Source: Prevotella sp. (lineage in GTDB: Bacteria; Bacteroidota; Bacteroidia; Bacteroidales; Bacteroidaceae). From it: a stretch of DNA of 64,000 nucleotides. Where the stretch lies: positions 46,049 to 110,048 of the forward strand of contig JAEEPZ010000001.1 in assembly GCA_016285055.1 (NCBI GenBank). The letters are read 5' to 3'. Shown in pieces: positions 1 to 64,000 of this stretch (positions are counted from its first letter, which is position 1; each line of letters opens with the position of its first letter). Below the pieces are notes generated by a model. It made no database searches, was not told where the DNA came from, and worked only from the letters and a program-made list of their open reading frames with translations. Both the position numbers and the translations under genes were made by a program.

Positions 1-81
1 GGGCATGGCCTTCCACGATGCGGTCTCGATGACATTGCCCATGTTGAGCACGACGACGGGCTTGCCTGCCAGATGGAAAGC
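1..81 (-). pseudogene. Fragment of glycoside hydrolase family 3 (beta-glucosidase-like), truncated
   Basis: Reverse-strand translation AFHLAGKPVVVLNMGNVIETASWKAMP resembles the GH3 'KPVVVVLN.G.PIETSW' segment; in-frame TGA at 82-84 directly upstream; the other side runs off the window. Confidence 0.5.
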
Positions 82-357
82 TCATGCGACTGAAAGTTAC
101 GAAAAATAGCCGAATAATCAGCCCATTTTTTGAAAAATATCGCAATTTACCCGTAAATAAAGGCAAAACGAGGAAGAACGAGGAAGGGCAAAAAAGAGGG
201 TAACGCAAAATATGGAGGATTGGTGAAGGAGTTAGGAGTCATATTTGTATGGTTTTAAAAGTGAATACCCCGTGAACGACGCTTGTGCATACCAAAGTCC
301 AGCCTTAATATATTCAAAAAGATTGGGGCGAGTGCAACATAATTCCAAAAAGTTTCG

Positions 358-365
358 TATCTTTG
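358..365 (+). promoter_or_regulatory. Bacteroidetes -7 promoter element (TATCTTTG)
   Basis: TATCTTTG about 40 bp upstream of the ORF at 405. Confidence 0.5.
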
Positions 366-404
366 CACCCGTTAGGACTTTAAAACAATATAGACAGAAA
401 GATT

Positions 405-638
405 ATGGAACAAGTGAGGACTCCGTTGAATGCTGCTCAGATGGATTTCCTGCAGTTGCTGGGACACATCAAAACCATAGAGGAACTGGAAGAATTAAGT
501 CAGGTCGTCAGTGACTTTTATGCTCGCAAGGCTGAGGAAGGCATGAATCGTCTTTGGGAAACCGGCCAGTGGAGTAAGGAGAAAGACGAGGAAATGATGA
601 GGACACATCTTCGCACACCATACAAATATGCCAAGTAA
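405..638 (+). CDS. Small putative antitoxin-like protein upstream of a PIN-domain remnant
   Basis: 77 aa; its stop overlaps the ATG of a downstream PIN-like ORF (ATGCCAAGTAA), an arrangement typical of TA pairs. Confidence 0.5.
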   Translation: MEQVRTPLNAAQMDFLQLLGHIKTIEELEELSQVVSDFYARKAEEGMNRLWETGQWSKEKDEEMMRTHLRTPYKYAK

Positions 639-796
639 CAAGATAGTCCTTGACACGAATTCCTTTTGCCGCCGGAGCCACTTACATCGTGTCGGATGAT
701 TCTCATTTCAGTGTCCTGCGCGACATTACATTCCCCCAGCTGCTGGTGCTCAGGCTGAAAGAGTTTCTGGAGGCGTTGCAGAAGGAGGACAAATAA
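628..796 (+). pseudogene. PIN-domain toxin remnant with internal deletion/frameshift
   Basis: N-terminal MPSNKIVLDTNSF (PIN beta-1 with Asp), then in another frame GATYIVSDDSHFSVLRDITFPQLLVLRLKEFLEALQKEDK* (C-terminal PIN part); the middle of the domain is missing. Confidence 0.55.
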
Positions 797-820
797 AGAG
801 CGGATAGACAAAACGCAAGA

Positions 821-860
821 GCGGGAAGCCATGCCGACAACCTCAGCCTTGGCTTCCCGC
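821..860 (+). terminator. Hairpin terminator candidate
   Basis: Arms GCGGGAAGCCA / TGGCTTCCCGC downstream of the TA remnant. Confidence 0.4.
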
Positions 861-1027
861 CCTTACGTTGATTGGAACCCTGTCCTTTGATTACAGCTTA
901 AATCTCCAAATTTGTCTGTTACCTGCTTTACCACCACGGTCAGAGACAAAGTAAATCTATACGTCCGCCACAAGATGCATTGCGACGGGATTTTTTGAAA
1001 AAAATGATGGCGGCAAAGCCTCGACTG

Positions 1028-2311
<1,284 letters not shown>

Positions 2312-2469
2312 CTAAGAAGGGTGCAATGCGGCACACAATTGTTATAGAACATTAACATTTCTGGCGGCAGAATATCAGAATTGCTACGCGCCACCCGAGA
2401 AAGATCCGCAGGCTTCGGAAAAACAAATAAAAACAAGAAAAACAAATAGAAACAATTGGGGCCACAAAA

Positions 2470-2515
2470 AAGCTCCTCGCAAGAAAACCAGTAGCGATTT
2501 CCTTGCGAGGAGCTT
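2470..2515. terminator. Hairpin terminator
   Basis: Perfect 14-bp arms AAGCTCCTCGCAAG / CTTGCGAGGAGCTT between minus-strand genes. Confidence 0.6.
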
Positions 2516-2537
2516 AAAGACACGTGATGCCGAAGGA

Positions 2538-3041
2538 TTACTTGATGCCCAGCTTGGCTTTCACCTGTGCTGTGACATCGGTAGAGAGCGTTGTGCTGAT
2601 GTAGGGTATGCCAGCAGCGAGGTCCATGATGTAGACGTACTGCCCCTCCTGTCCTATGGCCTGGATGGCTTCACGCACCTTCTGTGTGATGGCCTGCATC
2701 TTGTCCTGCTGAGCCTTGGCCAGAGCCTGACGGTTGCTCTCGTAAGCCTCCTGGATGCGCTGGTAGAGATCCTGCAGCTCCTGGTTGCGGCGCTGCTTGA
2801 TGTTCTCAGGCAGCGAGGCTTCCTCTTTCTCAAAGGCCTCGGCCTTCTTCTGCAGCTCTTCCTGCATCTGCTTCAGCTCGGCGTCGTATTGCTCACTCAA
2901 CTTCTTCAAATCGTTCTGTGCCGTGGTGAATTCAGGCATAGCAGTGATGACGGCCTCTGAATCGCAGTGACCAAACTTCTGGGCTGATGCGGTAGCAAAA
3001 CCGCAGATGGCGCAAATAGCGCAAATAATAAATTTTTTCAT
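2538..3041 (-). CDS. OmpH/Skp family outer membrane chaperone
   Basis: Signal peptide plus KFGHCDSEAVITAMPEF...coiled coil...YVYIMDLAAGIPYIS; typical OmpH layout downstream of bamA. Confidence 0.85.
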   Translation of the reverse strand: MKKFIICAICAICGFATASAQKFGHCDSEAVITAMPEFTTAQNDLKKLSEQYDAELKQMQEELQKKAEAFEKEEASLPENIKQRRNQELQDLYQRIQEAYESNRQALAKAQQDKMQAITQKVREAIQAIGQEGQYVYIMDLAAGIPYISTTLSTDVTAQVKAKLGIK

Positions 3042-3070
3042 TCTTTTTTTGTTTTCGTTATTATTTATTT

Positions 3071-3224
3071 CGTTATTACGTTATCACGGTATTACGTTAT
3101 CACGCTTTCTCGTTATTACGTTATCACGTTATTACGTTATTACGCTTTTTCGTTATCACGTTATCACGTTATTACGTTATCACGCTTTTTCGTTATTACG
3201 TTATCACGTTATTACGTTATCACG
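3071..3224. repeat. Higher-order tandem repeat: four ~40-bp units built from 8-bp CGTTATYA
   Basis: Units 3071-3110, 3111-3150, 3151-3190 and 3191-3224 are near identical (CGTTATTACGTTATCACGTTATTACGTTATCACGCTTTTT). Confidence 0.95.
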
Positions 3225-3231
3225 ACCATTA

Positions 3232-3744
3232 TTAATAGGAATAACCCAGCTTGCGCAGCACTTCGTCGCTGATGTCAATCTTGGGCGAGCCGAAGATGAT
3301 GCCTGTGTCGCTGGCGCGGTCGAGGACGAGCTGATAACCGCGCAGCTCGCTGACGTCCTTCACGGCATTGTAGATCTCCTCCTGAATGGGATTCATCAAG
3401 GCAGTGCGTTTCTTGAAGAGCTCGCCTTCCGGGCCGAAGTATTGGCGCTTCAGCTCTGCGGCCTGCTTCTCTTTCTCCATGATGGCGTCCTGACGGGCTT
3501 TCTTCTGCTCGGCCGAGAGGAACACCACCTCGTTCTGGTAGTTCTTGTACATGGTCTGTGCTTCGGTGGTGAGGGCATCGACCTCGGCCTGCCACTTCTT
3601 CGACACCTGTGCGAGCTGCTCGTTGGCACGCTCGTAGGCGGGCACGTTCTTGAGCACATAGTCCATGTCGATGAGTGCGAACTTCTGTGCGCTCATGGTC
3701 AGCGTGGCTGACAGCATGACAATGATGGTGAATAGTTTTTTCAT
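3232..3744 (-). CDS. OmpH/Skp family outer membrane chaperone (second copy)
   Basis: Signal peptide; KFALIDMDYVLKNVPAYERANEQLAQVSKKW; coiled coil. Confidence 0.88.
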   Translation of the reverse strand: MKKLFTIIVMLSATLTMSAQKFALIDMDYVLKNVPAYERANEQLAQVSKKWQAEVDALTTEAQTMYKNYQNEVVFLSAEQKKARQDAIMEKEKQAAELKRQYFGPEGELFKKRTALMNPIQEEIYNAVKDVSELRGYQLVLDRASDTGIIFGSPKIDISDEVLRKLGYSY

Positions 3745-3756
3745 ATGTATGATGTA

Positions 3757-6471
3757 TTAGAATTCCTGTCCTAAAACGAAGTGGAACTGCGAGCCTCCTT
3801 TGCGCCAGCCGCTGCTGCCCTGATACACCTTGTCGAAGCCGTAGGCCCAGTCAATGCCCATGAGTCCCACCATGGGCAGGTAGATGCGCACACCGAGTCC
3901 TGCTGAGCGCTTCATGTCAAAGGGATTGAAGTCCTTGACATTAGCCCATGCGTTGCCTGCCTCGACAAATCCCAAGCCGTAGATGGTGGTGTTGCCCAGC
4001 ATGAGGGGGTAGCGCAGCTCGAGGGTGAAGCGGTCGTAGGCGTAGGAGTCGTAGCTGCTGTAGCGTCCCGGTGTGCTCTCGCCGCTGAGTGCGTTGGCCG
4101 AGAGCGAGAGCGAGCCGTTCTCATAGCCACGCAGGCCGATGGTCTCTTCGGCATAGCTGGTGCTGTAGCCGCTCATGCCGTCGCCGCCGACGTAGAAGGT
4201 CTCGAAGGGCGACTTCTTGTGCTTGTTGTACGAGCCCAGCAGACCCATTTCCACACGAGTCATCAGCACGAAGCACTTCTGTCCGCTGGTCAGTGCCGTG
4301 AAGGTGCGGCTCTTGAACTTCCATTTATGATACTCCACCCAGCGGTATTTCTCACGCTGTTCCTCTTGGAAGCGGTCGTAGTCGTTGTAGGTCTCCCATG
4401 TGGCCAGCTTCGAGTAGTCTTTGTTGTCGAAGAGCGACCAGGGCGGCGTCAAAGAGACGGTGAGCGAGAACTCGGAGCCATAGCGCGGGAAGAGCGGGTT
4501 GTCGGTAGAGGAACGTGCGAGCGCCAGCGAGAGGTTCAGGTTGTTGCAGTTGCCGTTGGAAATCAAGAAGTACTGCCAGTCCTTCAGCATGTAGCGCTGG
4601 TAGGCCAGCGTGGCCGAGAAGTTGAAGTAGTCGTCGGGCCAGCGCAGGCGTTTTCCCCAGCCTAATGACAAGCCGAAGAGCTTCACATACTTGTCGTCGT
4701 CGAGGAAGCTCTCGTAGTTGTTGTAATAGCCGTTGTTCAGATAGCCATAGCCAGAGTACATGTACTGCAGGGAGTTCATGTAGGCCGAGTTATAGTAGTT
4801 GCTCGACACGTCGCTCTGCTTTGAGTAATAGGCGCCTATGCTGAGCGAGTTGGGGCGCTTTCCTCCGAACCATCCCGTGCCGTAGTTGGCAGAGAGTGAT
4901 GAGTAGTAGCGTCCGTTGGTCTGATAGCTCAGTCCCACCTGCTCTCCGTCGCCGGCGGGCAGGAATCCGCGGTGCAGCTTGTTCTTGCCCAGCATGTTGC
5001 GCAGCGAGAAGTTGTTGAACTTGATGCCCACGCGGCCTATGACGCCCGTCTGTCCCCAACCTAAAGAGAGCTCCAGCTGGTCGTTGCTTTTCTGCTCCAG
5101 CTCCCAGTTGATGTCCACAGTTCCGTTGTTGCCGTCGGGCTTCACGTCGGGATTGATGGCCTCAGCGTCGAAGTATCCCATGCTGGCTATTTCGCGGTAG
5201 GAGCGCATGAGTGCCTCTTTCGAGAATAGGTCGCCGGGCTTGGTACGCAGTTCGCGGCGCACCACCTCTTCATAGAGGCGGTCGTTGCCGTAGATTTTCA
5301 CATTGTTCAGGTGTGCCTGAGGACCTTCGACGATGCGCACCTCGAGGTCGATGGAGTCGCCGGCGATGTTCACCTCGGCGGGGTCAACCTGCGAGAAGAC
5401 ATAGCCGTTGTTGTAGTAGTAGTCGTGCACGCCGTCTTCGTCGGTGAGCAGGCGCTTGTTGATGAGTTTCTGATTGTAGACATCGCCCTTGTCCATGCCG
5501 AGCGTGCGGCTGAGGCCTTCTGTCGGCACGACGGTGTTGCCCACCCATGTGATGTTGCGCAGGTAGTACTTGTCGCCCTCTTCAATCTTCAGATAGACAT
5601 TGACGTGCTTGTCGTCTTCGTTCCACACGCTGTCTTCCACGATGGCAGCATCGCGGTAGCCCAGCTCATTGTATTTCTCGATGAGCTCTTTCTTGGCTTC
5701 AGTATATCTTTCCGGAGTAAACTTCTTGGCCTTGAAGAAGTTCTTTGCCTTGCCGGCCTCGTGAATCTTTCCCAGTGCGCCCTTGGTGAAGAGTCCGCCC
5801 TTGATGGTTCCTTCCTTCACCTGCTCATTACCGTCGAGGATGATGTTGCGCACCTTCATCTTGTCTTTCTTGTCGATATAGACGTCGAGCACCACCTCGT
5901 TCTTGCCGGTGACATCGTCGTGCTGTGAGATTTCTATCTCAGCATTCTTGAAGCCCTTGTCGTCGAAATATTTCTTTGCCAGGATGGTGGCTCGGTCTAC
6001 GAGGTTCTTCGTCATGCTCATGCCTTTGGCCATGCCGAGCTTGGATTCCAGGTCCTCGCGCTCGCTTTTCTTCACGCCGTAGTAGTTGATGCCTGAGATG
6101 CGCGGGCACAACGAGAGGTTGATGCAGAGGTAGACCTTCGCGTCAACGATGCTGTCGGCGGTGATGCTGACACGCGAAAAGAGTCCGTGCTTCCAGTAGC
6201 GCTTCACGGCCTCGGTGACCTCGCTGCCCGGCAGGTCGATCTTCTGCCCTACGCTGAGTCCTGAGAGGTTGATGAGCACAAAGTCGTCGTAGTCGGTGAC
6301 ACCCTTCACGGTGATACCGCCAATCTCTACCTGCCTCGGCGTGCCGGCATAGGAGATGTCGACCTGCGCCTTTGCCGTCGAAATGAAGAATGAAGAATGG
6401 AGGATGAAGAATGCTGCGCACAAGCAGAGGCGCATGACAGCATTTCCTTCCCATTTCCTTCTTTTCTTCAT
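3757..6471 (-). CDS. bamA: Outer membrane protein assembly factor BamA
   Basis: POTRA repeats (VRNIILDGNEQVKEGTI, LRNITWVGNTVVPTEGL, LNNVKIYGNDRLYEEVVRRELRTKPGDLFSKEALMRS) and C-terminal barrel; start 6471 or 6519. Confidence 0.92.
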   Translation of the reverse strand: MKKRRKWEGNAVMRLCLCAAFFILHSSFFISTAKAQVDISYAGTPRQVEIGGITVKGVTDYDDFVLINLSGLSVGQKIDLPGSEVTEAVKRYWKHGLFSRVSITADSIVDAKVYLCINLSLCPRISGINYYGVKKSEREDLESKLGMAKGMSMTKNLVDRATILAKKYFDDKGFKNAEIEISQHDDVTGKNEVVLDVYIDKKDKMKVRNIILDGNEQVKEGTIKGGLFTKGALGKIHEAGKAKNFFKAKKFTPERYTEAKKELIEKYNELGYRDAAIVEDSVWNEDDKHVNVYLKIEEGDKYYLRNITWVGNTVVPTEGLSRTLGMDKGDVYNQKLINKRLLTDEDGVHDYYYNNGYVFSQVDPAEVNIAGDSIDLEVRIVEGPQAHLNNVKIYGNDRLYEEVVRRELRTKPGDLFSKEALMRSYREIASMGYFDAEAINPDVKPDGNNGTVDINWELEQKSNDQLELSLGWGQTGVIGRVGIKFNNFSLRNMLGKNKLHRGFLPAGDGEQVGLSYQTNGRYYSSLSANYGTGWFGGKRPNSLSIGAYYSKQSDVSSNYYNSAYMNSLQYMYSGYGYLNNGYYNNYESFLDDDKYVKLFGLSLGWGKRLRWPDDYFNFSATLAYQRYMLKDWQYFLISNGNCNNLNLSLALARSSTDNPLFPRYGSEFSLTVSLTPPWSLFDNKDYSKLATWETYNDYDRFQEEQREKYRWVEYHKWKFKSRTFTALTSGQKCFVLMTRVEMGLLGSYNKHKKSPFETFYVGGDGMSGYSTSYAEETIGLRGYENGSLSLSANALSGESTPGRYSSYDSYAYDRFTLELRYPLMLGNTTIYGLGFVEAGNAWANVKDFNPFDMKRSAGLGVRIYLPMVGLMGIDWAYGFDKVYQGSSGWRKGGSQFHFVLGQEF

Positions 6472-6522
6472 AACAGTAGCTAATCCTATCTTTGCGGTAG
6501 CAAATTCTTCATTCTTCATTTT

Positions 6523-7260
6523 TCATTCTTCATTTTCCACTTGTGCCTCTGTCTTGCCATAGCGGCGCTGTCGCTGCTGATAGCTGGCAATGGCCTTGTG
6601 CAGGTCTTCCTCCATGAAGTCGGGCCAGAAGGTGTCGCAGAAGTACAGCTCTGAATAGGCCAGCTGCCAGAGCATGTAGTTGCTGATGCGCACTTCGCCG
6701 CCTGTGCGGATGAGCAGGTCGGGATCGGGGAGGAAATTGGTGACGAGGTGGTCGTTGATGAGCTGTTCGTCGATGTCGTCCACGCTGACGGCTCCGTCCT
6801 TCACCAGCTGTGCTATCTGCTTGGTGGCGTTCACCAGCTCCCAGCGGCTGCTGTAGCTCATGGCCACGATGACGGTCAAGCCGTCGAACTTGGCGGTGAG
6901 GTCTTCCAGATATTTGATTTTCTTCTGCACGCCCTCTGACAAGCGGCTGAAGTCGCCCACCATGCGGAAGCGCACGTTGTTGTCGGTGAAGAGGTTTGTC
7001 TCCACAAAGTTGACGACCAGTCCCATCAGCGCCTCAATCTCGTAGGCCGGACGGTTCCAGTTCTCGGTGGAGAAGGTATAGAGCGTGAGGTACTTCACCC
7101 CCAGCCGCGAACACTCGGCGGTGATGCGCTTCACTGTTTCCACACCAGCCTTGTGGCCGTAGGTCCTGTCCAGTCCCTGCTGCATGGCCCAGCGGCCGTT
7201 GCCGTCCATGATGATGGCAACATGCTGGGGAATGCGCTCTTTATCTAATGCATAATTCAT
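6523..7260 (-). CDS. uppS: Isoprenyl transferase (undecaprenyl diphosphate synthase)
   Basis: HVAIIMDGNGRWAMQQGLDRTYGHKAG and RTGGEVRISNYMLWQLAYSELYF motifs. Confidence 0.96.
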   Translation of the reverse strand: MNYALDKERIPQHVAIIMDGNGRWAMQQGLDRTYGHKAGVETVKRITAECSRLGVKYLTLYTFSTENWNRPAYEIEALMGLVVNFVETNLFTDNNVRFRMVGDFSRLSEGVQKKIKYLEDLTAKFDGLTVIVAMSYSSRWELVNATKQIAQLVKDGAVSVDDIDEQLINDHLVTNFLPDPDLLIRTGGEVRISNYMLWQLAYSELYFCDTFWPDFMEEDLHKAIASYQQRQRRYGKTEAQVENEE

Positions 7261-7307
7261 AATGCTTAATGCTTAATGCTTAATGTTCATTCTTCAATTT
7301 TCAATCT

Positions 7308-8015
7308 TCAGTCCCGGTCGTTGTTGCAGGTCTTGCACTTCTCCCAGAACTCGTAGGTGATGGACACCTGCAGGGTGCTGTAGCTGTCGGTGTTCTTAAA
7401 CAGTCCCGAGCTCTTGATGCCGTAGGGGTCGACCACATTGTCGAGCTTGTCGCTGCCGGTGAAGTGCATCATCCACTCGGCTGTGAGGTTCAGCCGGTCT
7501 CTGAGCTTGTATTTCACTCCCACGCCAAACTGCAACAGTCCTGCCACCGTCTTCTTGGTGAAGGCCAGGCCCGTGCCCATGGCGATGAAAGGCGTGAGGG
7601 GCTGCGCCCCGATATACTCTTTACCCGTTCCAAAGGGCCAGAAGTTATATTCATAGCGCAGGGTGAAGTCGGTGAGCTGGTTGCTGAAGCTGGCGATGCT
7701 GTCGTGAAAGGCAGGATACCAGGTTTTCACGTCTTTCGACGTTCCCTTCAGTTTGCCGCTGCTGAGCTGTGCGCTCCATGCCATGCGCGGGTTCATCTTG
7801 TATTTAGCCAGTGCAGCCACCGTGGGCTGCATGCTTTTGAACAATCCTCCGCTGAGGTCGCCCTGATAAGCCATCAGTCCCAGTCCGCCACCTATCTCCA
7901 TGCGGTACTCCGGGGCATCTTGCGCTGCTACGCGTGCCAATGATAAATGAAAGAGGAGCAATGACAGACCCAGCAGTCTACCCATACCTTTCAGTTGTTG
8001 TGCCTTCGACCTCAT
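7308..8015 (-). CDS. Outer-membrane beta-barrel protein (DUF6089-like)
   Basis: Signal peptide; EYRMEIGGGLGLMAYQGDLSGG and barrel-like C-terminus; lies next to uppS/bamA. Confidence 0.7.
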   Translation of the reverse strand: MRSKAQQLKGMGRLLGLSLLLFHLSLARVAAQDAPEYRMEIGGGLGLMAYQGDLSGGLFKSMQPTVAALAKYKMNPRMAWSAQLSSGKLKGTSKDVKTWYPAFHDSIASFSNQLTDFTLRYEYNFWPFGTGKEYIGAQPLTPFIAMGTGLAFTKKTVAGLLQFGVGVKYKLRDRLNLTAEWMMHFTGSDKLDNVVDPYGIKSSGLFKNTDSYSTLQVSITYEFWEKCKTCNNDRD

Positions 8016-8053
8016 GGCGCAGCCTTTCTTCATTTATCATTTGTCATTAGCCT

Positions 8054-9199
8054 TTAGCGCAGCTTCCCTTGCCACAGCTGCCCGCTATTGGTGAGCAGCC
8101 AGAGGCGTCCCTGCGCATCGGTGGCCATGGTGAAATGGCTGCCGCTGAGTGTTGAGGGAAGCTTATAGACGCTGTTAACATGCCACGAGACACCTTGGTC
8201 GCGCGACACTCTGACGGTCTTGTTGTCGTCCACGGCGAGCACCATGTTTTCATAGCAGGCCATGGTCAAGTTGTTGCTAAAGGGAAGGGGATAGTGGTTG
8301 TCGTCGTCGAAGGGCATCAGCACCCACTGGCCCTTGCTGCCGTCGTGGCTCTCAATCTTGTGCCACACGCGCATGGTGCCAATGTCTTCCTGCCTGGGTT
8401 TGCCCACGAGGAGCACATAGTCGGTGTTGTCGGCGGGGCCGTAGGGCCAGCTGATGCAGACTGCCTCAGCAGCGGCGGGCAGCAGTGATGCGTCATCGTC
8501 GAGCGGCTCGTCACGCCATGTCGCTCCGTTGTCGGTCGAGCAGCACAGACGGCCGTCGTCGGTCAGCATGTAGCAGGCCGTTGTCGAGCGCCCCACAATC
8601 TTGTCTTTGGCACAGAGGCGCACGCTGTCGCCATCGGCCTCCAGGCGCATGCCTTCATTCCAGGCCAGTGCTTCGTCGGCCTTCACCATCTGCCACTCGA
8701 AGCTGACGCCCTGGCTGCTGCTGACGTTCAGCGTCACAGTATAGTCGCGGGTATTGATGCCGTCGCGCGCCATGACGCGGAAGACACGAGGCACACTCAA
8801 GTCAACGCTGTCGGTGGCGGCGTGCCATCGCAATGTGTCGCCGATGACCGACTTCAGCGCCACCAGTCCGCCGTTCTTTGCCGACACGGTGCAGAGCACA
8901 TGCGCGGCATCAGTGCCTACGGGCAGCGGTGTGGCATTATAGATGCGGCGGTTTAAGTGGTCAATGGTCATCCTGTAGCTCGACCCTGCCAGCGTCGACT
9001 TCATAATGGTGTCGTTGCCCGTCTTGGATGATACGGTGTGGGTATAGCGATTCAGTGTGCCAAGGGTGAACTGCGTGATGGCCACGTCGGTGAAGCCCGA
9101 GTAGTCTTCCTCGTCGTCTTTCAGGCATGATGTCACGGTTGACACACAGGCCAACAGCACACAGCACCTGAGGAAAAAGCGTCTCATTCCTTCAATCAT
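8054..9199 (-). CDS. Surface lipoprotein, beta-propeller/sialidase-like (possibly DUF6242)
   Basis: Lipobox-like VTSCLKDDEED; S-x-D-x-G-x-TW repeats (CSTDNGATWRDE, VSRDQGVSWHV). Confidence 0.55.
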   Translation of the reverse strand: MIEGMRRFFLRCCVLLACVSTVTSCLKDDEEDYSGFTDVAITQFTLGTLNRYTHTVSSKTGNDTIMKSTLAGSSYRMTIDHLNRRIYNATPLPVGTDAAHVLCTVSAKNGGLVALKSVIGDTLRWHAATDSVDLSVPRVFRVMARDGINTRDYTVTLNVSSSQGVSFEWQMVKADEALAWNEGMRLEADGDSVRLCAKDKIVGRSTTACYMLTDDGRLCCSTDNGATWRDEPLDDDASLLPAAAEAVCISWPYGPADNTDYVLLVGKPRQEDIGTMRVWHKIESHDGSKGQWVLMPFDDDNHYPLPFSNNLTMACYENMVLAVDDNKTVRVSRDQGVSWHVNSVYKLPSTLSGSHFTMATDAQGRLWLLTNSGQLWQGKLR

Positions 9200-9390
9200 T
9201 GTTTTTTAGGCTGCAAATTTACGCACATTTCCGCAAATACGTGCGAAAAGCCATGTAGAATTAAGTAAAATATATCATTATTTGTCCGATTTTAAGTTGT
9301 TTTTAGGATTTTTCCTCTTTTATATAGTCTAAAAATGTTCGCGCGCATGAAAAAAGTTGATTTCTTCTTCGGCAAATCAGTATTTTTCAC

Positions 9391-9398
9391 TAACTTTG
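9391..9398 (+). promoter_or_regulatory. Bacteroidetes -7 promoter element (TAACTTTG)
   Basis: TAACTTTG ~60 bp upstream of the 9459 start codon. Confidence 0.5.
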
Positions 9399-9458
9399 CA
9401 GCCTCATAGCTTGACAGACAATTACTCAACTATTATTATTCACACAAACACACACACT

Positions 9459-10118
9459 ATGAAAAAGAATCTTTTAATGATGGCAGCCATCATGTTTGGC
9501 ATTCTCATCACCTTCGCAAGCTGCAAGGACACCAAGAAGAGCAAAACTGCTGACGACGACGAGGACGAAACCGAACAGGTGGACAAGAAATCGAGCAAGG
9601 ACCTTGCCCTGAAGAAGGTGGCCTCGCTTGAGGACATCGAGGCTCTGGAGGATTACGATCTTGACGACATCGACATCTCAGAACTCGACATGGACGACTT
9701 CGACTTCGCTAACATCGACCTCAACGAGCTGACTGAAAGCCAAGCTAACTCATTGCTCGACCTCGTTGTGATGGTGGGCAGCAATGAACTGCCGCAGGAT
9801 GCCGGCGATGGGGTCACCATCTATGCTATGGAGAAGAGCGACGACGATGTCGCCTTCACAATTGAAATGTCTCCAGAGTCTATGGGTGGCATCACCATGG
9901 AGCAGTTCAACCAAGTGCTGAACATGCCTGAGCTGAAACAGATGATGATGCAGGAAATGATCAAGGGCCTGGAGGGTAACGAAGACTTCAACAAATTCCT
10001 TCAGGTTATCCTCGTCGCCAAGAAGGACCTGACCATCAACTTCGTTGACAAGAACTCCGGCGACTCGGCTACCCTCACGCTGGGTGCTGATGAGCTGCTT
10101 AGTATGCAGAACCAATAA
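9459..10118 (+). CDS. Acidic putative lipoprotein of unknown function
   Basis: MKKNLLMMAAIMFGILITFASCKD lipobox; Asp/Glu-rich body; start re-placed to 9459. Confidence 0.65.
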   Translation: MKKNLLMMAAIMFGILITFASCKDTKKSKTADDDEDETEQVDKKSSKDLALKKVASLEDIEALEDYDLDDIDISELDMDDFDFANIDLNELTESQANSLLDLVVMVGSNELPQDAGDGVTIYAMEKSDDDVAFTIEMSPESMGGITMEQFNQVLNMPELKQMMMQEMIKGLEGNEDFNKFLQVILVAKKDLTINFVDKNSGDSATLTLGADELLSMQNQ

Positions 10119-10148
10119 ACGATAAAACGTCTTAACCGACAAGAGAAA

Positions 10149-11654
10149 ATGGCATACACAACCTTAACCGCTGCCGAGGCTGCAGCGTTGATTAAGAACG
10201 GCGACCACATCGCCATGAGTGGCTTCACGCCTGCAGGCGTGGCTAAAGCTACGACAAAAGAGTTAGCAAAGATTGCACTGGCCGAGCATGAGGCCGGACG
10301 CGAGTTTAAGGTGGCTATCTTCACCGGTGCCAGCACCGGACAGAGCACCGACGGTGACCTGGCCAACGCACAGGCCATCCTCTACCGTGCACCCTACACC
10401 ACCAACCCCGACTTCCGCAAGCATGTCAACATGGGCGAGATTCCCTACAACGACCTGCACCTCAGTCACATGGCACAGGAGTTGCGCTACGGATTCTACG
10501 GCGACGTGGACTGGGCCATCCTCGAGGTCTGCGACATCGAGGAGGTGGGCGACGAGTTCCGCGTCTATCTGACAGCTGCCGGAGGCATCAGCCCCACGGC
10601 TGCACGGTTGGCCAAGAGGGTCATCCTCGAGCTCAACGAGTTCCACAGCCCCAACGCCAAGTACATCCACGACGTCTACGAGCCCCTCGACCCGCCTTAC
10701 CGCAAGCCCATACCCATCTTCAATGTGGGCGACCGCATCGGCAAGCCTTACGTCTCTATTCCTCGTGAAAAGATAGCTGGCGTAGTGAAGTGCAACATCC
10801 CCGACGAGGCCCGCGCCTTCAAAGACAGCGACCCCGTGACCGACAAGATTGGCTTCCTCACGGCTGAGTTCCTCGTCAGCGAGCTGCACGCCGGACGCAT
10901 CCCCAAGGAGTTCCTGCCCCTACAGAGCGGCGTGGGCTCGACGGCCAACGCTATCCTCGGCGCTCTGGGACAGGACAAGCATGTGCCCGACTTCAACATC
11001 TACACAGAGGTCATACAGAACTCGGTCATCGGCATGATGCTCAACGGCCGCGTGAAGGACGCATCAGCCTGTTCGCTCACCGTCAGCAACGAGTGCCTGA
11101 TGCAGGTCTACGACAACATCGGCTACTTCAAGGATCACCTCACGCTGCGCCAGAGTGAGATTTCCAACCACCCGGCTGTCATCCGCCGCCTCGGCGTCAT
11201 CGCCATCAACACCGCCATCGAGGTCGACCTCTACGGCAACGTGAACTCGACGCACATCAGCGGCACGAAGATGATGAACGGCATTGGCGGCAGTGGCGAC
11301 TTCGAGCGCAACGCCTACCTCAGCATCTTCACCTGCCCGTCGACGGCCAAGGGCGGACTCATCTCGTCGATAGTGCCCATGGTGACCCACCAGGACTCCT
11401 CGGAGCACGATGTCAACATCATCGTCACCGAGCAAGGCATCGCCGACCTGCGCCACAAGAGCCCCATGCAGCGTGCAGAGGCCATCATCGAGAACTGTGC
11501 ACACCCCGACTACCGTCCGATGCTGCGCGAATACCTCAAGCTGGGCACCGGCGGCCACACCCGCCACTGCCTCACCGCCGCCTTCGCCATGCACGACACA
11601 CTGGCACGCAAGGGCGACATGCACCTGACGGACTTCTCGGAGTATGTAAAGTAA
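10149..11654 (+). CDS. Acetyl-CoA hydrolase/transferase family protein (succinate CoA-transferase-like)
   Basis: MSGFTPAGVAK, PLQSGVGSTANAILGAL, VIVTEQGIADLRHKSP motifs of class I CoA-transferases. Confidence 0.88.
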   Translation: MAYTTLTAAEAAALIKNGDHIAMSGFTPAGVAKATTKELAKIALAEHEAGREFKVAIFTGASTGQSTDGDLANAQAILYRAPYTTNPDFRKHVNMGEIPYNDLHLSHMAQELRYGFYGDVDWAILEVCDIEEVGDEFRVYLTAAGGISPTAARLAKRVILELNEFHSPNAKYIHDVYEPLDPPYRKPIPIFNVGDRIGKPYVSIPREKIAGVVKCNIPDEARAFKDSDPVTDKIGFLTAEFLVSELHAGRIPKEFLPLQSGVGSTANAILGALGQDKHVPDFNIYTEVIQNSVIGMMLNGRVKDASACSLTVSNECLMQVYDNIGYFKDHLTLRQSEISNHPAVIRRLGVIAINTAIEVDLYGNVNSTHISGTKMMNGIGGSGDFERNAYLSIFTCPSTAKGGLISSIVPMVTHQDSSEHDVNIIVTEQGIADLRHKSPMQRAEAIIENCAHPDYRPMLREYLKLGTGGHTRHCLTAAFAMHDTLARKGDMHLTDFSEYVK

Positions 11655-13385
11655 TCAGAAAGGAACGTTAGAGGAAAACCTCATCCGCTCACCCGTCATA
11701 GGGTGTTGGAAGGCCAGCTCCGCTGCATGAAGGCAGAGGCGCTGGCCTTTCTCTGTGCCCCGGCCGTAGAGGCGGTCGCCCACGATGGGCACGCCAAGGC
11801 CCTGCTGATGGGCGCAGTGCATACGCAGCTGATGGGTGCGCCCGGTGTGCGGCGTCAGCGCCACACGGGTATGGCCGCCCTCATGTCCCAGCACCACATA
11901 GTCGGTCACGGCTGTTTTACCGTGCTCATAGTCTACCATCTGCCGCGGACGGTCGCCCACATCGGGGCGCAGTGGCAGGCTGACAGTTCCTTGTCCTTCC
12001 ACCATGCCGTCAAGCAGCGCTATATACATCTTATATATAACGCGCGCGTGAAACTGCCGTTGCAACAGCCGGTGTGCCTCGCGGTTTTTGGCCACTACCA
12101 TCAGGCCGCTGGTGTCCTGATCCAGGCGATGCACCATCAGCGCCTCTCCGTATCGTTGCCGCAGCAGGCTCTCCACAGAGCTGTCATCCGTCTTGCCCGG
12201 CACAGAGAGCATTCCCGCAGGTTTCTCGATGACGAGGAGCGCAGCATCCTCAAAGATAACCTTGATGAAACTCTCATCATAGGGCTTATGGGGCTCATAG
12301 GTCTTATAGGTCTTATAGGACTTATGGGGCTCATAGGACTTATAGGTCTTATAGGACTCATAGGTCTTATAGGACTCATAGGACAAATAGGACTTATTGG
12401 TCCCATCGCCCCCATGCCCTGACAGCATCCACTCAAGCACCGGCTTGCATTTCCCCCTGCACGCAGGGTAGAAGCAGCCGTGGTGACGCACCTCCTGCTT
12501 GGGCGATGCGCCCTGCCAGAACTCCGCCATGCACAGCGGCTTGAGCTGGTGGGCAAAGGCATATTGCAACAGCTTGGGCGCACAGCACTCGCCGGTGCCG
12601 GCTGGAGGCACTCGTTGCGGCGTAGCGGCAAAGATGTCGGTCAACGTGCGACTGTCGCCCTGAGCCCTGAGCATCACGAAATGGTCGAAGAGCCAGCGCT
12701 GTAAGGCATCCGACCGCCGATGACGTTCCTGCTTGAGGCGTGCGACCTCGTCCTGCAAAGGCCGCAGCAGTTCCTCAGTCTGTGCGATGCTGTTGCGCCA
12801 GCGCTGCTTCAGCCTGCGCAGCTCCGCCTTTTGAAACTGACTCTCACGAATCAACGCCTCATCGTCCATGCGATGGCTGCCCCCATCTGTTGAGCGCAGC
12901 TCATCACGCCGCCGTTTCTTCTCGGCCATTGCTTGCCGAAAGGCAGCAATCTCGTGCTCAGCCTGAGCCTGCTGATGTTGCAATGCTGCTTTCAAACCTG
13001 TGAAAGCATCATCCTGCTCCCGTCGGACAATGTCGGTGTTGATGGCCGTAATGTGTGCCTCCTCCGCTTTAAAGTATCCATCGGGCTGCAGATAGTCGAA
13101 CACAGCGGGCACAAACCAAGGCCAATCCTCACGCCCGCCCAGCTGTCCACTATAGGCTGCAAGGAATCCCACGGCGCCATCACTTCGTTGACACACCAAC
13201 GCGCCTAACATCTTGCCAAGCATGACCTCTCCCCAGAGCGGAGTGGCCTGCAGATGCTCGCACACCAGCCGTGACGCCTCCACGCACAGCGGGTGGGGCT
13301 CATAGTCGAAGGGATCGTTCAACTGAGTCGGCAACTCGCCCTCAAGCTTCATGGGGTGAAAAACGGTGTTCGTATCGTCTGTCAT
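11655..13385 (-). CDS. RluA-family pseudouridine synthase with long N-terminal coiled-coil extension
   Basis: MVHRLDQDTSGLMVVAKN catalytic motif; GRTHQLRMHCA; repeat-encoded Ser/Tyr/Lys-rich linker. Confidence 0.88.
   Translation of the reverse strand: MTDDTNTVFHPMKLEGELPTQLNDPFDYEPHPLCVEASRLVCEHLQATPLWGEVMLGKMLGALVCQRSDGAVGFLAAYSGQLGGREDWPWFVPAVFDYLQPDGYFKAEEAHITAINTDIVRREQDDAFTGLKAALQHQQAQAEHEIAAFRQAMAEKKRRRDELRSTDGGSHRMDDEALIRESQFQKAELRRLKQRWRNSIAQTEELLRPLQDEVARLKQERHRRSDALQRWLFDHFVMLRAQGDSRTLTDIFAATPQRVPPAGTGECCAPKLLQYAFAHQLKPLCMAEFWQGASPKQEVRHHGCFYPACRGKCKPVLEWMLSGHGGDGTNKSYLSYESYKTYESYKTYKSYEPHKSYKTYKTYEPHKPYDESFIKVIFEDAALLVIEKPAGMLSVPGKTDDSSVESLLRQRYGEALMVHRLDQDTSGLMVVAKNREAHRLLQRQFHARVIYKMYIALLDGMVEGQGTVSLPLRPDVGDRPRQMVDYEHGKTAVTDYVVLGHEGGHTRVALTPHTGRTHQLRMHCAHQQGLGVPIVGDRLYGRGTEKGQRLCLHAAELAFQHPMTGERMRFSSNVPF
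12275..12402. repeat. 9-bp tandem repeat (CTTATAGGA-type) in frame inside the RluA-like CDS
   Basis: GGGGCTCATAGGTCTTATAGGTCTTATAGGACTTATGGGGCTCATAGG... encodes SYKTYESYKTYKSYEPHKSYKTYKTYEPHKPY. Confidence 0.95.
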
Positions 13386-13471
13386 TGTCGCAAAGGTACA
13401 ACATTTTTCTCATATCGGCATCAAACAGCAGAAAAAAGACGCAAAAAATTGCAGGCGCCACAGATTATTCG

Positions 13472-13479
13472 TACATTTG
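13472..13479 (+). promoter_or_regulatory. Bacteroidetes -7 promoter element (TACATTTG)
   Basis: TACATTTG 25 bp upstream of the 13504 start. Confidence 0.5.
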
Positions 13480-13503
13480 CGCGTCATTAAAACCTATTTT
13501 ACC

Positions 13504-14016
13504 ATGAGAAAAACCATCCTTACACTTCTGCTCGCAGTGCTGACCATGAGCGCCATCGCCCAGAACAACACGCCGCCAGCGCCTGAACTGGAATACGCCT
13601 TGCAACTGCGTGTGACATTAGGCCAGCCGTTTGCCATCGACAACACCCAGCACGGACGCCGCACCGTCATCCCCATCACCGGAGGCACCTTCGAGGGGCC
13701 GCTGCTTCGAGGCACCATCATCGACGGCGGTGCCGACTACCAGCTGAACAGTGCCGACGGTAGCCGCACAGAATTAGAGGCCATCTACTGCATCAAGACC
13801 GACGACGGCGTTTATATCCACGTGCGCAACAGAGGCATCATCAGCACGGGCAAGGATGCAGAGGGGAGGCCTTCATTCTATTTCAGAGCCGCTCCGCAGT
13901 TTGAGGCACCGGCCGACAGCCGCTATGGCTGGCTCAACAACGCCCTCTTCGTCTGCGCCCCGGAGTTCTCACAAGACTTCAAGGGCATCGTCCTCCATGT
14001 GTGGAAAGTAAAATGA
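13504..14016 (+). CDS. DUF3237-like secreted protein
   Basis: LRVTLGQPFAIDNTQHGRRTVIPITGGTFEGPLLRGTIIDGGADYQL...WLNNALFVC; signal peptide; start re-placed to 13504. Confidence 0.75.
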   Translation: MRKTILTLLLAVLTMSAIAQNNTPPAPELEYALQLRVTLGQPFAIDNTQHGRRTVIPITGGTFEGPLLRGTIIDGGADYQLNSADGSRTELEAIYCIKTDDGVYIHVRNRGIISTGKDAEGRPSFYFRAAPQFEAPADSRYGWLNNALFVCAPEFSQDFKGIVLHVWKVK

Positions 14017-14084
14017 CTCAACACTCGCAAGCCGCTCACTTTTTTTTCGTATCTTTGTCCCGTCTTTACATGAATACAGAGTTA

Positions 14085-14209
14085 TGGCAAAGAAGAACGC
14101 ACACGATGAGAACTTCACAACCTGGCGCGTCTGATGGAGCGTCCCTGGAACAGATAACACAAGGAACAAACTTGACGGTTGAAGAAGTAAAATCGCTTAT
14201 GCCTGGTTG
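14085..14209 (+). pseudogene. Small decayed coding remnant; C-terminus resembles Rpn/PD-(D/E)XK transposase tails
   Basis: MAKKNAHDENFTTWRV* in one frame; SLEQITQGTNLTVEEVKSLMPG* in an overlapping frame. Confidence 0.35.
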
Positions 14210-14249
14210 AACTCGATAACGGGCAAGAAAAAAAGGATATCAAGAAATC

Positions 14250-15098
14250 ATGAGCATGATGTGGAGAACTTGTTATTTGGCCTATGCCTTGTTGCTGTGC
14301 TTAAGTGCAACGGCACAGGAGTGGCAGTTAGTGTGGAGCGACGAGTTCAACACTGACGGGCGTCCCGACGACGCTGTCTGGAGCTTCGAGCGGGGCTTCG
14401 TGCGCAACCACGAAGACCAGTGGTACCAGTCCGACAACGCCTGGCAGCAGGACGGCCTGCTCATCATCGAGGCGCGGCGCGACGACCGTCCCAATCCCAC
14501 CTACCGACCCGGCAGCCGTCAATGGGGAGCTCAGCGGGAGCACATCAACTACACATCGGCCTGCTTGCACACCCGTGGCAAGTATGATTTCCTCTACGGT
14601 CGCATGGAGGTGAGCGCACGCATCCCCACGGCAAGCGGTGCCTGGCCGGCCATCTGGACGCTGGGACAAGGCATGGAGTGGCCATCGTGCGGCGAGATAG
14701 ACGTGATGGAGTACTACCGCATCAACAGCGTGCCCCACATCCTGGCCAACGTGGCATGGGGCAGTGACCGCCGCTACCAGGCTGTATGGAACAGCCGGCG
14801 TGTGCCCTTCAGCCATTTCCAGCAGAAAGACCCCGATTGGGCAAATCAGTTCCACCTATGGCGCATGGACTGGAACGAGCAGTTCATCCGCCTCTACCTT
14901 GACGACGAACTGCTGAACGAGGTACCGCTCTCTGACACTGTCAACGGCACCATCGGACAGCACACCAATCCCTTCAATCATCCGCAGTACATCCTGTTGA
15001 ATCTCGCGCTGGGCGGCGACAACGGCGGCACCATCGACGACACGGCCTTCCCCATGCGCTATGAGATTGACTATGTGCGTATCTTTCAACGCAAATAG
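14250..15098 (+). CDS. Glycoside hydrolase family 16 (beta-glucanase-like)
   Basis: WQLVWSDEFNTDG; catalytic GEIDVMEYY; YGRMEVSARIPTASGAWPAIWTLG. Confidence 0.92.
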   Translation: MSMMWRTCYLAYALLLCLSATAQEWQLVWSDEFNTDGRPDDAVWSFERGFVRNHEDQWYQSDNAWQQDGLLIIEARRDDRPNPTYRPGSRQWGAQREHINYTSACLHTRGKYDFLYGRMEVSARIPTASGAWPAIWTLGQGMEWPSCGEIDVMEYYRINSVPHILANVAWGSDRRYQAVWNSRRVPFSHFQQKDPDWANQFHLWRMDWNEQFIRLYLDDELLNEVPLSDTVNGTIGQHTNPFNHPQYILLNLALGGDNGGTIDDTAFPMRYEIDYVRIFQRK

Positions 15099-15154
15099 CC
15101 GACTCATCAGAATGAATCATGACAGTTGCTGGTTGCAGGCAAAGGCTTGAGGAA

Positions 15155-15184
15155 TCCCCCAAAACGCAAGTTTTGAGGGGTTTT
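15155..15184. terminator. Hairpin terminator
   Basis: CCCCAAAACGCAAGTTTTGAGGGGTTTT. Confidence 0.55.
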
Positions 15185-15296
15185 CATTGGAAACGACAAT
15201 GTTAAAATGGTGATACACTGTTCGGCGCTGCATAAAAAAAAACGGCCTGCGTTTGATTTTCCTGCCTCTTTTTTTGCCGTATCAGGAAAGTTTTAG

Positions 15297-15304
15297 TAAT
15301 TTTG
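15297..15304 (+). promoter_or_regulatory. Bacteroidetes -7 promoter element (TAATTTTG)
   Basis: TAATTTTG 35 bp upstream of the 15339 start. Confidence 0.45.
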
Positions 15305-15338
15305 CAGCCAAATAGACAATTCAAAACGACACGCAGGT

Positions 15339-16730
15339 ATGATTAGAAAAACCATCACAGCGACGGTGCTGGCCCTTACCTTGTTGAACACAGTTGCTGT
15401 AGCCCAGGAGCTGGTCACGCCAAGGCCCCATGCAAAGAGCGATTATTTTGTAGTGACAAGCAATGTGAAGGAAAAGCCACGCCTGGCTTCAGCCAAGGGA
15501 GCCGAGGGGAACGCCTCAGCAACAGAATCAGACGCAGAGAAGCGCCGCAAGGACTTTGTCAGCCGTAACTTCCGCTACATCAGCATGTGTGAATGGTATC
15601 CCGGTATGCGTTTCATGGTGCGCCCCACACAGAAAGACCTGGTGGTGAAGACCTTTGCCGACGCTACCACGGGCAACATGGTAAGCACCCGCAGCCTCAA
15701 CGACTCCATTCTGGTCTATGAGGGGCATGCCAACCCCAACGGTGCCATGCACGAGCAGGTCATTTTCTCACTGGAGAGCAATCCCGCCAGGAAATACTAC
15801 TTCGAGGTGCCAACGGCATCGTTCGACGACTATTGCTACAGTAAGCACGGTGTGCCGTCGCTGGCCTACCTGGGCGATGTAGACATGGCCATCGACAGCC
15901 TCATAGGCAAGCAGGTTCGCGTGCTGGAACGCCATTTCTTCCAAGACACCGAGGTGTCCAGCGGCAGCTACAAGCCCGTCGACATCGGCGATGCAAAGCG
16001 CGGCACCGTGATGACCATCACCAAGGTGGGTGTGGGCACCAAGGACTTCCCCGTAAAGATTGTGGTGAAGGAGCCCGACAAGAATGGTGTGGAGGGCCAA
16101 GAGTATTTCCAGCTCGTGGCCATCAGCCGCACCAACTGCAGCCTACGCGATGAGGACTTTGAGAAGAGCGACAACCTGCCGCACGCCTTCCAGGGCAGTT
16201 TCGAGCTCTTGTGCGACAGGGAGGCTGTGACTCCTGAACTGCAGGCTTGGGTGGGCAAGAACGTCTATACGACTTACGAAACGGACATGCTCGATGAAGT
16301 GGAGAAGCACCAGAAGATAGGCAAACTGTCGGCCTTTACCGTCACTGACATCTACAAGCTGTCAGACAGCGACATCGTGACCCTGACCTTGCAGGGCAAG
16401 AAAAGCGGTAAGCCATACACCAAGCAGGTGTCGATAACGAACACGAAGGTGACTGGCAAGGAGGAAGTGCTTAACGAGCTCTTCGCCGAAGGTGACCCCA
16501 ACAACATCGAAGGTGTGCGTGCCGCCAACTTGCCGCTCATCAAGCAGAGCAAGGTAAAAGCGGGCTTCACCGAGGCTGAGGTGCGCCTAGCACTGGGCGA
16601 GCCGAGTGAGATAACGCGCGTCATCGGCGGCACCTATCAGTGGATCTACCAGTACATTGACACCAACCGCCCCTTCCAAGCCGTCAAGTTCAGCAACCGC
16701 ACGAAGAAGGTGCTGTCGTTCACACGATAA
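15339..16730 (+). CDS. Secreted protein of unknown function with possible C-terminal SmpA/BamE-like motif
   Basis: Signal peptide MIRKTITATVLALTLLNTVAVAQ; C-terminal FTEAEVRLALGEPSEITRVIGGTYQWIYQ resembles SmpA/OmlA. Confidence 0.65.
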   Translation: MIRKTITATVLALTLLNTVAVAQELVTPRPHAKSDYFVVTSNVKEKPRLASAKGAEGNASATESDAEKRRKDFVSRNFRYISMCEWYPGMRFMVRPTQKDLVVKTFADATTGNMVSTRSLNDSILVYEGHANPNGAMHEQVIFSLESNPARKYYFEVPTASFDDYCYSKHGVPSLAYLGDVDMAIDSLIGKQVRVLERHFFQDTEVSSGSYKPVDIGDAKRGTVMTITKVGVGTKDFPVKIVVKEPDKNGVEGQEYFQLVAISRTNCSLRDEDFEKSDNLPHAFQGSFELLCDREAVTPELQAWVGKNVYTTYETDMLDEVEKHQKIGKLSAFTVTDIYKLSDSDIVTLTLQGKKSGKPYTKQVSITNTKVTGKEEVLNELFAEGDPNNIEGVRAANLPLIKQSKVKAGFTEAEVRLALGEPSEITRVIGGTYQWIYQYIDTNRPFQAVKFSNRTKKVLSFTR

Positions 16731-16756
16731 CAGAGCGGCAACCTCACACAAACAGT

Positions 16757-16793
16757 AATCCCCCGCATCGGCCAGAGACTGATGCGGGGGATT
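16757..16793. terminator. Hairpin terminator
   Basis: Perfect arms AATCCCCCGCATC / GATGCGGGGGATT just after the 15339 gene. Confidence 0.65.
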
Positions 16794-16985
16794 TGGTATC
16801 GTCATAGTACATTGAATGACAGAAGATTTAAACTTCTATGCAAAAAGAATTATAATCTTATTATAAAGCAAACAATGCCGCTACGATTTGACAATCTTTA
16901 ATTCAACTATCGCATATATGCAACAGCTCTGTCTTTTCATTTCAGACAATCATTTTGATGCGCGAGAAGACACACCAAAAACAAA

Positions 16986-17900
16986 CTATAAACTGTTGAC
17001 ATCCTCTATAGAGAGGCCCGTGTATTTTGCTATCAGCTCAGCAGGCAGTCCATCGGCCTTCATCCGTTGGGCATTCTCACGTTTGTTCTGCTCTATGCCT
17101 TGAGCCATACCCTGAGCCATACCCTGAGCCATACCTTGAGCCATACCCTGAGCCATGCCCTGAGCCATGCCCTGTTTATAGCCATGGCGGATGGCACCAC
17201 GCTCGTTGTACACGGCATCCCAGTAGTACTCATAGGCGTACAGTTCCTGTTCGTTATAGGCCGACTTCTCCAGTATCTTCAGAGCCTTGCAGGTATCGGG
17301 ATTATCCAGCAACTCCTGAGGCACCTCCTCAGTGTCGCGGTCTATCTCGGTGAGGAAACGGAGCCACAGCACCGCCATCTTCTTCTCGGCAATGGTCTGC
17401 GGCTTAAACTTAGGTAGCTCGACGAACACGAAGCGCAAGCCCTCGATAATGCGGTCAGAGTGGTCCACATTCACGATGGCATAGTCATGGTAGAACTCAT
17501 CGGGACCGGCATCAAAGCCCACGTCGTTGATGAGGTTCAGCGCATACACGGGCTGCAGCAGCGAGTAGTCCTCGCTGGTACCCAACTGCTTCACCACGGC
17601 CTTCGCGGTGTTGAGGATGACGCGCTGCTGGAACTCGCTGTTCCAGTTCATCTGCATCTCCACGATGAAGTGGCGGCCACCCGTCTCGCGGCAGCGCACA
17701 TCAACGACACTGTTCTTCTTGCCCGGATTCTCAGGCACCATCTCGGGCATCAGGTACTCCACATGCTCTATCTGCTTTCCCTCATCGAGGGGCAGCAGGG
17801 CGTTGAGCAGGCTCATCACTAAATCTTCGTGCTCGCCGAATATCTTCTTGAAGGTCAGGTCGGCCTTCGGATTCAGGTATTTTCCTTTAATCACTTCCAT
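16986..17900 (-). CDS. Rpn family recombination-promoting nuclease/putative transposase (PD-(D/E)XK)
   Basis: KYLNPKADLTFKKIFGEHEDLVMSLLNALLPL...VDVRCRETGGRHFIVEMQM; start re-placed to 17900. Confidence 0.85.
   Translation of the reverse strand: MEVIKGKYLNPKADLTFKKIFGEHEDLVMSLLNALLPLDEGKQIEHVEYLMPEMVPENPGKKNSVVDVRCRETGGRHFIVEMQMNWNSEFQQRVILNTAKAVVKQLGTSEDYSLLQPVYALNLINDVGFDAGPDEFYHDYAIVNVDHSDRIIEGLRFVFVELPKFKPQTIAEKKMAVLWLRFLTEIDRDTEEVPQELLDNPDTCKALKILEKSAYNEQELYAYEYYWDAVYNERGAIRHGYKQGMAQGMAQGMAQGMAQGMAQGMAQGIEQNKRENAQRMKADGLPAELIAKYTGLSIEDVNSL
17095..17174. repeat. 12-bp tandem repeat encoding (GMAQ)n
   Basis: CCCTGAGCCATA-type unit, six GMAQ tetrapeptides in the Rpn CDS. Confidence 0.95.
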
Positions 17901-18143
17901 CGCTCTATGAACTAAATAGCAATTTCCGTGCAAATATAACATTTTCTCTTGGCACTGGCAAACTTTTTCCTGTTTTTCTGCTGAGCCCCACAAGAAAAAA
18001 AGGTTTCAAATATGGTTGCGCCTTTCGTTAGCAGAGTTAAAGCGCACCGTCCGAGAAAGATCCGCTGGCTTCGGAAAAAAAACCGAAACAGTCGGACAAA
18101 AATCCGAAGGCTTCGGATTTTCTTCAGATGGACTATCGGAACG

Positions 18144-18605
18144 ATGTCAACTGGCTCATGGGCGGCCTATACCGATGCTCATCTCATCAAGCCACAGCCC
18201 GAAGGCACGATGGCACTGTGGCGCACCCGCGATGCCACCTATCTGGCCATCGCTCATGAGCAGAATTGGATGCGAGAGTATTATGGTGTGGAGGCGGGAG
18301 GTATGCTTCTCGACGAGAGCGGCCACCAGTACAAGCTGAAGGGACTACAGGATTACCCTTTAGGACAAATCTTCTGGATAGAAGGCTATTCTGGCGACTG
18401 CACCGTAACTGTGAAGGTGTACGAACCGATACCCTTGCACATTGAATCCATCACCTACATAGAGCCCGACGGTGAGCCCTTCAAGGCATGGGGCGCAAAC
18501 TGGAAAGGCACAGTGAAGCATCATCTCAGCATAGAAGAGCTCCGAGCCAATCAGAAACTCTTCGAGTATCATCCTCGTGACGTAGTGACGGAAGACACAT
18601 TTTAG
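18144..18605 (+). CDS. Hypothetical protein, probably a 5'-truncated gene
   Basis: Plausible domain from MSTGSWAAYTDAHLIKPQPEGTMALWRTRD; upstream part of the ORF (18012-18143) is repeat sequence. Confidence 0.45.
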   Translation: MSTGSWAAYTDAHLIKPQPEGTMALWRTRDATYLAIAHEQNWMREYYGVEAGGMLLDESGHQYKLKGLQDYPLGQIFWIEGYSGDCTVTVKVYEPIPLHIESITYIEPDGEPFKAWGANWKGTVKHHLSIEELRANQKLFEYHPRDVVTEDTF

Positions 18606-18804
18606 AATACGTTTTTTCATAAATAGCCCGGGACTCTGGAGGCCGCTGCGAAGCTCCCTCCAGTTTCTTCCTTTTTTAGCTCGGATTATATCATGTCTTT
18701 TTCTTATGTCCCAGTATTGACGGTCTGCGAACCCTTCTTACAGAAACCGAAGGAGAACAAAAAATAAAATCTTTGCAGATGATTGTTTTTCTCAGAAAAA
18801 CCAT

Positions 18805-18812
18805 TATCTTTG
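18805..18812 (+). promoter_or_regulatory. Bacteroidetes -7 promoter element (TATCTTTG)
   Basis: TATCTTTG ~120 bp upstream of the 18932 start. Confidence 0.45.
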
Positions 18813-18931
18813 CACCTGAAATGCTTCATCGCAGTGATGAGGCGCACAGTCATCATCCTATGCGCACCCGTCGGAATCCGCCTGTCACCTCGATGCGAAG
18901 AAGAAGGAATGAAACAAAAACCTAAAATAAG

Positions 18932-19933
18932 ATGAAGAGACACTTACTTATCCTGTCGGCCCTCGCGATGTGCTTTGCAGCATCTTGGGCACAAGGTCCC
19001 AACGACTCGGGCTCCTACTACCAAAATGCCAGCGGCAAGAAAGGCGCCGAGCTGAAGACGGCCCTCAGCGGCATCATCTACGCCCGCAACGAAGGCGGCT
19101 CGCTCGCCAATGCCTACAAAGCACTGTGGGATCACTTCCGCAAGACCGACGCACGCCCCAACGGAACGGTGTGGGATATGTATTCCAACTTGCGCGAGAT
19201 GACCTTCGGCACTGACCAAGACACAGGAAGCGGTAATCAGGAGGGGCAATACTACAACCGCGAGCACTCCTTCCCCAACAGCTGGTTCGGGGGTAAGGTG
19301 ATGCCCATGTACACCGACCTTCACCACCTCTATCCCACAGACAAAGTGGTGAACAACAGGCGCTCCAACTACCCCTTCGGCGAGACCAACGGCGAGAGGT
19401 ACATGTCGGCCAACGGCTTCAGCAAGCTTGGCGCATGCACCTTTCCGGGCTATTCGGGCGTCGTCTTCGAGCCCAACGACGAGTACAAGGGTGACTTCGC
19501 GCGCACCTATTTCTATATGGTGACGTGCTACGAGGAGAAACTGGCCGATTGGTACACCGCTAACGATGACTGTCGGCCCACCCTCGACGGCAATGCCTAT
19601 CCCGGCCTCAGCGAGTGGCAGCTGAACATGCTGATGAAATGGGCAAAGGCCGACCCCGTCAGCGAGAAGGAGATCAACCGCAACAACGCCGTCTTCGCCA
19701 TTCAGGAGAACCGCAACCCCTTCATCGACTATCCCGGCTTGGAAGACTACATCTGGGGCGACAAGCAGACCATGCTCTTCCTCTACGACAACTACAACGA
19801 CACAGGCATCACCGAGATGGCTGCCGACGCTGCAGACCGCCATGTCATCTACGACCTCAGCGGTCGCCGCGTCACTCATGCCGTCAAGGGCGTTTACATC
19901 ATCGACAGGCGCAAGGTCATCATCAGGCCATAA
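18932..19933 (+). CDS. Secreted endonuclease I family nuclease with C-terminal sorting-like tail
   Basis: YYNREHSFPNSWFGG...DLHHLYPTDKVVNNRRSNYPFGE; C-terminal YDLSGRRVTHAVKGVYIIDRRKVIIRP resembles T9SS type A tails. Confidence 0.88.
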   Translation: MKRHLLILSALAMCFAASWAQGPNDSGSYYQNASGKKGAELKTALSGIIYARNEGGSLANAYKALWDHFRKTDARPNGTVWDMYSNLREMTFGTDQDTGSGNQEGQYYNREHSFPNSWFGGKVMPMYTDLHHLYPTDKVVNNRRSNYPFGETNGERYMSANGFSKLGACTFPGYSGVVFEPNDEYKGDFARTYFYMVTCYEEKLADWYTANDDCRPTLDGNAYPGLSEWQLNMLMKWAKADPVSEKEINRNNAVFAIQENRNPFIDYPGLEDYIWGDKQTMLFLYDNYNDTGITEMAADAADRHVIYDLSGRRVTHAVKGVYIIDRRKVIIRP

Positions 19934-19953
19934 AGTCATCATTTCCAAGATAA

Positions 19954-20147
19954 GCTCGCTTATTCGTACCTTTGGGCTAAGCCCGAATGTACTTTCGCTC
20001 GGAACAGCAAAAGAAAAACACGTTTTTCTTTTGCTGTTCGCTCGCTTATTCGTACCTTTGGACTACGTCCGAATGTACTTTCGCTCGGGACAGCAAAAGA
20101 AAAACGTGTTTTTCTTTTGCTGTTCGCTCGCTTATTCGTACCTTTGC
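19954..20147. repeat. Tandem 86-bp repeat (2.25 copies) carrying hairpins and -33/-7 promoter elements
   Basis: Copies 19954-20039 and 20040-20125, partial 20126-20147; near identical. Confidence 0.95.
20116..20146 (+). promoter_or_regulatory. Bacteroidetes promoter for the GH115 gene (TTTG-N19-TACCTTTG)
   Basis: TTTG at 20116-20119, 19-nt spacer, TACCTTTG at 20139-20146; ATG at 20183. Confidence 0.7.
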
Positions 20148-20182
20148 ACACACAACAGACAATCAATACAAACAAGAACAAT

Positions 20183-22681
20183 ATGCGAAGACTGATGATG
20201 TTGGTGGCCACGACGATGGCGCTCTGCTCGGCGGCATTGGCTGCTGAGCCGTTTGTTACTTTTCAGCCTGAGGCAGGCACTGTGCGGCTCTGCACACATG
20301 CCATCAGCTGTAGTGAGAACGATTTCGAAGCGGTGAAGATAGCCGTCGAAAGCCTGAAAGGCGATATGAAGCGTACCCTGACGGACAGGTACACAGCCGG
20401 CGACGGTCTGACGCTGCTCGTCGGCACGTTGGGCAAGAACGCTGACATAGACCGCATGGAGAAGCAAGGCCTGCTGCCCGACCTGAAGGGCAAGCGCGAG
20501 AAGTTTGTCATCACCACCGTTGGCCAGCAGCTGGTCATCGCGGGCAGCGACCGCCGAGGCACCGTCTACGGCATCTATGAGCTGAGCGAGCAGCTGGGCG
20601 TCTCGCCCTGGTACTGGTGGATGGACGTGCCCGTCATGTCGCACGCAGGCGCATATATAAAGAGTGGTGTGTACACCGACGGCGAACCTGCCGTGGAGTT
20701 CCGCGGACTCTTCCTCAACGACGAGGCACCCTGCCTCACCAGCTGGGTGAAGAACACGTGGGGCACCGACTATGGCGACCACCACTTCTACGAGAAGGTG
20801 TTTGAACTCATCCTGCGCCTGCGGGGCAACATGCTGTGGCCCGCCATGTGGGGATGGGCTTTCTATGCCGACGACCCTGAGAACGGCAAGACCGCCGACC
20901 GCATGGGCGTCATCATGGGCACCAGCCACCACGAGCCGATGGCACGCAATCATCAGGAGTATGCACGCCACAGAAGAGACTGGGGAGCCTGGAACTATGC
21001 CACCAACAAAGCCAACCTCGACCGATTCTTCCGCGAGGGCATCGAGCGCATGAAGGGCACCGAAGACATGGTAACCATCGGTATGCGCGGCGACGGCGAC
21101 GAGGCCATGAGCAAGGACGCCGACACAAAGCTGCTGCAGACCATCGTGGAAAATCAGCGCCGCATCATCAAGGAGGTGACGGGACGGCCGGCAAAGGAGA
21201 CGACACAGGTGTGGGCGCTCTACAAGGAGGTGCTCGACTATTACGACGCCGGCATGAGGGTGCCCGACGATGTCATCATGCTGCTCTGCGACGACAACTG
21301 GGGCAACGTGCGCCGCGTGCCCGATGACGGAAGCGGAAACGTGAGCAGCAACAGCAAGCTGAAGCCTCACAAGGGCGGATGGGGACTCTACTATCATGTG
21401 GACTACGTGGGCGCTCCGAGAAACACGAAGTGGCTCAACGTCACCCCGTCGCAGAACATGTGGGAGCAGCTCACACTGGCCTACGACTACGGCATCCGAC
21501 GCATGTGGATTCTCAACGTGGGCGACCTCAAGCCGATGGAATATCCCATCACGCTCTTCATGGACATGGCATGGAACCCCAGTGCCGTGGGGCACGACGT
21601 GGTGGCTACCCACACCGAGCCTTTCTGCACGCAGCAGTTCGGCCCCGCACAGGGCCAGGAGGCTGCACGCATCCTCAACCGCCTCTGCAAGCTCAACGGC
21701 CGCTGCACGCCTGAGATGCTCGATGCCCGCACATACAACGTGGAGACGGGCGAATGGCAGCAGGTAGCCGACGAATACATGCGCTTGGAGACGGAGGCCC
21801 TGCGCCAGTATCTCACCTTGCAGCCGCAGCAGCGCGACGCCTACCAACAGCTCATCCTCTTCCCCACACAGGCCATGGCCAACCTGCATCAGATGTACTT
21901 CGCACAGGCCATGAACCATAAGCTGGCTGCACAAGGCTCGCCCGACGCCAACATCTGGGCCGACCGTGTGGCCGAGGCTTTCCGCCGCGACTCGCTGCTC
22001 TGTGCCGCCTACAACCACGACATAGCCGGAGGCAAGTGGAACGGCATGATGACGCAGAAGCACATAGGCTACCGCTCGTGGAACGACAACTTCCCCCGCG
22101 ACATGATGCCGCGCGTGCAGCAGGTGAGCAACACGACGGCCGGCGGCTATGTCTTCAACATGAAGGACGGCACAGTGACGATGGAGGCTGAGCACTTCTT
22201 TGCTGCCACGCCGGCACCGAAGACCGAGTGGACGGTCATACCCGACATGGGCCGCACCCGCAGCGCCGTGGCTCTTATGCCTTACACCGAGGCGGTGAAC
22301 GGAGCCGAGCTTACCTACCGATGGAATGGGCAAAAACTGGCAAATGCAGAGGTGCGCGTGGTGCTGAAATCCACCCTCGACTTCCTCAACAAGGGCGGTC
22401 TCACGTTCACGGCACAGCTGGATGGCGGAGAGCCCGTCACCGTGAACTTCAACGAGAAGCTGAACGAGAAGCCTGAGAACATCTACTCCGCCTATTATCC
22501 CACCGTGGCACGCCGCGTAGTGGAGAGCAAGGTGCAGTTGCAAGGCAGCGACACGGAGGGTGAGCACACGCTGACCCTGCGTCCGCAAGACCCCGCCATC
22601 GTGTTCGAGAAAATCATTGTCACCACCACACCGCTGCCGCAGACCTACCTCTTCGGCCCAGAGTCGGAGTATAAGAAATGA
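20183..22681 (+). CDS. Glycoside hydrolase family 115 (alpha-glucuronidase-like)
   Basis: EFRGLFLNDEAPCLTSWVKNTWGTDYGDHHFYEKVFELILRLRGNMLWPAMWG...MGTSHHEPMARNHQEY; signal peptide. Confidence 0.9.
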   Translation: MRRLMMLVATTMALCSAALAAEPFVTFQPEAGTVRLCTHAISCSENDFEAVKIAVESLKGDMKRTLTDRYTAGDGLTLLVGTLGKNADIDRMEKQGLLPDLKGKREKFVITTVGQQLVIAGSDRRGTVYGIYELSEQLGVSPWYWWMDVPVMSHAGAYIKSGVYTDGEPAVEFRGLFLNDEAPCLTSWVKNTWGTDYGDHHFYEKVFELILRLRGNMLWPAMWGWAFYADDPENGKTADRMGVIMGTSHHEPMARNHQEYARHRRDWGAWNYATNKANLDRFFREGIERMKGTEDMVTIGMRGDGDEAMSKDADTKLLQTIVENQRRIIKEVTGRPAKETTQVWALYKEVLDYYDAGMRVPDDVIMLLCDDNWGNVRRVPDDGSGNVSSNSKLKPHKGGWGLYYHVDYVGAPRNTKWLNVTPSQNMWEQLTLAYDYGIRRMWILNVGDLKPMEYPITLFMDMAWNPSAVGHDVVATHTEPFCTQQFGPAQGQEAARILNRLCKLNGRCTPEMLDARTYNVETGEWQQVADEYMRLETEALRQYLTLQPQQRDAYQQLILFPTQAMANLHQMYFAQAMNHKLAAQGSPDANIWADRVAEAFRRDSLLCAAYNHDIAGGKWNGMMTQKHIGYRSWNDNFPRDMMPRVQQVSNTTAGGYVFNMKDGTVTMEAEHFFAATPAPKTEWTVIPDMGRTRSAVALMPYTEAVNGAELTYRWNGQKLANAEVRVVLKSTLDFLNKGGLTFTAQLDGGEPVTVNFNEKLNEKPENIYSAYYPTVARRVVESKVQLQGSDTEGEHTLTLRPQDPAIVFEKIIVTTTPLPQTYLFGPESEYKK

Positions 22682-22785
22682 GTCCTATGGGGCCTATAAG
22701 TCCTATGAGTCCTATAAAACCTATAAGTCCTATAAGTCCCATAAGACCCATAAGTCCCATAAGACCCATAATCCCTACAAAATCC
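22681..22785. repeat. 9-bp tandem repeat (TCCTATAAG-type), intergenic
   Basis: CCTATAAGTCCTATGAGTCCTATAAAACCTATAAGTCC...; same unit family as 12275-12402 in the opposite orientation. Confidence 0.9.
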
Positions 22786-22792
22786 TAAAAAA

Positions 22793-24262
22793 ATGCCGGT
22801 AAGGGAAGAGAAGAAAGGCGTACTCAGGTCGATGGACTACTGGACCATCGGCCTGTATTTGGTGCTGCTGACCTGCGGCTGGTTCAGCGTGTGTGGCGCG
22901 AGCTACGAGCTGGGCACCGCCGTGGACCTTTTCTCCTTAGACACACGCTCAGGCATGCAGATAGTGTGGATTGGCACGGCCCTGGTGCTTGGCTTTATCA
23001 TCTTACTGCTCGACGACAGCTATTTCGACATGTTCGCCTACGTCCTCTTCGGCTTCATGTTACTGCTGCTCTTCGCCACCATCTTCAATCCGCACAGCAT
23101 CAAGGGCTCGCGCTCATGGCTGGTGATGGGGCCGGTGCGCCTGCAGCCGGCGGAGTTTGCGAAGTTCGCCACAGCCCTGGTGCTGGCGAAATTTATGTCG
23201 CAGCGCGACTACGACATCCACCGCTGGAAGGACTTCCTGCGCACCTTGGCCATCATCTTCACCCCCATGCTCTTCATTGTCATGCAACGAGAGACGGGCT
23301 CCGCCCTGGTCTACCTGGCATTTTTCCTTGTGCTTTATCGCGAGGGAATGACAGGCTCGGTGCTGTTTACGGCAGTGGCAGCGGTGTTCTATTTCGTGGT
23401 GGGCATCCGCTACAGCAGCCAGCCACTGCTGGACACGCCTACCTTCGTGGGCCGCTTCGTCGTGCTCCTGTCCATACAAGTCTTTACGTCGGTCATGGTG
23501 GGGGTGTACTTGCAGAAATGGAAACAGGCGCTATGCGCTTTGGCGGCATGCTTAGGGCTAACACTTGTCAGCCTGGCGTTCTCGCTCTATGTGCTTCCCT
23601 TCGACATTTATTGGATACAGCTGGCCATCTGCGTCGGCATCGTGGGATGGCTGTTGTGGCAGGCCTTCGCCACTCAGCTGCGCCCCTGGCTTTGGATTGC
23701 TTTCTTCGCCGTCGGCTCCGTACTCTTCTTTCACGGTGCCGACTTAGCCTTGAACCGTGTCCTTGAGGATCATCAGCGCACGCGCATCAATGTGTTGTTA
23801 GGCTTGGAGGATGACCTGAAGGGTGCCGGCTACAATGTGCACCAGAGTGAGATAGCCATCGGCTCGGGCGGGCTAACGGGCAAGGGATTTCTCAACGGCA
23901 CGCAGACAAAGCTGAAGTATGTGCCTGAGCAGGACACCGACTTCATCTTCTGCACCGTAGGCGAGGAGCAGGGTTTTGTGGGAGCCGCCGGTGTGTTGCT
24001 GCTCTTCCTCGTCCTCATCCTCCGGCTGGTGCACTTGTCCGAGCGACAGCCCACCACCTTCGGCCGCATCTACGGCTATTGTGTGCTGAGCATCTTCCTC
24101 TTCCACGTGTTTATCAATGTGGGCATGGTTCTCGGCATGACGCCCGTCATCGGCATCCCGCTACCTTTCTTCAGTTACGGCGGCTCGTCGCTTTGGGGAT
24201 TCACCATCCTGCTGTTCATCTTCCTGCGCATTGACGCTGGCCGCAACCTCCTACCGCAATAA
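22793..24262 (+). CDS. rodA: Rod shape-determining protein RodA (SEDS family)
   Basis: GSRSWLVMGPVRLQPAEFAKFATAL; TDFIFCTVGEEQGFVGA; GIPLPFFSYGGSSLWGF. Confidence 0.93.
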   Translation: MPVREEKKGVLRSMDYWTIGLYLVLLTCGWFSVCGASYELGTAVDLFSLDTRSGMQIVWIGTALVLGFIILLLDDSYFDMFAYVLFGFMLLLLFATIFNPHSIKGSRSWLVMGPVRLQPAEFAKFATALVLAKFMSQRDYDIHRWKDFLRTLAIIFTPMLFIVMQRETGSALVYLAFFLVLYREGMTGSVLFTAVAAVFYFVVGIRYSSQPLLDTPTFVGRFVVLLSIQVFTSVMVGVYLQKWKQALCALAACLGLTLVSLAFSLYVLPFDIYWIQLAICVGIVGWLLWQAFATQLRPWLWIAFFAVGSVLFFHGADLALNRVLEDHQRTRINVLLGLEDDLKGAGYNVHQSEIAIGSGGLTGKGFLNGTQTKLKYVPEQDTDFIFCTVGEEQGFVGAAGVLLLFLVLILRLVHLSERQPTTFGRIYGYCVLSIFLFHVFINVGMVLGMTPVIGIPLPFFSYGGSSLWGFTILLFIFLRIDAGRNLLPQ

Positions 24263-24270
24263 GCAGACAG

Positions 24271-24545
24271 GTGAAGGAGTTAAAGGAGGTTGTTTTGGAG
24301 TTAAAGGAGGTTGTTTTGGAGTTAAAGGAGTTAAAGGAGTTAAAGGAGTTAAAGACAATAGTTTTGCTATGGATTTCACTCCAGAGAAATAAAGTTTTTC
24401 ATGGAGAGTCATTTGTCTTTAACTCCTTTAACTCCTTTAACTCCTTTAACTCCAAAAACTCACTCCTTTAACTCCTTTAACTCCAAAAACTCACTCCTTT
24501 AACTCCCTTAACTCCTTTAACTCCTTTAACTCCTATAACTCCTAT
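24271..24545. repeat. 9-bp tandem repeat in two inverted arms (GAGTTAAAG / CTTTAACTC)
   Basis: 24271-24353 GGAGTTAAAGGAG repeats; 24417-24545 CTCCTTTAACTCC repeats; between convergent genes. Confidence 0.95.
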
Positions 24546-24554
24546 AATAGCTTC

Positions 24555-25838
24555 TCACTGCCCCTTGAACTGGCGCAGCTTCTGGTCCAAATAGGCGCGG
24601 AGGTCACGCCAGCGGTAATAGGGATAGCTGACGGGCGTGACGGGCAGCGCAGCCTCACGCTCATTGAGCAGTGCCTTCACCAAAATGTCGCCCTCGCCCT
24701 TCTTCGGCTTGTAGAAGATGAGCTGGATGTTGCAAGCCATAGGGAAGATCTTATAGTTCTGCCAGTGCTGGTCGAGCGTCTCCATGTCTTCCACCACGAT
24801 GCCACACGAGTCAAGCTCCATGAGGCAGGCTAGCGGCAGCACGCACACCTCGTGGCCGAAGCGCAGCGTGGCCTGTGTCTTGCCCAAGGCTACGCAGGTG
24901 TCGGCTGTGTGGATGATGTTTTCCAAGAGGTTCAGCTGCGAGAAAGGCATGATGCTGCCCGTGTAGGGTGAGGCGCCGTAGTTCTGATACCAGCCCACGT
25001 TGACAATGCGCCACAGGTCGTAGATTTCGTCGTTGGTGAACAGATGCAGCAGGTCGGGCGCATCGTCATGGCTCTGCATGTTGATGGCCACTTCGAAGAG
25101 ATGACGCATCAGGCGGTCGGTCTCCACACTGTCCTTCGCCCACTGCGTGTCGTTGAACAGCACGCCGGTGATGCGTTCAGGATGCGTATGTGCCTTGCGG
25201 AAGGCGTTCTCCACGTTTCTGCCCTTGTCGGCATTTTCCTTAACGCGTCCCTCACGGTCTTGGTTGAGATAATATTGCAGAGCGTCGCTCACGTCGTTAT
25301 GGATATGAGCTGTGGGGTTGGCGGCCATCAGCTCCTCGCACTCCGCTATCATCGAGAGGATGCAGCGGTTGACGGTGGTGGAGCGGGCATCGATGGCCAC
25401 ATTCTTGGCGAGGAATATCTCGGGGAAATGCTCTGCCAGACGCTTGCCGATGCCGTGGTGCTGGCGCTCGCCGACGGTGGTGAGGTCGCCTAAGCGCTTG
25501 TACGTCGTCTTGTTGAACAGCTCCAGCCGTCGCAGTGTCTCCTCGCCTTCGCGTGTCAGCTTCCCTTGCTCACGAGCCTTGCGCAGCGGCCGGATGACAC
25601 GCTGGTAGTCGTCGCGGCCTATGAGCCAGCGCGAGCCGTGACGACCGTAGTGCGTCAGATAGAACGGCTCGTAGCCCTTCGGCGCCTTCGTGTAGCGGAA
25701 GTCGGGCAATTGCCTGTTGTAGTCTAAGTAGTTGGAACCTGCCAGCCAGGGATTGCGCTCAATGTCCTGGCGGGCTGTCTGTGCCGGTGCCGTCAGCGTG
25801 GCGGCGGCCAGCAGGGTCAGTGCAATAAGTCTCTTCAT
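24555..25838 (-). CDS. Histidine-type (acid) phosphatase family protein
   Basis: PFYLTHYGRHGSRWLIGRDDY (RHGxR motif) and GHEVCVLPLACLM; signal peptide; start re-placed to 25838. Confidence 0.85.
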   Translation of the reverse strand: MKRLIALTLLAAATLTAPAQTARQDIERNPWLAGSNYLDYNRQLPDFRYTKAPKGYEPFYLTHYGRHGSRWLIGRDDYQRVIRPLRKAREQGKLTREGEETLRRLELFNKTTYKRLGDLTTVGERQHHGIGKRLAEHFPEIFLAKNVAIDARSTTVNRCILSMIAECEELMAANPTAHIHNDVSDALQYYLNQDREGRVKENADKGRNVENAFRKAHTHPERITGVLFNDTQWAKDSVETDRLMRHLFEVAINMQSHDDAPDLLHLFTNDEIYDLWRIVNVGWYQNYGASPYTGSIMPFSQLNLLENIIHTADTCVALGKTQATLRFGHEVCVLPLACLMELDSCGIVVEDMETLDQHWQNYKIFPMACNIQLIFYKPKKGEGDILVKALLNEREAALPVTPVSYPYYRWRDLRAYLDQKLRQFKGQ

Positions 25839-25948
25839 AGTTGTATGGTATGATGATTTTCTGTGCAAATGTACAAGTATTTTTTTGAAATCATGCAGAG
25901 AAGGCAAAAAAAGTGCGCAAAAAAAAATGGTAAATGAAAAAGAATTCG

Positions 25949-25956
25949 TAACTTTG
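25949..25956 (+). promoter_or_regulatory. Bacteroidetes -7 promoter element (TAACTTTG)
   Basis: TAACTTTG 28 bp upstream of the rnr ATG at 25984. Confidence 0.55.
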
Positions 25957-25983
25957 CGCTCAAAGACCAAAAAACATTTGATT

Positions 25984-28170
25984 ATGGGACAGAACAGAGG
26001 AGGCAAGCGCTTGACTAAGCGCCAGGTGGCCGATGCCGTGCAAGCCCTTTTTCAGGCGCATCCCGGCGAGGCACTGAACTTTAAGTACATCTTCAAAACG
26101 TTGAAGCTCGACACCCATCCGGCTAAGATGCTGGCTGTGGACGTGATGGAAGAAATGGCGTGGGACGACTACCTGAGCAAGGTGGACAACAGCACCTACC
26201 GGCTGAACCTGAAGACGCAGGTGCAGGAGGGCACGTTCATCCGCAAGGCCAATGGCAAGAACTCGTTCATGCCCGACGACGGCGGCAAGCCCATCTTCGT
26301 GTCGGAACGCAACTCGAAGTCGGCCATGGGCGGCGACCGCGTCCGCGTGGCGCTGATGGCCCGCCGGCAGAACCACATCAAGGAGGCCATCGTCACCGAC
26401 ATCCTGGAGCGCAAGCACGACCAGGCCGTCGGCATCCTGCAGGTAGAGAAAGACTTTGCCTTCCTCATCACCGAGGGCAACATCTTCGCGCAGGACGTGC
26501 TCATACCGAAGAAAAAGCTGAAGGGCGGCAAGACGGGCCAGAAGGCTGTGGTGAAAATCACACAGTGGCCCACGGAGGAATCGAAAAATCTCATCGGCGA
26601 GGTCATCGATGTCCTGGGCGAGCAGGGCGACAACAACGTCGAGATGCACGCCATCCTGGCACAGTACGGCCTGCCCTACAAATATCCGCAGCGTGTGGAG
26701 GAAGCGGCCAATAAGATTGACGCCACCATCACACCCGAGGAGATAGCCCGCCGCGAGGACTTCCGCGACGTCCTCACCTTCACCATCGACCCCGCCGATG
26801 CGAAGGACTTCGACGATGCCCTGTCGATTCGAGAGTTGAGAGACGCTACTCCTGCCGGCAAAACAAATGTCGCTCCCAACTCTCAACCCGCAAAACTCTA
26901 CGAAGTGGGCGTCCACATTGCCGACGTCTCGCACTACGTCACCGAGGGCTCCATCATTGACAAGGAGGCGCAGCAGCGTGCCACCAGCGTCTATCTGGTC
27001 GACCGCACCATCCCCATGCTGCCCGAGCGGCTGTGCAACTTCATCTGCTCGCTCCGTCCCGACGAAGAGAAGCTGTGCTACAGCGTCATCTTCGAGATGG
27101 ATGAAGAGGCCAACATCAAGAAGTGGCACCTGGCCCACACCGTCATCAAGAGCAACCGCCGCTATGCCTATGAAGAGGTTCAGGACATCCTGGACGGCAA
27201 GGACGGCGACTACGCACAAGAGCTGCGCCTGCTGAGCCAGATGGCGCAGAAGCTGCGCGAGCGTCGTTTCGAGAACGGCGCCGTGAAGTTCGACCGCGAG
27301 GAATTGCACTTCGACGTTGACGAGAATGGCAAGCCCACCCGCTGCTTCTTCAAGGTATCGACGCTGGCCACACAGCTCATCGAGGAGTTTATGCTGCTGG
27401 CCAACAGGACGGTGGCCGAGAGCATCGGCCGCGTGCCGAAGGGTACGAAAGCAAAGACGCTGCCCTATCGCATACACGACCAGCCCGACCCGCAGAAATT
27501 AGAGGGTCTGCGTGCTGCCTTGGCACCCTTCGGCTACAAGGTGAAGACCAGCGGCACACGCGGCGCCATCTCGCGCGGCTTGAACAAGCTGATGACCGAG
27601 GCTGAGGGCCGGCGCGAGCAGAAGCTGGTGGAGACGCTGGCCCTGCGCGCCATGATGAAGGCCAAATACTCGACCCACAACATCGGGCACTATGGCCTAG
27701 CCTTCGACTACTACACCCACTTCACGTCGCCCATCCGCCGCTATCCCGACACGATGGTGCACCGGCTGCTGACACGCTATCAGGAGGGCGGACGCTCGGC
27801 CAACCAAGACCACTACGAAGAGCTATGCGAACACTCCAGCGAGATGGAGCAGACGGCACAGAACGCCGAGCGCGACAGCATCAAGTACAAGATGGTGGAG
27901 TTTATGGCCGACAAGATTGGGCAGGAGTTCGATGCACACATCAGCGGTGTGCAGTCCTACGGCATCTATTGCGAGATAGACGAGAACCACTGCGAGGGTC
28001 TTGTAGGCATGCACGACCTGGACGGCGACTACTATGAGTTCGACGAGAAGAACTGTCAGCTCGTCGGGCGCCGCCACCACGGCAAGTACCAGTTGGGCGA
28101 CCCCATCCGCATCAAGGTGGCACGGGCCAACGTGGAACGCCGGCAGCTGGACTTCATCCTCGCCGACTGA
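25984..28170 (+). CDS. rnr: Ribonuclease R
   Basis: TIDPADAKDFDDALS; YEVGVHIADVSHYV; YALAFDYYTHFTSPIRRYPD-type RNB motif; C-terminal S1 domain. Confidence 0.95.
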   Translation: MGQNRGGKRLTKRQVADAVQALFQAHPGEALNFKYIFKTLKLDTHPAKMLAVDVMEEMAWDDYLSKVDNSTYRLNLKTQVQEGTFIRKANGKNSFMPDDGGKPIFVSERNSKSAMGGDRVRVALMARRQNHIKEAIVTDILERKHDQAVGILQVEKDFAFLITEGNIFAQDVLIPKKKLKGGKTGQKAVVKITQWPTEESKNLIGEVIDVLGEQGDNNVEMHAILAQYGLPYKYPQRVEEAANKIDATITPEEIARREDFRDVLTFTIDPADAKDFDDALSIRELRDATPAGKTNVAPNSQPAKLYEVGVHIADVSHYVTEGSIIDKEAQQRATSVYLVDRTIPMLPERLCNFICSLRPDEEKLCYSVIFEMDEEANIKKWHLAHTVIKSNRRYAYEEVQDILDGKDGDYAQELRLLSQMAQKLRERRFENGAVKFDREELHFDVDENGKPTRCFFKVSTLATQLIEEFMLLANRTVAESIGRVPKGTKAKTLPYRIHDQPDPQKLEGLRAALAPFGYKVKTSGTRGAISRGLNKLMTEAEGRREQKLVETLALRAMMKAKYSTHNIGHYGLAFDYYTHFTSPIRRYPDTMVHRLLTRYQEGGRSANQDHYEELCEHSSEMEQTAQNAERDSIKYKMVEFMADKIGQEFDAHISGVQSYGIYCEIDENHCEGLVGMHDLDGDYYEFDEKNCQLVGRRHHGKYQLGDPIRIKVARANVERRQLDFILAD

Positions 28171-28241
28171 CGAGCTGCATTGATATTTGCGAGTAGAGTT
28201 TGTTGAACTGAATAGATTGTATCACTAATTAATATTATTGT

Positions 28242-29468
28242 ATGAAGAAAATGAAATGTCTTAGTGTGCTGCTCTTTGCTGCAGCCATGCTGGTATCATG
28301 TTCCCAGAAACCCTCTGGCGAAGAGGAAGCCCAGAACGATGGTAAGTTTCAGATTGAGTACTTCGGCTTCCAGGAAGAGGAAGACGGTCCTTGGGGTCTG
28401 ATGGCTCCCGACGGCACCGTGCTCGTAAAGCCCAAGTATGACGGTTACATCTCTGTGGTGGTCAACGGCCGCTTCTATGTCAATACCGACGAAGGGTGCA
28501 CCATCTACACAGCCGAAAAGAGTCCCAAGAAGATTGGAAAGTTCAAGAACTGCGGCAGCTTCACCGGCAACCTCTGCCCTGTGCAGGACATGGACGACAG
28601 AATCCTCTACATCGACAAGGACGGCGAGGAAGTGCTCGATGTTACTGAAATAAACGACGAGAAGGTGGTGGCTGCCTACAACTTCTTCTGTGGGCGTGCC
28701 ATGATCAACACCGAAGACGGCAAATGGGGATTTATCGACGAGAGCGGCGAGCCTGTCATACCCATCAAGTATGCCGACGCATGGAACTTCTGCGAGGACC
28801 TCGCCATTGTTTATATCGACACACCTACGTATGAGCCGGACGACACGGGCAAGTGGTGCGTCATAGACACTGAGGGCAAGAAGCTCTTCACCAAGCGTTT
28901 CAACGACCTGAAGCCCAGCGAATATAAATTTGCGAACGGACTCCTGGAGGTGACTGACATGGACAGCAACTACCACCTCATCGACAGGGACGGCAAGGAG
29001 GTGCTTGAGCTGAAGGAGAAGACCTTCACCAACTTTATCGGTGAAGATGCCATCAGCGTCTATAACACCGAGACCTCGCAGGCAGGCCTCATCGACAGAG
29101 AGGGCGAATGGATCATCAGACCGAAGTTCAAATCAACATCGTTCAACGGCAAAATCCTGGCTGCCAGCACGGAAGACGAGGAATACGCACTCTATACACT
29201 GGACGGCGAGAAGATTGCCAATCTGCCCCATGGATACGTATATCTGTTCGACAAGGAGTTCAAAGACTGCGACAGCTACCTGCTCGTAGGCAGTTGGGAG
29301 AACGGCTACAAGCTGATGGATGCTGAAGGACACAAGGTGAACACCAAATATCCTATCCACGGCTATAGCACCAGCTACAACTGGGGATTCTCTACCGAAG
29401 AAGGTGATGGAGATTACTACGAAGACTACGAGGAAGATCCTGAAGGCGAGGACTACGCTGAGGAATAG
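28242..29468 (+). CDS. WG-repeat lipoprotein
   Basis: Lipobox MLVSCSQK; GPWGLMAPDGTVLVKPKYD, GKWGFIDESGEPVIPIKYADA, AGLIDREGEWIIRPKF repeats. Confidence 0.8.
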   Translation: MKKMKCLSVLLFAAAMLVSCSQKPSGEEEAQNDGKFQIEYFGFQEEEDGPWGLMAPDGTVLVKPKYDGYISVVVNGRFYVNTDEGCTIYTAEKSPKKIGKFKNCGSFTGNLCPVQDMDDRILYIDKDGEEVLDVTEINDEKVVAAYNFFCGRAMINTEDGKWGFIDESGEPVIPIKYADAWNFCEDLAIVYIDTPTYEPDDTGKWCVIDTEGKKLFTKRFNDLKPSEYKFANGLLEVTDMDSNYHLIDRDGKEVLELKEKTFTNFIGEDAISVYNTETSQAGLIDREGEWIIRPKFKSTSFNGKILAASTEDEEYALYTLDGEKIANLPHGYVYLFDKEFKDCDSYLLVGSWENGYKLMDAEGHKVNTKYPIHGYSTSYNWGFSTEEGDGDYYEDYEEDPEGEDYAEE

Positions 29469-29475
29469 TCACACC

Positions 29476-29523
29476 AAGGAGCTAACGGGCATCGTGGCAG
29501 CAGGCCACCTCCGTTAGCTCCTT
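29476..29523. terminator. Hairpin terminator
   Basis: Arms AAGGAGCTAACGG / CCGTTAGCTCCTT followed by TTCTTTTT. Confidence 0.7.
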
Positions 29524-29535
29524 TTCTTTTTACCT

Positions 29536-30504
29536 ATGCTGAGGGACTTCTTCTATATGACTAAGAGCGACAGGCGCATCATCCTGTCGATGGTGGCCGT
29601 GATAGGCGCTGCCATTGCCATCATCTACCTCGCTGGCGGCAAGAGCAGTTCGCCAACCGCCACCACGTCACCCGTCTCATCAGACTCATCAGTCCCATCA
29701 GCCCCATCAGTCCCATTAGACCCATCAGTCCCATCAGACCCATCAGTCTCATTAGACCCATCAGTCCCCTCCTCCCCCCACCTATTCTCCTTCGACCCCA
29801 ACACCGCCGACAGCACGGCGCTCCTGCGCTTAGGCCTCTCACGCTGGCAGGTGCGCAACATCGTCAGATACCGCGCAGCGGGCGGCGTCTACCGCACCAA
29901 GGAGGACTTTGCCCAACTCTATGGCCTCACCGTGAAGCAGTATCGCGAGCTGGAGCCTTACATCCACATCGGCACCGACTATCAGCCGGCCGCCACGCTC
30001 TTCCCCGACAGAGCGCACAGGTATGCCAACAGGGAAAACAGCTACGCTGACAACAGGGTTGGGCACAGCGACACCACGCTCGCGTCACGCCACCGCATGA
30101 AACTCACCGACGGCGAGACCATCGACCTGGCCACCGCCGACACCACGCTGCTGCAGCGCGTGCCAGGCATAGGCCCTTATTATGCGCGTCGCATCGTGGA
30201 CTACCGACAGCGTTTAGGAGGCTATGCCAGCCTGTCGCAGCTCGATGAAATCGATGGTTTTCCTTCTGAGGCTCTGTCTTTTCTCACACTCGAACCTGGG
30301 GCTGCGGCTGTGGAGAAACTCAATGTGAACAGTCTTTCACTCAACGAGCTGAAGCGCCATCCTTACATCAATTACTATCAGGCACGCGCCATCGTGGACT
30401 ACCGACGGCAGAACGGCCCCATCGCCGACCTCAGCGAGCTGCGTCTGCTGCCCGATTTCGGCGATGAGGCCATCAAAAGGCTGCGGCCCTACGTCGCTTA
30501 CTGA
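29536..30504 (+). CDS. Helix-hairpin-helix (ComEA-like) domain protein
   Basis: N-terminal TM; LQRVPGIGPYYARRIVDYRQRLGGYASLSQL; further HhH repeats; repeat-encoded linker. Confidence 0.88.
   Translation: MLRDFFYMTKSDRRIILSMVAVIGAAIAIIYLAGGKSSSPTATTSPVSSDSSVPSAPSVPLDPSVPSDPSVSLDPSVPSSPHLFSFDPNTADSTALLRLGLSRWQVRNIVRYRAAGGVYRTKEDFAQLYGLTVKQYRELEPYIHIGTDYQPAATLFPDRAHRYANRENSYADNRVGHSDTTLASRHRMKLTDGETIDLATADTTLLQRVPGIGPYYARRIVDYRQRLGGYASLSQLDEIDGFPSEALSFLTLEPGAAAVEKLNVNSLSLNELKRHPYINYYQARAIVDYRRQNGPIADLSELRLLPDFGDEAIKRLRPYVAY
29676..29770. repeat. 9-bp tandem repeat (CCCATCAGT-type) in the HhH CDS linker
   Basis: CATCAGTCCCATCAGCCCCATCAGTCCCATTAGACCC... encodes SVPSAPSVPLDPSVPSDPSVSLDPSVPS. Confidence 0.9.
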
Positions 30505-30677
30505 TTTGCATACCGCTCCAATATGGGGTGGGTTTTGCTAATAGTTTGCGCAGTAAAAAGTCATGCTGTGGACTAAAAAAACAAGGGCTTGTCGTTTTAC
30601 TGGTTTTTCAGCCCGCATGTGTCTGTAACCTCTTCGTTTTTATCACTTTTAAGCTGTCCGTATTTTTTCTTTACATT

Positions 30678-30774
30678 TCGGACTTTTTGTCCGAAGCCTT
30701 CGGACGAACAGTCCGAAGCCTTCGGACGAACAGTCCGAAGCCTTCGGACAGAGTGTCCGAAGCCTTCGGACTTT
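30678..30774. repeat. Tandem hairpin repeat GTCCGAAGCCTTCGGAC-GAACA (4 copies)
   Basis: Four GTCCGAAGCCTTCGGAC hairpins at 22-bp spacing, ending in CTTTTTT. Confidence 0.92.
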
Positions 30775-30814
30775 TTTGAGGAAGCCAGATTATAAGACAG
30801 GTCGCGCAGCAAGA

Positions 30815-31056
30815 GTCCCGAAGGGACGACGGATTACAGGCAGGGGCATCGCCCCTGTATCATGCCCCCACCACACAAAAGTCCCGAAGGGACGACAGAC
30901 CCTGCGCATCGGTTCCGCCGTCCCTTCGGGGCTCATGGTGATGTCAACCATTAGCAGGGGCAACGCCCCTGTATAGCGCAGCACAACATCAAGCCCCAAA
31001 GGGGCGGCAGAAGACGATGGTGAGCACCAATCGTCATCCGTCGCCCCTTCGGGGCT
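30815..31056. repeat. REP-like cluster of short GC-rich palindromes
   Basis: GTCCCGAAGGGAC at 30815 and 30880; CAGGGGCATCGCCCCTG at 30841; CAGGGGCAACGCCCCTG at 30955; AGCCCCAAAGGGGC at 30992; GCCCCTTCGGGGC at 31043. Confidence 0.9.
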
Positions 31057-31060
31057 TTTC

Positions 31061-32656
31061 CTACGAAGTCTTCCAGTCGATGATGTTGCGCTCGGCGGAA
31101 GAGAAGGCGATGCCTACCTTGGTGACGGGTCGGCCGTCGAGGGTGTATTTCTCGGCATAACCCTTACGGTCGATTTGGCCGATGGCGGCGTCGGCAGTAT
31201 CGTCATACTTCAGCTCCATGACGTAGATGCCCTTCGGCATGAGCAGGGTGATGTCACTGCAGCCCTTGGCGCTGGATTCCTCGGCGCGGACGTCGGCTCC
31301 GAAGGCCACAAGGAGCGTGTAGAGCAGGGCGTGGTAGTAGTGCTCGTTACGGTTGTCCTTCTCCCACTGGTAGGGCACGCCGGCATAGAAGATCTTGACG
31401 GCATCGATGAAGGCGGAGAGGTCGTTGCTGCGCCAGAACCGCTTGTAGGCTTGGAAGAGGTCGCTCTTGGTGTCCTCCGCGCCAGGCGCAGCCGCCACAT
31501 GGCGATAGAGGCAGTCGGCAAAGCCGCGGCGCACCTCCTGGTTGGGAAAGCCCAGCGTGTAGTCGTTGAAGTCGCGGTCGTAGTCCTTAATAGTGAGGTA
31601 GCCGCTTTGGTAGAGCACGGGTAGCACGTTGTCGAAGCTCTCTAAGGGCAGGTCGAAAGCTGTAGCAGCACACTCCTTGCCCTCCAGTTCCACGAAATTC
31701 ACGGGCGGCATCTGCGCCAGCATCTTGATGAGGGCACTGCTGGTGCCGCGGTCGAACCAGTAGTCATCCAACATTGCGGAGGAAAAAACGTTGACCAGAC
31801 TGAACGGATTGTACATGTCCTGCATGGCGTGGCTGAAGTGGTAGCCGTCGTAGCGGGCCTTCAGTCGGGCCAGCATGTCGTCGTAGGAAATAGCGTTTCG
31901 CTGTGCCATCAGTTCGATGTCGGGGCGCATTTGGGTAGTCAGTTCCTCCTCACTGATGCCGCAAAGGGCTTCGTAGGCAGGCTGCATGGAGATATTATTC
32001 AAGTTGTTGAGCTTGCTGAACACTCCCATCTGCGAGAATTTCGAGATGCCTGTGATGAAGACGAACTGAAGGTGGTCGTCGAGTCCCTTCAGCGGGCCGA
32101 AGAGCGCTGAGAATGTGTCGCGTACATACTCCATCTGCTCAGCGTTGCCGATACTGTGGAGCATCAGTGTGTCGTACTCGTCGACAAGGACCACGGCGCG
32201 GTGCCCCGTCTTCTCGTGGGCGCAGCGGATGGCCTCGGCCAGGCTGTGACTCTTCACCATCTGCGTCAGACCGTAGCGCTCCTCAAAGAGCTGCAGCGTC
32301 TGCATGATGTATTCCTCCAGCTTGACAAAGTATTTCAGGTTGGTCTGGCTGAAGTCAAAACGGATGACGGGGTGCTTCTCCCACTTCCAGTTGGTCGTGG
32401 CAATGAAGAGCTGCGGCTGCTCGGTGCCCTCGTCAGTGGTGAACGCTTCGAACAGCTCGCGGCGGCCCTCGAAGACGGCGGCGAGCGTGGAGACGAGCAG
32501 CGACTTGCCGAAGCGTCGCGGGCGGCTGAGGAAGTAGGAACCGCCCTCAGTCATCAACTTGTAGATGAGCGCGGTCTTGTCGATGTAGAGGTATCCGTCC
32601 TTGCGGAGCTTTTCGAAGCTCTGGATGCCTACCGGGTATTTTCTCTTCATTGCCAT
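31061..32656 (-). CDS. AAA family ATPase with C-terminal PD-(D/E)XK nuclease domain (mobile Bacteroidetes family)
   Basis: PVGIQSFEKLRKDGYLYIDKTALIYKL; LSRPRRFGKSLLVSTL (Walker A); VVLVDEYDTLM; C-terminal GIYVMELKYDDTADAAIGQIDRKGYAEKY. Confidence 0.85.
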   Translation of the reverse strand: MAMKRKYPVGIQSFEKLRKDGYLYIDKTALIYKLMTEGGSYFLSRPRRFGKSLLVSTLAAVFEGRRELFEAFTTDEGTEQPQLFIATTNWKWEKHPVIRFDFSQTNLKYFVKLEEYIMQTLQLFEERYGLTQMVKSHSLAEAIRCAHEKTGHRAVVLVDEYDTLMLHSIGNAEQMEYVRDTFSALFGPLKGLDDHLQFVFITGISKFSQMGVFSKLNNLNNISMQPAYEALCGISEEELTTQMRPDIELMAQRNAISYDDMLARLKARYDGYHFSHAMQDMYNPFSLVNVFSSAMLDDYWFDRGTSSALIKMLAQMPPVNFVELEGKECAATAFDLPLESFDNVLPVLYQSGYLTIKDYDRDFNDYTLGFPNQEVRRGFADCLYRHVAAAPGAEDTKSDLFQAYKRFWRSNDLSAFIDAVKIFYAGVPYQWEKDNRNEHYYHALLYTLLVAFGADVRAEESSAKGCSDITLLMPKGIYVMELKYDDTADAAIGQIDRKGYAEKYTLDGRPVTKVGIAFSSAERNIIDWKTS

Positions 32657-32666
32657 CGTTTGTCTG

Positions 32667-34340
32667 CTATTGATGAACGGGTGCTGCGAGGATGCGGCGG
32701 TATTCGTCGGACGACTTCAGCAGGCGCTCAGCCTCCATGAGCTGTTTATCGTAGTTGAGGCCGGCCTCAATGTAGCCGCGCTGAAAGTAGTAAGCGTAGA
32801 TGATGTCTAACTCCAGTATCTGCTGGATGTCCTTGCGGTGGCGGTCCAGCTCGGTGGCCACATCGTGGTGCAGCTTGCTCTTGAGGGCATCGAAGGAGTC
32901 TTTCAGCTCATCGTAATATCCCTCGAACTTCGCTGCTTTCACCAGCTCGTCAAACTGCTTGAGGCTGAGGTTGTCGTAGGTGAAGCCACTGTCGATGACG
33001 CGCTGGCGGAACTCCTGCCAGTCCTGCTCGGTGAGGTGGAACTGGGCAGGCGGGGCTATCTGCTCATGGCGTGCAATGTAGTCGACGATGTAGTCGAACA
33101 TCACCTCGGTGGAGTCGAGACCGCCGGCGGAGAGATAATACGAGATGTTCGACATGGTGTCGGTCTTCACCTCGATGTCGGGCTTGATGCCGCCGCCGTC
33201 GCGCACCTCGCGCCCATTGCGGGTGTGGAAGACGCGGGTCAGCGAGTCGGCGATGTGCTCGGTGTAGGCGGCGCCTGTCTCACGGTTGTAGTTGATGGCC
33301 TGTATGCAGCGGCCCGAGGGGATGTAGTATTTCGACGTGGTAATCTTCAGGTTGGCATTGTAGGGCAGGTCGAGCGGCACCTGCACGAGGCCCTTGCCGT
33401 AGGTCCTTGTGCCCATGACGACGGCACGGTCCAGGTCTTGCAGCGCGCCGCTGGTAATCTCGCTGGCCGAGGCTGTCTCGCCATTCACCAACACCACCAT
33501 CGGCATCACCGTGTCGACAGGCTCCAGGCGCGTCTTGTATGTGCGGCAGGCCTGCTCCACCTTGCCGCGGTTCTCCACCACGGTCTGCTCCTGCGGCACC
33601 CAGATGTTGACGGTGTTCACGGCCTCCATCTCCGAGCCGCCGCCGTTGCTGCGAAGGTCGAAGACCAAGGCCTTGGCGCCCTGATGCTTCAGCTCAACGA
33701 AGGCGCGGCGCACCTCTTTCGCGCAGTCCTCAGTAAACTGGTTCAGGTTGATATAGCCTATCGAGTCGGGCCTCATGCCGTAGTAGGGCAGCTCGGGCAT
33801 CTTGATGTTGCGGCGGGTGATGCGGAACTTCATCTCCTTGCCGGTGGAAGGGCGCTTCACCTTGAGCACAAAGGTGGTGCCGGCGTCGCCGCGCAGGTGA
33901 CTGCTGACGTAGCTCACGTTCTTGTCGGTCATCACCGAGTCGTCGATGCTCAGGATGATGTCGCCTTTCTTCAGGCCCACCTCGGCGGCAGGCATCCCCT
34001 CGTAAGGCTCGTCGATGACGACGCGCTTCAGGCGGGTGTGGTACTTCACCAGGGCGCCGATGCCCGCATATTTGCCCGTGAGCATCATCTCCAATTCGTT
34101 CTTGTTCTCCTCGGGGTAATACTCCGTGTAGGGGTCGAGCGAGCGCAGCATCCCCTTGATGCCCGCCGTCATCGTCTGGCCAGGGTCGAGCGAGTCCACA
34201 TAGAAGAGGTCGAGGTGGCTGTAGAGCGTGTTGAAGATTTCCAGGTTCTTCCCCACCTCTAAGTTATGGTTCTGTGCCCTCGCTGTTGTCAGCGACAACA
34301 TGGCGATGAGCAGCAACATTCCTTTTCTTATCATTTTCAT
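32667..34340 (-). CDS. S41 family C-terminal processing peptidase
   Basis: PDZ GMPAAEVGLKKGDIILSIDD; ALVFDLRSNGGGSEMEAV; VNGETASASEITSGALQD. Confidence 0.93.
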   Translation of the reverse strand: MKMIRKGMLLLIAMLSLTTARAQNHNLEVGKNLEIFNTLYSHLDLFYVDSLDPGQTMTAGIKGMLRSLDPYTEYYPEENKNELEMMLTGKYAGIGALVKYHTRLKRVVIDEPYEGMPAAEVGLKKGDIILSIDDSVMTDKNVSYVSSHLRGDAGTTFVLKVKRPSTGKEMKFRITRRNIKMPELPYYGMRPDSIGYINLNQFTEDCAKEVRRAFVELKHQGAKALVFDLRSNGGGSEMEAVNTVNIWVPQEQTVVENRGKVEQACRTYKTRLEPVDTVMPMVVLVNGETASASEITSGALQDLDRAVVMGTRTYGKGLVQVPLDLPYNANLKITTSKYYIPSGRCIQAINYNRETGAAYTEHIADSLTRVFHTRNGREVRDGGGIKPDIEVKTDTMSNISYYLSAGGLDSTEVMFDYIVDYIARHEQIAPPAQFHLTEQDWQEFRQRVIDSGFTYDNLSLKQFDELVKAAKFEGYYDELKDSFDALKSKLHHDVATELDRHRKDIQQILELDIIYAYYFQRGYIEAGLNYDKQLMEAERLLKSSDEYRRILAAPVHQ

Positions 34341-34367
34341 TTATATTAAACGGTTCCTTAACGGGGT

Positions 34368-35144
34368 TCAGTAGCTCACAGAACAGTCGATGCCTGCTGC
34401 CCGCACCATTGCGGCGATGCGGTCGAGCTGTTCGTGGGTGGCCTTCAGCAGGCCTTGCGTGGGCGTCTCGCGGTCGATGGTGTAGATCATCACCTGGCGC
34501 GGCTGTATCTCCTTGACGGCATCAAGCCAGGGCAGCACATACGCGTCGCCGGTGTTGTCCACATCCTCGCCGTTGCACTCGCCCAGCATGAACATGGTCT
34601 GGATGATGGCACGGCCGTGGAAAGCCTTCAGACGCTCTATGACCTGACCAACGTCGTAGGTGCCCTGCGGATGGTCGACGCGCTGAATGTATTCCGGCGA
34701 CACGGTGTCGAGCTTCAGGATGTTGTTGTCAACACGCAGCAGGGCGTCGTGCACCTGCTGGCGGTGGATGAGCGTGGCGTTGCTGAGCACGCTGACCTTG
34801 GCCCCGGGACAATATTTGTCGCGCAGGGCGATGACATCGTCGATTATCTCGGCAAACTGCGGGTGGCACGTAGGCTCGCCATTGCCGGCAAAGGTGAGCA
34901 CATCGGGCAGACGCCCTTCGTGCTGCATCTGCAGAAGACGTTGCTCCAAGGCCTCGGCCACCTCCTGCCGAGTGGGCAGAGGCAACTGCGGACGGTGCTC
35001 CTCGTTGAAACCGCACTCGCAGTAGATGCAGTCGAAGGAGCACACTTTGCCGTCGGCTGGCAGCAGGTTGATGCCCAGCGAAAGGCCGAGGCGCCGACTG
35101 TGCACCGGCCCGAAAATAGGTGAGGGATATATAATGGTACTCAT
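34368..35144 (-). CDS. Radical SAM protein
   Basis: GKVCSFDCIYCECGF (Cx3Cx2C-type); TFAGNGEPTCHPQF. Confidence 0.88.
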   Translation of the reverse strand: MSTIIYPSPIFGPVHSRRLGLSLGINLLPADGKVCSFDCIYCECGFNEEHRPQLPLPTRQEVAEALEQRLLQMQHEGRLPDVLTFAGNGEPTCHPQFAEIIDDVIALRDKYCPGAKVSVLSNATLIHRQQVHDALLRVDNNILKLDTVSPEYIQRVDHPQGTYDVGQVIERLKAFHGRAIIQTMFMLGECNGEDVDNTGDAYVLPWLDAVKEIQPRQVMIYTIDRETPTQGLLKATHEQLDRIAAMVRAAGIDCSVSY

Positions 35145-35189
35145 ATCAATGTAAATGTCTTAACTCCAAAACTCCTTACTCCACAACTC

Positions 35190-36542
35190 CTAAATAATCT
35201 CCATCTGGTGGAGGAAGATGAGCAGGATGCAGGTAGGACAAACGTAGCGGACACAGAACAGATAGATGCCGATGAAGCGTCCGCGCAGCGTGCCTTGGTT
35301 GGTCAGCTCCTCGCGAACAATATGCTTCGGCACATACCAGCCCACGAACAGGCTGGTGAGGAAGCCGCCCAAAGGCAGGAATATCTGACCCGAGACAAAG
35401 TCGAAGAGGTCGAAGATGGAGCGTCCAAAGAGCGACAGCTCGGCGTGACAGAACGACAGCGAGCAGACGATGCCCAGCATGCTGCCCACAATGGTGACAA
35501 TAGAAGAAGCCTTCGTACGCGACATGTGCAGCTCTTCATGGATGAAGGCGGTGCACACCTCATGCAACGAGATGAGCGATGTCAGCGCGGCTACCGACAG
35601 CAGCAGATAGAACAGCAGGGCCATGAGGTGACCCACTAACGGAATACTGGCGAAGGCCTGATTGAACACGTTGGGCAGCGTGATGAACACCAGCGACGGG
35701 CCGGCACCCACATCGCCGCCCACACTGAACACGGCGGGGAAAATCATCAGGCCCGCCAAGATGGCGATGATCGTGTCGATGGCAACAATCTGCGTGGCCG
35801 ACTTCACCAGATGGGTGTCGCGCTTGAAATAGCTGGAGTAAGTGACGAGGGCGCCCATGCCCAACGACAGCGAATAGAATGCCTGCCCCAAGGCGCCGAG
35901 CAGCACATGGGAGTCGACCTTGGAGAAGTCGGGGCTGAACAGGAAACTGATGCCTGCACTGGCACCCGGCAGCAGACACGAGGCCACAGCGATGACGAGC
36001 AGCAGCAGGAAGAGCACCGGCATCATCAGTTTCGAGGCACGCTCAATGCCTTTTTCCACGCCACGCGACACGACAAAATGGGAAATGCCGAAGAACACCA
36101 CAAGCCACAACACGGGCTGCCAGGGATTCTGAACGAAATCATTGAAATAGTTAGTCACACTGTCCGCATCGCCATTGAGGCCGCTGCCCAACGAGGCGGT
36201 GACGTACTGCAGGCACCAGCCAGAGACGACACTGTAGTAGCTGACAATGACAAAACCCGTGAAGACACCGAAGTAGCCGATGTAGCGCCAGGGCGTGCCG
36301 TTGGCCAGCAAGGAATAGGCGCGCGCAGTGTTGGCCTGGGCACGGCGACCAATGATAAACTCACTGAGCATACAGGGTATGCCGAGCACAATGACACATA
36401 TTATATATATAAGAATGAAGGCAGCGCCACCGTTCTCGCCCGTCATCGTGGGGAAACGCCACACGTTGCCCAGCCCCACGGCTGAACCCGCGGTAGCTAG
36501 GACGATGCCCAAACGACTGCCGAAATTTGCCCTGTTGTCCAT
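35190..36542 (-). CDS. Sodium-dependent transporter (NSS/SNF family)
   Basis: FGSRLGIVLATAGSAVGLGNVWRFPTMTGENGGAAFILIYI. Confidence 0.92.
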   Translation of the reverse strand: MDNRANFGSRLGIVLATAGSAVGLGNVWRFPTMTGENGGAAFILIYIICVIVLGIPCMLSEFIIGRRAQANTARAYSLLANGTPWRYIGYFGVFTGFVIVSYYSVVSGWCLQYVTASLGSGLNGDADSVTNYFNDFVQNPWQPVLWLVVFFGISHFVVSRGVEKGIERASKLMMPVLFLLLLVIAVASCLLPGASAGISFLFSPDFSKVDSHVLLGALGQAFYSLSLGMGALVTYSSYFKRDTHLVKSATQIVAIDTIIAILAGLMIFPAVFSVGGDVGAGPSLVFITLPNVFNQAFASIPLVGHLMALLFYLLLSVAALTSLISLHEVCTAFIHEELHMSRTKASSIVTIVGSMLGIVCSLSFCHAELSLFGRSIFDLFDFVSGQIFLPLGGFLTSLFVGWYVPKHIVREELTNQGTLRGRFIGIYLFCVRYVCPTCILLIFLHQMEII

Positions 36543-36614
36543 AGCTTTTCTTGTGAATCGGTTGCAAAAGTACAACTTTTTCTTCTTTTTAGCGCTAAAT
36601 TAGTTAGAATTTTG

Positions 36615-36622
36615 TACTTTTG
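36615..36622 (+). promoter_or_regulatory. Bacteroidetes -7 promoter element (TACTTTTG)
   Basis: TACTTTTG 24 bp upstream of the 36646 start. Confidence 0.5.
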
Positions 36623-36645
36623 CATCCAATTTTTGAGAGAAACTT

Positions 36646-37053
36646 ATGAAACACCGCTTGAAATATTTGCTGACCCACTACCCGTTGACGCTCGTCTGCA
36701 TAGCGCTGGTGTGGTATCTGTCACTTTTCATCGTCATGCCTGAGACGCCCATGGACGACGTGCCGTTCATCGACAAGTGGACACATCTGGTGATGTACGG
36801 CGGCACCTGCACCGTGATGTGGATAGAATATATGCGGCACCACGACCGGCTGCATTTCTGGAAGCTATTCCTCTTCGCGTGGCTCGGACCCATCCTGATG
36901 AGCGGCCTCTTAGAGCTGATGCAGCGCTACTGCACCACCAACCGCTCGGGCGAGTGGCTCGACTTCGCGGCCAACAGCACCGGCGTCACCCTGGCCGTCG
37001 TCATCGGGCTGCTCATCTGGAAGATAAAGAGCCGGATGAAACAAACATCGTAA
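36646..37053 (+). CDS. VanZ-like family protein
   Basis: DKWTHLVMYGG...EWLDFAANSTGVTLAVVIG. Confidence 0.82.
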   Translation: MKHRLKYLLTHYPLTLVCIALVWYLSLFIVMPETPMDDVPFIDKWTHLVMYGGTCTVMWIEYMRHHDRLHFWKLFLFAWLGPILMSGLLELMQRYCTTNRSGEWLDFAANSTGVTLAVVIGLLIWKIKSRMKQTS

Positions 37054-37080
37054 TTGTCATGTAACAAAACAAAAACGGAT

Positions 37081-39174
37081 ATGAGCAATAAAGCCATCAT
37101 CACCGCACTGTTTGCGCTCATTGCGCTGGCGGGACAGGCCAGGACTTACAAAACGATGAAAACGCCTGTGGCCATGTCGCACAACATCTTTAAAGGCGAA
37201 CTGAAAGCCAGCGAGGTAGTCTTCCAAGACACCGCTACCACAGTTCACTTCATGATGGAGTACCCCGCAGGCGAGACCTTCAGATTCGTCAAGGAGAGCT
37301 ATCTCATGGACGAAGAGGGCATCCGATACCCCCTGCGCTCGGCCGAGGGACTGAAACTGAACAGCTGGGTGAAGTCGCCAAAGAGCGGATTGACCGTGTT
37401 CACCATGCACTTTGAACCGATGCCGAAACAGGTGCAGGTGTTCGATTTCATAGAGGGCGACGTGAACGGTGCGTTTATGCTGCTGGGCATACACGACAAG
37501 ACCACCAAGCTGGAGGCCCCGACGATGGAGGAGCTGTCGGAAGCCAACCCTTTCACCCTGCCTGCCGACTGGTTCACAACCGACACCATCACCGTCCGTG
37601 GCCGAATAGAGGGATACGATGCCGACAGCTTCGGCTTCTCGTCGATGGAGTGTTACTTTGAGGATGTCTTCGAGAAAGACGATGCCACGCTGGTGCTCGA
37701 CATTGCTGCCGACGGCACGTTTGAGAAGAAGTTCCAAGCCAGCTATCCCATCCAGCAGACCTTCCGCGCCGAGAAGTCGAAGGTGGGATTCGACGAGCTG
37801 CCCTTCTTCGCCCGCCCCGGTGAGACCATCGACATCACCGTCAAGAAGAACGAGCAAGGCCAATATCAATGTTACTACAACAACGGCAGCAGCAAGGAAG
37901 TGGAACGGTGGCTCAGAACGAGGCAGCAAATCGACGACATGACCACTGCCTTGCACTCCTTCAAGGGTTCATTCAGCGAGGCCAAGGTGAAGGCCGAAGA
38001 CACTTGGCAGAACATGCTGTATCGGCTGAGCGTGATAAACCGCCACGACCACTACTCGCCGATGGAGATGCAACTGGCACTGGCCGAGGCACAGCTGAGC
38101 TTTGCCTACGCACTGATGGACTACGTCATGTATCGAGAAATCGCCCTGATGAAGCAAGAGCAGCGCGACGGCATCTACTACACAGAGATTGTAGACAGCG
38201 TGGAGTGGAAAGCACTGTACGACGTCAGGAACTACAGTCAGTTGCACCGCGTAGACTTCGACAATCCGCTGCTGATGGTCAGCCACAACTACCCTATCAC
38301 GCTCAACCGAATACAGTATGCAAAGCCTGTCAGAGACCAGCAGTACGATGGAGTGACAGACGAGAGCGGTGCTTATGTGATGAATGCAGAAAACGGGAAG
38401 CGTAGCCTTGCCAATCTATGTGTGGCTCAGCGCGAGCTAATGGGTTGCGACCACGACAACATCATGTCGCAACTCTGCATCTACAAGAATCTGCTGAGCA
38501 ACTTCAATCACTGGCGCAACAGCGAGGATTATATTTCCAGTCTCATTGCCGACACGACAAAGACTGAGTCCGAGCGCCACACCGACGTGGCCAGTCTACA
38601 GTCGCTCAGCAACATGATGCCTGCCTACCTCGCCACTTTCACCCATCCCTACGTCCGTCAGAAGGCTGAAGAGTTCTATGCTGCCAAGATGGCACAGACA
38701 GAGCTCTCCACACCCCTGCCTGCCAACAATCCCTCTGCCGACCTCATCCGCCACCTGACGTACAAATATCCTGGCCGCATCCTCATCATCGACTTCTGGG
38801 GCATGGGCTGCGGACCCTGCCGCGCTGCCATTCAGAGCAGTTTGGAGAAGCGGGCAAAGATTGCCGAGCGGAAGGATGTGAAACTCGTGTTCATCGCAGG
38901 AGAACAAACCGCCGAGGGCAGCGATGCCTACAAGAGATATGTGGCCGAGTGGCTGAATGGCGAAGCGACGGTATGCCTCACCAACGAAGACTTCACCCGG
39001 CTGCAAGAACTCTTCCACTTCAACGGCATCCCCCACTACGAGACCATCACGCCCGACGGCCGCCGCATGCGCGACGATCTCCGCGTCAACGGTTTCCATA
39101 ACTTCGACTACGAGATGCAGCGACTGACGGACAGGCTCAAAAGCACCGAAGCACCAGCAGCCCCCCAGCAGTAA
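37081..39174 (+). CDS. TlpA/thioredoxin-like disulfide reductase family protein
   Basis: C-terminal ILIIDFWGMGCGPCRAAIQ (CxxC) with long N-terminal DUF region. Confidence 0.82.
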   Translation: MSNKAIITALFALIALAGQARTYKTMKTPVAMSHNIFKGELKASEVVFQDTATTVHFMMEYPAGETFRFVKESYLMDEEGIRYPLRSAEGLKLNSWVKSPKSGLTVFTMHFEPMPKQVQVFDFIEGDVNGAFMLLGIHDKTTKLEAPTMEELSEANPFTLPADWFTTDTITVRGRIEGYDADSFGFSSMECYFEDVFEKDDATLVLDIAADGTFEKKFQASYPIQQTFRAEKSKVGFDELPFFARPGETIDITVKKNEQGQYQCYYNNGSSKEVERWLRTRQQIDDMTTALHSFKGSFSEAKVKAEDTWQNMLYRLSVINRHDHYSPMEMQLALAEAQLSFAYALMDYVMYREIALMKQEQRDGIYYTEIVDSVEWKALYDVRNYSQLHRVDFDNPLLMVSHNYPITLNRIQYAKPVRDQQYDGVTDESGAYVMNAENGKRSLANLCVAQRELMGCDHDNIMSQLCIYKNLLSNFNHWRNSEDYISSLIADTTKTESERHTDVASLQSLSNMMPAYLATFTHPYVRQKAEEFYAAKMAQTELSTPLPANNPSADLIRHLTYKYPGRILIIDFWGMGCGPCRAAIQSSLEKRAKIAERKDVKLVFIAGEQTAEGSDAYKRYVAEWLNGEATVCLTNEDFTRLQELFHFNGIPHYETITPDGRRMRDDLRVNGFHNFDYEMQRLTDRLKSTEAPAAPQQ

Positions 39175-39189
39175 CAGCGCCGCCTACGG

Positions 39190-39318
39190 TTGGGTGCCCC
39201 GCATATTTGCGGGGCGAAGGCTTGGTCCCCCGCATATCTGCAGGAAAAAAGCTTAAGCGCCCTGCGGGAGGAAAAAACAGGGGGCGCCCCGCATATTTGC
39301 AGGGGCGCCCCCATTCTT
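39190..39318. repeat. Hairpin repeats CCCCGCATATTTGCGGGG between convergent genes
   Basis: Three copies of CCCCGCATATYTGCrGG, at about 39196, 39227 and 39286. Confidence 0.85.
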
Positions 39319-39333
39319 ATGGCAAAAAAGCCG

Positions 39334-40836
39334 TTATCCGTTGTCCTTGCCGGTGATGTTATCTACGGCATCGCGGGCCTGGTCGTTCAGGTTGACATTG
39401 CGGGTCACCTTGGCCTCGATGGTGCCGGCACGCATGATGTCGGCCATGTCAACGCCGGTGGCACTCTTCAGCACGTCGAAGGCCTGGCGGATAGCCACGG
39501 GCACACCGCCGCTCATAGATGCCACGCCGGCGCCGGTGTCCTGACCGCCACTGTAGACGTGCACGTCCTTGATGGCTGCGATGGGCTTCGCAACGTTCTC
39601 CACCACCTGCGGCAGCACCTCAATCATCATCTGCATCACGGCAGCGTTGTTATACTTCTTGTAGGCCTCGGCCTTCTTGTCCATGGCCAGAGCCTCGGCC
39701 TCACCCTTCTTCTGAATGGCGTAAGCCTCAGCCTCGCCCTTCGCCTTGATACCTATTGCCTCCTGCTCTAAGCGATAGCGCACGGCGTCGGACTCGGCGT
39801 TCTGGGCCAGGGCGTGCTGCTCGGCCTCGTATTTCTGGGCCTCGGCTATGCGCTTGCGCTGCTCCAGGTCGGCGGCGGCGTCCTTCTCCACCTTGTACTT
39901 GTCGGCATCGGCCTTCTTCTCAATCTCGGCGGCCAGCTGGTTCTGCTTGATTTCGATTTGCTCCTTCGACAGTATCTGCTCGCGCTTCGTCTTCTCAATC
40001 TCGGCCTCCACGGTCTTGATGTTGATGGTCTTCTGCTGTTCCTGCTGCTGAATGGCGTAGGCGGCATCGGCATCGGCCTGAGCGGTGTCGGCTTCCTTCT
40101 TCAGAGCAGCACGGCGCAGGGCCAGGTCATTGTTCTTCACAGCGATGGCGGTGTCGGCGTCCACGCGGGCGTCGTTGGCCTCCTTGTCGGCCTTGCTCAC
40201 CTCTATCTTCACGTCGCGCTCGGCCACGGCACGGTTGATGGCGGCGTCCTTCTTGATCTTTGCCGTGTTGTCGGCACCGAGGTCCTTGATGAGGCCCTCG
40301 CGGTCGGTCACGTTCTGAATGTTGCACGAGATGATCTCGATGCCCAGCTTGGCCATGTCGGGCTGAGCCTTCTGCATCACCTGGTCGGAAAAACCGTCGC
40401 GGTCGGTGTTCAGCGAGCGCAGGTCGAGGGTGCCGATGATTTCACGCATGTTGCCCTGCAGCGAGTCCTGCAACTGCTGCGCTATCTGGTCGGGGCTCAT
40501 GTTCAGGAAGTTCTTGGCAGCCAGGCGGGTGCCCTCATTGTTCGGCGTGACGCGAATCTTAGCCACGGCGTCCACGTCGACATTGATGAAGTCGTTGGTA
40601 GGCACGCTCTCCTCCGTCTTGATGTCGACGGTAATCTGTCCCAGATAGACCTTGTCGAGTCGCTCAAGGAACGGTATGCGGAATCCGCCCGAACCGATGA
40701 GCACGCGCGGCTGGCGGCTGAGACCGGAGATGATGAAGGCAAACGAGGGCGGTGCCTTCACGTATGAGATAAACACAAAGAAAGCCAGTACGGCTACTCC
40801 CACGATAATCCAAAATGTCATTTCATCCATAATCAT
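39334..40836 (-). CDS. Flotillin family (SPFH domain) protein
   Basis: SPFH domain then long Ala/Glu/Lys coiled coil with AEAEAYAIQKKGEAEALAM repeats. Confidence 0.88.
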   Translation of the reverse strand: MIMDEMTFWIIVGVAVLAFFVFISYVKAPPSFAFIISGLSRQPRVLIGSGGFRIPFLERLDKVYLGQITVDIKTEESVPTNDFINVDVDAVAKIRVTPNNEGTRLAAKNFLNMSPDQIAQQLQDSLQGNMREIIGTLDLRSLNTDRDGFSDQVMQKAQPDMAKLGIEIISCNIQNVTDREGLIKDLGADNTAKIKKDAAINRAVAERDVKIEVSKADKEANDARVDADTAIAVKNNDLALRRAALKKEADTAQADADAAYAIQQQEQQKTINIKTVEAEIEKTKREQILSKEQIEIKQNQLAAEIEKKADADKYKVEKDAAADLEQRKRIAEAQKYEAEQHALAQNAESDAVRYRLEQEAIGIKAKGEAEAYAIQKKGEAEALAMDKKAEAYKKYNNAAVMQMMIEVLPQVVENVAKPIAAIKDVHVYSGGQDTGAGVASMSGGVPVAIRQAFDVLKSATGVDMADIMRAGTIEAKVTRNVNLNDQARDAVDNITGKDNG

Positions 40837-40942
40837 AATTTTTTTAAGAAACACAGCTGCAAAGGTACACATTTTTTATATATACAAAAGAATATCTGTA
40901 AGTTTTTTTGTCATAAATAAAAGGTTATTCTTACATTTTCAT

Positions 40943-40950
40943 TACCTTTG
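40943..40950 (+). promoter_or_regulatory. Bacteroidetes -7 promoter element (TACCTTTG)
   Basis: TACCTTTG ~60 bp upstream of the 41010 start. Confidence 0.5.
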
Positions 40951-41009
40951 CACCCAAATTGTGACTGGGGACAGAAACTGCCCTCGCCATCAGACAATGA
41001 TTCCAACGT

Positions 41010-41942
41010 ATGAAACGACTCTGCAAACTGATTGCCGACTACATGGGCCTGCTGGTGCTGCTATCGGCAGTAGCCGCTCTGACATGGCCAAGCGTGTTCA
41101 GCCAGTTTAAGCCCACCATTATCAGCCCATTGCTGGGCGTCATCATGTTTGGCATGGGACTGACGCTGCAGGCATCCGACTTCCGCATCGTCTTCAGCCG
41201 GCCAAAGGATGTCATCACAGGATGTGTGGCACAGTTCACGGTGATGCCCCTGCTGGCATGGTTGTTGGCGCGTGTGTTCCAGCTCGACGATGCCCTGACG
41301 GTGGGCGTAGTGCTTGTCGGCTGCTGTCCCGGGGGCACGGCTTCAAACGTCATCACCTATCTGGCCAAGGGCGACCTCGCGCTCAGCGTGGGCATGACGG
41401 GTGTCAGCACAATGCTGGCGCCCATTGTCACCCCGATGCTGGTGTGGCTGCTGGCAGGCAAATCGGTGGATGTGGATGTGGTAGGCATGCTGCTGAGCAT
41501 TCTCTGGGTAGTTATCCTGCCCATTGCCGCTGGACTCATTGCCAAGCGCCTATGGCCGCGGCAGACAGCAGCGGTCACCGACTATCTGCCTGCGGTGTCA
41601 ACGCTGGTCATCTGCGCCATCGTGATGATAGTCATTGCTGCAAACGCTCAGAAACTGTTTGCAAGCAGCATGATCATCATCCTCGTGGTGATGCTTCATA
41701 ATGTCTGCGGGCTGGCCGTAGGATATGGCATAGGACGCAGCTTGCAACTGCCGGCTGCCAAGCGCAGAGCCATCAGCATCGAGGTGGGCATGCAGAACTC
41801 GGGGCTGGCATCCAGCCTCGCCGCTCTACACTTCGCTGCTTACCCCATGGCTACCATCCCAGGAGCCATTTTCAGTGTGTGGCACAACATCAGCGGCACC
41901 ATCGTGGCTCGCATGTACACTTGGAGGGACAACAGCCAATAA
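41010..41942 (+). CDS. Bile acid:sodium symporter family protein
   Basis: GMGLTLQASDFRIVFSRPKDVITG; LVGCCPGGTASNVITYLAKGDLALSV; EVGMQNSGLASSLAALHF. Confidence 0.9.
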   Translation: MKRLCKLIADYMGLLVLLSAVAALTWPSVFSQFKPTIISPLLGVIMFGMGLTLQASDFRIVFSRPKDVITGCVAQFTVMPLLAWLLARVFQLDDALTVGVVLVGCCPGGTASNVITYLAKGDLALSVGMTGVSTMLAPIVTPMLVWLLAGKSVDVDVVGMLLSILWVVILPIAAGLIAKRLWPRQTAAVTDYLPAVSTLVICAIVMIVIAANAQKLFASSMIIILVVMLHNVCGLAVGYGIGRSLQLPAAKRRAISIEVGMQNSGLASSLAALHFAAYPMATIPGAIFSVWHNISGTIVARMYTWRDNSQ

Positions 41943-41967
41943 ATCTTCTCGTGCTATACGGATGGAG

Positions 41968-42552
41968 TGACATAGCTGCGTCGCTGATACCGCTACGCGG
42001 CCTGAGAGAAAACCAATAAAAACCAATAAAAACAAGAAAAACAATATTGGTACAATAGCTATCGCCTTGCCCGCCGCATAGCTCAATGCGCAGCCATCCC
42101 CTCCCCTTGAAGGGAGGGGAGTGCCTCACAGGGTTCCTGCAGCGGGCAAGGCGCATTGAGCTACGCGAAGGGCAAGGCGCAGCGAAAAGTCCCGAAGGGA
42201 CGATAGAACTCGGGTAACGAACTGACCTGTTTCGCGCCATAACTATGTCATCCATCCGTACAGCATGTGTTTTTTTTGCCATCTGGGGCTCCGTCCATCC
42301 CTCTGCACCAAAATCGGATGCTTTTATGCAAAAAGTTTCCTGGCGAGAAACCTTTGGTTTCCTGCCGAGAAACCGATGGTTTCTCGGCAGGAAACTTTTA
42401 GAACCCATGCTGCCTTGAAACTGCAGGATTCTCACATGGGTAGAAATCCGTAGAAAAGCTATTGTACCAATTTGTTTTTCTTGTTTTTATTGGTTTTTTC
42501 TCAGGCCGCTTCGCGGTATCAACCCACATAGATAGCGCAGAAACTATGTCAC
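41968..42552. repeat. Foldback/MITE-like element with ~95-bp imperfect terminal inverted repeats
   Basis: 41968-42061 (GTGACATAG...GCGGCCTGAGAGAAAACCAATAAAAACC...GGTACAATAGCT) is the reverse complement of 42457-42552. Confidence 0.85.
42331..42399. repeat. Nested inverted repeat inside the foldback element
   Basis: Arms AAAAGTTTCCTGGCGAGAAACC / GGTTTCTCGGCAGGAAACTTTT with a third internal copy. Confidence 0.85.
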
Positions 42553-42788
42553 AATTCCATACGTACAAGTCGAATCTTCTTCCAGTGATATATGGGAATA
42601 TGATTCAACTTTCGCAAGTTTTGGAGTTAACTCTTTTAACTCCTTGTCTTCATCACCTGATTGCGGACTATCAATTACGGGCAAATTCTGGAGGGTACAT
42701 CACTGCGGCCTCCAGAACTGCCCGGGATAGTTATTTACTAACTATATAAACAATTTGAGATAAAAAACCTAATGCTTGTAGTATGAAA

Positions 42789-43283
42789 TTATTGGAAAAT
42801 CTTGTCCTTGATAAGCTGCTGGATGTCTGAAGGTGCATTCTTTATCTTGCAGCATTCCACGATGTACTTCACCAGCTTGTCGGGCAGCGAGACTTTCTTC
42901 CAGATGTCGTGCCGCTTCTTCCACGTACCCTTGTAGGTGTTCTTGTCGGTGAGGATGACGGCGTCTTTCAGGGGTTCGCGTCCCATCTCCATGTACCAGC
43001 CGTCTTTGAGCCAGTAAGTGCCATACTCCTGAGCAATCACCGTGCATGTGCCATCTTTGGTCATGGCGATGCCGGCAGAAGCATATTCGCCGTCGGCTCC
43101 GTAATACTTGAACTGCGTGTAGCCCATGGCCTTGCCACAGACAGTTTTCTTCTCGCCCTCCCACTGCATGGACTCCATGATCCAGGTGCCGACAATCTCC
43201 TTGTCGTCTACCTTAGCGGTCTGGGCATTCAGTTGCATGACGATTGTCAGCGTCAGCAGCATTGATAAAAGAATCTTTTTCAT
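42789..43283 (-). CDS. Secreted lipocalin-like/DUF protein
   Basis: Signal peptide MKKILLSMLLTLTIVMQLNAQ; VGTWIMESMQWEGEKK...GTYWLKDGWY; beta-rich. Confidence 0.5.
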   Translation of the reverse strand: MKKILLSMLLTLTIVMQLNAQTAKVDDKEIVGTWIMESMQWEGEKKTVCGKAMGYTQFKYYGADGEYASAGIAMTKDGTCTVIAQEYGTYWLKDGWYMEMGREPLKDAVILTDKNTYKGTWKKRHDIWKKVSLPDKLVKYIVECCKIKNAPSDIQQLIKDKIFQ

Positions 43284-43413
43284 AGTGTATCATTGATGAG
43301 GATTAGTCTGTCACTTGCATGGAGGTTTGTTTCTCGGCTGCAAAGATAGGGCCTATTTCCGTCACGGCCAAGTTTTTTTGTTTGCATTGGTTTTGCATTG
43401 ACATGCAAACTGT

Positions 43414-44454
43414 TTACACGCCGATGGAAAGGAGGAATTCGTCCCACTCCTTGGCACCGCCTTTTTTGCCGAACACCTTCTTGTAGAGACGGCTGCGCAC
43501 GGTGCTGATGGTACTCACGTCGCGGGCCAGCACGGCGGCAATGTCTGTAGGAGCAATACGCAGCTTGATGAGCAGGCACACCTGATATTCCAAGTCTGAC
43601 ATGGGGTGGAGATTGCGCAGATGGCTCGTAAAGCCGGGGTATACCTTCTTCGCCTGTGCCTCAATGTCAGTCCACTCCTCTTCTTTCAGTAGCTGGCCGG
43701 AGGCCATACGGCGTTGCAGCGCTACATAGTCATCGGAAGCGAAAAATGCCGATTCCATCGACACAATGGCCTGCCTGACGGGTTGCGGACGCTCGTCGTG
43801 CTCTTCGCGTATCTGTTGCAACTGCAGCTGTAGGCGCTGCTTCGCCCTGTGATTGGAAACAGCAATCAGAGCAATGACCACCACCATCACAATAAAGGCG
43901 ATGACGGCCCACACCAGCCAGTGTATGGTGCTGGCCTGGACGCGCTCCTTGGAAGAAAGCACAAAACAGTCCATCGCATTACTGTTTTCTTTCAAGGCAT
44001 TGGCAGCGAGGTCGCGTATCTCAAGCCCCCATTCGTTGGTCAGCTGCACGTCGCGATGCCAGGTGTAGAGCACGCCATTGTGCTGGATGATGATGGTTGA
44101 ATCATTCAGTATGCTTAGTGGATGCGGATCGTTGTCCTCCAGATAAACACAATCGCCACCGCCATTGTCAACCCACATGATGCTGCACTCCTCGTAGGGG
44201 CGGACAACCAAGGCCGTCTCCGTCTGCATCAGCCGACACTGGTAAAGGGCAGTGTCGCCATCGTAGATGCGCAGCAAGGTGGAGCCATACTGCGGCAGAC
44301 GATCCACACCACCCATAGGGTATTCGGCTTGCGTGAGCACCCAGGCACCTTCAAGCGAAAATGGTTTCAAACTCTTGTCCTCCTCCCTACAAGCAGGAAG
44401 CAGGGCAACGGTCAGCAACAACAATAAGAAATGGAGTGTTTTCATTCGTTTCAT
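43414..44454 (-). CDS. Membrane-anchored HTH transcriptional regulator with extracytoplasmic sensor domain
   Basis: Lipobox-like LLPACREED, TM segment WLVWAVIAFIVMVVVIALIAV, C-terminal HTH LEYQVCLLIKLRIAPTDIAAVLARDVSTISTVRSRLYKKVFG. Confidence 0.7.
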   Translation of the reverse strand: MKRMKTLHFLLLLLTVALLPACREEDKSLKPFSLEGAWVLTQAEYPMGGVDRLPQYGSTLLRIYDGDTALYQCRLMQTETALVVRPYEECSIMWVDNGGGDCVYLEDNDPHPLSILNDSTIIIQHNGVLYTWHRDVQLTNEWGLEIRDLAANALKENSNAMDCFVLSSKERVQASTIHWLVWAVIAFIVMVVVIALIAVSNHRAKQRLQLQLQQIREEHDERPQPVRQAIVSMESAFFASDDYVALQRRMASGQLLKEEEWTDIEAQAKKVYPGFTSHLRNLHPMSDLEYQVCLLIKLRIAPTDIAAVLARDVSTISTVRSRLYKKVFGKKGGAKEWDEFLLSIGV

Positions 44455-44671
44455 TGTGCAAAAGTAGCCTTTTTCTCAAGTTCTGACAAATTTTCTTGTT
44501 TGCAATTTGTTCGCATCTGCCATTTGTGTGACAAAATGACACATTCCACACACGTCGTTCCCTCTTTGGCATACACTTTGCTGCTTTGTAAGTGGCTTCA
44601 TGCCTCCACAGCCCCTCAACGGGAGTGGGAAACAACAAGAATTATAACACAATTAAAAATAGTACAGAATT

Positions 44672-46600
<1,929 letters not shown>

Positions 46601-46633
46601 TCCAAAGATAACAAACAATAACAATCGGAAACC

Positions 46634-46666
46634 AAATCCGTGTAGCTCTCTGAGTTACACGGATTT
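46634..46666. terminator. Hairpin downstream of dnaK
   Basis: AAATCCGTGTAGCTC-TC-TGAGTTACACGGATTT followed by TTTT-containing sequence. Confidence 0.6.
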
Positions 46667-46811
46667 GCCGTTTTAAGGGGTTTGGCGTTCGTTATCGATT
46701 CCTATCATTTCCTATCTCAGACGTGTTCCATATTTGTACCTTAACAAAAAAGTAGAAGTTTTGAAACAAATAATTATAAATAAAAACAAAGTCTAATTTT
46801 GAACAAAAATT

Positions 46812-47375
46812 ATGCCAGGAATTGCATTGGAAATCAAGAGAAAATGCAAAGTGTGTGGAAAAGTCTTCCTTGTGAAGAAACTTGACTCACAGTTTTGCTC
46901 GAAAAGATGCAGCGCAGTCGATTTGAAACGTAGGCGCGATGCAGAAGTAAAAGAGGCTCGTCTCGCAAAGATAGCAGCCCAAGTGCCAGACATCCGAGAA
47001 TATATCTCGGTAAGAGAGGCTGTAGCCTTGTACCATATTGAACGTGGTACGTTGTACCGTCTCATACGATTAGGTCGTATTCCAGCAATGAATTTTGGGA
47101 AGCATCTCATTCGTATCAAACGTTCGGAACTGGAAGCCAACTTTATGCTTCGCAAAAAAGCGAAACGAGAGAAGGAGAAGCCAATCCCAAAGCTCTACAA
47201 CCTCGAACCAGAGAATTGTTATACCGTTGGTGAGATATGCAAGAAGTATCGCATCAACGACAGCACCGTATGGTCGCATGTACGGAAATACTCTATCCCC
47301 TCACGACAAATAGGCAACTATGTCTATATCCCCAAAGACGAAATCGATAATCTCTATAAATCCGATATATTATGA
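46812..47375 (+). CDS. Helix-turn-helix DNA-binding (excisionase-like) protein with N-terminal zinc motif
   Basis: CKVCGKVFLVKKLDSQFCSKRC zinc motif; two HTH segments (YISVREAVALYHIERGTLYRLIRLGRIPAMNFGKHLIRI; CYTVGEICKKYRINDSTVWSHVRKYSIPSRQIGNYVYIPKDEI). Confidence 0.75.
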   Translation: MPGIALEIKRKCKVCGKVFLVKKLDSQFCSKRCSAVDLKRRRDAEVKEARLAKIAAQVPDIREYISVREAVALYHIERGTLYRLIRLGRIPAMNFGKHLIRIKRSELEANFMLRKKAKREKEKPIPKLYNLEPENCYTVGEICKKYRINDSTVWSHVRKYSIPSRQIGNYVYIPKDEIDNLYKSDIL

Positions 47376-48634
47376 AGAAATCAATGCTCCACACCAAAGT
47401 GTCCGTCAGACTCCGAAAGTCGGAGCTTCGTGACGAGTGGTATCTTTACCTCGAAGCCTATCCTGTGTTCAAGCCTGGGCATGACAAGCCTTGCCGTGAA
47501 CGCGAGTATCTAAACCGTATCATTAGAACTCCTTTGTGGGATAAGACTCGCCCAGCTCGTATGGATGAATACGGCAACCAATCCTATAAGCCCAAACGTG
47601 ACGTGAACGGTATCATCGCTTGTCGTTCAAATGCAGATCGTGAAACGTGTGTCTTTGCCGACAATGTGCGTATCCTCCGCCAGCGTGAATATGACAATGC
47701 TGAGCTTTATTCTGACACCGAACAAGCTATGGTGGAGAAGAAAGCCAGAGGACAAGAAGACTTCATTGAATATTTCGGAAAGCAGGCAGCTAAACGCTAC
47801 AAGAATGACACAAAATCCGTCGGTGTCAATTGGGATAGAGCCCACGACTTGCTGAAGATATTTAACAAGAATAAGCCTTTACCGTTTGCTCAGATTGATA
47901 TGCACTTGATAGAGAGTTTCAGGGACTTCTTGCTAAAAGCTCCGCGAGGGGGCAACAAAAGAGGTATCATCTCTCAGAATACAGCTTCCACCTATTTCAC
48001 TCTTTTCAAGGCAGCTCTACATCAGGCATTCATTGACAATTATTTCGACGTTGACATTTCCGCTAAGGTAAAAGGCATTTCGGGAGTAGAAAGTCGCCGT
48101 GAGTACCTGACTATCGAGGAACTGAACAAACTCGCGGCTACTCCTTGTGATTACCCAATGCTGAAAAAAGCAGCATTCTTTAGTGCTTTGACAGGCCTCC
48201 GTCATAGCGATATACGGAAGTTGAAATGGAGTGAGTTGTCAAAAGAAGGAGACCGCTACCGCATTAACTTCACTCAGAGAAAAACAGGAGGTGTGGAGTA
48301 CATGCCTATCTCGGAACAGGCCTACCTCATCTGTGGTGAGCCAGGCGACCCAGACAGACTCGTTTTTGAAGGGCTGCAAGACCCATCTTACATCAATCGC
48401 CCTGTCAAGGTTTGGATTGCTGCAGCTGGTATCAAGAAGAAAATCACATTCCATTGCTTTCGTCATTCCTACGCAACAAACCAGCTTACAGAGGGAACGG
48501 ACTTATACACCGTATCAAAGATGTTGGGTCATACTAACATCCGAACCACACAGATATATGCCAAGGTTGTTGACTCAAAGAAAGAAGAGGCAGCACAAGC
48601 AATCAAGCTCGATCTTCAAAGCGATGTGATATAA
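47372..48634 (+). CDS. Tyrosine recombinase/site-specific integrase
   Basis: TGLRHSDIRKLKW, HCFRHSYATNQLTEGTDLYTVSKMLGHTNIRTTQIYAKV (R..HxxR..H..Y); ATGA overlap with the upstream gene. Confidence 0.95.
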   Translation: MKKSMLHTKVSVRLRKSELRDEWYLYLEAYPVFKPGHDKPCREREYLNRIIRTPLWDKTRPARMDEYGNQSYKPKRDVNGIIACRSNADRETCVFADNVRILRQREYDNAELYSDTEQAMVEKKARGQEDFIEYFGKQAAKRYKNDTKSVGVNWDRAHDLLKIFNKNKPLPFAQIDMHLIESFRDFLLKAPRGGNKRGIISQNTASTYFTLFKAALHQAFIDNYFDVDISAKVKGISGVESRREYLTIEELNKLAATPCDYPMLKKAAFFSALTGLRHSDIRKLKWSELSKEGDRYRINFTQRKTGGVEYMPISEQAYLICGEPGDPDRLVFEGLQDPSYINRPVKVWIAAAGIKKKITFHCFRHSYATNQLTEGTDLYTVSKMLGHTNIRTTQIYAKVVDSKKEEAAQAIKLDLQSDVI

Positions 48635-48713
48635 ACCCACCAGATACCCTACTTAGGTTAAGCCAGCTGTGCAATAGCAAAGGTGGCTTGACCTGTCTTT
48701 TAACTTTCATTCA

Positions 48714-48862
48714 TACGGAATAGCCTACGGAAGTGCTCCGTAAGCCATTCCGTATCTCAATTATTTTCGATTTCTATTGTTAAATGATATTTCTGAAACC
48801 GCCTGATTTCAAGCGGTTTCGGTTATTTATTGATTGTTGTTAATACGGAACGGCATACGGGA
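48714..48862. repeat. Three copies of TACGGAAyrGCmTACGGA (two inverted, one separate)
   Basis: 48714-48731 and inverted 48737-48754, third copy at 48844-48862. Confidence 0.8.
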
Positions 48863-48908
48863 AACTTTTGCCCTTTTTTCTGCCCTTGCGAAGGGCATTT
48901 TATCGCAC

Positions 48909-48916
48909 TATCTTTG
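48909..48916 (+). promoter_or_regulatory. Bacteroidetes -7 promoter element (TATCTTTG)
   Basis: TATCTTTG ~65 bp upstream of the 48981 start. Confidence 0.5.
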
Positions 48917-48980
48917 CAGCCGAATTCAAATAAACGCTGACTGCGCAGTCGCAAAGTATTAACATTAAATTTCATTTAAT

Positions 48981-49376
48981 ATGGAAGATAGAAAACATAC
49001 GTCGAGTGGCGTTCCCACCTTTGACATGATTCCCATGCTGATGGCGAATCTTCTCGAAGACAATAAGATTCTGTCAGCAAAGATTGATGCCCTCAACAGA
49101 AAGATTTCGGCATCTGTAGGTAATAGTAAGGACGATGACCAGCGCATGGATGTAAGTGAAGCACAGAAGTACATTCCTGGTCATCCAGCAGTTCAGACCA
49201 TCTATGGCTGGACATCCAACAATATGATACCATATCATAAGGTTGGCAAGCGCATCTATTTCGTCAAGTCAGAACTTGATGCTTGGCTCTCAAAGGAGCA
49301 GCACAAGTCTCAGGAGGACTTGCGTGAAGAAGCTGAGGAATATGTAAACAATCGGAGGAAACAACCAACACTATAA
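48981..49376 (+). CDS. Excisionase-like helix-turn-helix protein
   Basis: MDVSEAQKYIPGHPAVQTIYGWTSNNMIPYHKVGKRIYFVKSELDAWLS. Confidence 0.8.
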   Translation: MEDRKHTSSGVPTFDMIPMLMANLLEDNKILSAKIDALNRKISASVGNSKDDDQRMDVSEAQKYIPGHPAVQTIYGWTSNNMIPYHKVGKRIYFVKSELDAWLSKEQHKSQEDLREEAEEYVNNRRKQPTL

Positions 49377-49382
49377 TAAGGT

Positions 49383-51950
49383 ATGAGAATCGCTTCTAAC
49401 ATCATCGACACGATAAAGGCAAAAGCCGACATCGTTGAGGTCGTCGGTGAATATGTTCACCTGACCAAGAAGGGGCAGAATTATATAGGACTATGCCCAT
49501 TCCATAATGACAGCACACCGTCATTAACCGTCAGTTCTGCTAAGGGCATCTACAAGTGTTTCGCTTGTGATGCATCTGGCGACGTGATTAAGTTCCTGCA
49601 AGATTATCTTAAAATCTCCTTCGTTGAAGCCGTGAAGATGTTGGCAAAGAAGTATGGTGTAGAGATTCCTGAGGATTCATGCTCTATGGCTGATGATGCA
49701 GACCAACGCAAGCGAGAGTCAATGCTCATCATCAATGACTATGCAGCCAAGTTCTTTGCCGAAACTCTATTCAAAGACACAGAAGAGTCGCACAAGGCTT
49801 TAGACTATGCTACCAGCCGATGGCCAATTGAGTATATCCGCTCATTTGGTATCGGCTATGCCAGCAATAGTTGGGACTCCTTTTCTCAGTGGGCGAAGGA
49901 GAAGGGACTCGACAAAGACCTTTTGCTTGAATTAGGACTTGTCAAGAAGAAAAGCATGAGCGATGATGTTTATGACACGTTTCGCGGTCGCATAATGATC
50001 CCCATCCGTGACAAGCAGCATCGAATTATAGCTTTCACTGCAAGGATCCTGCCCGACATTCTTGCCAATGACTCTAATGCACCCAAGTATATTAACTCCT
50101 CTACATCTCTTATATATGATAAGGGCAATAGCCTGTTCGGTATTGATGTGGCATGGAACGCGGTATCAAAAGCAGGTGTGATGAACTTGGTAGAAGGTGC
50201 GCCAGACGTAATGCGCTTACAGGTCATTGGTGCTTCTAATACGGTTGGACCTCTTGGTTCCTCGTGGACAGAGGCACAACTCAGTATGTTGAAACGCATA
50301 ACGAGCAGGCTCAACATCATCCCAGATAGTGATATTCCAAAAGAAAGAGAGCACTTTGGAGTTGGGTTTGCAAGTGCCATGCGCACAGGGAAATTGGCAT
50401 TGTCCCTTGGTTTTACTATAACCATACAGGAAATTCCAATCGGTGATTGGAAAAATGACCCTGATTCATACCTGGTTTCAAAAGACAAGCTGGATGAATT
50501 AACCAGACAAGACTTTGTGATGTGGTATGCTGCAAAATCTATAGATTATAATGGAGAAGACATCCCCAAACAGGCAAAAGCTGTCCATGAGGTCGTGGAA
50601 CTTGTAAAGACAATTCCTGACAAAGTCCTTCAGGAGTCATACACTGACAAACTCATCAATGTCTATGGACATGAAGATATGTGGAAACGTGAAATTCTGG
50701 GAATTCAATCGATGCCAGCCCTAGTTGTCAGTTCTACAATAAGTGATGAAGAATATGCTGCCCTTTTCAAAGGCACGGAGATTAAGGTTGGCAACAACTG
50801 CTATTATGGTTATACCAAGGAGGGCGAGAAGGAAATCTCCAACTTCATCATGATTCCCCTCTACCTGATTCGTGATGGTGCATCTGCTTCCCGTGTATTC
50901 ATTCTCCGAAACGTCATGGGCTTTGAAGTTCGTATAGAGTTCAGTATAGAGGAAATGACCGTGTTGCAGAAGTTCCGCAACCGTATTGAACGTGAAGTAA
51001 ACTTCATGTGGTACGGCACATCGGCCAAGTTCAACAAGTTACGAGGCATTCTCTACTCCAGTATGGAGGTCATCACTAAGATTTCCACTCTTGGATGGCA
51101 GAAGATAGGTTTTTTCGCTTTTGGGAACGGCATCATTCTCAATGGCGAATGGCATCCGGTAAACGAAGAAGGCATTGTGCGATTGGGAAATCCCTTAGGC
51201 TCATTCTATCTCCCTGCCTTCTCCAAGATGAATGAAGATAACAGTGAGAAGTTCCTCTTTGAGCAGAAGTTCATCCATCTGCCAGAGAGCAAAGTGCGTT
51301 TCTTCCAGTTTGCCACGCAAATGCGCTTGGTCTATGGTGACAATGCCATCATTGGGATATGCTTTATAGTGGTATGCCTCTTCCGTGACATTATCATTCG
51401 TCATCGTCGAGAGTTTCCCACACTTTTTTTGTTTGGCCCAAAGGGAACCGGAAAGACAGCCTTTGGTGAACTGCTGCAAAGTGTGTTCGTGTATAATGGT
51501 GATCATCCGAACCTTCGTACATCTACGATGCCGAGTCTTGCTACTGTCTTGTCACAGGCCGAAGATGCCATCATGCACCTTGACGAATACAAGAACGACA
51601 TTGATGTAGAGAAGATTGAACTCCTGAAAGGACTTTGGGATTGCCAGGGACGCAGTAAGCTTGACATTGAGACTCGCAAGCGAGAACAGTCAAAGGTACT
51701 CAGTGGTGTCATTGTCAGTGGGCAGGAGAAACCAACCGTCGATATTGCCTTGTATTCTCGCCAATGTGTGTTGCCCTTCCATAAGGACACACATACCGTT
51801 GAGGAGAAAGAGAACTTCCGTGTCCTGAAAGATGGGAGTATGAAGGGACATCTTACGTCGTTCTTGAATTGTTGCAGGTCAGAACACAGTTTGAGCAATC
51901 TTATAAAGACTGTTACGAACAGGCTGTCAAGAGCATCTGCACCTCCTTGA
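49383..51950 (+). CDS. CHC2 zinc-finger primase-like protein with P-loop; apparently frameshifted near its C-terminus
   Basis: YIGLCPFHNDSTPSLTVSSAKGIYKCFACDASGDVIKFL (CHC2); LFGPKGTGKTAFGELL (Walker A); continues in the -1 frame at 51869. Confidence 0.85.
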   Translation: MRIASNIIDTIKAKADIVEVVGEYVHLTKKGQNYIGLCPFHNDSTPSLTVSSAKGIYKCFACDASGDVIKFLQDYLKISFVEAVKMLAKKYGVEIPEDSCSMADDADQRKRESMLIINDYAAKFFAETLFKDTEESHKALDYATSRWPIEYIRSFGIGYASNSWDSFSQWAKEKGLDKDLLLELGLVKKKSMSDDVYDTFRGRIMIPIRDKQHRIIAFTARILPDILANDSNAPKYINSSTSLIYDKGNSLFGIDVAWNAVSKAGVMNLVEGAPDVMRLQVIGASNTVGPLGSSWTEAQLSMLKRITSRLNIIPDSDIPKEREHFGVGFASAMRTGKLALSLGFTITIQEIPIGDWKNDPDSYLVSKDKLDELTRQDFVMWYAAKSIDYNGEDIPKQAKAVHEVVELVKTIPDKVLQESYTDKLINVYGHEDMWKREILGIQSMPALVVSSTISDEEYAALFKGTEIKVGNNCYYGYTKEGEKEISNFIMIPLYLIRDGASASRVFILRNVMGFEVRIEFSIEEMTVLQKFRNRIEREVNFMWYGTSAKFNKLRGILYSSMEVITKISTLGWQKIGFFAFGNGIILNGEWHPVNEEGIVRLGNPLGSFYLPAFSKMNEDNSEKFLFEQKFIHLPESKVRFFQFATQMRLVYGDNAIIGICFIVVCLFRDIIIRHRREFPTLFLFGPKGTGKTAFGELLQSVFVYNGDHPNLRTSTMPSLATVLSQAEDAIMHLDEYKNDIDVEKIELLKGLWDCQGRSKLDIETRKREQSKVLSGVIVSGQEKPTVDIALYSRQCVLPFHKDTHTVEEKENFRVLKDGSMKGHLTSFLNCCRSEHSLSNLIKTVTNRLSRASAPP

Positions 51951-52606
51951 CTATCTGCATTGATGAGCGCATCCTTCATAACTGGTCTGTTGTGTTGGCT
52001 TCCTATATGGCAGTGCAGCATCATATTCAGTTTCCTTTTACCTATGACGAGGTCTTCAAGACTGTATTGAATGGCGTGGAATACCAGAACGAAGAATGTC
52101 TGCACAGTAATGAGCTGAGTATTTTCTGGAAGACCATTGACTATCTCAAACAAGACAATCAGATATACGGACTCTGTGATTACCGCATTCACGAATATAC
52201 CAGTCTGAAGGTTGACATTAAGATGGATGGCAGACGACAAACAGTAACTAGAGAATATGGCAATGCCAAGAAGATACTCATGATTCCAACCAACAGCCGT
52301 ATGTTTGCTCTCTATGCACTCCACCTCCAAAAGACTCGTGAGAAGGTTATTCCTGAGAATACACTGAAATATTATCTTGAAAACTCTCCCGAATACATAG
52401 GTAAGGTAAACAGCGTAAGGTTTGCATCTGTAGAGAATGTGAAAGACTGGCCTCGTCAATTTTCCGCAAAGTGCTTTCAATGCCAACCACGACTGAGTGA
52501 GAAACCAGTTCAGGCATTCTGCCTTGACTTTGAAGCCGTAGAAGCTGCCTATGGAGTCAGTCTGTATTCTGATTACATGGCATTTGACTTGGCGCACAAT
52601 TCATAA
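51869..52606 (+). pseudogene. C-terminal continuation of the primase/helicase protein in the -1 frame
   Basis: ...LTSFL|ELLQVRTQFEQSYKDCYEQAV: a -1 shift at TTCTTGAATTG joins the two ORFs smoothly. Confidence 0.7.
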
Positions 52607-52786
52607 TATCCACATACATCTTCTACATTATCTACAATGGTAATAATCAATATGGTATCTCTATAAGAAGAGTTCTTACAAAGAGGAACAAACATCTACA
52701 CGCTTTGGACTGACAGATGAGTAAGCCCAAGAATGAGAAGTAAACATGAAGGGTGTCCATGCCCATAAAAATTAAAGAAAGAAACT

Positions 52787-53674
52787 ATGCACAAAGAAGA
52801 TTTATCTTATGGTCTGTTTCTATCAGACCGACAGTTGGATTTCCTGTCTAACTATCCACAAGGATTTGACCGTATGAAGTGCTTTGCAACATTCTTGCAA
52901 ATGGCAGTGAAGGAGCCGACGCACTATGAGAAGAAAGAATATTCTGTTGACCTAACCCCAGGGCAGTTTGCCATTTCGGAAGTGGAACTTGCCAAGCTCT
53001 GGAAATGCAACCGCAAGACTGCCTCCAAGATGGTTGAAATGTTCCATAAGGTGGGGCTTGTATCATCTGTGCCGAATTGCCGTACCACAGTTTTCACGGT
53101 CCATTGTCTTGCCAGTTGGTATTTCGGCAATCAAGTCATTCGCAATGCGCATTACTCACGCCATCCTCAGGTCGAGCAACGAATCAAGGCTAACCATAAA
53201 AGTCAAGATGTTACCAAAGGAAGTGCTACCGGTGGAGTTGTTGTCAGCGGTACTGTTGTTAATGGTTGTGCTACCGAAGGAATCACGACCAATAAAACTG
53301 CTACAGAAGATAGCATGAAGGACAATTCCTTATCCCTTTCTTCAACTGAGATTGATAAGGCGAATATCGCACATCAATCAGATGGGCAAACCTTCGAACA
53401 AAGGGATGAGTACACTTCCAAGCATACTGCCCCCGTTAGTCGTGACAATTCTAATGATGGTAACGATAGGGAAAGGAAACAATTCAATGATGGTGACGAG
53501 CCAACCATCCCGAATGAAGGAAGCCTTTCCCCATCCATCACCTTGACAGATGCTGCCTATCTTAATGACAGCCCAGAGAACGAGGCGCAGCCATCCTCTG
53601 AGCCGTCATGTGAGACCCTTCCAGATGCTACCGCAATCGCTGTTGACGAAACGACACCCGAGGATGCCGGATAA
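52787..53674 (+). CDS. Putative replication/winged-helix DNA-binding protein of the element
   Basis: FAISEVELAKLWKCNRKTASKMVEMFHKVGLVSSVPNCRTTVFTV (wHTH-like); disordered Thr/Ser-rich C-terminus. Confidence 0.55.
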   Translation: MHKEDLSYGLFLSDRQLDFLSNYPQGFDRMKCFATFLQMAVKEPTHYEKKEYSVDLTPGQFAISEVELAKLWKCNRKTASKMVEMFHKVGLVSSVPNCRTTVFTVHCLASWYFGNQVIRNAHYSRHPQVEQRIKANHKSQDVTKGSATGGVVVSGTVVNGCATEGITTNKTATEDSMKDNSLSLSSTEIDKANIAHQSDGQTFEQRDEYTSKHTAPVSRDNSNDGNDRERKQFNDGDEPTIPNEGSLSPSITLTDAAYLNDSPENEAQPSSEPSCETLPDATAIAVDETTPEDAG

Positions 53675-53855
53675 CCTTCCAAGGCTTTGGGACAACCCGA
53701 AGGGAGCCTGAATTTTCGTACTCTCTAAACAAGAAGTGTCAATGTCTGACAATCCGCTCCACTGCTTGCCCGACTGTTTGACCTCTTGCAATACTCGCAG
53801 GCTTGCATTGGGTTGACCAAGCCCAGTTATAAACTACGATAAAAACCATTTAGAA

Positions 53856-54218
53856 ATGAAAAAAAACATAGAACTTAAAGGGCGCAATCCACGCATCACC
53901 GTTTGCTATACGCCCGACGAAAATACAATGATTGTCAATATGGCTACAGCATGTGGGCTAAAGAAAAGCCAATATATCCATGATGCCTCTTTAGGTCAAG
54001 AGCCAAAGGTGATGATGAGCGACAAGGAGGCTGATGCCCTGATGTCGCTGAAAGCTGCCCGAGGTGAACTGGTTCTGATTAAGAATGCCCTTCATGGCAC
54101 GACCCAGGAGCAGCGTAAGAAGTACTTCCGCAACGAGCAGTTTATGAAGCAGTGGATTGAAGGCGTAAACAGCCTTATACGCCGTCTTGTTGAAATAGAA
54201 GGAATGTTCAAAAGATGA
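53856..54218 (+). CDS. MobC-like plasmid mobilization relaxosome protein
   Basis: ITVCYTPDENTMIVNMATACGLKKSQYIHDASLGQ...VLIKNALHG; immediately upstream of the relaxase. Confidence 0.7.
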   Translation: MKKNIELKGRNPRITVCYTPDENTMIVNMATACGLKKSQYIHDASLGQEPKVMMSDKEADALMSLKAARGELVLIKNALHGTTQEQRKKYFRNEQFMKQWIEGVNSLIRRLVEIEGMFKR

Positions 54219-54222
54219 TGTT

Positions 54223-55458
54223 ATGATAGCAAAAGCAAAGTCCATACCACATGGCGCAGCCATGACCAACTATGCCACCAAGCATAACCGTGCCGACATT
54301 GTGCTGACACGCAACTTTGACGAGGGGCTTACCCCTCTCGCCATGTGGGGAGCGATGGAAACCATCCACCAGAAGTATGCTCCGAAATTCAGGCGTAAGC
54401 CCGTCACTAATCCGACCCTTCGGATGGAGGTTTCCCCATCCCTTGATGAGACTAAAGGATGGGCACTCAATGAATGGTACGAGTATGCGCAGCGGTTCCT
54501 CGATGAATTTCAGAAAGAGGTCCAAGCCAAAGAAGGAAAGAAGAAGGGAAAAGGCAAGTTCAATCTGGACAGGGCACAGTTGTTCACCTGTCTTCACATC
54601 GATGCGAAATCTGGCATTCCTCACCTTCACATCCTCATCAACCGTATTGACCTTGACGGAAATCTTATGAATGACTCCTTCATTGGCGATAGTGCAGTCA
54701 AGGCTGCCCATACCATCAACATTGAACGTGGATGGGAGTTGCCCGAGGATATTCACGAAGCTCACGCGAAGGAAATAACGGAAGTCTGTTATGACATCCT
54801 TCGTGGAATGTCAAGATTCGATTGGGACAGCTATAAGCATGGTCTTGAAAGTCGTGGTTACAAAGTCCATGAGCAACGAGACAAGCAAGGAGTCCTTCAT
54901 GGGTACACCATACTTCGTGGTAACTCTCGTTTCAAGTCATCCATATTGGGCAAAGGTCGTAACCTGACTGTCACTAAACTGGAAGCTACATGGAAGAACC
55001 TTCACCCTGTCGCTCCAAGTGTTGTGAAACCCTGTTCTTCCGTGGGCACCTCCCAGACTACTGAAAGGAAGCCCATCACAGAACGCAACTCAGAGCGTCA
55101 GAGCGTTACCCAGCCCAAGCCGGAAGAACCATCTATTTTCAGAAAAATACTGTCTGTTGACGGAAAGAGTTGTTCCATCAAAATGCCAATGGATGCATAC
55201 ACGGCTATGAAGGATGCCATCGAAGTTCCAGATGAATCCATGCCGTTTGAGAATGTCTTGAATGTGGCTTTGTTTCTGTTCATGAACTATGTCGATGCTG
55301 CCACATCCATGTCTGAATTCTGTGGTGGCGGTGGAGACACACCCTCAAACTGGGGCAAAGACAAGGATGAGGATGAACGTGACTGGGCACGCCGCTGCGC
55401 CCAACTCGCTAACTGGCTATGCAAGCCTATTAGGAGACATAAAGGACATAGACATTAA
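54223..55458 (+). CDS. Relaxase/mobilization nuclease
   Basis: N-terminal MIAKAKSIPHGAAMTNYATKHNRADIV; HIDAKSGIPHLHILINRID histidine triad. Confidence 0.88.
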   Translation: MIAKAKSIPHGAAMTNYATKHNRADIVLTRNFDEGLTPLAMWGAMETIHQKYAPKFRRKPVTNPTLRMEVSPSLDETKGWALNEWYEYAQRFLDEFQKEVQAKEGKKKGKGKFNLDRAQLFTCLHIDAKSGIPHLHILINRIDLDGNLMNDSFIGDSAVKAAHTINIERGWELPEDIHEAHAKEITEVCYDILRGMSRFDWDSYKHGLESRGYKVHEQRDKQGVLHGYTILRGNSRFKSSILGKGRNLTVTKLEATWKNLHPVAPSVVKPCSSVGTSQTTERKPITERNSERQSVTQPKPEEPSIFRKILSVDGKSCSIKMPMDAYTAMKDAIEVPDESMPFENVLNVALFLFMNYVDAATSMSEFCGGGGDTPSNWGKDKDEDERDWARRCAQLANWLCKPIRRHKGHRH

Positions 55459-55470
55459 AAACAAAACATT

Positions 55471-56001
55471 ATGGGAAATAAATATGATAGCCTTGTTGAG
55501 GAAATCAACAAACAGGAAGAGGTCAAGGAAGAAAAGGTTAACCTTGACAATGATATTCAACTTCTGAAACAAGCCATAAGTGACTTGCACGATAACGTTC
55601 AAAAAGTTGAGAAAGCGGCCAAATATGGAACGGATATGGTGAAAGCATTGAATGCAGCCAAAGACAGCATGGACACTGCTGTTTCCGCTTTCTGTCGTGC
55701 AGTTACCCGAGCCGAGTCAACTGTGTTGAAAGTTGAAATGACCGATGAGTGCTTGAATACCATCAAATCTGCAAGAACGGAACTAATCAAGGCAGAGACC
55801 ACACTTCTTGCAAACCATAGGAGGATGATGTTACAAGAAATTCGTAATCAGAATAAAGAATTGCTGTCACTCATAAAGTCAGGCAAAGGGGTATACTTGT
55901 CACCCAAAGTATTTTGGTGGTGGGCAGGCATCTCGTATCTCACCTCGCTATATTCACTCTGGTGTCTTTTGCAATTGATTCTTCAGTGGTTGAAGTGCTA
56001 A
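55471..56001 (+). CDS. Coiled-coil protein with C-terminal TM helix, mobilization-region accessory
   Basis: Follows the relaxase by 12 bp; coiled coil then WWWAGISYLTSLYSLWCLLQLILQW. Confidence 0.6.
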   Translation: MGNKYDSLVEEINKQEEVKEEKVNLDNDIQLLKQAISDLHDNVQKVEKAAKYGTDMVKALNAAKDSMDTAVSAFCRAVTRAESTVLKVEMTDECLNTIKSARTELIKAETTLLANHRRMMLQEIRNQNKELLSLIKSGKGVYLSPKVFWWWAGISYLTSLYSLWCLLQLILQWLKC

Positions 56002-56060
56002 TCGAGCTTGTCCGGTATAGACAAACGTTGAAGCCACTGTCGCATTTCGCGACGGTGGTT

Positions 56061-56580
56061 TTATTCTTTGTCAAGTACCTCCCAATGACCACTATAGCCA
56101 CTACCCACATAACGGATATGTGGCATCTTAGCAATGTGCCGTTTTATAGTTGCTATTCCTTTTTTACTTAATTTAGAAAGTTCCTCTGTTGTGATTTGAG
56201 GATTTTGTCTGATCTGATTTTCTATCCATTTATCAAGATTTCTTTCTTGAGTGTCATCTTGAGTATCACCTTGGGTATCATGTTGAGTATCACTTTGGTT
56301 ATCACCCATTGCTGGTCTCATGAATGTCACCACTACAAAACCGCCATTGATAGACCATGCAGGTGCAGCTACGCCTCTCTTTTGGCAAGCCTCCATGATG
56401 CGCTTCACACCTGAACCCCAGTTCTCAATATAGGTCGTGCTATACAGAACATTAGTTATAAGCGGATTGTATGGATATGATATGTGAGGCAGGCGAATGT
56501 TATCAGGTGTCATCTGCGGAGGCATTATACCAGGATTCTCAATCTCAATATGGACATCGTAGATGAAAATACCTATGGTC
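56061..56580 (-). pseudogene. C-terminal remnant of AlbA_2/RecG-like ATP-binding regulator
   Basis: IFIYDVHIEIENPGIMPPQMTPDNIRLPHISYPYNPLITNVLYSTTYIENWGSGVKRIMEACQ; N-terminal part missing upstream of ~56580. Confidence 0.65.
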
Positions 56581-56684
56581 AGTTAGGGTACTGATTGACA
56601 GTTTTACTTGCTCTCCAAAAACAAAGGCAGCCCCATCCTCAATGGTCAGAGCTGCCTATTTATGTGCCAGTTTGGGGTCAAGGA

Positions 56685-59600
56685 TTAGTTCGAAAAACTC
56701 ACAAATCTAGTTACCCATTCATCTGTAAGCCAAAAATTTGTAACATCATCACTAATACCATTATTTTCAAATTGTTTGGCTATACCATGTAAATGATTGA
56801 AAACCCAGTAAATGTCAATATTCAAATCTCCAAAGCGATCAACTTTATTTTGATAAACTCTTAACATTGAATGAATTCTGTTGAGAAGGCCATATTTCTC
56901 CAGCTCATTATAGTGATAACGAATAATATGATGAATCGTTCCAAGATTTGTTCTCATTGCACTAACCTGCATCAGAATTGCCCTATCAAGGAGTAGATTA
57001 AAATCATCCAAGTTTGCTTCTAAGCCTAAGTTCTTTATATCGTTTTCTAAAAGTTTTATGGCATTGCTAATGTCGGCTGATTGATCAGATAACAATTCAT
57101 TTTCAAAAGAATATCCATTTGATGCATCATCAAGTAATTCTTGTATAGTCTTATAAATATGCTTTAAGAGATCCTTTCTTTCGTCAGATAAACCGTCTAT
57201 ATATTGTTTGATGTCGTAGAGATATTGTATTCTGCTTGAATGTAAAAATGGGTTGTCCCTCATTTTATCTTGGAATGGTTTGAATTTTGAGATATTCGTA
57301 TCAAGGTTTGCCTTAATGAGTTCAAACTCCTCATCAGTCCATTCAAATTCATTACCGATAATATTCATTCTAATATATTTAGGATCCGAGAATCCATTTC
57401 CATCATTCATAAGACCACAATGCCAGATATTGGTTTTAAGAAATTTCTGTTTTATCCTTTTTTGTGAGTTTACATCTCCTTTAAGAAGTAAAAGCATATA
57501 CATCAAAATAAAAGGATTCTCTGACAAATTATTGTCTGATATTTCATTTATTCTTTGTACTATCGCCTTTTCAACGGATTTGCTAATACTAATTTCTGAC
57601 TTAATCAAATAAACAAATTCGATTATTCGTTCAGAGTCTGTGTTTTTTATTGTATCAAGCAATAATCCATCGATTTCTTGGTCAAACTCGTCTCCAATAT
57701 GCTTTATTCCCAAATTATTACTAATGATTGAGCAGAAAGTCTCAGGCGCATCATTGAAATGATATAGGATGTTCTTGAAGATGTATATTGAATGCTCTCG
57801 AGTCTTCAGCGCACCAACACCCATCCTAAAATTTTCGAGTAAGCTCTCATTGTTGGAACTATTTATGACATCATTAAAAAACACATCTGCAACATTCTCC
57901 TTATATGGTTCAAACCAAATATTCTCATCTACTGCCATATATAGTCTAGCTGACATGATAGATAGTCCTGTTCTGAACAATTGAGGTGTATCTGGATTTG
58001 TTAATGCCATCAGCGACTTAACAAGCAAGGTTTTGTTTTCTTCCAACAAAGCTTTACAATATGCAAATTCTTGACCTATACGTCTTAATACATTTTTATC
58101 GCTATAGGTGCATGAGTAGAAGAAACATGGAAATGGGAAGTAGCGTAGCAGATTATGCGCAATTACGTACCAATCTTGTATGGATAGGAAATAAGTTCCA
58201 TAATAATTGGGCAGGAGACCGCTTTCTAACAAGAATAGAATGTATTTTAGACTCTTTATAATATGAGAATTCTGGACTCCCAATTTATAAGATGTACCAA
58301 TCCACCCCAAAGTGTTTGGCTTTTCTGGTTTCGGGGTTATTTCATGTAAAATAAAAGCTTGTAGATCACCTTGTCCATCATAACCTTTGTCGTAATATTG
58401 CCTACAATCATATGGGCGGTTAAACCATTCTCCTGAAATATAATTACCCATGTATGACGCATATAGTTTCTCTCTTGTGGGTATGTTTTCCGACTCGATA
58501 TATGCGGCAATATCACTTCTTGCATCGTCCAAATATTCTCTATACAGAGAAGCAAGCATGGCATGATTTTGGATTCTATAATCGGATGGCCTCCATTCTT
58601 TTAATTCCATCTTGGCATTTGTGAAATCTAAAGAAAAAAACAATCGAATTATATTTTCATAACTTGCGAAATCCGAATTTCCTTCAACTTTTGAGAAATC
58701 GCCATTGAGCGTGCTTTCGCGCATACACAACTCTGCCCAATTTGCACATTTCTGAAGAATCTCATTATCATGAACATTCCCCTCAAAGAAAGCAGGCAAC
58801 TGTCCTGTCTCTTTTACGGCTAGAGAGAAGAGTTTTGCTTCGGTTGGAGTGAACTCAGCTTGCTTCATTCTCTTGAAATGTGAGATTACCCGTTCTTGGG
58901 GATATACAATCTTGCACAGTCTATTATTGGGGGTAGCTTGTAAAATCCTTTCGAATATTTCATTGATTGATTCCTTGTTTTCGATTTTATCAGACGCATC
59001 TATCCAAAGTTGTCTGTAGGATGCTTGTTCACTGTTATTTTGCAAATTGGCTTCATTTGTTTTATCAGATGCTGTCGAATAACGAGTCGTTTCTGAGCCA
59101 TCAGTCGTGTTTTTGTGTAAATAGGTAAGGAAATTCGTAACAACCTTTCTGTAATCTTCATTATAGAGTCTTCCGTTGTTCACTTTTTCCCTATACCCAT
59201 CTATTTCATCATCAGTAAAACCAATTTCTGTCAGAACATGTTCATCCCAAAGGTACAAGACTTCAATATGATGATTTTTGTTGAATAAGGATAATTCTTC
59301 AGAACTAGATGGCTTCTCAACAGAAATAAGGTAGATTTTAATATCAGTGTTATTCTTTTCTTTGACAATGATTTCCCTCATCCATTTTAACCATGCTAAA
59401 TAATTAGCATCAGTGCCAGAGAAACCAAGCAGACAGAACTTACCTGATAACATAGCAATACGCATCATATAAGAAAACGCCTCATGCTTATTAAAATAGG
59501 TATCGTAATCTTCCTGCGCTATGATATAACAAAGGTTGTTATCTCCATCAAAACCGAATGTATCATTCTCTCTCAGACTTCCATGTATTTTGATGATATT

Positions 59601-60191
59601 CTTTTTGCTAACCTTATTCGAAAGCCGTTCTGATGTAATTATTGCCTCTTTCTCGAATACACTACTATCCGTTAGTTTATTAGCTGTTTCAATTAAGTTG
59701 TCATAGTTAGTAGTGTAGATATTTAAGAATTTACTACACTTAACCAATTCTAATTGGGCCGATAAGAGAGACTTTTCTAATAGCGTTTTGCTCTCATTTG
59801 TTTCTAGAATAATCTCATCATTGTTTATAGAAATGACCGGAGTATGTTTTTCGATATATACATCAACCGCCTCACGAAATCCACACTTTCTAATGTATTT
59901 GGAAACGAGACCAAGTAAATCTTCATTTTTTAATCTGCTCTTTACATACTCTTCTTTAATCTCCTTGTCACTTGGCATAATGGTAGTACCCCCTTTGTTG
60001 AAGTGCAGGTAATTCTGATAGAACTTTTCAATTTCTTCAGAATACACCTTTTTATACATATCAACAAGTAACTCGTTCCAACTCAGGTATAGAGGAGAAA
60101 CGTTTTTAGAAAAGCCAGCTCCTACGAGAGCAGACAATTTCCCTTCATTATAATCTAATACGAGACTGTTTAGAATTTCTTTTTGCTCCAT
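56685..60191 (-). CDS. SIR2 family protein (1168 aa; putative NADase defence effector)
   Basis: LSALVGAGFSKNVSPLYLSWNELL; LNIYTTNYDNLIE; IIKIHGSL; no Walker A seen in the long C-terminal region. Confidence 0.85.
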   Translation of the reverse strand: MEQKEILNSLVLDYNEGKLSALVGAGFSKNVSPLYLSWNELLVDMYKKVYSEEIEKFYQNYLHFNKGGTTIMPSDKEIKEEYVKSRLKNEDLLGLVSKYIRKCGFREAVDVYIEKHTPVISINNDEIILETNESKTLLEKSLLSAQLELVKCSKFLNIYTTNYDNLIETANKLTDSSVFEKEAIITSERLSNKVSKKNIIKIHGSLRENDTFGFDGDNNLCYIIAQEDYDTYFNKHEAFSYMMRIAMLSGKFCLLGFSGTDANYLAWLKWMREIIVKEKNNTDIKIYLISVEKPSSSEELSLFNKNHHIEVLYLWDEHVLTEIGFTDDEIDGYREKVNNGRLYNEDYRKVVTNFLTYLHKNTTDGSETTRYSTASDKTNEANLQNNSEQASYRQLWIDASDKIENKESINEIFERILQATPNNRLCKIVYPQERVISHFKRMKQAEFTPTEAKLFSLAVKETGQLPAFFEGNVHDNEILQKCANWAELCMRESTLNGDFSKVEGNSDFASYENIIRLFFSLDFTNAKMELKEWRPSDYRIQNHAMLASLYREYLDDARSDIAAYIESENIPTREKLYASYMGNYISGEWFNRPYDCRQYYDKGYDGQGDLQAFILHEITPKPEKPNTLGWIGTSYKLGVQNSHIIKSLKYILFLLESGLLPNYYGTYFLSIQDWYVIAHNLLRYFPFPCFFYSCTYSDKNVLRRIGQEFAYCKALLEENKTLLVKSLMALTNPDTPQLFRTGLSIMSARLYMAVDENIWFEPYKENVADVFFNDVINSSNNESLLENFRMGVGALKTREHSIYIFKNILYHFNDAPETFCSIISNNLGIKHIGDEFDQEIDGLLLDTIKNTDSERIIEFVYLIKSEISISKSVEKAIVQRINEISDNNLSENPFILMYMLLLLKGDVNSQKRIKQKFLKTNIWHCGLMNDGNGFSDPKYIRMNIIGNEFEWTDEEFELIKANLDTNISKFKPFQDKMRDNPFLHSSRIQYLYDIKQYIDGLSDERKDLLKHIYKTIQELLDDASNGYSFENELLSDQSADISNAIKLLENDIKNLGLEANLDDFNLLLDRAILMQVSAMRTNLGTIHHIIRYHYNELEKYGLLNRIHSMLRVYQNKVDRFGDLNIDIYWVFNHLHGIAKQFENNGISDDVTNFWLTDEWVTRFVSFSN

Positions 60192-60207
60192 TGTTAGAAT
60201 AACTTAT

Positions 60208-60217
60208 TCCTTAGGTC
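60208..60217. repeat. Left target-site duplication of the IS (TCCTTAGGTC)
   Basis: Identical 10-mer at 61543-61552. Confidence 0.85.
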
Positions 60218-61542
60218 ACTACTGTCCCGTTAAAGTGGACTAATCGTTCTTTGAAATCGCTGAAATAAAGTCTTTTACGAGCAGTTTTAAGTGCGCGACG
60301 ATTTGAATTTGTAATTTTGCAGCCTTTTAATAGGGATTGCAGATGAACAAAGACAAATATGTATTCGCACAACTGATAGAGTTTCTGAACAATGACAAGT
60401 TCCGTCGTCTTGTTGACAAGTACGATGGAAACAAGTATGTCAAGCATCTCACCTGCTGGAACCAACTTCTGGCGCTGATGTTCGGCCAACTCAGTAACCG
60501 TGAGAGTCTGCGCGACGTGATAGTGGCTATAGAAGCCCATCGGTCCAAGTGCTTCCATCTCGGCTTGGGACGTAAGCCCATAGCAAAGACGACACTTGCA
60601 ACCGCCAATCAGAACCGTGACTACCGCATCTTTGAGGAGTTTGCATTCTACATGATGTCGCAGGCACGAGAGAAACGTGCAGAGAGCATATTCAAGCTCG
60701 GTGGAAAGGTCTATGCCTTCGACTCAACGACGATACCGCTATGTCTCTCTGTGTTTTGGTGGGCGAAGTTCCGCAAGAAGAAAGGCGGTGTCAAGGCTCA
60801 TGTCCTCTATGATCTGGAAGCACAAGTGCCAGCCTTCTATCACATCACTACCGCTTCTGTCCATGACTCCAAGGCCATGAAGGCAATCCCTTATGAGACA
60901 GATGCTTACTACATATTTGACCGAGGCTATAACAACTTCAAGGAGCTTTACCGCATACAACGGATGGAGTCCTTCTTCGTTGTCAGAGCCAAGACAAATC
61001 TGCAATACAGATGCGTCAAGTGGAAACGGAGGTTGCCGAAGAACATACTCACCGATGCCAAGATTGAACTGACGGTCTATAAGAGTGTCAAGGACTATCC
61101 CGAACATCTGCGCCTCGTCCGATTCTATGACGAAGGACAAGACAGGAAATTCATGTTCCTGACCAACGCGATGGACTTGACAGCCCAGCAGGTAGCCGAC
61201 CTCTACAAGAACCGATGGCAGATAGAACTGTTCTTCAAGTGGCTCAAGCAGCACCTCAAAATCAAGAAGTTCTGGGGAACTACTGAGAACGCTGTCAGAA
61301 TACAGATCAGTGCGGCCATCACTGCATACTGTCTCGTGGCGATTGTCCAGCATGACATGAAGTTGAAACGCTCGACCTATGAAGTCTTGCAAATCCTCAG
61401 CATGTCACTTACGGACAAGACTCCGCTCGGAGAACTGTTTGATAAGACTTATTCCAATGATTTCAAAGAGCAATCTGGCCCCCTTATTCCGGGGTTATTT
61501 GATTAATATTTAACTCGTCCCAATTTTAACGGGACACTAATG
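60218..61542 (+). mobile_element. IS4-family insertion sequence (~1325 bp)
   Basis: Imperfect TIRs ACTACTGTCCCGTTAAA / TTTAACGGGACACTAAT and a 10-bp TSD. Confidence 0.9.
60337..61506 (+). CDS. IS4-family DDE transposase
   Basis: VYAFDSTTIPLC; YYIFDRGYNNF; YKNRWQIELFFKWLKQ (Y-2-R-3-E-6-K signature). Confidence 0.94.
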   Translation: MQMNKDKYVFAQLIEFLNNDKFRRLVDKYDGNKYVKHLTCWNQLLALMFGQLSNRESLRDVIVAIEAHRSKCFHLGLGRKPIAKTTLATANQNRDYRIFEEFAFYMMSQAREKRAESIFKLGGKVYAFDSTTIPLCLSVFWWAKFRKKKGGVKAHVLYDLEAQVPAFYHITTASVHDSKAMKAIPYETDAYYIFDRGYNNFKELYRIQRMESFFVVRAKTNLQYRCVKWKRRLPKNILTDAKIELTVYKSVKDYPEHLRLVRFYDEGQDRKFMFLTNAMDLTAQQVADLYKNRWQIELFFKWLKQHLKIKKFWGTTENAVRIQISAAITAYCLVAIVQHDMKLKRSTYEVLQILSMSLTDKTPLGELFDKTYSNDFKEQSGPLIPGLFD

Positions 61543-61552
61543 TCCTTAGGTC
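61543..61552. repeat. Right target-site duplication of the IS (TCCTTAGGTC)
   Basis: Matches 60208-60217. Confidence 0.85.
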
Positions 61553-61740
61553 TTTAATGTAGCATCGATAGGCTCTAACAAAACTTCATGCCATGTTCTT
61601 CCAAATACCTTATCAAGTAGGATAAACTGGAATGTGCTATTGTTGGACATGGTTCGATGGTGCCCAATGTCATTGTCAAATCAGACTATACCAAGCAAGG
61701 CATAATCGATATGAATAGCAACATTCTTGTTATAATAATC
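61548..61740 (-). pseudogene. Unknown small coding remnant with an in-frame TGA
   Basis: DYYNKNVAIHIDYALLGIV*FDNDIGHHRTMSNNSTFQFILLDKVFGRTWHEVLLEPIDATLKT*, a single frame apart from one TGA. Confidence 0.35.
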
Positions 61741-62004
61741 TTACTTCGTCTCATTCCCATAATAATTATAGGTATTAGGATTCTCGCTCATGTTTATTTC
61801 TGTTGAGCTGGTCATATTACACTCAAATGTCTGATAACGTGTGTCATTGACATTGTTTTCCTGACTTTCCAATTGTGGTGTCGCACTAATTGCATCAATT
61901 AGTTCGTTTGAAAAGCCAACTTCATGTAAAGTGTCTTTTAGATTCTTCATGGCTATCTGGGCATTTGCATTGGAACATTCACAGTTGCACTTCTGATGAT
62001 ACAA
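61741..62004 (-). CDS. Cys-rich-start protein; probably the frameshifted C-terminus of the upstream protease
   Basis: No ATG (TTG start); -1 frame joins ...NTPMVKIF|ISKLLYHQKCNCECSNANAQIAMKNLKDTL. Confidence 0.5.
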   Translation of the reverse strand: MYHQKCNCECSNANAQIAMKNLKDTLHEVGFSNELIDAISATPQLESQENNVNDTRYQTFECNMTSSTEINMSENPNTYNYYGNETK

Positions 62005-62993
62005 TAGTTTTGAGATAAGAATATCTTAACCATGGGAGTATTCTCAAACAGCCAATAAAATAAAGCCCACATGCGCCTCATAGCTCGGTCAAGACCTTCG
62101 ATGGATTCTGAATGTGTGATTTTTAATCTGCATTTATTCCATGCCACATCTCTGTTAATAGCATGACCATGACTCTTCCATTCGCTGTGGTCACAAAGCA
62201 AACTAGCTATTCTATCAGCACGATTCTTTTTATCTTCATCTGTTACTTCTACTTCTGTTGATGAATGGCTCTTCCAAGTCTTAAATTTATAATTAATTAG
62301 GAAATCCTTGACCATATCTGTTGAATATTTACTTGCGCTTTGAGCCATTCCAATATCCCGTAGGTCAATGTTTCGTAATAATTGTACATCCGTCCAATCG
62401 GGTTGCATATGTTGTTTTAGCTTTTCCTCCCCTCGTTTTTTAATATCTTCCAATGCCAATAAAATTGATTGCGCTGGAACAAATCTTCCTTCTCTGTTGG
62501 GTATCTGTGGGTCAATCGGACCGAACTTTGATTGTTTTGACATGATTATCTCATCGCCAGACATAATGAAGATTGTTCCAGCACTCATAGCCATATTTAG
62601 CAAGATAAAGTTTACTTTCTCAAAACGGGGACGGAGTGCTGTCACAAAATTGTTTACCTGATTGGCCAGTCCACCAGGTGTTACAAGTACGACATCCACT
62701 TCTTTTACATCCGCAGGAACAGAATTCACCATTTCATTAAACGGTAAATCATCAGAATTATCAATGGCATTGTTTATACCACCTCTAACGACATTGGCAA
62801 CATAACAGAGTACATATTTTTTTCTTGTTGCCTCCACCTCTGCGATACTGCGTCTGAGTTCTCCAACTATATTAAAGTTGGGGGCAAACTGATGTCCCAC
62901 AAGACACTCAAATTCTTGACCATCTCTCATAACGTCCAGTGGAGTGGGAAAATTCTTGATTGGATTCATATTGTTTTGAAGTTTTAATGTCAT
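61953..62993 (-). CDS. Serine dehydrogenase proteinase-family (ClpP/SppA-fold) protein
   Basis: VDVVLVTPGGLANQVNNFVTALR; NMAMSAGTIFIMSGDEIIMSKQSKFGPIDPQIP (SDH/SppA-type nucleophile Ser and GPIDPQ motif). Confidence 0.85.
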   Translation of the reverse strand: MTLKLQNNMNPIKNFPTPLDVMRDGQEFECLVGHQFAPNFNIVGELRRSIAEVEATRKKYVLCYVANVVRGGINNAIDNSDDLPFNEMVNSVPADVKEVDVVLVTPGGLANQVNNFVTALRPRFEKVNFILLNMAMSAGTIFIMSGDEIIMSKQSKFGPIDPQIPNREGRFVPAQSILLALEDIKKRGEEKLKQHMQPDWTDVQLLRNIDLRDIGMAQSASKYSTDMVKDFLINYKFKTWKSHSSTEVEVTDEDKKNRADRIASLLCDHSEWKSHGHAINRDVAWNKCRLKITHSESIEGLDRAMRRMWALFYWLFENTPMVKIFLSQNYCIIRSATVNVPMQMPR

Positions 62994-63983
62994 TCATAAC
63001 TTGTCAATTATCATTTGCTCCCGACAAAGTCGGAAGAATTCGTCACGGGTCTTGCAGTAACCTCGATAAGCAGCTCTTGCCATTCCAAACTTTGCAGGCT
63101 GTTGCAGTTCCTTCCAGTCGGCAATATCAAACTTTATACGGATTGGAAATTTCTCATTGTCCACATGGGCAAGATTGGCCTTGACTACTTTATAATAGCC
63201 CTCGATATGACCACCTGGGATGATGGGTGCGATATATCGGACAGACTGAATATCCTTTGTTTCTTCCATGCCCTTACGTCCCATAATGATTGTTGATGCA
63301 CGTCCTTCCAATACTGCATTCACATCTTGGTTCACTTCCTCATCCAAAGTGAGAATCATGTAAACGGCATCCTTCGGCTCATCATGGGTATAATAGAGTC
63401 CCTTCTGCGGAATACTGTCGTCAAGGATCTCTGTAGAAGCCTTTCCTATCAGCGATTCGATGAACTGTACAAGCAACTCTCTGTTTTCTATGTCTTTCGG
63501 GCGTAATGGGAATGCGCCGATATTCACTTCTTCAATGGTCTTGTAAAACTTTGACACTTCCACGTCGGCTTTCTGTCCATCACCAGGAAAGAGAATGTAA
63601 CCGCCAATGACTTCTTTTTTCAGTTCTTTCGAGGAATGTTCCTTATAATAAATAGCATCCCTATAGCGGTGCATTTGGTTGATGGCATCTTCCGGTGGTG
63701 TGTCAACACCGTTCACTCTTCCTTCTATTCGATATTTGGCATCAAACAGATAGGTCATCTTCATGTCCTTCTGCTGGTCATGCTTGGTCAGCTGCAAGAC
63801 GATATCAGGCTTTTGAGCAACGGTAGGAACGTAAAGATTCTCCATGCTGACAGAATCATTTTCCTTGTCCGTATGTTTGGGATTATAGACAAGTTCTGCC
63901 AATTCCACATCATCCTTCTTGAAAAGTATTCGAGAATGTTCACCTTTTCCAAGTTCCCATGTGAAGATTCCGTTCATTTCCAT
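62994..63983 (-). CDS. PD-(D/E)XK nuclease, DUF2357/McrC-like (probably extends past the window edge)
   Basis: KPDIVLQLTKHDQQKDMKMTYLFDAKYRI nuclease core; frame remains open to the end of the window; stop abuts the next gene's ATG. Confidence 0.7.
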   Translation of the reverse strand: MEMNGIFTWELGKGEHSRILFKKDDVELAELVYNPKHTDKENDSVSMENLYVPTVAQKPDIVLQLTKHDQQKDMKMTYLFDAKYRIEGRVNGVDTPPEDAINQMHRYRDAIYYKEHSSKELKKEVIGGYILFPGDGQKADVEVSKFYKTIEEVNIGAFPLRPKDIENRELLVQFIESLIGKASTEILDDSIPQKGLYYTHDEPKDAVYMILTLDEEVNQDVNAVLEGRASTIIMGRKGMEETKDIQSVRYIAPIIPGGHIEGYYKVVKANLAHVDNEKFPIRIKFDIADWKELQQPAKFGMARAAYRGYCKTRDEFFRLCREQMIIDKL

Positions 63984-64000
63984 TCGATTACGATGATCAA

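Follow-up and report, generated by a model that had tools for sequence, protein, structure and literature searches.

An 86-bp repeat forms a tandem array at positions 19954-20146 of the Prevotella stretch analysed here (64,000 nucleotides, hereafter the window), directly upstream of a GH115 family gene (832 aa, 20183-22681, + strand). We consider it fairly likely that these are tandem promoter units in which a palindrome, H1, serves as a DNA element of the promoter, that template switching together with slippage or unequal recombination shapes the array, and that the last promoter, P3, drives GH115. On this reading the array would be a minisatellite of a promoter unit that has spread through Prevotella. 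Each unit junction would be a sigma-ABfr-type promoter: an A-tract comes first, then a T-tract that ends with the -33 TTTG, and TACCTTTG follows after a conserved spacer of 19 nt. The A-tract and the T-tract would be the two arms of H1.

Anatomy of the array

The tandem repeat reported upstream of GH115 by an earlier sequence-only reading is real. Tandem Repeats Finder (TRF) gave a period of 86, 2.2 copies and a score of 344, and the array consists of unit A (19954-20039), unit B (20040-20125) and a third, partial copy of 21 bp, GCTCGCTTATTCGTACCTTTG (20126-20146), which is the promoter end adjoining GH115. All lie on the + strand. The two full units are direct repeats of 93% identity with six differences, and unit A runs from a -7-type box in the 5' arm of a hairpin, H2, through the linker TTTCGCTCGG to H1. 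Since AAAAGAAAAACNNGTTTTTCTTTT with up to 3 mismatches was found within the window only at the array (0 expected), and since the folded stretch of the array has a z of -11.4, the array is not a product of chance. An endonuclease I family gene on the same strand as GH115 (18932-19933, +) ends 20 nt before unit A, and the ATG of GH115 at 20183 lies 36 nt past the last -7 box.

H1 of unit A (20002-20039, +) has an A-rich arm (20002-20019), a 2-nt spacer AC and a T-rich arm containing TTTG (20022-20039). The hairpin had been described with a stem of 15 bp; it exists, but its arms are 18 bp long in A, and in B (20088-20125, +) there are 16 perfect bp (20090-20105/20108-20123) plus one G.T. The spacer in B is GT, so that the loop is inverted between the copies as had been noticed, and the two H1s are perfect reverse complements over 36 nt. 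H2 reads GTACCTTTGGGC(TAA)GCCCGAATGTAC in unit A (19966-19992, +) and GTACCTTTGGAC(TAC)GTCCGAATGTAC in unit B (20052-20078, +). Comparison of GTACcTTTGGGC-TAA-GCCCGAAtGTAC in A with GTACcTTTGGAC-TAC-GTCCGAAtGTAC in B shows one loop change and one two-sided change from G-C to A-T, carried by B, which is the compensatory pair previously noted.

The window contains other palindromic tandem repeats at 30677-30776, 18056-18117 and 42335-42395, for example TGTCCGAAGCCTTCGGACGAAC, and CCGAAGCCTTCGGA tracts resembling them occur near another locus (L017). More short-period tandem arrays are found at 3056-3224, 12277-12406, 24276-24547 and 29674-29768.

Predicted promoters of the array

Promoters recognised by sigma-ABfr in Bacteroides have TTTG at -33 and TAnnTTTG at -7 (PMC7366714). 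TTTG, 19 nt and TACCTTTG had been proposed for every copy, and a Bacteroidetes-type promoter of this form is indeed present at the end of each unit. P2 (20030-20060, +) has TTTG at 20030-20033 and TACCTTTG at 20053-20060, a complete consensus followed by H2 instead of CA. P3 (20116-20148, +), the terminal one and the best candidate, has TTTG at 20116-20119, TACCTTTG at 20139-20146 and CA at 20147-20148. The pattern fails at the first -7 box (19967-19974, +), where TCCA (19944-19947) stands in place of TTTG, and the complete predicted promoters in the array are thus two, not three. P2 and P3 share both boxes and the 19-nt spacer with sigma-ABfr promoters (PMC7366714) and differ from them in the conserved sequence of the spacer, the A-tract/T-tract palindrome at a fixed position and the tandem repetition. 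A generic sigma-70 scan found no promoter, as expected for the Bacteroidetes phylum.

Sixty-eight tandem units were collected from many loci; they are not a random sample. The -7 box was intact in the terminal copy of 50 of 51 arrays compared to 49 of 68 upstream boxes (p = 1e-4, with kinship among loci ignored), and the -33 TTTG was retained in 47/51 terminal versus 31/51 first copies of the collected arrays (p = 3e-4). The -7 box is followed mostly by CA in terminal copies and by GC or AC in upstream copies. For reference, promoters in a 1.2-Mb sample of the related genome G315 (MAG RUG13587), analysed with a simple gene caller, have C in 90% and A in 77% of cases after the -7 box. These comparisons indicate that constraint is strongest on the terminal promoter. 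Because the terminal TTTG and -7 boxes are better kept and the -7 boxes are mostly followed by CA, we rank 20116-20146 first and infer that it most likely drives GH115; 20030-20060 may provide a second start, and the box at 19967 is probably vestigial.

A family of units in Prevotella

The genome-wide search suggested by the sequence-only reading returned the promoter 21-mer (up to 3 mismatches) at 38 sites in the same genome, as a rule some tens of nt upstream of a start codon, and the reversed pattern at 0. The palindrome core AAAGAAAAANNNNTTTTTCTTT was found in 71 places versus 14 for a control, and at nearly all of the loci inspected a TAnnTTTG box follows it at a distance of exactly 21 nt. 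Matches to the exact long pattern are confined to MAGs of Prevotella or Prevotellaceae; where a source was recorded, several of these came from ruminants. The unit's left half, CGAANGTACTTTCGCTCGG, is conserved across genomes: of 299 Prevotella genomes, 142 contain it, with almost no matches for a control. Elsewhere in the family its distribution is patchy; a family-wide sample of 151 genomes had it in 21, some of which carry as many as 39 copies. In the G315 sample, a same-strand gene lies downstream of 36/37 promoter 18-mers and 19/21 unit left halves. Homologous promoter sequence is located 5' of non-homologous genes, as is expected of a putative mobile promoter. A literature search, which covered part of the literature, met no description of the unit in Prevotella, and the family is apparently undescribed so far.

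None of the inspected GH115 orthologues (60-88% identical) has the unit; they are preceded by a plain single promoter or by none. The nearest one found, with 88% amino acid identity in the aligned part, has a TAATTTTG promoter and no array. On these results GH115-specific regulation was rejected as the basis of the unit, and the array counts as a lineage-specific trait of the present GH115 locus.

Placement of H1 relative to the promoter

The G315 sample contains 260 promoter-like boxes, for which the upstream gene is co-directional in 131 cases and divergent in 129. Strong palindromes were found 5' of 24 boxes, with the centre exactly 32.0 nt from TAnnTTTG in 17 and 31.5 nt in 2; mononucleotide shuffles produced no palindrome of such strength. 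These 19 fixed-distance palindromes follow 8 co-directional and 11 divergent upstream genes, counts that are small. The 5 strong palindromes at other distances all follow co-directional genes and include typical GC-stem/T-tail terminators. The same A-rich (-43 to -37) and T-rich (-24 to -22) tracts, counted from the T of TA, recur in the 211 promoters that lack a palindrome, and the arms of H1 thus coincide with general promoter tracts. The fixed placement, the irrelevance of upstream gene direction and the tracts shared with ordinary promoters argue that H1 is a promoter element rather than part of a terminator-promoter unit. H1 is probably promoter DNA and most likely acts, as double-stranded DNA, as a UP-element-like A/T element. 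In G315, C9 gene pairs 31/32 and 157/158 are each separated by a gap that holds divergent promoters and H1-type palindromes; at 157/158, one H1 is common to both promoters and each takes one arm as its T-tract.

Covariation and changes in copy number

Covariation among homologous copies had been set as a test of the structure. The inner pairs of H2 are 95% Watson-Crick among 37 distinct sequences, compared to 47% after random re-pairing of the arms between loci (at most 65% in any of 2000 trials); for the outer arms of H1 the excess is smaller (61% vs 49%). The arms therefore change together between loci. This part of the argument from the compensatory change was upheld; as proof of selected structure it does not suffice, since DNA template switching between inverted repeats makes the arms alike and flips the spacer (PMC8604942), and it can also preserve hairpins (PMC8794818). 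The same pattern of homogenised arms and inverted loops would result without any selection on RNA structure.

One locus, L008, could be compared between this genome and G315, where its counterpart is L099. The two are identical over 120 nt but for the loop, CGTG versus CACG, and the shared locus is 98% identical upstream. L099 has one 85-86-bp unit more. As regards transposition or an empty site, only this one-unit difference was observed, and L008 versus L099 is the one case of a locus where close relatives have different numbers of copies, as in a minisatellite. Within arrays, the identity of units was at least 0.87 in 15 of 17 pairs, versus a median of 0.85 between arrays of one genome. This likeness fits local duplication; dispersal of units to unrelated genes also happened.

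We infer that the perfect palindromy of H1, the covariation of the H2 arms and the inverted loops came largely from replication template switching between inverted repeats, and that slippage, or unequal recombination from one unit to another, shifts the copy number. Arm homogenisation and spacer inversion, seen in A versus B and in L008 versus L099, are shared with quasipalindrome template switching (PMC8604942, PMC8794818, PMC7202029), which differs in being a mutational process and not an element, and which does not explain a conserved mismatch between the arms of H2. On the reverse strand, the 3' arm of H2 reads TA..TTCG, not TTTG, in 50 of 52 readable cases. This T-opposite-G mismatch is almost never homogenised, as it should be unless selected, so that plain template switching is insufficient as an explanation. 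The mismatch suggests selection on H2 or against an antisense promoter.

Alternative explanations

In a terminator-promoter unit, as the sequence-only reading had suggested, H1 would end upstream transcripts and the next promoter would restart transcription. H1 does fold as RNA (about -20 kcal/mol) with a U-rich 3' arm, and the upstream gene here is co-directional and ends just before the array. However, H1 is found equally often where the upstream gene is divergent and calls for no terminator, and its distance from the -7 box is constant; the GC-stem/T-tail terminators differ in this and all have co-directional genes. Its stem is A/T-rich and no T-tract, hence no U-tract in RNA, follows it, so that it lacks the features of an intrinsic terminator. 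We rejected a terminator role on the placement of H1 and regard this explanation as very improbable. We give just as little credence to the idea that the transcribed hairpins are a regulatory or stabilising RNA leader whose covariation reflects selection on RNA pairing. The strong covariation of H2 would fit, as would its persistent T.G pair, which is a G.U wobble in RNA; the same covariation is, however, expected from template switching. Transcripts from the terminal promoter would hold neither hairpin, H2 overlaps the -7 box and is largely upstream of its own transcript's start, and an Rfam search gave only chance matches below threshold, with no family at gathering score.

The unit could also be a short mobile element, MITE-like or a mobile promoter, that inserts 5' of genes with its own promoter, tandem copies being repeated insertions. 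Its occurrence at non-homologous loci in up to about 40 copies per genome, its absence upstream of the nearest GH115 orthologue and the many arrays that begin at the same base, NCTCGCTTATTCG, speak for this explanation, which we nevertheless consider unlikely. Inverted repeats are internal only, neither simple terminal inverted repeats nor target-site duplications were recognised (the latter by eye in the loci inspected), and a search of plasmid, phage and viral-contig sequences did not find the unit. Neighbouring units resemble each other more than scattered ones do, which is the pattern of local duplication. Y1/RAYT transposases are absent from G110 and G194, with 37 and 34 copies, and present in G004, G010 and G016, with none; a REP/RAYT system was rejected on this lack of correlation. 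Correia elements of Neisseria and REP/REPIN sequences are, like the Prevotella unit, short palindromic intergenic repeats in many copies, and Correia elements can carry promoters. The Prevotella unit differs from them in that it is uncorrelated with RAYT, lies nearly always 5' of genes and is in promoter register. The closest precedent for its spread is BrickBuilt of Porphyromonas gingivalis, a minisatellite-MITE with promoter activity in reporter assays and a putative mobile promoter (PMC4596501). Both occur in Bacteroidales as short tandem repeats in a dispersed intergenic element and vary in copy number, between strains in the case of BrickBuilt. BrickBuilt has 23-nt repeats within a leader/tail MITE, IS5-like terminal inverted repeats and bidirectional promoters (PMC4596501), whereas the Prevotella unit is 73-88 bp long with one forward promoter each and no such ends recognised.

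Possible function and related repeats

The preferred reading, an array of promoter units, places the family within the promoter architecture of a genus that is dominant in rumen and gut. It also provides a clear case of covariation, a pattern usually read as demonstrating RNA structure, for which there is a mutational alternative, open to testing through comparison of tandem copies and of close relatives. A more speculative idea, which we put forward with considerable doubt, is that the widespread units are an evolutionary tuning knob, with the conserved left half (H2 and its T.G mismatch) having its own function, for example the blocking of antisense initiation. Whole promoter modules 5' of many genes would be added, deleted and re-perfected by replication slippage and by template switching at the built-in palindromes, and these changes would alter expression levels. 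Should copy number indeed tune expression, Prevotella would have in such arrays a simple way of varying its sugar-degrading enzymes and its housekeeping genes.

The lengths of the 68 units are bimodal (73-76 and 83-88 bp). The two classes differ by roughly one helical turn, and the short class has another H1 with a CAAATAAATTTG core. At L101 (upstream of 5661), the promoter spacer that comes next adjoins one H2 directly, which looks like a deletion of H1 between the flanking direct repeats TTTCGCTCG. A second short repeat of about 70 bp, TCCATATAACAAATTTGTT...TATTCGGGACTTCATTTTGGGCCCTGCAAAATTCGTTACT, with its own inverted repeats, is located between TTTCGCT and CGGAAAAG of the promoter unit. 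It is present at L002, L029, L077, L078 and L092 in this genome and at L235, L238 (19045-19122), L244, L246, L251 and L267 in G315, and it is tandem once among its loci.
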